Assembly (NCBI GenBank): GCA_029977805.1
Contig: JAPOKE010000008.1
Span: 1 to 37,287 of the forward strand
DNA: 37,287 nt
Direction of reading: 5' to 3'
DNA from: Phenylobacterium parvum
Lineage (GTDB): Bacteria; Pseudomonadota; Alphaproteobacteria; Caulobacterales; Caulobacteraceae
Shown here: piece by piece, positions 1 through 37,287 of the stretch
Layout of the letters: each line of letters opens with the position of its first letter
How positions within the stretch are numbered: the first letter of the stretch is position 1
Position numbers and translations under genes: made by a program
Notes under the pieces: model-generated
What the model saw: only the letters and a program-made list of their open reading frames with translations
The model's database searches: none
Told to the model about the DNA's origin: nothing

Positions 1-1163
<1,163 letters not shown>

Positions 1164-1209
1164 GTCGCCGCGGCCTTAGCACACTCCGGCGCTCCGGGGC
1201 GAGGCCGGT

Positions 1210-2505
1210 TCAGAGCCGGTCGCGCAGGGCGTACCAGGTCAGGCCGGCCATGGTCAGGGGCCGACGCAGGAAGCGCCCGCCGGGGAAGGCCGGGGTCGGC
1301 AGGCGACGAAGGGACTCCAGCGCCCCGGACGCCGCCTCGTCCCCCGCCGCCTCGCACCCGAGGAGGTGGCCGACATAGGGCGCCAGCATGACCCCCTGCC
1401 CCGAATATCCCGCCGCCAGGGTCACGCCCGGCGCCGGCGCAGCGACGAGGGGGGTGCGGGGCAGGGTCACCCCCACCGCGCCGCCCCAGGCGTGGGTGAT
1501 GCGGACGTCCGCCAGGTCCGGGTAGATCTTCAGGAGGCTGCGGCGGACATAGCCCGCGAGGTCGGCGGGATAGGTCTGGCGGTAGGTCTCGCCGCCGCCG
1601 AACAGGAGCCGGCCGTCGTCGGTCTTGCGGAAGTAGTTCACGACGAAGCGGGTGTCCGCCGCCGCCGCCCCGCTGCGCAGGATGCTGTCCGCCCGCGCCC
1701 CGAGGGGCTCGGTGACGAGGACGAAGTTGTTGATCGGCATGACCCGGTCCCGGGCCGCCCCGGCGATGGGGGTCAGGTAGCCGTCGCCGGTCAGGACCAG
1801 CCGGTCGCAGGCGATGCGGGCCGTGGGTGTGACGACCTCGATCCCCCCGCCCCGGCGGGACCAGGACAGGGCGGGCGCGCCCTCGCAGATCACGCCCCCC
1901 GCCGCCAGGACCGCCCGCGCCAGGCCGAGGGCGAGGTTCAGGGAATGCAGGTGGCCGCCGCCGTCGTCCCGGAAGCCGCCGTGGTAGACGTCCGTCCCCA
2001 GCTCCTCGGCCAGGGCCTCCCGCGAGAGCAGGATGAGGTGCGGATAGCCGTATGTCCGGGCGAGGTGCTCGATGTGCCGGGCGTCCTCCGCCTCGCCGCC
2101 GGGCCGGTGGCGGGCGGTGAGGAGGCCCGGGCGGTAGCCGGCCTCCGGAGCGACGTCGGCGACCAGCCCGGAGAGGTGGGCCCGCCCCGCCTCCGCCAGG
2201 TCCCAGAGCCGGCGGGTCAGGTCCCGCCCGACCCGGGCCTCCAGCAACTCCGGTTCCTGCCGATGGCCGGGATGGACCTGGCCGCCATTGCGCCCCGAGG
2301 CGCCCGAGCCGACCCGGGCGGCCTCCAGCACGACGACGGGGACCCCCGCCCGCGCCAGGGCCAGGGCCGCCCCCAGGCCGGTGAAGCCGGCGCCGACCAC
2401 GCAGACCCCGGTGCGGACCTCGCCCTCCGGAGCCGGCAGGTCCGGCAGGCGGATGGCCGCCGTCTCGGCGTACCAGGAGCCCTTGGGGTGGCCGTCGTTG
2501 CGCAT
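1210..2505 (-). CDS. puuB: FAD-dependent oxidoreductase, gamma-glutamylputrescine oxidase-like (PuuB/PauB family)
   Basis: 431 aa; N-terminal GAGFTGLGAALALARAGVPVVVLEA Rossmann/FAD motif, GASGRNGGQVHPG motif, C-terminal GYSGQGVMLAPYVG; adjacent to puuA/spuC genes. Confidence 0.85.
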   Translation of the reverse strand: MRNDGHPKGSWYAETAAIRLPDLPAPEGEVRTGVCVVGAGFTGLGAALALARAGVPVVVLEAARVGSGASGRNGGQVHPGHRQEPELLEARVGRDLTRRLWDLAEAGRAHLSGLVADVAPEAGYRPGLLTARHRPGGEAEDARHIEHLARTYGYPHLILLSREALAEELGTDVYHGGFRDDGGGHLHSLNLALGLARAVLAAGGVICEGAPALSWSRRGGGIEVVTPTARIACDRLVLTGDGYLTPIAGAARDRVMPINNFVLVTEPLGARADSILRSGAAAADTRFVVNYFRKTDDGRLLFGGGETYRQTYPADLAGYVRRSLLKIYPDLADVRITHAWGGAVGVTLPRTPLVAAPAPGVTLAAGYSGQGVMLAPYVGHLLGCEAAGDEAASGALESLRRLPTPAFPGGRFLRRPLTMAGLTWYALRDRL

Positions 2506-2512
2506 GCGGCGG

Positions 2513-3913
2513 TCAGACGTTCAGCAGGAGGAACTCGCGCTCCCAGGGGCTGATGGTCTGCATGAAGGTCTCGTACTCGGCTCGCTTCACGGTGGCGTAG
2601 GCGCCGCAGAAGATCCCGCCCAGGACGTCCTTCAGGGCCTCGCACTGCTCGAAGAGGACAAGGGCCTCCAGGAGGTTGCGCGGCAGCTCGATGCCCAGGG
2701 CGGAGGCGTCGGTGGCCACCGGCTCGGTGGGGGTCAGGTCCTGGGTCATGCCCAGCCAGCCCGCCGCCAGGACGGCGGCGATGGCCAGGTAGGGATTGGC
2801 GTCGGACGAGGGGATCCGGTTCTCCAGCCGCCGGTTGGCGGGGTCCGACGGCGGCGCGCGCAGGCCGCAGGTGCGGTTGTCATGGCCCCACTGGGTGTTG
2901 ACCGGGGCGCCTGTCCCCCGGGCGATGCGGCGGTAGGAGTTCACGTAGGGCGCCAGGACGGCCATGACGGCCGGAAGGTAGCGCTGCTGGCCGGCGATGA
3001 AGGACAGGTAGGCCCGGGTGGCCTCGCCGGTCTTCCGGTCAGAGAACAGGGGCCGGCCGTCGGCGTCCAGGACGGACTGGTGGATGTGCATGGCGCTGCC
3101 GGGCTCCCCCGCCATCGGCTTGGCCATGAAGGTGGCGTAGATGTCGTGCTCCAGCGCCGCCTCGCGGATGGTGCGCTTGAACATGAAGACCTGGTCGGCC
3201 AGCTCCAGCGGGTCGCCATGCCGGAGGTTGATCTCCATCTGGGCCACGCCGCTCTCGTGGATCAGGGTGTCGATCTCCAGGCCCTGGGCGTCGGAGTACT
3301 CGTACATGTCCTCGAAGAGGGCGTCGAACTCGTTGACCGCGGCGATGGAATAGCCCTGCCGGCCCGTCTCCGGCCGCCCCGACCGCCCGACCGGCGGGCG
3401 CAGCGGGTAGTCGGGGTCGGTGTTCTTGTCGACCAGGTAGAATTCAAGCTCGGGGGCGACCACCGGGGTCCAGCCCCGGTCGCGGTAGAGGCCGAGCACC
3501 CGGCGAAGGACCTGCCGCGGCGCCTCCTCGACGGGGCGGCCGTCGGGGTGGAAGGCGTCGTGGATCACCTGGGCCGTCGGATCCTGCGCCCACGGCACCA
3601 CCGCGAGGGTGGCGAAGTCGGGGTTCAGGAAGATGTCGGTGTCCGACTGGACCGCGGAGATGGTCCCCATCACCTCCGGGAAGTCGCCGGTGATGGTCTG
3701 GTAGAAGACCGCCAGGGGCAGGTTCATGGACGGCGCGCCGAGGAACTTGCGGACCGGCATGATCTTGCCGCGCGCCACCCCGGCGAGGTCGGGGACGACG
3801 CACTCGATCTCCTCGATGGACTGGCGCGCCAGCCAGGGCCCGGCGGCCTCCAGGGAGGCGACGCCGCGCTTCTCCCGCGCCGGGGGCGGGGGCCGGCGCT
3901 TGCGGGAACTCAT
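2513..3913 (-). CDS. puuA: Glutamine synthetase family protein, gamma-glutamylpolyamine synthetase-like
   Basis: Starts MSSRKRRPPPPAREKRG at 3913; GS motifs NTQWGHDNRTCGLR, ENRIPSSDANPYLAIAA, MAKPMAGEPGSAMHIHQS; 4-bp overlap (ATGA) with the upstream aminotransferase. Confidence 0.88.
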   Translation of the reverse strand: MSSRKRRPPPPAREKRGVASLEAAGPWLARQSIEEIECVVPDLAGVARGKIMPVRKFLGAPSMNLPLAVFYQTITGDFPEVMGTISAVQSDTDIFLNPDFATLAVVPWAQDPTAQVIHDAFHPDGRPVEEAPRQVLRRVLGLYRDRGWTPVVAPELEFYLVDKNTDPDYPLRPPVGRSGRPETGRQGYSIAAVNEFDALFEDMYEYSDAQGLEIDTLIHESGVAQMEINLRHGDPLELADQVFMFKRTIREAALEHDIYATFMAKPMAGEPGSAMHIHQSVLDADGRPLFSDRKTGEATRAYLSFIAGQQRYLPAVMAVLAPYVNSYRRIARGTGAPVNTQWGHDNRTCGLRAPPSDPANRRLENRIPSSDANPYLAIAAVLAAGWLGMTQDLTPTEPVATDASALGIELPRNLLEALVLFEQCEALKDVLGGIFCGAYATVKRAEYETFMQTISPWEREFLLLNV

Positions 3914-5313
3914 CCCCCGCCCTCCGGCTTCAGGGCCCGCAGGATCGGCTCCGCCTCGTCCAGGGACTTGCGGATGATGGCGACCAGCCGGTCGATCTCG
4001 GCGTGGGTGATGACCAGGGGCGGGCAGCAGACGATGGAGTCGCGGATGCCGCGCACCATCAGGCCGTTGCGGATGCAGATGTCGCGGACCACCGGCCCGG
4101 CCTCGCCCTCCTTGTCGAGGAAACGCTTGTTCGTCCCCGGCTCGCGGACGATCTCCACGGCCCCGATCAGGCCGAGGGAGCGGGTCTCGCCCACCAGGGG
4201 ATGGTCGTTCAGGGTGGCGAGGGCGCGGGCCAGGTAGGGGCCTGTGTCCTCGCGGGTGCGCTCGACCAGGCCCTCGCGCTCGATGATGTCGAGGTTGGCC
4301 AGGGCGACGGCGGCGGCGGTGGGATGGCCGCTGTAGGTGTAGCCGTGGATGAAGTCTCCGCCCTTCTCGCGAAGCTCGGCGACGATGTGGTCGGCCACGC
4401 CCGTGGCGCTGATCGGCAGGTAGCCGGAGGACAGACCCTTGGCCATGGAGATCATGTCCGGCTTCACGCCGTAGTGGTGGTGGCCGAACCACTGGCCCAG
4501 CCGGCCGAAGCCACAGATCACCTCGTCGCAGACCAGCAGGATTCCGTACTTGCGACAGATGGCCTCGACCCGGGGCCAGTAGCCCTCCGGCGGGATGATG
4601 ACCCCGCCGGCGCCCTGGACGGGCTCGCCGATGAAGGCGGCGACATTCTCCGGCCCGACCTCGAGGATCTTGTCCTCGATGGCCTGGGCGGCCCGGGCGG
4701 CGAAGGCGTCGGGGTCCTCGCCGAAGCCTTCGCCGAACGGGTAGGGCTGCATGACGTGCTCGACGCCGGGCACGGGCAGGTCGCCCTGGACGTGCATGGG
4801 CTTCATGCCGCCCAGCGAGACGCCCGCCACCGTGGAGCCGTGGTAGGCGTTCCAGCGGCTGATGAAGATGCGCCGCTGCGGCTCGCCCTTGAGCTTCCAG
4901 TAGTGCCTCGCCAGGCGGAAGATGGTGTCGACCGCCTCGGAACCCGACGAGTTGAAGAAGACGTGGCTCAGGCGTCCGCCCATCAGGCCGGCGATGCGGG
5001 CGGCCAGCTTCACCGTCGGCGGCGTCGCCGTGCGGAAGAAGGTGTTGTAGTAGGGCAGCTCGAGCATCTGCTCATAGGCGGCCTTGGCCAGCTCCTCGCG
5101 CCCGTAGCCGACGTTCACGCACCAGAGGCCCGCCATGCCGTCGAGCAGGGCCCGTCCCTCCCCGTCCACGATGGTGCTGCCCTCGGCCCGGGTGATGATC
5201 CGGCTGCCGCCCAGGCTGGCGATCAGGCGATGGTCGGCCTGGGCCGGCAGGTGATGGGCGAGGTCCAGGCGGCGAAGCTCGGGGACGTCGTGGTTGCGGA
5301 TCGGGACGCTCAC
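3910..5313 (-). CDS. spuC: Class III PLP aminotransferase (putrescine/polyamine--pyruvate aminotransferase-like)
   Basis: 467 aa; LLVCDEVICGFGRLG and SMAKGLSSGYLPISA (PLP lysine) motifs; genomic context of polyamine genes. Confidence 0.85.
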   Translation of the reverse strand: MSVPIRNHDVPELRRLDLAHHLPAQADHRLIASLGGSRIITRAEGSTIVDGEGRALLDGMAGLWCVNVGYGREELAKAAYEQMLELPYYNTFFRTATPPTVKLAARIAGLMGGRLSHVFFNSSGSEAVDTIFRLARHYWKLKGEPQRRIFISRWNAYHGSTVAGVSLGGMKPMHVQGDLPVPGVEHVMQPYPFGEGFGEDPDAFAARAAQAIEDKILEVGPENVAAFIGEPVQGAGGVIIPPEGYWPRVEAICRKYGILLVCDEVICGFGRLGQWFGHHHYGVKPDMISMAKGLSSGYLPISATGVADHIVAELREKGGDFIHGYTYSGHPTAAAVALANLDIIEREGLVERTREDTGPYLARALATLNDHPLVGETRSLGLIGAVEIVREPGTNKRFLDKEGEAGPVVRDICIRNGLMVRGIRDSIVCCPPLVITHAEIDRLVAIIRKSLDEAEPILRALKPEGGG

Positions 5314-5335
5314 GCGGGAAACTCCTGGACGGGGT

Positions 5336-6085
5336 TCAGGGGACGAGGGACTGGCCGCGGAGGGCCCGTCCGAAGACGTTGAAGAATACCTGACTTTGCG
5401 GGTTTTCGCCCGTGCGCCATTCCGGATGCCACTGGACGGCCAGGACCGGGGCGGCGTTCACCCTTGCAGAGAAGGCCTCGACCAGGCCGTCGTCGGCCCG
5501 GGCCTCGACGGACAGGCCCTCTCCCAGCCGGTCGACGCCCTGGTAGTGGACCGAATTGACCCGGATGCGCCCCGCGCCCAGGGCGCCGGCGAGGACGCCG
5601 CCCGGGGTCAGGTCGACTTCGTGAACATGGTCGAACATCTCGTTGAAACCGACCTCGTCGGGGGCGTGGTGGCGCAGGAGCTCCTCGCTCTCAGAGGTGT
5701 CGCGCCTCAGGCTTCCGCCAAAGGCCACGTTCAGTTCCTGGAATCCGCGGCAGATGCCGAAGACCGGCCGGCCCAGGTCCAGCATGGCCCGGATCAGGTC
5801 CCGGGTCATGGCGTCGCGGGCGGGGTCGAAGGGCCCGGGGGCGTCGTCCGCCGCCTCGCCATAGGCGGCGGGGTCCAGGTTGGAGGGACTGCCGGTCAGG
5901 AGCAGGCCGTCGAGCCGCTCGGCCACGTCCGACGCGCGCATCAGCCCGGGCATGGAGGGCACCAGGAGGGCCGCGGCGTCGGCGTGGGCCATGGCCGAGG
6001 CGACATAGCGGTTCATCACCGCCTGGGCGGGCTCGATCCCGACCGTGCGGGTGCAGCAGATGATGCCGGCGACGGGGCGCGCCAT
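5336..6085 (-). CDS. puuD: Gamma-glutamyl-gamma-aminobutyrate hydrolase family (class I glutamine amidotransferase fold)
   Basis: 249 aa; nucleophile motif GICRGFQELNVAFGG and LAVQWHPEW His-Glu dyad. Confidence 0.87.
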   Translation of the reverse strand: MARPVAGIICCTRTVGIEPAQAVMNRYVASAMAHADAAALLVPSMPGLMRASDVAERLDGLLLTGSPSNLDPAAYGEAADDAPGPFDPARDAMTRDLIRAMLDLGRPVFGICRGFQELNVAFGGSLRRDTSESEELLRHHAPDEVGFNEMFDHVHEVDLTPGGVLAGALGAGRIRVNSVHYQGVDRLGEGLSVEARADDGLVEAFSARVNAAPVLAVQWHPEWRTGENPQSQVFFNVFGRALRGQSLVP

Positions 6086-6086
6086 G

Positions 6087-7208
6087 TCAGTTCAGCAGGA
6101 CGGCGGGCGAGCAGGCGTGCCAGCCGAGCCAGACCTCCTCGCCCAGGGCGAAGTCCTCCTGGTCCCAGCGCGTGAGGTTGGAGCGCAGCACCTTGACCCT
6201 CCGGCCGCCGGCGATCTCCACCTCGTAGGTGCTCTCGCTGCCGAGGTAGGACTCGTGCCGGATCACGCCCCGCACCAGGTTCGACCCGGCGGGGGAGTCG
6301 TCAAGGACCGGCGGGGGCTGGCCGGGCGCATACTTGTGCAGCTCGATCTTCTCGGGCCTCAGGGCGGCCCAGACGGTGGTTCCCTTCGCGCCGGTCACGC
6401 CGTGGTCGAGGTAGATGTCCGTGGGAAGCTCCGGCGAACGGATCACGGCCTGGTCCTGTTCATCGACGGCCAGGACGCCCTCGAAGAGGTTCACCGAGCC
6501 GATGAAGTCGGCCACGAAGCGGCTGCCGGGGAATTCGTAAAGGTCGTTGGGCGTCGCCACCTGCTGGAGGAGCCCCCGGTTCATGACGGCGCACCGGCCG
6601 GCCAGGGCCAGGGCCTCGTCCTGGTCGTGGGTGACCATGATGAAGGTGATGCCGACGGTCTCCTGCAGGGTGCAGAGCTCCGTCCGCATCTGGTCGCGCA
6701 GCTTGGCGTCGAGGGCGGAGAGGGGCTCGTCCAGCAGGAGGACCCGGGGACGCTTGACCAGGGCCCGGGCCAGGGCGACCCGCTGGCGCTGCCCCCCCGA
6801 GAGCTGGTCCGGCTTGCGCCCGCCCAGGCCGCCCAGCTGCACCAGCTCGAGGGCCTCCTCGACCCGTCGGTCCCGCTCCGCGGTGGGGACCCTGTCGATC
6901 TTCAGGCCATAGGCCACGTTGTCCGCCACGCTCATGTGCGGGAAGACGGCGTAGGACTGGAAGACCATGTTCACGGGACGGCGGTTCGGCGGCACGTTGG
7001 AGATGTCCTGGCCGTCGATCAGTATGCGCCCCTCGGTGGGGGTCTCGAAGCCCGCCAGCATGCGCAGCAGGGTCGTCTTGCCGCAGCCCGAGGGGCCAAG
7101 CAGGCAGAAGAACTCTCCCTCGTCGATGGTCAGGGAGACGTTGTCGACGGCGACCATGCGGCCGAAGCGCTTGGTGACGTTCTCGAACGTGATGATGGGC
7201 TTGCTCAT
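6087..7208 (-). CDS. potG: Polyamine (putrescine) ABC transporter ATP-binding protein
   Basis: 373 aa; Walker A GPSGCGKTT, signature LSGGQRQRVALARAL, Walker B VLLLDEPLSALD, C-terminal TOBE-like domain; followed by two permeases and a PotF-like SBP. Confidence 0.92.
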   Translation of the reverse strand: MSKPIITFENVTKRFGRMVAVDNVSLTIDEGEFFCLLGPSGCGKTTLLRMLAGFETPTEGRILIDGQDISNVPPNRRPVNMVFQSYAVFPHMSVADNVAYGLKIDRVPTAERDRRVEEALELVQLGGLGGRKPDQLSGGQRQRVALARALVKRPRVLLLDEPLSALDAKLRDQMRTELCTLQETVGITFIMVTHDQDEALALAGRCAVMNRGLLQQVATPNDLYEFPGSRFVADFIGSVNLFEGVLAVDEQDQAVIRSPELPTDIYLDHGVTGAKGTTVWAALRPEKIELHKYAPGQPPPVLDDSPAGSNLVRGVIRHESYLGSESTYEVEIAGGRRVKVLRSNLTRWDQEDFALGEEVWLGWHACSPAVLLN

Positions 7209-7214
7209 GGCGCC

Positions 7215-8087
7215 TCAGGGACGGTCTTTGGGGCGGTCGAGGGCGGCGTGGCCCCCGGCGGTCGAGGCGGGGTCGCCCTGGACCTTCAGGGCGATGGCCG
7301 TCAGGACGACGGTCAGGACGATCAGCAGGGTCGAGGCGGCGTTCACCTCGGGCGTCACCGAGAAGCGGACCATCGAGTAGACCTTGACCGGGAAGGTCAC
7401 GGTGTCCGGCCCCGAGGTGAAGAAGGTGATGACGAAGTCGTCCAGGCTGAGGGTGAAGGCCAGGAAGGCGCCGGCGACCAGGGACGGCGCCATGTGCGGC
7501 AGGATCACGTCCTTGAGGGTCCGCCACTCGCTGGCGCCAAGGTCACGGGCGGCCTCTTCCAGTTCGCGGTTGAAGCTGGCCATCCGCCCCCGGACGACGA
7601 CCGCCACGAAGGGGAAGGAGAAGGAGACGTGGGCGATGATGATGGCGCCCAGGTTGAGGGGCCAGGGCAGGTCCTGCGGCCAGGGCAGCACCTTGGCGAA
7701 GAAGACCAGCATGGCGACGCCGAGGCAGATCTCCGGCGCCACGATCGGCAGGGCCAGGGCGCCGTCGAACCCCGCCTTGCCCGGGAAGCGGAAACGCCAG
7801 AGGGCCAGGGCGGCCATGGCGCCGAGGATCAGGCTGAGGAAGGTGGAGACGGCGGCGATGGTCAGGCTGTTGACGAAGGCCTCGATGAGGGAGGCGTTGT
7901 TCAGCGCCTTCTCGTAGTACTTCAGGGTGAAGCCCTGCCAGACGATGTTCCGCCGGCTGTCGTTGAAGCTGAACACCATCAGGGCGACCAGCGGCGCGTA
8001 GAGGAAGATCCCCACGGCGGCCAGCCACAGCTGGAGGGGCCAGCGGCGGAGGTATTCGAGGGGACCCGGAGCCGGACGCTTGGCCAT
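7215..8087 (-). CDS. potI: Polyamine ABC transporter permease (PotI-like)
   Basis: 290 aa hydrophobic; EAA-like motif ELEEAARDLGASEWRTLKDVILPHMAPSLVAGAFLAF; partner of potG/potH. Confidence 0.9.
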   Translation of the reverse strand: MAKRPAPGPLEYLRRWPLQLWLAAVGIFLYAPLVALMVFSFNDSRRNIVWQGFTLKYYEKALNNASLIEAFVNSLTIAAVSTFLSLILGAMAALALWRFRFPGKAGFDGALALPIVAPEICLGVAMLVFFAKVLPWPQDLPWPLNLGAIIIAHVSFSFPFVAVVVRGRMASFNRELEEAARDLGASEWRTLKDVILPHMAPSLVAGAFLAFTLSLDDFVITFFTSGPDTVTFPVKVYSMVRFSVTPEVNAASTLLIVLTVVLTAIALKVQGDPASTAGGHAALDRPKDRP

Positions 8088-8992
8088 CAGCCGCGCTCTC
8101 CCCGTCGACGCGACAGCACCGCCTGGAGGGCGATGGCGATGAAGGTCATGTACATCAGCAGGAAGGACAGGGCCGCGCCGAAGGGCCAGTCATTGGCCCG
8201 CTTGAACTGCCGCTCGATGATGTTGGCGATCATCTGGCTGTCCGGCCCGCCGAGCAGGTCCGGGGTCAGGTAGGACCCGAGGGCCGGGATGAAGGTGATC
8301 ACCACCCCTGAGGCGATCCCCGGGAGGGCCAGGGGCGCGACGATGGTGAAGAGGGTCCTCAGGTGGCCGGCGCCCAGGTCGAGGCTGGCCTCGATGAGCG
8401 AGGTGTCCATCCGGTCGAGGGCGGAATAGAGCGGCAGCACCATGAAGGGCAGGTGCACGTAGACCAGCCCCAGGACGACCGCGAAGTTGTTGTGCAGGAG
8501 CTCCAGCGGCTGGAAGGGCGCCAGGGTCCCGAGCCCGAGTCCGGCGACGACGGAGCCCAGCCCGTTCCAGAGCCAACCGAGGGACTGGTTGACATAACCC
8601 TCCGTGCGCAGGACCGCGATCAGGGCGTAGGTGCGGATCAGGAGGTTGGTCCAGAAGGGCAGCATGACGGCCAGCAACAGCCAGGTCTTGGCCTTCGGCG
8701 GGGCGAAGGTGATGGCGAGCGCCACGGGGAAGCCGACCACCAGGCAGATGAGGGTCGTCAGTCCGGCTATCCCCACCGACTTGACGAAGATCTTCAGGTA
8801 GAGCGGGTCCAGGGCCCGCAGGTAGTTCGAGAAGGTCCCCGTCAGGGCGATCTCGGTCAGGCCCCGGTTCTCCCCGAAGGAGTAGAGCCAGACGATCCCC
8901 ATGGGGACAAGGAAGAAGAGGGCCAGCCAGAACAGGGGCGGGACCAGGACCGCGCCGAACAGCGCCTTCGCCGATTTCCAGTGCTGTTCCAT
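8087..8992 (-). CDS. potH: Polyamine ABC transporter permease (PotH-like)
   Basis: 301 aa; SLIEASLDLGAGHLRTLFTIVAPLALPGIASG EAA loop; stop overlaps potI start (TGATG). Confidence 0.9.
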   Translation of the reverse strand: MEQHWKSAKALFGAVLVPPLFWLALFFLVPMGIVWLYSFGENRGLTEIALTGTFSNYLRALDPLYLKIFVKSVGIAGLTTLICLVVGFPVALAITFAPPKAKTWLLLAVMLPFWTNLLIRTYALIAVLRTEGYVNQSLGWLWNGLGSVVAGLGLGTLAPFQPLELLHNNFAVVLGLVYVHLPFMVLPLYSALDRMDTSLIEASLDLGAGHLRTLFTIVAPLALPGIASGVVITFIPALGSYLTPDLLGGPDSQMIANIIERQFKRANDWPFGAALSFLLMYMTFIAIALQAVLSRRRGERG

Positions 8993-9017
8993 TCGCCGGG
9001 CCGGCCCTGTCCGTGTG

Positions 9018-10112
9018 TCAGGCGGCGCGCACCCGGGTGACGACTTCCTCGTAGAGGCTGGCCTTGGCCGCCCCCTCGAAGGCCCCGTACTCGCACTTGG
9101 CCAGGATATCCGCGGGCGGGAAGATGGCGGGGTTGTTGCGGTAGCTCTCCGGCATGAGGGCCTTCGCCGCGGCGTTGGGGGTCGGGTAGAGGATGGTCTC
9201 GCTGATCTTCTTCCCGGCCTCGGCGTCCAGCAGGTAGTTGATGAAGGCGTGGGCGTTGTTCGGCCGCGGCGCCCCCACGGGGATGCAGAGGGTGTCGGAG
9301 TTCAGCAGGCTGCCCTCCTTGGGCACGACGAACCCGATGTCCGGGTCCTCGGTCATGATCTGGGCGATGTCGCCGTTGTATTCGAGGACCAGGTCCACCT
9401 CGCCCGACAGGAGCATGTCCTGGCCGTTGTCCTCGTGGAAGGCCTTCACGAAGGGCTTCTGGCGCACCAGCATCTTCTCGATCTCGGCGACCAGTTCCGG
9501 CGGGATGTTGTTGACCGAGTGACCCTTGTACTTGGCGGCCAGGCGGACCAGGTCGGCGGACTCCGAGAGCAGGGCGATCCTGCCCTTGTAGGCGTCGGAG
9601 TCGAACAGCCACTTCCAGCTGTCCGGGACGCCCTTCACCTTGCTCTTCCGGTAGCCGATCCCCAGCACCAGCCAGGTGTAGGGCGCCGACATCTTCCGGC
9701 CCGGGTCATAGTCCGGGTTCATGAAGGTGGGGTCGATGTTCTTCAGGTTCGGGATCTTGGAATGGTCGAGGGGCTGGATCAGCTTGGCCTCGGTCATCCG
9801 GGTGACGAACTCGTTGGAGGGCACGATGACGTCGAAACCCGGATTGCCCGCCTTGAGCTTGGCGAACAGCTCGTCGTTGGTGGCGAAGAGGCTCATGTTG
9901 ACGTCGACGCCGCTGGCCTTCTTGAAGTCGGCCAGGGTTGTCTCGCCGATGTAGGTGTCCCAGTTGTAGAAGTTCAGCTTGGGCTCCTCGCCGCCGGCGG
10001 CGGGAGCTGCGCCAGGTTGCGAGCAGGCGCTGAAGGAGAAGCCGACGGCGGCGGCGCCAAGGGCGGTCAGCAGGCTGCGGCGGGAAGCGCCGCGTCCGGA
10101 AAGCATCGACAT
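9018..10112 (-). CDS. potF: Polyamine (putrescine) periplasmic binding protein
   Basis: 364 aa; LNFYNWDTYIGETTLADFKKASGVDV...PFDVIVPS-like SBP sequence (NPGFDVIVPSNEFV), LVLEYNGDIAQ; N-terminus SRRSLL plus lipobox-like FSAC. Confidence 0.92.
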   Translation of the reverse strand: MSMLSGRGASRRSLLTALGAAAVGFSFSACSQPGAAPAAGGEEPKLNFYNWDTYIGETTLADFKKASGVDVNMSLFATNDELFAKLKAGNPGFDVIVPSNEFVTRMTEAKLIQPLDHSKIPNLKNIDPTFMNPDYDPGRKMSAPYTWLVLGIGYRKSKVKGVPDSWKWLFDSDAYKGRIALLSESADLVRLAAKYKGHSVNNIPPELVAEIEKMLVRQKPFVKAFHEDNGQDMLLSGEVDLVLEYNGDIAQIMTEDPDIGFVVPKEGSLLNSDTLCIPVGAPRPNNAHAFINYLLDAEAGKKISETILYPTPNAAAKALMPESYRNNPAIFPPADILAKCEYGAFEGAAKASLYEEVVTRVRAA

Positions 10113-10205
10113 CAGGGGGTCTCCAAGGGCGCAGGTATCGAGACCTCAGGATGACGGCGCCCTTGCGCCGGGATCAATCCCGAAACCGTGATTTCGGGGC
10201 TGGAT

Positions 10206-11591
10206 TCAGGCGTTGCCCAGGTACCAGGCATAGTCGAGGGCGGTGACGGCGGCGCCGAACCGGTCCTGCTCCGTCCGTTTCACCGACACGAACATGTCCA
10301 CGAAGCGCGGGCCCAGATAATCCCGCAGGACTTCCGACGCCGCCAGCCGGTCGACCGCCGAGACCCAGTCGGTGGGCAGGCGGACCCCGTCCCGGGCGGC
10401 GGCGGCGTAGCCATCGCCCACCACCGCAGGGCCCGGGTCGATCCGGTGCGTCAGGCCATGGTGGGCGGCGGCCAGAAGGGCGGCGAGGACGAGGTGCGGA
10501 TGGGCGTCGGCGCCCGCCACCCGGTGCTCCACATGGCGGGTCGGCGGCGGACCGGCGGGAACCCGGAGGGAGACCGTGCGGTTGTTCACCCCCCAGGTCG
10601 GCGCGACGGGGGCGTAGGAATTGGCCCGGAACCGCCGGTAGCTGTTGGCGTTGGGCGCCAGGATGGCCATGCAGTCGCCCATCAGGGCCTTCATGCCGCC
10701 GATGGCGTGGCGCAGCATGTCCGAGCCCTCGGGCCTCGGGTCCGCGCAGAGGTTGGCGCCCGAGGCGTCGGCGAAGCTGACATGGACGTGGAATCCGCTG
10801 CCGGCCCGGTCGGCCCAGGGCTTGGCCATGAAGGTCGCCTCGCAGCCATGCCGCGGCGCGATGCCCTTCACCGCACGCTTGTAGCGCACCGCATCGTCCG
10901 CGGCGGCCATGGCGTCGGGCTTGTGGTGCAGGGTCAGCTCCAGCTGGGCGGGCGCGAACTCGGAGATGGCCCCCTCGAGGGGCAGGCCCATGACGTCCGC
11001 CGTGTCCCAGAGCTCGCGCAGGAAGGGGGCGTGGTCCTCGAGCTCGGGCAGGCCGTAGACCTGGATGCCCTCGGGCCGGCGCCCCGTGCGCCGGGAGAGG
11101 GCGGGCAGGACCTCGCCGCCGGGCCCGCGCTCGAGGTCGACCAGGTAGAATTCAAGCTCGCAGGCGGCGACGGGGGTCAGCCCGTCGGCGGCGTAGCGGT
11201 CGAGCACCCGGCGAAGGACGTGCCGGGGATCAAGGTCGTTCGGCGTTCCGTCCAGCTCGTACATGGACAGCATGACCTGGGCGACGTCGGGCCCAAGCCA
11301 GGGCGCAAGGGTCAGGGTGCCCGGGACCGGCCGCGCCCGGCGGTCGGCGTCGCCGTCCTCCCAGACCAGGCCCGTATCCTCGCAGTCGGCCCCCAGGGTG
11401 TCGACCACCAGGACCGAGCCGGGCAGGAAGCGGCCATAGTCGTAGACGGCGGGCAGCTCCTCGATCCGCAGCCGCTTGCCGCGGGGCACGCCGGTCATGC
11501 CGGTGAAGACCACCTCGACGAACCGCACCTCCGGGTGGGCGGCCAGGAAGGCCCGGCATTCTTCGGGGTCGGCGACGGGATTGGCGGGCAT
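10206..11591 (-). CDS. puuA: Second glutamine synthetase family protein (gamma-glutamylpolyamine synthetase-like, SpuI/PuuA type)
   Basis: 461 aa; MAKPWADRAGSGFHVHVSF, APTWGVNNRTVSLRVP, VEHRVAGADAHPHLVLAA GS motifs; head of the polyamine gene run. Confidence 0.85.
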   Translation of the reverse strand: MPANPVADPEECRAFLAAHPEVRFVEVVFTGMTGVPRGKRLRIEELPAVYDYGRFLPGSVLVVDTLGADCEDTGLVWEDGDADRRARPVPGTLTLAPWLGPDVAQVMLSMYELDGTPNDLDPRHVLRRVLDRYAADGLTPVAACELEFYLVDLERGPGGEVLPALSRRTGRRPEGIQVYGLPELEDHAPFLRELWDTADVMGLPLEGAISEFAPAQLELTLHHKPDAMAAADDAVRYKRAVKGIAPRHGCEATFMAKPWADRAGSGFHVHVSFADASGANLCADPRPEGSDMLRHAIGGMKALMGDCMAILAPNANSYRRFRANSYAPVAPTWGVNNRTVSLRVPAGPPPTRHVEHRVAGADAHPHLVLAALLAAAHHGLTHRIDPGPAVVGDGYAAAARDGVRLPTDWVSAVDRLAASEVLRDYLGPRFVDMFVSVKRTEQDRFGAAVTALDYAWYLGNA

Positions 11592-11658
11592 GCTGGCGAA
11601 CTCTCGGGTGGAGGATGGCCACCATTGCCACGGCCCGCGCGGCGCGCCAACCGGCGGC

Positions 11659-12441
11659 CTAGTCGGGCCGCTTGGCGTCTTCGGCGATGAGGGCGGCGAC
11701 GCGCTCCATGGGGGCCTGGGAGGTGGTGATCAGTCCCTTCGCCCCGTTGTCCAGGTCGATGATCAGGCTGAGGGCGAGGCCGATCAGCAGGAACAGGCCG
11801 CTGGTCGACAGGAAGTGGCGCGCGCCGGTCGCCGCGAGGGTCAGGCCGACCAGGAGGGCCGAGCCCACGGCGTAGGCCAGCAGGCTGCGCAGGATGCGGT
11901 CGGGGATCTTGGCGTCGAAGGCCGCGTAACGCCGCTCGGCGTCGTCGAACATCTCGTTGGTGGCGTTCAGCAGGGGCACGGCGATCCTCTGCCCTGCAGG
12001 CGTCTCGAGCGCCCGGTCGGTGGCCTCCCAGATCCGATCCTGGAGCGCGCTGGTCTCCCGCCCTACCCGCTCCAGCGCCGTGCGGTCGCCGCGGGCGGCG
12101 CTGAAGGTCATTCGGATCTTCACGTACTCGCCCATCAGGGCGTTGATCTCCCGGCGGTTGGCGTCGTCGAGCAGCTGGTGGCGCAGGTGCGTGGTCGAGA
12201 TGGCGTTGGCCTCGTGGGTGACGAGATCGCGCCGGAGCTCGAAGTTCGACTGCGCCATGCCGAAGGTGAAGCCGACGAGGAGGGCGAGGAGGGTCAGGGC
12301 GGATGACATGACGAAGGAGGTCCCCTCCTCGCTCCGCATGTCACGGCGGACCCGGAACCAGAGGTAGGAGCGGAAGCCGAGCTCCGCCGTGGCGATCATG
12401 AGGGCGGAGAGCCCGAACCATGTCAGTGCCGGATGGATCAT
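11659..12441 (-). CDS. DUF4239-like (bestrophin-like) membrane protein
   Basis: 260 aa; two N-terminal TM segments, cytosolic helical middle (LVTHEANAISTTHLRHQLL), two C-terminal TM segments: characteristic layout. Confidence 0.65.
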   Translation of the reverse strand: MIHPALTWFGLSALMIATAELGFRSYLWFRVRRDMRSEEGTSFVMSSALTLLALLVGFTFGMAQSNFELRRDLVTHEANAISTTHLRHQLLDDANRREINALMGEYVKIRMTFSAARGDRTALERVGRETSALQDRIWEATDRALETPAGQRIAVPLLNATNEMFDDAERRYAAFDAKIPDRILRSLLAYAVGSALLVGLTLAATGARHFLSTSGLFLLIGLALSLIIDLDNGAKGLITTSQAPMERVAALIAEDAKRPD

Positions 12442-12464
12442 CGACGCCTCCCCGACGCCCCCGC

Positions 12465-14315
<1,851 letters not shown>

Positions 14316-14352
14316 TCAGCAGGACAGCCGGCCCGGGCGAGCGTTTTCGAGG

Positions 14353-14445
14353 CGCCGTTCCCTTCGCCGGCATGACCCGGATCAGGTTCTGCGGGTCGCG
14401 GGCTCGCCCGCCTCTCAGCCGCCTGAGCGCGGCTCCCCGAGGACG
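14353..14445 (-). promoter_or_regulatory. TPP (THI-box) riboswitch upstream of thiC
   Basis: Minus strand reads TCCTCGGGGAGCCGCGCTCAGGCGGCTGAGAGGCGGGCGAGCCCGCGACCCGCAGAACCTGATCCGGGTCATGCCGGCGAAGGGAA, containing the conserved CTGAGA and ACCTGATCCGGGTCATGCCGGCG(A)AGGGA elements. Confidence 0.96.
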
Positions 14446-14479
14446 ATCCGACCCTAGAGCGAAACCCGGGACCTGGAAA

Positions 14480-14513
14480 GGAAAAGGGCGGCCGCCGGAC
14501 CGGCGACCGCCCC
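14480..14513 (-). terminator. Intrinsic terminator of the PQQ dehydrogenase gene
   Basis: Minus strand GGGGCGGTCGCCGGTCCGGCGGCCGCCCTTTTCC: long GC stem (one mismatch) followed by TTTT, just 3' of the stop at 14538. Confidence 0.75.
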
Positions 14514-14537
14514 AAGCTGGTCTTCCCCTTGAGGGGA

Positions 14538-16664
14538 TCAGCCCTTCGGCGAAGGCGCCGCCGCGCCTGCGGTCCGGGTCTGGGACTTCTTGGACTCCGT
14601 GAGGATGTAGGCGCGCAGGTCCTCCACCTCCTTGGCGTTCAGGAACCGCGAGAAGCTGGCCATGCCGCGGCTGGCCAGGGCGCCGTCCAGCAGCACCGAC
14701 TTGAAGCTGTCGGCGGTGAGCAGCATCTGCGACTTGCGCAGGTCGGGCAGGTAGGTGCCCGAGACGCTGGGACCGTGACAGACCTGGCAGTTCTCGTGGT
14801 AGAGCGCGAAGCCGTTCTTCACGTCGCCCTGGCCCGCGACGACCTTGGTCAGGTCCAGCGCCGGGATTTCCGGGATGACGTAGGGCTTGGCCGTCGCCTT
14901 GCCGCCCAGCTTGAAGACCATGAGCCGGCCCGGCAGGCGCGGGCGGTCCTTCAGCATGATCGAGGCCGAGGTCGGGCCGGCGCCGCCATAGCCCACCATG
15001 AGGGCCACGTACTGCTCGCCGTCCAGCTCGTAGGTCGAGGGCGCCGCGACGATGCCGTTGCCGGTGTCCAGGCTCCAGAGCTTCTTTCCGGTGGCGGCCT
15101 CGTAGGCCACGAAGTCGCCCTCGCCCGCGCCCTGGAAGACCAGGCCGCCCGCCGTGGACAGGATGCCGCCGTTCCAGAAGAAGGGATGCTCGACGGTCCA
15201 GCGCGGCTTGCCCGCCACCGGGTCCCAGGCGATCAGCTGGCCCTTGTACATGGCCTTGATCGCCTTGATCTGGGCGGCGTCGTCGGGAAGGGCGTTGGCG
15301 AGGATGTCGGTGCCGACGTTCCAGGCCCCCGCCTTGTACTTGAAGTCCTTCACGTTGGTGTAGGCGAAGGGCGCCGTGTGGGCCGGGATGTAGACCAGGC
15401 CCTCCTTGGGGTTGAAGGCCATCGGGTGCCAGTTGTGGGCGCCCAGGGGGCCCGGCAGGGCCATGGCGGGGGCGTTCTCGTAGCGCGCGCCCTCGACCTC
15501 GATGGGCCGGCCGGTCTTCAGGTCAACGCCCTTGGCCCAGGTGACCGGGGCGTAGGCGTTGGCCGAGATCAGCTGCCCGGTGGCCCGGTCGATCACGTAG
15601 AAGAAGCCGTTCTTCGGGGCCTGCATCAGCACCTTGCGGGGCTGGCCGCCGATGCTCAGGTCCGCCAGCATGATGTGCTGGGTGGCCGTGTAGTCCCAGC
15701 TCTCGCCCGGGGTGGTCTGGTAGTGCCAGACGTACTCGCCGGTATCCGGCTTGAGGGCCAGGATGGACGAGACGAAGAGGTTGTCGCCCTTGCCGTCCGA
15801 GCGCTTCTGGTGGTTCCAGGGCGTGCCGTTGCCGACGCCGAGGTAGACGATGTCCAGGGCCGGGTCATAGGCCATGGAGTCCCAGATGGTCGCGCCGCCG
15901 CCGGTCTTCTTCCAGGTCTCGCCGAACCATGTGCCGGAGGCCTTCTCGGCCATGATCTTGTCCGAGGCCGCGCCGTCCGGCTTACCCTCGGGATTGGGCG
16001 CCGTGTAGAAGCGCCAGACCATCTTGCCGCTGGCGGCGTCGTAGGCGGAGACATAGCCGCGCACGCCATACTCGGCGCCGCCGTTGCCGATCAGGACCTT
16101 GTCCTTCACGATCCGGGGCGCGCCGGTGATGGTGTAGGGCTTGGAGTTGTCAGTGGTCTGGACGGACCAGACGGGCTTGCCGGTGTCGGCGTTCAGGGCG
16201 ATCAGGCGCCCGTCGAGGGTGCCGAAATAGACCTTGCCCTTCCAGACGGCGACGCCGCGGTTCACGACGTCGCAGCAGGCGTCATAGCCCTTGGAGCCAT
16301 CGACCTTGGGGTCGTAGGACCACTTGAGCGCCCCGGTGCGGGCGTCGAAGGCGAAGACCTTGGACCAGGCCGTCGTGGTGTAGAGGACGCCGTCGACCAT
16401 GACCGGCGTGGCCTCCTGGCCGCGGTCGGTGTCGAACTCGTAGTACCAGGACAGGCCCAGGTCCTTGACGTTCGAGATGTTGATCTTGTCGAGGGGGCTG
16501 TAGCGCTGCTCGTCGTAGGTCCGGCCCACGGCCAGCCACTCGCCGTTGGCGCTCGCCGCCGCCAGACGCTCGCCGTCGACGCGACCGCCCTTGCCGCCAG
16601 CCTGTCCGCAGGCTGCGAGCAGGACCGTCAGGGCGAATACTCCCGCAAGGCGCATCACTGTCAT
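14538..16664 (-). CDS. PQQ-dependent quinohemoprotein alcohol dehydrogenase (methanol/ethanol family, C-terminal cytochrome c domain)
   Basis: 708 aa; vicinal CC (GYDACCDVVNRG), W-motif repeats, PGESWDYTATQ active-site segment, C-terminal CQVCH heme c motif; N-terminal LLAAC lipobox. Confidence 0.93.
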   Translation of the reverse strand: MTVMRLAGVFALTVLLAACGQAGGKGGRVDGERLAAASANGEWLAVGRTYDEQRYSPLDKINISNVKDLGLSWYYEFDTDRGQEATPVMVDGVLYTTTAWSKVFAFDARTGALKWSYDPKVDGSKGYDACCDVVNRGVAVWKGKVYFGTLDGRLIALNADTGKPVWSVQTTDNSKPYTITGAPRIVKDKVLIGNGGAEYGVRGYVSAYDAASGKMVWRFYTAPNPEGKPDGAASDKIMAEKASGTWFGETWKKTGGGATIWDSMAYDPALDIVYLGVGNGTPWNHQKRSDGKGDNLFVSSILALKPDTGEYVWHYQTTPGESWDYTATQHIMLADLSIGGQPRKVLMQAPKNGFFYVIDRATGQLISANAYAPVTWAKGVDLKTGRPIEVEGARYENAPAMALPGPLGAHNWHPMAFNPKEGLVYIPAHTAPFAYTNVKDFKYKAGAWNVGTDILANALPDDAAQIKAIKAMYKGQLIAWDPVAGKPRWTVEHPFFWNGGILSTAGGLVFQGAGEGDFVAYEAATGKKLWSLDTGNGIVAAPSTYELDGEQYVALMVGYGGAGPTSASIMLKDRPRLPGRLMVFKLGGKATAKPYVIPEIPALDLTKVVAGQGDVKNGFALYHENCQVCHGPSVSGTYLPDLRKSQMLLTADSFKSVLLDGALASRGMASFSRFLNAKEVEDLRAYILTESKKSQTRTAGAAAPSPKG

Positions 16665-16864
16665 TGTTCCCTCCCCGGAGGCCCGACCCGGGCCAAGGTG
16701 GAGTATGCGCAGGCGGCGGTGAACGGCAAGCCATGACGTGGCGTCACGCCCCGGGCCGTTAACCTCCTGCTCATGGACCGGAAACCCGGCCTTTACCTGA
16801 CCCTGCGAAGGTGAGTGACCCGGCGGGCCTGGCCGCCCGCCCTGAACACCGGAGAGTCCGGCCC

Positions 16865-18337
16865 ATGAGCAAGACCATCGTCGTGGTGGATGACGATCCG
16901 ACGCAGAGGCGCCTCATCCAGGCCGTCCTCGAGCGGGAGGGATTCGCCGCGACCCTCCTGGGCGGCGGGGACGCCCTGCTCGACCGGATGGCGGCCGGGG
17001 CGCCGTGCGACATCATCCTCCTGGACCTGGTCATGCCGGGGCGCTCGGGCCTGGAGACCCTGACCGAGCTCCGGAACCGGGGCTACCAGACCCCGGTGAT
17101 CGTCCTGACGGCCTCGGGCGGCATCGACACCGTGGTCCAGGCCATGCAGGCCGGCGCCTCGGACTTCTTCGTCAAGCCCGCCTCTCCCGAACGGATCGCG
17201 ATCTCGATCAACAACGCCCTCTCGATCGGGGCCCTGCGCTCCGAGGTGGCCCAGTTGCGCAAGCGGGCCGAGGGCCGCACCACCTTCGCCGACCTGGTCG
17301 GGGAGTCCCCCGCCATGAACCTCGTCCGGCGGATGGGCGAACGCGCCGCGCGCTCCTCGATCCCGGTGCTGATCACCGGTGAGAGCGGGGTGGGCAAGGA
17401 GGTGATCGCCCGGGCGGTCCATGGCTCGTCCGACCGCGCGGGACGTCCCTTCGTGGCGGTGAACTGCGGCGCCATCCCCGAGGCCCTGGTCGAGTCCATC
17501 CTGTTCGGGCACGAGAAGGGCAGCTTCACCGGGGCGACGGACCGGCACGCCGGCAAGTTCCAGGAGGCCAACGGCGGCACCCTGCTCCTCGACGAGGTCA
17601 GCGAGCTGCCCCTGGACGTCCAGGTCAAGCTGCTGCGCGTCCTGCAGGAGGGCGAGGTCGACCCCGTGGGCGCCCGGCGCTCGGTAAAGGTCGACGTGAG
17701 GATCATCTCCGCCTCCAACCGCGACCTTGCGCGGGCGGTCTCGGACGGGGTTTTCCGGGAAGACCTGTTCTACCGGCTGAACGTCTTCCCGATCGAGGCT
17801 CCGCCCCTGAGGGACCGCCGGCAGGACATCCCGGCCCTCGTGGAGTCCTTCATCCGCCGGTTCAGCATCGAGGAGGGGCGCGCCATCTCCGGGGCGAGCG
17901 CCGAGACGATGGAGATGCTGGTCGGCCACGACTGGCCGGGCAACATCCGGCAGCTCGAGAACGCCGTCTACCGGGCGATCGTCCTCGCCGATTCCCCGCA
18001 GTTGCAGCCCTACGACTTCCCGGCGATCTCCGGGCTCTCGCCGCCGGCGTCGGCTGCGGGGGCCTCGCCGCCGCCGTCCCTCGAGCATCTCCTCGCGCCC
18101 GCCGGGGGACCGGCGCTCCCTGGCGAGGCCGCGCCCCAGCCGGTCAGCGTGCTTGACGAGGACGGCCACCTGCGGACCCTCGACGCCATCGAGGCGGACC
18201 TCATCCGGCTGGCGATCGAACGCTACCAGGGTCACATGAGCGAGGTGGCGCGCCGTCTCGGGATCGGCCGCTCGACCCTGTACCGCAAGGTCCGCGAGAA
18301 CGGCCTGGGCGAGCTGGCCGGGTTGAGCGAGGCCTGA
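16865..18337 (+). CDS. Sigma-54-dependent NtrC-family response regulator
   Basis: Starts MSKTIVVVDDDPTQRR; receiver Asp in ILLDLVMPG; AAA+ Walker A GESGVGKE, GSFTGATDRHAGKF (GAFTGA-type loop), C-terminal Fis-type HTH (VARRLGIGRSTLYRKVRE). Confidence 0.93.
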   Translation: MSKTIVVVDDDPTQRRLIQAVLEREGFAATLLGGGDALLDRMAAGAPCDIILLDLVMPGRSGLETLTELRNRGYQTPVIVLTASGGIDTVVQAMQAGASDFFVKPASPERIAISINNALSIGALRSEVAQLRKRAEGRTTFADLVGESPAMNLVRRMGERAARSSIPVLITGESGVGKEVIARAVHGSSDRAGRPFVAVNCGAIPEALVESILFGHEKGSFTGATDRHAGKFQEANGGTLLLDEVSELPLDVQVKLLRVLQEGEVDPVGARRSVKVDVRIISASNRDLARAVSDGVFREDLFYRLNVFPIEAPPLRDRRQDIPALVESFIRRFSIEEGRAISGASAETMEMLVGHDWPGNIRQLENAVYRAIVLADSPQLQPYDFPAISGLSPPASAAGASPPPSLEHLLAPAGGPALPGEAAPQPVSVLDEDGHLRTLDAIEADLIRLAIERYQGHMSEVARRLGIGRSTLYRKVRENGLGELAGLSEA

Positions 18338-18346
18338 AGGCCCGGC

Positions 18347-18688
18347 TCAGTCGGCTGCGTCCCCGCCCGGCGCCGGCCGGCGACCCCGGCTGCGGAAACC
18401 CGGGCGGCGCTTGGGTCCGGCCGCGTCGGACTTGCCGGCCGCCTTGGCGGCGATTTCCTTGAGCTTGCGGTGCTGCAGGGCGGAGAGCGCCTGCCCCGGC
18501 GCGCCCTTCTCGGGGTCGCCGAAGGCGCGGCCATAGGTCTGGATCCGGGTCTCGACGGACCCGAGGAACTCCCCCTCCCATTCGGAGAGGTCGACGCCCG
18601 AGCGATCCGCCTTCCGCCGGGTGCGGCGCAGGGCGTTCAGTGCGGCCCGCTTCGCCGCCTCCCGCGGATCGGCGGGCCCCCGCTTCAA
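18347..18688 (-). CDS. Small basic conserved-looking protein, function unknown
   Basis: 113 aa; start overlaps gapR stop by 4 bp (ATGA); Arg/Lys/Ala-rich with basic C-terminus [16 protein letters not shown]. Confidence 0.65.
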
Positions 18689-18951
18689 ATCTCGCCGATC
18701 GCCGAGAGGTAGAGGTCGAGGATGGCCTCTTCCTCCTGGCGCTTCGCCCGGTCCTGCTTGCGCAGGCGCACCACCTTGCGGAGGATCTTGACGTCGAAGC
18801 CGGCGCCCTTGGCCTCGGCGAAGACCTCCTTGATCTGCTCCATGACCTCGGACTTCTCCTGCTCGAGGCGCTCGATGCGCTCGACGATGGTGCGGAGCCG
18901 ACCCTGGGCGTCCTGGTTCAGAACATCGGAATGGGCGTCGTCGCCGGCCAT
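18685..18951 (-). CDS. gapR: DUF2312 protein, GapR nucleoid-associated protein family
   Basis: 88 aa: [75 protein letters not shown] is the characteristic GapR/DUF2312 sequence. Confidence 0.93.
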
Positions 18952-19098
18952 GAAGTCAGGCTCCTGCAGGAATGTGTCGGGGATGCGGCCAGACCCTAGA
19001 CCCGCGCACGCGCAAAGTCGTCCCCGCAGGCGGGGCGCCGGGGCGGCGAGTCCGGATCAGCTGTGGAAAACCGCGGGCTCAGGCCCGCCGGCAGGGCC

Positions 19099-19224
19099 TC
19101 AGCCCTGCTTGGCCTTGAAGCGCGGGTCGGTCTTGTTGATGACGTAGACCACACCCTTGCGGCGCACCAGCTTGCAGTCGCGGTGGCGAGTCTTGAGCGA
19201 CTTGAGCGAGCTTCTGACCTTCAT
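19099..19224 (-). CDS. rpmJ: 50S ribosomal protein L36
   Basis: 41 aa [41 protein letters not shown]; below the ORF-track length cut-off. Confidence 0.97.
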
Positions 19225-19375
19225 GACCTTCGTCTTCTCTGGGTGCGGGCCAGCGCCCGGGCGACCGAGTGAGGGGCGCGTATACGGAACCGTCGCAGGC
19301 GAGTCAATCGCGCCGGGCCCTGCGCCGGCGGATCGCGCCGTTGCCCCGGGGGCCGGCGCGTCCTAACTCTGGGGC

Positions 19376-20587
19376 ATGAAGCGCCGCACCTTCCTTGTCA
19401 CCGCCGGGGCCGCCATGGCCACGCCGGCCCTCGGGGCGGACCCGCCCGCCCCGCCGGCGACGGTCGACGCCCCCTTCGCCGCATGGCTGGCGGCCTTCCG
19501 GGCCAAGGCCCTGGCTGCGGGACTGTCGCCCGAGGTGCTGGACCGGGAACTCGACGGCCTTGCGCCAGACCCGCGCGTCCGGGGCGCGGATCGCAACCAG
19601 CCCGAATTCTCGCGCCCCTTCAGCCATTACGTGAAGCGCGCGGCCGGCGAGGACCGGGCGGCGATCGGCCGCAGGCGACTGGCGGAGATCCAGTCCGAGC
19701 TCGGCCGGATCGAGGCCTCCTACGGGGTCCCGGCGGAGATCCTGGTGTCGATCTGGGGAATGGAGTCCGGCTACGGCGCGACGCTCGGGGGACAGGACGT
19801 CATCCGGTCCATGGCGACCCTCGCCGCCGATGGCCGGCGGCAGGGCTTTGCGGAGGACCAGCTCCTCGCTGCGCTCCGCATCATCGCCTCCGGGGAATGG
19901 CCCCGGGAGCGGCTGGTCGGATCCTGGGCCGGCGCCATGGGCCAGACCCAGTTCATCCCCTCCAACTTCCTCTCGCTCGCGGTCGACGCCGACGGCGACG
20001 GGCGGCGCGACATCTGGGGGTCGGCACCGGACGCCCTGGCCTCGGCGGCCAACCTCCTCGCCAAGGCGGGCTGGAGGCGCGGGGAAGGCTGGGCCATAGA
20101 AGTCACCGCGCCGGAGGGTTTCGACTTCTCGGTGGCGGAGACCCTCAAGGCCTCGCCGGAGGCCTGGGCGGGGATGGGACTGTCCCGCGCCGACGGCGCG
20201 CCCCTCGCCGGCGCTGTCGAGGCGAGCCTGATCGCGCCGACCGGCTATCGGGGCCCCCTCTTCCTCCTGCTCCCTAATCACTTCGTGATCCGGCGCTACA
20301 ACAACGCCGTGACCTACGCGATGGCGGGAGGCCTGCTGGCCGACCGCATCGCCGGCCGGCCGGGGCTCGTCCGCGACTGGCCCGAGGAGGTCCCCCTGTC
20401 CCTCTCCGACCGGATCGCGGCCCAGACCGCGCTTCAGGCCGCGGGGCATGACGTGGGCGAGGCGGACGGCGTGATCGGCCTGAAGACCCGGGCCGCCCTG
20501 CGGGCCTGGCAGAAGGCGCGGGGCCTGCCCGCAGACGGCTATCTTTCCCCGGAGATGATCGCCCTTCTCAGAACCCCGGCGGCCTAG
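19376..20587 (+). CDS. Lytic murein transglycosylase (MltB family) with C-terminal peptidoglycan-binding domain
   Basis: 403 aa; EILVSIWGMESGYG catalytic Glu, GAMGQTQFIPSNF, C-terminal LQAAGHDVGEADGVIGLKTRAALRAWQKARGLPADGYLS PG-binding repeat; Tat-like N-terminus MKRRTFLVTAGAAMATPALGA. Confidence 0.92.
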   Translation: MKRRTFLVTAGAAMATPALGADPPAPPATVDAPFAAWLAAFRAKALAAGLSPEVLDRELDGLAPDPRVRGADRNQPEFSRPFSHYVKRAAGEDRAAIGRRRLAEIQSELGRIEASYGVPAEILVSIWGMESGYGATLGGQDVIRSMATLAADGRRQGFAEDQLLAALRIIASGEWPRERLVGSWAGAMGQTQFIPSNFLSLAVDADGDGRRDIWGSAPDALASAANLLAKAGWRRGEGWAIEVTAPEGFDFSVAETLKASPEAWAGMGLSRADGAPLAGAVEASLIAPTGYRGPLFLLLPNHFVIRRYNNAVTYAMAGGLLADRIAGRPGLVRDWPEEVPLSLSDRIAAQTALQAAGHDVGEADGVIGLKTRAALRAWQKARGLPADGYLSPEMIALLRTPAA

Positions 20588-21885
20588 ACCAGGGCCTCGT
20601 CAGGCCCCTCGACCCGCGCCGGACGCGGGTTGGCCGCCTTCAGCTGCGGGTTGCGGTAGGCGAAGATCAGCATGGCGACCATCAGCGCCGCATTCAGCAG
20701 GAAGGGCGCCGGCCGGATGTGCTCGTAGAGGAAGACGAAGGCCGGGGCGAGGACCACGTTGATTCCGTTGACGGCGGCGATGGCGCCGGCGGCGCGCGCC
20801 TGCTCCTCCATCCGCACCGCCAGAGAGGCCCCCACGGTGAAGCCGGGACGGGCGAGGCCGAAGCCGAGGCTGGAGATGGCGTAGCCGGCGACGACCCCCC
20901 AGTAGTCCGGGGCGGCGGCGACGATCAGGTTGCCGATGGCGGCGACCGCAACCCCCCAGCGCAGGAGCTGCCGCGGGGTCATCTCGAAGCGCGGGATGAG
21001 GCCCCACTGGGCCAGGAGGCCGGCCATGGCGCCGAACATCATGGCGATGGCGATGAAGCCCTGGGCGGCGGTCGGGGACACGGCCAGCTTGTCGATGATC
21101 AGGAAGCCCAGGGTCTGGCCCTGGGCCGTCTGGCTGACCGCCACGATGAACCCATAGATCAGGAAGGGCGTGAGCCGCGGGTCCCGCCACATGGGCGGCC
21201 CGGCCTCCTTCTCCCCCGCCCGGCCCTCGGAGGGCGGCGGGTACGCAGGCCGGTAGCGGCTCTCCGGCAGGCGTCGCCAGACCACCAGCAGCATGACCCC
21301 CGCCATCACCGAGAAGCAGGCCATGGGCCCCGCAAGGCCCAGGAAGGGCAGGACGAAGAGCGGGGCGATGAAGGGCCCGATCACCGTCCCGAGGCTGAAG
21401 GCGCCGGCCAGGCCCGACATGGACTGGGTCCGCTGGGCCTCGGGCGTGTGCTCCGCCACATAGGCCTGGGTGGCGGGGTTCGAGGCGGCGCCGAAGAGGC
21501 CGAACATGGCCCGGGCGAGCAGGAACAGGACGAAGATGACGACCGGGGCGGCCAGGTGGTGAAGCCCCGCCGCGACGACCACCGCGCACAGGGCCATGGA
21601 GACCATGAAGCCCGCCAGGCCCACCATCATCAGCGGCTTGCGCCCGTGGCGATCGGACATCCGGGCCCAGAAGGGCGAGGAAAAGGCCCACAGGAGGGCC
21701 GACAGCGAGAAGACGGCGGCGACCATGGGGTCCGGCATGCCGATCGAGCGGCCGATCGCCGGCAGGACCGAGATCATGCCGGTGTTCCCCATCGCCGTGA
21801 CCATCGACACCGCGAAGATGATGGCGAATGTCGAGCGCGGCAGGCCGCTCGGACCAACGGGGGCGGGAGGGGAGTCGCTGGACAT
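20584..21885 (-). CDS. MFS transporter (drug-efflux-like)
   Basis: Start MSSDSPPAPVG at 21885; 12-TM pattern, SDRHGRKPLMMVGL motif A; converges with the transglycosylase (stops share CTAG). Confidence 0.85.
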   Translation of the reverse strand: MSSDSPPAPVGPSGLPRSTFAIIFAVSMVTAMGNTGMISVLPAIGRSIGMPDPMVAAVFSLSALLWAFSSPFWARMSDRHGRKPLMMVGLAGFMVSMALCAVVVAAGLHHLAAPVVIFVLFLLARAMFGLFGAASNPATQAYVAEHTPEAQRTQSMSGLAGAFSLGTVIGPFIAPLFVLPFLGLAGPMACFSVMAGVMLLVVWRRLPESRYRPAYPPPSEGRAGEKEAGPPMWRDPRLTPFLIYGFIVAVSQTAQGQTLGFLIIDKLAVSPTAAQGFIAIAMMFGAMAGLLAQWGLIPRFEMTPRQLLRWGVAVAAIGNLIVAAAPDYWGVVAGYAISSLGFGLARPGFTVGASLAVRMEEQARAAGAIAAVNGINVVLAPAFVFLYEHIRPAPFLLNAALMVAMLIFAYRNPQLKAANPRPARVEGPDEALV

Positions 21886-21994
21886 GCAGGGGTGATAGGA
21901 CCCCGGCCATCGCTGCGCCACCCCGGATCATGATCACCGGACGTTAAGCATTCGGGGTCTATGTCCCGAAGGACAGTCAACAGGCGTCGTTCGC

Positions 21995-22864
21995 ATGTTC
22001 CAGATCATCGGCATCGTCCTGCTCTTCGTCTGCGTCTTCGGCGTCTACGTCATCTCGGGCGGAAAGCTCGACGTGGTCATGCACGCGGCGCCGCACGAGC
22101 TGGGCACCATCCTGGGCGCCGGCGTCGCGGCCCTGCTCATCGGAAACTCGCTGGACGTCATCAAGGGCGTCGGCGGGGGCATGGCCAAGGTCTTCTCCGG
22201 GCCCAAGTGGAAGGCCTCGGACTACAAGGACCTCCTGTCCCTGCTGTTCCTGCTGACCAAGACGATGAAGGCCAAGGGCGTGATCGCCCTCGAGAGCCAC
22301 ATCGAGAACCCGCACGACTCCACCCTGTTCGGCCGCTTCCCCAAGATCGTGAAGGATCACTTCGCGGTCGACTTCATCTGCGACACCCTGCGGATGATGA
22401 CCATGAACCTCGAGGACCCGCACCAGGTCGAGGACGCCATGGAGAAGCAGCTCGAGAAGCACCACCATGAGGCCCTCGGGCCGGCCCACGCCCTGCAGAC
22501 CATGGCCGACGGCCTTCCCGCCCTCGGGATCGTCGCGGCCGTGCTGGGCGTCATCAAGACCATGGGCTCGATCACCGAGCCGCCGGCCGTCCTCGGCGGC
22601 ATGATCGGCAGCGCCCTGGTCGGGACCTTCCTTGGCGTGTTCCTGGCCTACGGCCTGGTCGGACCCTTCGCCACCCGCCTGAACGCGATCGTCGAGGAGG
22701 AGTCGGCCTTCTACCGGATCATCCAGTCGGTGCTGGTGGCCCACCTGCACGGCAACGCCGCCCAGATCTCCGTCGAGATCGGCCGCGGCAGCGTGCCGAG
22801 CCTGACCCAGCCCTCCTTCTCCGAGCTGGAAGAGGCCCTCCAGGCCATCCCGCCCGAGGCCTGA
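21995..22864 (+). CDS. motA: Flagellar motor stator protein MotA
   Basis: 289 aa; MFQIIGIVLLFVCVFGVYVISGGKLDVVMHAAPHELGTILGAGVAALLIGN..., GIVAAVLGVIKTMGSITEPPAVLGGMIGSALVGTFLGVFLAYGLVGP. Confidence 0.96.
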   Translation: MFQIIGIVLLFVCVFGVYVISGGKLDVVMHAAPHELGTILGAGVAALLIGNSLDVIKGVGGGMAKVFSGPKWKASDYKDLLSLLFLLTKTMKAKGVIALESHIENPHDSTLFGRFPKIVKDHFAVDFICDTLRMMTMNLEDPHQVEDAMEKQLEKHHHEALGPAHALQTMADGLPALGIVAAVLGVIKTMGSITEPPAVLGGMIGSALVGTFLGVFLAYGLVGPFATRLNAIVEEESAFYRIIQSVLVAHLHGNAAQISVEIGRGSVPSLTQPSFSELEEALQAIPPEA

Positions 22865-22866
22865 GC

Positions 22867-23940
22867 CTAAAGGGGCGAGACCCTGTTCACGTGGGCCATC
22901 TTGCGGCCCGCCCGCGCCTCGCGCTTGCCATACAGGTGAAGCCGGCAGGCGGGATCGGCGGCCAGGGCCCGCCACTGCCCGACTTCGTCCCCGAGCAGGT
23001 TGGTCATCTCCACCCGGGCGGTGGCCTCGACCGGGCCGAGGGGCCAGCCCGCGACGGCCCGGATGTGCTGCTCGAACTGGTCGGTGGCCGCGCCGTCCTG
23101 CGTCCAGTGGCCGCTGTTGTGGACCCTTGGCGCGATCTCGTTGACCAGCAGGGCCCCGTCCGGCAGCTCGAAGAGCTCGATCCCGGCGACCCCCACATAG
23201 TCCAGGCCTTCCAGCACGCGCCGGGCGATCTCGGCGGCCTGCCGGGCCGTGGCGGGCGAGACGGCGGCCGGCGCCGTCGAGCGCCTCAGTATGCCGTTCT
23301 CGTGGACGTTCTCGGCCAGGGGGAAGGCGGCGACGGCCCCGTCGCGGCCCCGTGCGGCGATCACCGACAGTTCGCGCCGGAAGGCTGCAGGCGCCTCGAC
23401 GATGACGGGCCGCCCCCCGAGGGCGTCGAAGACGGCGGCCGCCTCGTCGGCTGAGCGGGCCCAGGCCTGTCCCTTGCCGTCATAGCCCTCGCGCCGGGTC
23501 TTGATGAGCACCCTGCCCCCCAGCACCTCGGCGGCCCGGGCCGCCTCCGGGGCCGAGGCCGCGGGAGCGAAGGCGACCGTCGGCGCCCCTGCGCCGTTCA
23601 GGAAGGTCTTCTCGTCGACCCGGTCCTGGGCCACCGCCAGGGCGCGCGGCCCCGGGGCCACGGGGACGCCAAGGCCGGCGAGGGTCTCAAGGGCGAGGGC
23701 CGGGACGTTCTCGAACTCGACGGTGACGACCCCGCACGCGGCGGCCAGGGCGGCCAGGGCCTCCGGGTCCTCGTAGGGCGCGACGACATGCCGGGCGCTC
23801 ACGCGGGAGGCGGGGCAATCCGGCTCGGGGTCCAGCACCATCACATCCAGGCCGAGGCGGGCGGCGGCCAGGGCGAGCATGCGCCCGAGCTGGCCCCCGC
23901 CGAGGATGCCGATCGTGGAACCAGGAGGCAGGGGGGTCAC
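22867..23940 (-). CDS. purK: N5-carboxyaminoimidazole ribonucleotide synthase
   Basis: 357 aa ATP-grasp; GSTIGILGGGQLGRMLALAAARLGLDVMVLDPEPDCPAS, NEIAPRVHNSGHWT; follows purE. Confidence 0.96.
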   Translation of the reverse strand: MTPLPPGSTIGILGGGQLGRMLALAAARLGLDVMVLDPEPDCPASRVSARHVVAPYEDPEALAALAAACGVVTVEFENVPALALETLAGLGVPVAPGPRALAVAQDRVDEKTFLNGAGAPTVAFAPAASAPEAARAAEVLGGRVLIKTRREGYDGKGQAWARSADEAAAVFDALGGRPVIVEAPAAFRRELSVIAARGRDGAVAAFPLAENVHENGILRRSTAPAAVSPATARQAAEIARRVLEGLDYVGVAGIELFELPDGALLVNEIAPRVHNSGHWTQDGAATDQFEQHIRAVAGWPLGPVEATARVEMTNLLGDEVGQWRALAADPACRLHLYGKREARAGRKMAHVNRVSPL

Positions 23941-23947
23941 AGGCGCC

Positions 23948-24442
23948 TCAGTCGTCCGAGACGGTCTCGGCGACGGAAGCGGTCTGGGCCGCGCGCCAGT
24001 CGGCGAGGCGCCCGGCGAGTTCCGGGTCCGATAGCGCCAGGATCTGTGCGGCCAGCTGGCCGGCGTTGCGGGCTCCGGCCTCGCCGATGGCCAGGGTCGC
24101 CACCGGCACGCCCGCGGGCATCTGGACGATCGACAGCAGGCTGTCCATGCCCTTGAGGGCGCGGGACTCCACGGGCACGCCGAGGACGGGAAGGTCGGTG
24201 AGGGAGGCCGTCATCCCGGGCAGGTGGGCGGCGCCCCCCGCCCCGGCGATGATCACCCTGACGCCGGCGGCCCTGGCCCCGCGGGCGAACTCCACCATGC
24301 GCAGGGGGGTCCGGTGGGCCGAGACCACGCGGGCCTCCCAGCGCACGCCCAGGGCGTCGAGCATGTCGGCGGCGCCCTTCAGGGTCGGCCAGTCCGAACG
24401 GCTGCCCATGATGATGGCGACGGGCGCGGCGGCGGCACTCAT
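23948..24442 (-). CDS. purE: N5-carboxyaminoimidazole ribonucleotide mutase
   Basis: 164 aa; [53 protein letters not shown]. Confidence 0.97.
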
Positions 24443-24567
24443 GTCACGGGCCCTCTGGCGGCGAGGCGCGCGAGAATAGGCGCCGCCTTCCCCGGGTCAA
24501 CACACCCTGTGGATAATGTTATGGTTAACAATGATTCGCGGGCCGCTCCCCGGGGCGCGGAGGTCTC

Positions 24568-25290
24568 ATGGTCTTGAAGGTCACGGGCGCGAGGAACCAG
24601 CCGTTTTCGGACATCCGCAAGCGCGCCCTCGTGCAGGCGGGAGCCAAGGTCGTGGGGCGCGGGCCGACGCGGCCCGACGAGACCGCCTTCCTGGGCCTTT
24701 CGGAGGCCGACCTCACACCGGCCGTCCAGGGCGCGATCCGGACCCTCCTCACCGAGATCGATGACCTCCGCCAGGAGGTGGCGCGGCTGAAGGCCCAGCT
24801 CGTCCAGGCCGAGGCCGTGGCCGACCAGGACCCCCTCACCCCGGTCCTCAACCGCCGGGCCCTGATGCGGGAGCTGGACCGGATCCGGACCTTCAGCCAC
24901 CGCTACGGCTCGCCGGCCGCCCTGGTCTATCTCGACCTCGACGACTTCAAGGGCGTCAACGACCGGTTCGGCCACGCCGCAGGCGACGCCGCGCTCCGGG
25001 CGGTGGCCGAGCGCCTCCGGTCGCAGGTCTCCGGCTCGGACCTGGTGGCCCGGATGGGTGGAGACGAATTCGCGGTCCTCTACAGCCAGGCCAGCCTGCC
25101 CGTGGCCGAGGCGCGCGCCCGGAGCCTGGCCAAGGTCCTGGAATCCAGCCCGATCCGTTTCGGCGAGTGGTCGGCGCCCCTCCACGTCTCCTACGGGGTC
25201 GCCGAGGTGACCCCCGACATCGAGGGCGAGGAGGTCGTGGCCCGCGCCGATGCGGCGATGTACGCGCGAAGGCGCGAACGCCGGGGCTGA
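24568..25290 (+). CDS. Diguanylate cyclase (GGDEF), N-terminal coiled-coil
   Basis: 240 aa; LDLDDFKGVNDRFGHAAGDAALRAVA and RMGGDEFAVLY; coiled-coil-like LLTEIDDLRQEVARLKAQLVQAEAVA before the domain. Confidence 0.92.
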   Translation: MVLKVTGARNQPFSDIRKRALVQAGAKVVGRGPTRPDETAFLGLSEADLTPAVQGAIRTLLTEIDDLRQEVARLKAQLVQAEAVADQDPLTPVLNRRALMRELDRIRTFSHRYGSPAALVYLDLDDFKGVNDRFGHAAGDAALRAVAERLRSQVSGSDLVARMGGDEFAVLYSQASLPVAEARARSLAKVLESSPIRFGEWSAPLHVSYGVAEVTPDIEGEEVVARADAAMYARRRERRG

Positions 25291-25307
25291 AGCCGGGCCA
25301 GGGGCCG

Positions 25308-25526
25308 TCAGGCGATGATGTCCGGCGTCAGCTGGTCTTTCAGGCGCTGGATTTCATCCTTCAGGGCAAGCTTCTTCCGCTTCAGGCGGCCCATCACCAT
25401 CATGTCCGGCAGGGGCGACTGGCCGATGGCCTGGATCGCGACCTCAAGGTCGTTGTGATCCAGCTGGAGCTCGGAGATCCGGCGGCGAATGGCCGCCGCC
25501 TCGGCGGGGTCGGCCGGCGCGTTCAC
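25308..25526 (-). CDS. DUF465/YdcH family small protein
   Basis: 72 aa from GTG at 25526: (V)NAPADPAEAAAIRRRISELQLDHNDLEVAIQAI...MVMGRLKRKKLALKDEIQRLKDQLTPDIIA; LKRKKLALKDEI is the DUF465 hallmark. Confidence 0.82.
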   Translation of the reverse strand: MNAPADPAEAAAIRRRISELQLDHNDLEVAIQAIGQSPLPDMMVMGRLKRKKLALKDEIQRLKDQLTPDIIA

Positions 25527-25711
25527 GGCGCACCTGCGCCTGCAGCCCCGCCCACCGGGGGGGCTGCTGAAAAAACGGTCCGTGCCGGACAGGAAATGAC
25601 CATGTTCCGATCCCGAGGCTGCAGGGCGGTCCAAAGCAACCTTATGTGATCTGACAACCGACGCCAGCGGGTGTTCACTGGACCCAGTCGCATGGAAGGA
25701 GACCCTGAGTC

Positions 25712-25894
25712 ATGTCCATAGACGCCCGCATCCGCGAACTCGACCGCCGGCACCGGTCCCTGGAGTCTGAACTCCGGGACGCCATGGCCCATCCCAGCTC
25801 GGAGGACGCCGCGATCCGACAGATCAAGCGGCGAAAGCTCCACATCAAGGAAGAGATCGAACTGCTCAGGTCGCGGGTGCGCCCCGCCGCCTGA
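25712..25894 (+). CDS. DUF465/YdcH family small protein (second copy)
   Basis: 60 aa MSIDARIRELDRRHRSLESELRDAMAHPSSEDAAIRQIKRRKLHIKEEIELLRSRV; AAGGAG ribosome-binding site upstream. Confidence 0.87.
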   Translation: MSIDARIRELDRRHRSLESELRDAMAHPSSEDAAIRQIKRRKLHIKEEIELLRSRVRPAA

Positions 25895-25903
25895 GGCCCG
25901 GCC

Positions 25904-26536
25904 TCAGTCCTCCTCGTCGGCCTGGGGCCAGGGTTCGGCCGTGGTCTCGGCCGCGGGCTCGAGGGTCGGCCCCTCGGGCTCGACAATGCCCTTGCGGGCG
26001 TTGTCGCGGGCGCGCTTCTCGGCCGCCTTGCGGACGATCTCGTCCAGCTCGATCTGGGTCGAGAGGCCCAGGCTGACCGGGTCGACCGGCTTGATGTTGG
26101 CCGAATTCCAGTGCGTGCGGTTACGCACCTGGTCGATGGTGGCCTTGGTGGTGCCGAGCAGGCGGGCGATCTGGGCGTCGGCCACCTCGGGGTGGTTGCG
26201 GACGAACCAGGCGATGGCGTCGGGGCGGTCCTGGCGACGCGAGACCGGGGTGTAGCGCGGGGCCTTCTTGGCCGGCTTCAGGTGCTCGGCGTGCCGGCTC
26301 TTCAGGGCCGTCATGCGGCGCTTGGGGTCTCCCTGCGCAGCGTCGATCTCCTCACGGGAGAGCTGGCCATTGGCGATGGGGTCGGCGCCGCGGATGTCCC
26401 GGGCGACCTCGCCGTCGGCGATGCCCTTCACCTCGAGCGGGTGGAGGCCGCAGAAATCGGCGATCTGCTCGAAGGTCAGCGAGGTGTTGTCGACCAGCCA
26501 GACGGCGGTCGCCTTCGGCATCAGAATGTCGGCCAT
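25904..26536 (-). CDS. trcR: DUF1013 protein, cell-cycle transcriptional regulator TrcR family
   Basis: 210 aa MADILMPKATAVWLVDNTSLTFEQIADFCGLHPLEVKGIADGEVA...RPDAIAWFVRNHPEVADAQIARLLGTTKATIDQVRNRTHWN. Confidence 0.92.
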   Translation of the reverse strand: MADILMPKATAVWLVDNTSLTFEQIADFCGLHPLEVKGIADGEVARDIRGADPIANGQLSREEIDAAQGDPKRRMTALKSRHAEHLKPAKKAPRYTPVSRRQDRPDAIAWFVRNHPEVADAQIARLLGTTKATIDQVRNRTHWNSANIKPVDPVSLGLSTQIELDEIVRKAAEKRARDNARKGIVEPEGPTLEPAAETTAEPWPQADEED

Positions 26537-26618
26537 GACGGTCTCCGGAAATGACGGCGCCCGACCTTTCGGCCGGGCGCTGCGTAAAGCAGGGACCTTA
26601 TACGCCGGAATTCCCGGT

Positions 26619-27761
26619 TCAGTCGAGGGGGCGGCGTTCCACGATGCGAAGGCCGTAGCCGGCCGAACCCGGCAGGACGGTGGCCGAGTTGGTCAGGAGG
26701 ACCATGTCCCTGACCCCGAGGTCGATCAGGATCTGGGCGCCCACGCCGTAGTCCCGCAGGACGTTGGCGCCATGGTCGACGCCCGGGTCCGCGCCGTACC
26801 GCTCCGACAGCCAGGAAGGATTGGAGTCGCTGATGAAGACGGCCACCCCGGCCCCGTCGGCGGCGGACAGGGTCTCGAGGGCCCTGCGCACGAAGTCGGA
26901 CCGCGCGCCGCCGGCGCCGATGACGTCGGCCGCCAGGTCGAGGCGGTGCATGCGCACCAGGGTCGGCTTGTCCGGCTCGATCCGCCCGCGGGTCAGGACC
27001 ATGTGCTCGGTCCGGTCCAGGATGTTGCGGTATATGACCATCCGGAAGCGACCGCCGAAGGCGCTCTCCACCGGGGTCTCCAGCACCCGCTCCACCTGGC
27101 GCTCCGTCCGCCGGCGATAGGCGATCAGGTCGGCGATGGTGCCGATCTTGAGGCCATGGGTCTGGGCGAAGACGATCAGGTCGGGCAGCCGGGCCATGGA
27201 CCCGTCGTCCTTCATGATCTCGCAGATGACGCCGGCGGGGTTCAGGCCCGCCAGGCGCGAGATGTCCACCGCCGCCTCGGTGTGGCCGGCGCGGACCAGC
27301 ACGCCGCCGTCGCGGGCGACGAGGGGGAAGACGTGCCCGGGCGAGACGATGTCGTCGGCGCCCTTGGTCGGGTCGACGGCCACGGCGATGGTATGGGCCC
27401 GGTCGTGGGCGGAGATGCCGGTCGTGACGCCCTCACGGGCCTCGATGGAGACGGTGAAGGCGGTGCCGTGCCCGGACTGGTTGTCGGCGGACATGGGCGG
27501 CAGGCGCAGCTGGCGCGAGCGCTCGCCCGTGATGGAGAGGCAGATCAGGCCGCGGGCGTGCTTGGCCATGAAGTTGATCTGCTCGGGGGTGGCGAACTGG
27601 GCGGGGATGATGACGTCGCCCTCGTTTTCCCGGTCCTCGGCGTCCACGAGGATGTAGGGACGGCCGTTCCGGGCGTCCTCGATGATGTCCTCGATGGGGC
27701 TGATGGCGGACTCCCCGGCTGCGGCGGCCGGCGGTTCGGTGACAAGATAGGGACGCTTCAT
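26619..27761 (-). CDS. ribB: 3,4-dihydroxy-2-butanone-4-phosphate synthase fused to a degenerate GTP-cyclohydrolase II domain (RibBX-like)
   Basis: 380 aa; DHBP synthase motifs DAEDRENEGDVIIPA, RAGHTEAAVDI, CEIMKDDGSMAR; C-terminal RibA-like region without the zinc Cys motif. Confidence 0.93.
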   Translation of the reverse strand: MKRPYLVTEPPAAAAGESAISPIEDIIEDARNGRPYILVDAEDRENEGDVIIPAQFATPEQINFMAKHARGLICLSITGERSRQLRLPPMSADNQSGHGTAFTVSIEAREGVTTGISAHDRAHTIAVAVDPTKGADDIVSPGHVFPLVARDGGVLVRAGHTEAAVDISRLAGLNPAGVICEIMKDDGSMARLPDLIVFAQTHGLKIGTIADLIAYRRRTERQVERVLETPVESAFGGRFRMVIYRNILDRTEHMVLTRGRIEPDKPTLVRMHRLDLAADVIGAGGARSDFVRRALETLSAADGAGVAVFISDSNPSWLSERYGADPGVDHGANVLRDYGVGAQILIDLGVRDMVLLTNSATVLPGSAGYGLRIVERRPLD

Positions 27762-28336
27762 GACGTAAGCCTCATCCTTGCAAACTGGACCACCTGGGCG
27801 GCCACCGTATCAAGCTGCCAGGCGTCGCGCTCCTCCAGCGGCCGGCCGTCGGGGCCGAAGGAGGCGGAATTGACGCTCAGGGCGGCGCCGAAGGGCGTGG
27901 GCCATCCCCGCATGGCGTGAATGATCGACCGGACGGCCGTCAGGGTGGTGCCCGCCGCCTGCGAACCCGCCGCGGTGACGATCACCCCGACCGCCCGGTC
28001 CGAGAAATAGGGACGCGCGTCGTCGCGGAGAAGCTCAAGGGTGTCGAGGGCGTTCTTCATCACGCCGGACAGGGAGCCATGATAGCCCGGGGTGGCGATG
28101 ATCAGGCCGTCGGCCGTGCGCACCAGCTCGGCCAGCTCGGCCTGGCGGGCGGTCGGACCCCCGGGTCGGGGATCATAGATCGGCAGGTCGGCGAGGAAGG
28201 CGCCGCCGGCCAGCCGGGTCCGGGCGCCCTGGGCCTCGGCCGTCGCCAGGGCGGCGCAGAGGGCGCGCTCCGTCGAGGAGCCTTCGCGGGTCGTGCCGCC
28301 CAGGCCGACGATCAGGGGCGCGCCGCCGGCGGTCAT
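27758..28336 (-). CDS. NADPH-dependent FMN reductase family flavoprotein
   Basis: From MTAGGAPLIVGLGGTTREGSSTERALCAAL; TPGYHGSLSGVMKNALDTLELL flavodoxin-like motif; 4-bp overlaps with both neighbours. Confidence 0.9.
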   Translation of the reverse strand: MTAGGAPLIVGLGGTTREGSSTERALCAALATAEAQGARTRLAGGAFLADLPIYDPRPGGPTARQAELAELVRTADGLIIATPGYHGSLSGVMKNALDTLELLRDDARPYFSDRAVGVIVTAAGSQAAGTTLTAVRSIIHAMRGWPTPFGAALSVNSASFGPDGRPLEERDAWQLDTVAAQVVQFARMRLTS

Positions 28337-30087
28337 TCCCGGGCCTCGAAAACGGTCTTGAGCTCGGTCTTCAGGATCTTGCCATTGGCGTTGCGCGGCA
28401 GGGGCTCCGGCCAGAACCGGACCTCGACCGGCACCTTGAAGGCGGCCAGGCGCTCGCGCACCCACTGCCGGAGCTCGGCCTCGCCGGCGGTTCCGCCGGG
28501 CTTCAGGTGGACCACGGCGGCGGGCTCCTCTCCGAGGGTCTTGTGGGGAACCCCGACCAGGGCGGCGTCCATCACGTCCGGATGGTCGTAGAGCACGTTC
28601 TCGACCTCGACGCAGTAGATGTTCTCGCCGCCGCGGATCAGCATGTCCTTGGCCCGGTCGACGATGAACATGAAGCCCTCCTCATCGAGGCGGGCCAGGT
28701 CTCCGGTGCGCAGCCAGCCGTCCCGGAAGGTCTCGGCGGTGGCCTCGGGCTTGTTCCAGTAGAGCTTCACCACCTGCGGGCCCTTGACCCACAGCTCGCC
28801 GACCGTCCCGACGGGCAGGACCGTCACGCCGTCGGCGGGGTCGCGGATCTCCATCTCGCCGACCGGGGCGGCGGGCCCGGCGCTGTCCGGGCGGGCCTCG
28901 TAGTCCCGGCCGGTATGGCCGGTGAAGGTGGCGGTGGTCTCGGTCATGCCCCAGCCGTTGCCGGGGGCGGAGCCGGGGAAGACCTCGACGATGCGGCGCA
29001 CCAGTTCCGGAGCGGAGGGCGCCCCGCCGTAGGAGACGGAGACCAGGGAGGACAGGTCGTACTTCGCCCGCGCCGGATGCTCGATCAGCTGCCAGGCGAT
29101 GGTCGGGACCCCGCCCGTGGCGTCGATGCGCTCGCGCTCGATCAGCTGCATGGCCTGCTCGGCCTCCCAGCGGCGCATGAGCACGATCTTGCCGCCGGCG
29201 TTCATGGTCGGCCCGAGGGTCGCGGACAGGCCGGTGGCGTGGAACAGGGGCACGACCAGGAGGGAGCTGCGCTGGGGCAGCTTGTGCGGGTCGCTCTCCG
29301 GCAGGGGCTGGCCGGCCCGCAGGAAGTTCCGCGCCGCGCCGATCCCGCTGGTCATGACGTTGGTGGTCATGTTGCGGTGGGTGCCCAGGGCGCCCTTTGG
29401 CCGGCCCGTCGTGCCCGAGGTGTAGAGGATGGTGGCGTCGTCGTCAGGGTCGATGGCGACGTCCGGCAGCGGCGCGTCCGGCAGGTCCTTCCAGCCGTTG
29501 ACGGGACCGATAACGCTCTCGAGGCGCACCGCCCTCGGACCCGGGTCGGCGCCGGCGGGAAGCCGGGCGACGTAGATCTTCTCGAGGTCCGGCAGTTCGT
29601 CCAGGTGCGGGGCGATGCGCTCCAGCCGCTCGTCGTCCACGAGGGCGACCCGGGTCCCGGAGTCGGCCAGGCCGTACTGGAGCTCGGGTCCCGTCCACCA
29701 TCCATTCAGCGGCGTGACGATCGCACCGGCGAGGACGCCGGCGTAGAAGGCCACCGGCCATTCGGGCAGGTTGCGCATGATCACCGCGACCCGGTCGCCC
29801 TTGCGGATCCCGTCCGCCTGGAGCTGGCGGGCCAGGGCGATGGCGGCGCGGGAAAAGGCCTCGTAGGTCGCGCGGTCGTCCTCGTAGACCAGGAACTCCC
29901 GCGCCCCGAAGGCCCGGCCGTTCAGGAAGATGTCCCGCAGGGTCGGCGGCGCGCTCTTCCAGGTCCTCTGCCGGACGCCCCGGATGACAAGCTCCTCCAT
30001 CTCGAAGCGCTGGCCCGGCGCCGTCAGGCGCGCGTGCGCCTCGGCGATCGACATGACGGGCCATTCGGGAGCGGAGTCGGACGACAT
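28333..30087 (-). CDS. Acyl-CoA synthetase (AMP-dependent ligase)
   Basis: 584 aa; ATILYTSGTTGRPKGALGTHRNM, WGMTETTATFTGHTG, DGWLRTGDLARLDEEGFMFIVDRAKDMLIRGGENIYCVEVENVLYDHPDV. Confidence 0.95.
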   Translation of the reverse strand: MSSDSAPEWPVMSIAEAHARLTAPGQRFEMEELVIRGVRQRTWKSAPPTLRDIFLNGRAFGAREFLVYEDDRATYEAFSRAAIALARQLQADGIRKGDRVAVIMRNLPEWPVAFYAGVLAGAIVTPLNGWWTGPELQYGLADSGTRVALVDDERLERIAPHLDELPDLEKIYVARLPAGADPGPRAVRLESVIGPVNGWKDLPDAPLPDVAIDPDDDATILYTSGTTGRPKGALGTHRNMTTNVMTSGIGAARNFLRAGQPLPESDPHKLPQRSSLLVVPLFHATGLSATLGPTMNAGGKIVLMRRWEAEQAMQLIERERIDATGGVPTIAWQLIEHPARAKYDLSSLVSVSYGGAPSAPELVRRIVEVFPGSAPGNGWGMTETTATFTGHTGRDYEARPDSAGPAAPVGEMEIRDPADGVTVLPVGTVGELWVKGPQVVKLYWNKPEATAETFRDGWLRTGDLARLDEEGFMFIVDRAKDMLIRGGENIYCVEVENVLYDHPDVMDAALVGVPHKTLGEEPAAVVHLKPGGTAGEAELRQWVRERLAAFKVPVEVRFWPEPLPRNANGKILKTELKTVFEARE

Positions 30088-30150
30088 TCAGGGAACCGGG
30101 GAAAAGGGAGGGAACGCCGGGACCCTGACGGCCTAACGTCGCGGCGATCA

Positions 30151-30192
30151 AGCAAAAACAAGGGGGCGCCCCACCCGGGACGCCCCCTGTTC
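30151..30192 (-). terminator. Intrinsic terminator of the acyl-CoA dehydrogenase gene
   Basis: Minus strand AGGGGGCGTCCCGGGTGGGGCGCCCCCTTGTTTTTGCT: 8-bp GC stem followed by TTGTTTTT; 3' of the stop at 30210. Confidence 0.85.
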
Positions 30193-30209
30193 CGTTCCGC
30201 GCCGCCGGT

Positions 30210-31538
30210 TCAGGCCGAGGCGGCGTCCCGCGCCCGGCGGGCGTATTCTTCCTTCATCTCCGTCAGCTCCTTGGAGAACTTCTCCTGGGCTTCCTCGCGC
30301 AGGCGGGGGATGTGGTACTTCGGGAAGAGGTCGTTGTCGGGCCGGTAGTCCTTGAGGACCTGCTTGGCGAGGGTGACCTTGTGGACCTCGGTCGGGCCGT
30401 CGGCGATGCCCATGACCAGCGAGCTGGTGACCATGTGCATGAAGGGCATCTCGTTCGAGACGCCGAGCGCGCCGTGCAGGTGCGCCGCCTTGGTGGCGAT
30501 GTCGTTGTAGACCTTGGGCATGGCCACCTTGATGGCGGCGATGTCCTTCCGGACCATATTGTAGTCCTTGTGCTTGTCGATCAGCCAGGCCGTCCTCAGC
30601 ACCAGGAGGCGGAAGCTCTCCAGGGCGATCCAGGAGTCCGCGATCTGCTCCTGCACCATCTGCAGGTCGGCAAGCCGGCCGTCGCGCGTGGTGCGGGAGA
30701 CGGCGCGCTGGCACATCAGGTCCAGGGCGTGCTTGCAGGCGCCCACCGTGCGCATGGCGTGGTGGACCCGGCCGCCGCCCAGGCGGACCTGGGCGATGAC
30801 GAAGGCCGCGCCGCGCTCGCCGAGCAGGGCGTCGTAGGGGACGCGAACGTCCTTGTACTCGACATAGCCCTCATTGCCGCCGCCGATCTCGCCGCCCGCG
30901 CCGACGGCGACGTTGCGGATGATCCGGACCCCGGGGGTGTCGGTCGGGACCAGGAAGATGGAGGTGCGCCGGTAGGGGTCCTTCGCATCCGGGTCGGTGA
31001 TGGCGTAGACGACCAGGACCTTCGCCCAGCGGGCGTTGGTCGAGTACCACTTCTCGCCGTTGATGACCCATTCGTCGCCGTCGAGGACGGCGCGGGTGCG
31101 GAAGGTCAGCGGGTCGGAGCCGCCGGTCGGCTCGGACATGGAGAAGGCGGAGCGGATCTCGCCGTTCAGGAGCGGCCAGAGGTACTGCTCCTTCTGCTTC
31201 TCGGTCCCGTAATGGGCGATGATCTCGGCATTGCCGGTGTCGGGGGCCTGGCAGCCGAAGATGGTGGGGGCGAGGCCGTTGCGGCCCAGCTTCTCGTTCA
31301 TGAGGCCCAGCTTCAGCTGGCCATAGCCCTGGCCGCCCAGCTCCGGGCCGAGGTGGCAGGCCCACAGGCCCTGGGCCTTCACCTTGTCCTGCAGCGGCTT
31401 GATGAACTTCTCGCGGCCCAGGGGACCGTGGGCGGCCATGCCGAGGTGGCTGAGGGGTTCGACCTCCTCGCGCATGAAGTCCTCGATCCAGTCGAGCTTC
31501 TTCTGGAATTCAGGATCGGTTTCGAAGTCCCAGGCCAT
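30210..31538 (-). CDS. Acyl-CoA dehydrogenase family protein
   Basis: Starts MAWDFETDPEFQKKLDWIEDFMREEVEPL; AFSMSEPTGGSDPLTFRTRA, DEWVINGEKWYSTNARWA, LHGALGVSNEMPF. Confidence 0.95.
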   Translation of the reverse strand: MAWDFETDPEFQKKLDWIEDFMREEVEPLSHLGMAAHGPLGREKFIKPLQDKVKAQGLWACHLGPELGGQGYGQLKLGLMNEKLGRNGLAPTIFGCQAPDTGNAEIIAHYGTEKQKEQYLWPLLNGEIRSAFSMSEPTGGSDPLTFRTRAVLDGDEWVINGEKWYSTNARWAKVLVVYAITDPDAKDPYRRTSIFLVPTDTPGVRIIRNVAVGAGGEIGGGNEGYVEYKDVRVPYDALLGERGAAFVIAQVRLGGGRVHHAMRTVGACKHALDLMCQRAVSRTTRDGRLADLQMVQEQIADSWIALESFRLLVLRTAWLIDKHKDYNMVRKDIAAIKVAMPKVYNDIATKAAHLHGALGVSNEMPFMHMVTSSLVMGIADGPTEVHKVTLAKQVLKDYRPDNDLFPKYHIPRLREEAQEKFSKELTEMKEEYARRARDAASA

Positions 31539-31689
31539 GTCGTTCCTCCCGGCCGCCCGGCGGCGGCATACTGTTTGTTCAACTATCCGATGACTGGACG
31601 AAATGCGCAACGGCGGGCTTTCGCGCGAAGCCCCGCCGGGGCAAGGTCCGGCGACGGGCGCCCGCCAGGGCCCAGGGGAGGAACCGGAC

Positions 31690-32907
31690 ATGACCAGACC
31701 TGAATCCCACGGATTCTCGAGCGCCCGGCTGGCGCGCCTCGATCACTTCCTGAAGGCCAAGTACCTCGACAGCGGCCGGCTGTCCTGCGCCCACGTCCAG
31801 GTGCTCCGGGGCGGGACCCTGGTGCACGAGAGCGTGCAGGGCCACGCGGACCGCGAGCGCGGACGCGCCTCGACCCGGGACGACGTCTACCGCATCTATT
31901 CCATGACCAAGCCGATCACGAGCCTGGCCTTCATGATGCTGGTCGAGGAGGGCGCGGTGGCCCTCGACGACCCGGTCTCGCGCTTCATCCCCGAGTGGAA
32001 GGACCTGGCGGTCTTCTCCGCCGGGACGGGACCCTACCTGACGACCCCACCGGCGCGGCCCATGCAGATGGTCGACCTCCTGCGCCACACCTCGGGCCTG
32101 ACCTACGGCTTCCAGACCCGGACGAACGTCGATGCGGCCTACCGCAAGCTGAAGATCGCCGACGCGCACGGGGACCTCGACCCCCAGGGCTTCGTCGACG
32201 CCCTCGCCCGCCTTCCGCTGGAGTTCTCGCCCGGCGAGGCCTGGAACTACTCCATCTCCACGGACGTGCTGGGCGTCCTGGTCGAGCGGATCTCGGGCCG
32301 GCCCTTCCAGGACTTCCTGGCGGAGCGGATCTTCGCCCCCCTCGGCATGGACCAGACCGGCTTCAGCCTGCGCCCGGACCAGGCCGCCCGCTTCACCGCC
32401 TGCTATGCGCCGACGCCCCAGGGCGGCCTGACCCTGCAGGACGATCCGGAGACCAGCGCCTACCACCGCACGCCCCGGTTCCATTCCGGCGGCGGGGGCC
32501 TCGTCTCCACCGCAGACGACTACATGAAGTTCTGCCGCATGCTGGTGAACCAGGGCGAGCTCAACGGCCATCGGCTGATTGCGCCCGCCACCCTGAGGCT
32601 GATGGCGTCCAACCACCTGCCGGGCGGCCAGGACCTGACCATGCTGTCCCGCTCGCTCTTCTCGGAGGCGACCAACGCCGGGGTCGGGTTCGGCCTGGGC
32701 TTCGCCGTCACCTTCGACCCGGTCCGGGCCATGCTGACCTCGAGCCCGGGCGAGTACTACTGGGGCGGGGCGGCCTCGACGGCCTTCTGGATCGACCCCG
32801 TGAAGGACATCGCCGTGGTCTTCCTGACCCAGCTGATGGGGTCCTCGACCTATCCGATCCGCCGGGAGCTCCGGACCCTCGTCTACTCCGCCCTGATGGA
32901 GCCCTGA
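31690..32907 (+). CDS. Class C beta-lactamase-like serine hydrolase / esterase
   Basis: Starts MTRPESHGFSSARLARLDHFL; SxxK in IYSMTKPITS, Tyr motif WNYSISTDVLGVLVERISG, FHSGGGGLVSTADDYMKF. Confidence 0.9.
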   Translation: MTRPESHGFSSARLARLDHFLKAKYLDSGRLSCAHVQVLRGGTLVHESVQGHADRERGRASTRDDVYRIYSMTKPITSLAFMMLVEEGAVALDDPVSRFIPEWKDLAVFSAGTGPYLTTPPARPMQMVDLLRHTSGLTYGFQTRTNVDAAYRKLKIADAHGDLDPQGFVDALARLPLEFSPGEAWNYSISTDVLGVLVERISGRPFQDFLAERIFAPLGMDQTGFSLRPDQAARFTACYAPTPQGGLTLQDDPETSAYHRTPRFHSGGGGLVSTADDYMKFCRMLVNQGELNGHRLIAPATLRLMASNHLPGGQDLTMLSRSLFSEATNAGVGFGLGFAVTFDPVRAMLTSSPGEYYWGGAASTAFWIDPVKDIAVVFLTQLMGSSTYPIRRELRTLVYSALMEP

Positions 32908-32920
32908 GCGGTCCTCAGGG
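32902..32920. terminator. Perfect 7-bp hairpin spanning both stop codons of convergent genes
   Basis: CCCTGAG-CGGTC-CTCAGGG; the two TGA stops lie in opposite arms. No T-tract, so terminator function is tentative. Confidence 0.45.
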
Positions 32921-34456
32921 GGTGTCCACCCGGGGCGGGGCCGGCGCCATGGCCGGCGCCGGCTCATCGGCCCTGGGGGCGAAGGCGGCGAGGAGGCTGG
33001 ACTTGCGCCAGTTGCCCCAGCGGTACCAGGCCAGGGCCAGCAGGCAGGAGGCGATCGAGCCCACCGGGAAGCTGATCCAGACCGCGTCCGCGCCGAGCCA
33101 GGGCTGGAGCAGGCTCGCCACCGGGATCCGGATGCCCCACATGGCGATGATCATCGAGATCAGCGGCGGCCAGACCGAGCCCGTGGCGCGCACGATCCCC
33201 GACAGGATGAAGCTCATGCCGAAGGGGATGAAGCCCCAGAGGACGAAATAGTTGATGTGCTGGGCGATGGGGATGGAGGCGCTGCCCTCGGGCAGGAAGA
33301 GCCTCGGGGCCAGCGGACCCGCCGCATAGATCAGCAGGATCGGCAGGGCGCTGAGCAGGGCGGCGTAGCCGATGCCGGTGCGCGCGACCTGGTCCACCCT
33401 GTCCATCCGGCCGGCCCCGACGTTCTGGGCCGCCATGGAGGAGACCGCCATGCCCAGCGCCATGGCGGGCATCTGGACATAGGCCCACATCTGCATGGCC
33501 ACCCCATAGGCCGCCGCCGTGGTCGACCCATAGCTGTTGACGAAGCTCGTCATGGTCAGGGCCGCAAAGGACATGATGAACATCTGCAGGCCCATGGGCA
33601 GGCCCTTGAAGACGAGGCTGCGGATGATCGACAGGTCAGGGATCAGGTTGCGGAACTCCCCGGGCCTGGGGATCAGGATCGAGTCCTTGCGGTGCAGCCA
33701 GAAGATGATCGAGGCGAGGGTGATGCCCTGGCAGATCAGGGTCGCCGAGGCCGAGCCGGCGATGCCGAGCCGCGGGAAGGGCCCGAACCCGGTGATCAGC
33801 ATCGGGTTGAGGATCACCTCCATCGAGATGGACATCAGGGCGAAATAGAACGGGGTCCGGGAGTCCCCCGTGCCGCGCTGGGCCATCTGCACGAAGGAGA
33901 AGAAGTACATGATCGGGATCGCCATGAAGATCACGCGGAGATAGGCGATCGCGTCGGCCCGGGCGTCCTGCGGGGTGCCCATGGCGGTCAGGATGTGCGG
34001 GGTGGCGATGAACCCCGTCAGTCCGGCCAGCAGGGAGATGCCCAGGAAGAAGACGATGCAGGTGCCAACCACCCGCTTCGCGAGGTCCCGGTTGCCGGAG
34101 CCGATCGCCTGGCCGATCAGCAGGTTGGCGGACATGGAGACCCCGAACATGGCCCCCATCATCAGGAAGAAGACCTGGTTGGCGTTGGTGGTGGCGGTCA
34201 GGGCGGCGGGGCCCAGCACGTGGCTGACCCAGAAGGCGTTGGAGGTGCCGCTCAGGGACTGGAGGATGTTGGTCCCGAGGACCGGCAGGGCGAAGGTGAC
34301 GAGGGTCGGCCCGATGGGACCGGTGGTCAGGTCGGGCATGCCCGGACGCCGTCCGGGGCCAAACCCGCCGGGGCCGCCCGGACCGCCCGGTCCCCTGGGG
34401 GGGCCGCCGCCGAATCCGCCCGCGGGGCTCTCGCGTCTGGCGACCGCCGCCTCCAT
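32915..34456 (-). CDS. MATE family efflux transporter
   Basis: LTTGPIGPTLVTFALPVLGTNILQSLSGTSNAFWVSHVLGPAALTATTNANQVFFLMMGAMFGVSMSANLLIGQAIGSGN; start taken at MEAAVARRES (34456), alternative MPDLTTG at 34339. Confidence 0.92.
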   Translation of the reverse strand: MEAAVARRESPAGGFGGGPPRGPGGPGGPGGFGPGRRPGMPDLTTGPIGPTLVTFALPVLGTNILQSLSGTSNAFWVSHVLGPAALTATTNANQVFFLMMGAMFGVSMSANLLIGQAIGSGNRDLAKRVVGTCIVFFLGISLLAGLTGFIATPHILTAMGTPQDARADAIAYLRVIFMAIPIMYFFSFVQMAQRGTGDSRTPFYFALMSISMEVILNPMLITGFGPFPRLGIAGSASATLICQGITLASIIFWLHRKDSILIPRPGEFRNLIPDLSIIRSLVFKGLPMGLQMFIMSFAALTMTSFVNSYGSTTAAAYGVAMQMWAYVQMPAMALGMAVSSMAAQNVGAGRMDRVDQVARTGIGYAALLSALPILLIYAAGPLAPRLFLPEGSASIPIAQHINYFVLWGFIPFGMSFILSGIVRATGSVWPPLISMIIAMWGIRIPVASLLQPWLGADAVWISFPVGSIASCLLALAWYRWGNWRKSSLLAAFAPRADEPAPAMAPAPPRVDTP

Positions 34457-34650
34457 GCCCTGGCTCTTCCCCGGTCTGTGGGCCTGCCTCCCGACGGGGG
34501 CGGCGCCCGGGACCGTCCCGCTGCTGGGCGACCCTTCTTTCGACTCAACTCTAGGCCCCGGCGGCCTGCGCCTCAACCCGCCCTTCGGATTCCCATGGCC
34601 GGCGAACGCCGCTAGGAACAGGGGCTAGGCATGCGAGGGCAGGTTTCGAG

Positions 34651-35703
34651 ATGAAGCTCATCGTCACGGGCGGCGCAGGATTCATCGGTTCGGCCGTCGT
34701 GAGGCGGGCCGTGGGCGAAGGACGCAGCGTCGTGAACCTCGACGCCCTCACCTATTCGGCGAGCCTGGACAATGTCGCCTCTGTCGCGGGCCAGGCGGGC
34801 TATGCCTTCGAGCACGCCGACATCTGCGACGCCGCCGCCGTGGCCGCCGTCTTCGCGCGCCACCAGCCCGACGCCGTCATGCACCTGGCCGCAGAGAGCC
34901 ACAATGACCGGGCGATCGACGGCCCCATCGACTTCGTGCGCACCAATGTCCTGGGCACGGCCGTCCTGCTTGAGGCGGCGCGGCGCTACTGGTCCGCCCT
35001 GCCTCCCGGCCGGCGCGAGGCCTTCCGGTTCCACCACGTCTCCACGGACGAGGTCTTCGGCGCCCTGGGCGAGGACGGCGCCTTCAGCGAGGCCACGCCC
35101 TACGATCCCAACTCGCCCTACTCCGCCTCCAAGGCCGGCGCCGACCACCTGGTCCGCGCCTGGGGCCGCACATACGGCCTGCCGGTGGTGATCACCAACT
35201 GCGCGAACAACTACGGCCCCTTCCAGTTCCCGGAAAAGCTGATCCCGACGGTCATCGTCCGGGCCATGGAGGGCAAGGCCATCCCCGTCTACGGCGACGG
35301 CCGCCAGGTGCGCGACTGGCTGCACGTGGACGACCACGCCGAGGCCCTGCTGACGGTCCTCGACCGCGGCCGGCTGGGCGAGACCTACTGCATCGGCGGC
35401 GACTCGACCCGCCGCAACATCGAGGTCGTCCGGATGCTCTGCGAGGCCCTCGACCGCTACGCCCCGGCCAACACGCCGCACGCGGACAAGATCAGCTTCG
35501 TCACCGACCGGCCGGGCCACGACTTCCGCTACGCCATCGACGCCTCGAAGATCCGCGACGAACTGGGCTGGACCCCCCGCACGCCGGTCCCGCAGGGCCT
35601 GGACGAGACCGTGCGCTGGTACGTCGAGAACCAGGCCTGGTGGCAGGCCATCCGCGACCGCGGCTTCACCGCCGAACGCCAGGGCCTGTCAGGCGGCGCC
35701 TGA
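34651..35703 (+). CDS. rfbB: dTDP-glucose 4,6-dehydratase
   Basis: 350 aa; VTGGAGFIGSAVVR, HLAAESHNDRAIDGP, HVSTDEVFGALG, PYSASKAGADHLVRAW, NCANNYGPFQFPEKLIP. Confidence 0.95.
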   Translation: MKLIVTGGAGFIGSAVVRRAVGEGRSVVNLDALTYSASLDNVASVAGQAGYAFEHADICDAAAVAAVFARHQPDAVMHLAAESHNDRAIDGPIDFVRTNVLGTAVLLEAARRYWSALPPGRREAFRFHHVSTDEVFGALGEDGAFSEATPYDPNSPYSASKAGADHLVRAWGRTYGLPVVITNCANNYGPFQFPEKLIPTVIVRAMEGKAIPVYGDGRQVRDWLHVDDHAEALLTVLDRGRLGETYCIGGDSTRRNIEVVRMLCEALDRYAPANTPHADKISFVTDRPGHDFRYAIDASKIRDELGWTPRTPVPQGLDETVRWYVENQAWWQAIRDRGFTAERQGLSGGA

Positions 35704-36498
35704 GACCTCCGGGGTCGCGGCCGGACGGTCCTTCAGGGCCCGGAGCTCCCGGTAGATCGTCACGGTCAGGACGACGGTGAAGATCGAGTTCGCGAAAGAG
35801 ACCAGAAGGTTCAGCAGGAAGAAGACGCCGGTGAGCGGCGAAAGGGCGATGTCCGGGTCGCTCTCCAGGGGAAGGCTCGTCAGCAGGGACACCGGGAAGA
35901 AAAGGAGCCCCGAGAGGATGAAGAGCCCGAGGAGTCGCCAGCGGTTGTCGCGGGTCAGGTCCCGGCTTCTCTGGAGCGCGCCACCGACGTCCTTCCCCTC
36001 GAAGATCATGGCCATCGGGGCCATGGACAAGGCGAGGGCGATCATGATCCCGGGAACGATGAACAGGATCATGCCCAGAAAGGTGAAGATGCCAACGACC
36101 AGGGTGAGCAGGAAGTAGCTGACAAGGCTGGGCTTCGGGTCGCGCAGGATGTCCATGAACTTCAGGGTCCGGCCCTCAGCGGAGGCGTCCGCCAGCTTGT
36201 ATTGGGCGACGGCGAACCGGAGGGCCACGGCGATGAACACCCCGACGAAGACAAGGACCAGGGGAGCCATGGCGAGCCCAAACGGAAGCGATTCAGGGTC
36301 AAGCCCCAGGCCCTTCTGCAGGGCGAAGCCCAGTCCGGCGAGCGGTATGGCCATGGCGACGAGCCCGGCGAGGACGACGCCGATCAGGAGCAGCATCAGG
36401 AGCGCCAGCGGTCCGAAGGCCTTGAGGAAGGCCCGGCAGGTCTTCTCGAAGGTCGCGATGACCGGAAGCTTGGCGGGGGCGAAGGAGATTTCGGTCAT
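35689..36498 (-). CDS. Multi-pass membrane protein, unknown function (GlyGly/PGIM-type repeat membrane domain)
   Basis: Starts MTEISFAPAKLPVIATFEKTCRAFLKAF; hydrophobic helices, FIVPGIMIALALSMAPMAMIFEGKDVGGALQRSRDLTRDNRWRLLGL. Confidence 0.75.
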   Translation of the reverse strand: MTEISFAPAKLPVIATFEKTCRAFLKAFGPLALLMLLLIGVVLAGLVAMAIPLAGLGFALQKGLGLDPESLPFGLAMAPLVLVFVGVFIAVALRFAVAQYKLADASAEGRTLKFMDILRDPKPSLVSYFLLTLVVGIFTFLGMILFIVPGIMIALALSMAPMAMIFEGKDVGGALQRSRDLTRDNRWRLLGLFILSGLLFFPVSLLTSLPLESDPDIALSPLTGVFFLLNLLVSFANSIFTVVLTVTIYRELRALKDRPAATPEVSGAA

Positions 36499-37287
36499 GC
36501 GGGGACTCCGTCGATCTCTGGCTGTCCAGTGGGAAGGGGGGCGGCAATCTGAGCCCGAAGGTCCTGGTAGACGATGGCGGCGACCAGCGCCCACAGGCAG
36601 GACAAGAGGAAGAGCAGGAAAAGCGCGACGGCAAGCGTCGGCAGGACGATGACGAGGGAAACGTCCGGCCCCGCCGCCTTGGCGACGAGGTAGCTGAGAA
36701 GGGACGGGGCGAAGGCCAGGGGCAAGAGGATCAGCGCCAGGCCCAGGAGGCTCGGGAGATTGCTGCGCGTGAGCCTCCAGCTGACGGCGAGGGAGCCCTT
36801 GATATTCGTCCCTTCGAAGATCATCGCCGGCAGGGCCTGGCCGAAGACCAGGAGGAACAGCACGCCGGGTATCACCAGGGCCGAAAAACCCACCAGGGCG
36901 CCCAGGCCCAGGACGAGGACCAGCGAAACCAGCGGCAGGAGGGGCGGGTCCGGCCTACAGAAGACCTCAAGGGCCCGCGGGCGCAAGCCGGCCCGGACCT
37001 CGGCTGCGATCCGGTACTGGGCGACGACCAGACGGACGGCGACATAGGCCTGGATCATCCATCCGACGACACTCATAAGCAGGGGCAGGGCCTCCGCAAC
37101 CCGGGCGCCAGGGCCCGAGGCACCCAGCCCCCCAACCTCCAGGGCCACCCTGAGGATCGCGAAGGGAACGCCTAGCAGCAGCACAAGCATGACCATAAGG
37201 CCTAGCGCGATGAGGTGCGCCAGGAGCAAGGGGCCAGTGGCCTTGGGCAGGAGGCTCACCCCCTCCCGGAGGGTCTGGAAGATCTCC
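36495..37287 (-). CDS. Paralogous multi-pass membrane protein, 5' end beyond the window
   Basis: LVIPGVLFLLVFGQALPAMIFEGTNIKGSLAVSWRLTRSNLPSLLGL mirrors the downstream protein; frame stays open to the window edge (EIFQTLREGVSLLPKATGPLLL). Confidence 0.75.
   Translation of the reverse strand, partial: EIFQTLREGVSLLPKATGPLLLAHLIALGLMVMLVLLLGVPFAILRVALEVGGLGASGPGARVAEALPLLMSVVGWMIQAYVAVRLVVAQYRIAAEVRAGLRPRALEVFCRPDPPLLPLVSLVLVLGLGALVGFSALVIPGVLFLLVFGQALPAMIFEGTNIKGSLAVSWRLTRSNLPSLLGLALILLPLAFAPSLLSYLVAKAAGPDVSLVIVLPTLAVALFLLFLLSCLWALVAAIVYQDLRAQIAAPLPTGQPEIDGVPA

Follow-up and report, generated by a model that had tools for sequence, protein, structure and literature searches.

We propose that a small AT-rich island in a 37,287-nucleotide stretch of Phenylobacterium parvum DNA (the window) is the promoter of a GGDEF diguanylate cyclase gene, very probably orthologous to Caulobacter dgcA, and that this promoter is activated by CcrM/GcrA and repressed by CtrA, with activity during S phase or at the early predivisional stage. 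We consider this account probable; the transcription start, CtrA repression, methylation and timing are what we infer for this species. Comparison of orthologous loci indicates that the GANTC site upstream of the gene is a real conserved element and supports a CtrA half-site that turns over between lineages; of these two inputs, CtrA binding is less certain. The initial annotation had read a DnaA box, a CtrA half-site and a GANTC site here as a sign of cell-cycle-timed control. For the diguanylate cyclase gene this idea holds up through GANTC and probably through the CtrA half-site, given their conservation and the regulators encoded in the genome, and the DnaA part falls away.

The GGDEF gene (start 24568, plus strand) and purE (23948-24442, minus strand, start 24442; Pfam AIRC, 210 bits) are divergent and separated by 125 bp. 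Within this gap, the 31-bp island at 24507-24537 is 68% AT, compared with 26% and 13% AT in its flanks, in a window of 70% GC. Re-checking the sequence confirmed the positions first noted for the three motifs: TGTGGATAA at 24508-24516, ATGGTTAA at 24521-24528 and GATTC at 24533-24537. A near-TTAA one base off the canonical N7 spacing had also been described; the word at N8 is indeed TTAT, but the word at N7 is ATTA, and hence there is no full TTAA-N7-TTAA site. The assembly carrying the window (2.29 Mb, 86% complete) encodes CtrA (413 bits), GcrA, DnaA and a protein with a RAMA domain as in CcrM. The gene for another cell-cycle regulator, the RNA-polymerase-associated TrcR (DUF1013), lies about 0.6 kb past the GGDEF gene, at 25904-26536, and trcR is likewise near dgcA in C. 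vibrioides OR37.

The GGDEF gene (24568-25290; Pfam GGDEF, 118 bits) encodes 240 amino acids with an intact GGDEF motif (MGGDEF), and its Caulobacter orthologs encode about 237-241 amino acids with RESD ahead of GGDEF. DgcA of C. crescentus is CC3285 (PMC3764195), its I-site is RESD (PMC10127611), and CC3286 is a single-domain response regulator (PMC5964349); the gene next to the C. vibrioides OR37 ortholog encodes a 120-aa single-domain response regulator (L041:3850-4212). Because the RESD I-site and the response-regulator neighbor of the Caulobacter orthologs match CC3285/CC3286, sequence features and gene order make the window gene very probably dgcA, and we refer to it by this name. CC3094 was dropped as the C. 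crescentus counterpart, since the CC3286 neighbor type and RESD point to CC3285, and phosphate control via CCNA_03191 (PMC10723716) was set aside because the identity of that gene with the window gene is not demonstrable. The closest PDB matches were generic GGDEF domains only. CC3286 is missing in P. zucineum (PMC2529317), and the window likewise contains no counterpart. In the window protein, the position of the RxxD I-site reads SGSD. The arginine is lost in the window species and its five closest relatives (SGSD, AGSD, SGPD, APTD, ADTD and ADND), while RESD or RDSD is kept in Caulobacter, most other Phenylobacterium and nearly all other orthologs. Since the gene has remained adjacent to purE, we read the absence of the I-site as a loss within the ortholog, and feedback inhibition may have been lost in the window clade.

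To evaluate the motifs, we collected 59 distinct purE-dgcA gaps from Phenylobacterium, Caulobacter and relatives, 46 of them non-redundant once near-duplicates were removed, and counted motifs in the 130 bp preceding dgcA in the non-redundant set against shuffled sequence. Shuffle controls ignore shared ancestry; controls with neighboring genes partly account for relatedness. The check named in the initial annotation, conservation of GANTC upstream of orthologs, gave a clear answer: the motif lies near the GGDEF start in all 59 gaps and in 46/46 non-redundant ones, against 16.7 ± 3.2 (maximum 25) in shuffles. Within part of this locus set, GANTC is found ahead of dgcA in 19/19 cases and is far less frequent before the neighboring genes purK (6/17), DUF465 (1/10) and trcR (2/7). 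For scale, the window holds 52 GANTC sites, and about 16% of 125-bp stretches are expected to contain one. GATTC on the dgcA strand was found in 41/46 gaps (6.4 ± 2.4 in shuffles), and because the five remaining gaps hold GANTC in another form, the kept feature appears to be GANTC rather than GATTC. Among more divergent GGDEF neighbors of purE (43-53% identity, N terminus not alignable), GANTC precedes the best start in some only.

The window site also has an extended form. It reads TGATTCG (24532-24538, plus strand, with the CcrM GANTC site at 24533-24537), GATTCG being invariant in aligned columns across the six closest species, that is, the window species and its five closest relatives. YGAKTCK occurs in 26 of the 46 orthologs, compared with 5.0 in shuffles. 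In C. crescentus, the extended YGAKTCG/K form is associated with GcrA activation, which has been proposed to occur at methylated TGATTCG-type sites (PMC7987155). As no preference for an extended motif was reported in Brevundimonas (PMC7987155), we take the TGATTCG form as weaker evidence than the conserved GANTC itself. Many Phenylobacterium orthologs (e.g., L014, L018 and L006) carry two GATTC sites 24-30 bp apart (16/46, versus 0.2 in shuffles), the first overlapping the predicted -10 element and the second near the start codon, with constant spacing.

The DnaA box fared differently. The consensus string TTATCCACA (24508-24516, minus strand) is an exact match and occurs once in the whole 2.29-Mb assembly. 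It overlaps the hexamer GATAAT (24512-24517, plus strand), which we predict to be the dgcA -10 element. The columns homologous to this hexamer in the window species and its five closest relatives read GATAAT, CATAAT, AAACAT, TAAAAT, TAAAAT and TACAAT, with A2, A5 and T6 invariant as for a -10 element, and the distance between GATAAT and the purE -10 equals that seen for the -10 elements of other Phenylobacterium orthologs (counted by eye). Those other orthologs have a TTGCG-type -35, a 16-17-bp spacer and a TAnGAT -10 overlapped by GATTC; no dgcA -35 is recognizable in the window clade. In the window species alone, TGTG followed by GATAA yields TTATCCACA on the opposite strand. The box is present in 1 of 46 orthologs, already missing in the closest species, and exact DnaA-box strings in related genomes number 1-5 each, below the reversed control. 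We also considered, and regard as very improbable, a node of three regulators in which DnaA, next to CtrA and CcrM/GcrA, links dgcA to the initiation of replication, and does so in this species alone. A perfect 9-mer that is the sole copy in its assembly would fit such a node, as would the fact that some C. crescentus promoters combine DnaA sites with CtrA half-repressor or GcrA sites (PMC4287350), but the -10 hexamer explains the box, and DnaA, if bound, would cover the -10. Regulation of dgcA by DnaA was rejected on conservation, and the box proposed as a functional element is, judging from the alignments, almost certainly a coincidence, a by-product of a -10 sequence preceded by TGTG. Elsewhere, a different locus (L166, about 600-1150) contains, in addition to several GANTC sites, TGTGGATAA, ATGGTTAA and a further TGTGGAT, and is reminiscent of an origin of replication or of a region under strong cell-cycle control.

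The third motif, the CtrA half-site TTAACCAT (24521-24528, minus strand), is an exact match that sits over the predicted, unmapped transcription start point and is enriched in orthologs. Its conservation upstream of orthologs is supported, with TTAACCAT in 16/46 non-redundant gaps against 0.1 in shuffles (maximum 1), a more than 100-fold excess; the shorter TTAAC occurs in 31/46 gaps versus 6.2. Its position is lineage-specific, changing together with orientation among orthologs, and half of the six closest species have lost the exact TTAACCAT and retain only GTTAA. The 2.29-Mb assembly has nine copies of TTAACCAT in total, another of which lies upstream of fliL. The composite ATGGTTAA-N0-25-GATTC occurs once in this assembly, at the dgcA locus; across 40 genomes of the genus it has 27 occurrences, compared with 0 for the reversed control. 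The orthologs confirm that the combination of CtrA half-site and GANTC is, as a sequence pattern, well beyond chance. In related genomes, the composite also precedes tipF (NF051880, 677 bits) and, in several Phenylobacterium genomes, an operon that pairs a single-domain response regulator with a CtrA-like regulator (L156, L157, L160, L163 and L170). The CtrA-like protein, which is cut short, reaches 273 bits against the CtrA model, less than the 350-bit cut-off, and the operon is possibly a second CtrA branch. Further matches lie upstream of a TPR-glycosyltransferase-41 protein (L164) and, read by eye, in an apparent pilA promoter (L158); several others have no clear link. The window's own assembly, which is incomplete, yielded no tipF.

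These data bear on a simpler account, in which only GcrA and CcrM control dgcA and the window half-site has no function, being a TTAA-rich leftover of an AT-rich promoter core. In its favor, every gap has GANTC, TTAACCAT is found in a third of the non-redundant gaps with shifting position and orientation, and the full CtrA site TTAA-N7-TTAA is absent from the window gap and from all 46 orthologous gaps (0/46). Against this stand the excess of TTAACCAT over shuffles and the recurrence of the composite before tipF and the CtrA-like regulator operon, and we regard control by GcrA/CcrM only as unlikely.

The initial annotation had left purine synthesis as an alternative target, and the 125-bp region is indeed common to both genes, with the sites just upstream of the purE -35. 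That the sites serve purE, or both genes, is nevertheless hardly credible. In Caulobacter orthologs the gap widens to about 185-280 bp and the last GATTC is mostly 13-17 bp from dgcA; across orthologs the distance from the sites to dgcA is kept, while that to purE ranges between about 60 and about 250 bp. At two loci where no GGDEF neighbor was found in the fetched stretch (L029 and L020), the 199 bp before purE contain neither GANTC nor TTAACCAT. Moreover, a consensus scan identified a separate, near-consensus purE promoter in the window (TTGACC-16-TATTCT, 24473-24500, minus strand), and most orthologs have an equivalent. The sites track the GGDEF start, and purE was rejected as their target on these distances and on the loci lacking a GGDEF neighbor. 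L111, from the same genome as L029, likewise has no GGDEF gene beside purE in the fetched stretch, and in L029 a DUF465-like gene lies directly beside purE. In many Phenylobacterium (e.g., L010 and L014), the divergent purE and dgcA promoters overlap at the -35 in the palindrome TTGCGCCCGCAA; because these -35 elements are shared, the two genes may compete for polymerase.

Our model of a CcrM/GcrA-activated, CtrA-repressed promoter would thus operate as follows. The island at 24507-24537 would be the core promoter of dgcA, which encodes a soluble diguanylate cyclase. RNA polymerase would use the -10 GATAAT with a poor -35 and start near 24524, placing ATGGTTAA at about -3 to +5 and GATTC at about +10 to +14. 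CcrM would methylate the GANTC at 24533, and GcrA with the housekeeping sigma factor would recognize the methylated TGATTCG and turn dgcA on. When CtrA is high, in swarmer and late predivisional cells, its phosphorylated form would block dgcA via the half-site over the start. The predicted outcome is that dgcA is transcribed with the timing of tipF, during S phase or at the early predivisional stage, with purE driven by its own promoter.

Several features of this model have precedents. In both C. crescentus and B. subvibrioides, dgcA is reported as a member of the GcrA regulon, in which it was singled out as the c-di-GMP enzyme; it is timed like tipF, a GcrA-activated gene (PMC7987155). The window gene is very probably this gene, and its conserved GANTC would lead one to expect GcrA/CcrM input. 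We found no statement on a CtrA half-site or on cis-site conservation at dgcA in the literature examined; relative to published dgcA, these two aspects come here from sequence comparison and concern another genus. In C. crescentus, CtrA represses from half-sites that overlie the -10, and ctrA P1 and mipZ P2 both have a repressor CtrA half-site near the -10 (PMC4287350). ctrA P1 has a GANTC too, at about -29, unlike the window GANTC, which lies downstream of the predicted start. In the C. crescentus GANTC promoters analyzed in PMC4287350, GANTC is upstream of the start. A GANTC at about +10 is therefore unusual compared with mapped C. crescentus promoters, and either the predicted start or the mechanism might have to be revised. 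The tipF promoter of close Phenylobacterium relatives (L155 and L172) likewise has ATGGTTAA and then GATTC just before the start, separated by 15 bases, in contrast to 4 at dgcA in the window.

The universal GANTC provides a simple sequence-level reason for the presence of dgcA in the GcrA regulon and extends it to Phenylobacterium, and the recurring CtrA half-site offers a testable second input. The locus also illustrates how a chance DnaA box is distinguished from conserved elements. More tentatively, dgcA could be a long-standing CcrM/GcrA target that kept one GANTC near the start codon while its second input was rewired by lineage. As part of this possible but doubtful scenario, many Phenylobacterium would have gained a second GANTC over the -10, and the CtrA half-site would have come to lie over the start in the window clade and another Phenylobacterium group, with two Caulobacter groups having it over the -10 and in the spacer, respectively. 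If this scenario is true, the locus would represent a natural series in which CtrA and methylation inputs replace one another, and a methylation site in the first transcribed bases would time the synthesis of c-di-GMP, which helps time the Caulobacter cell cycle.
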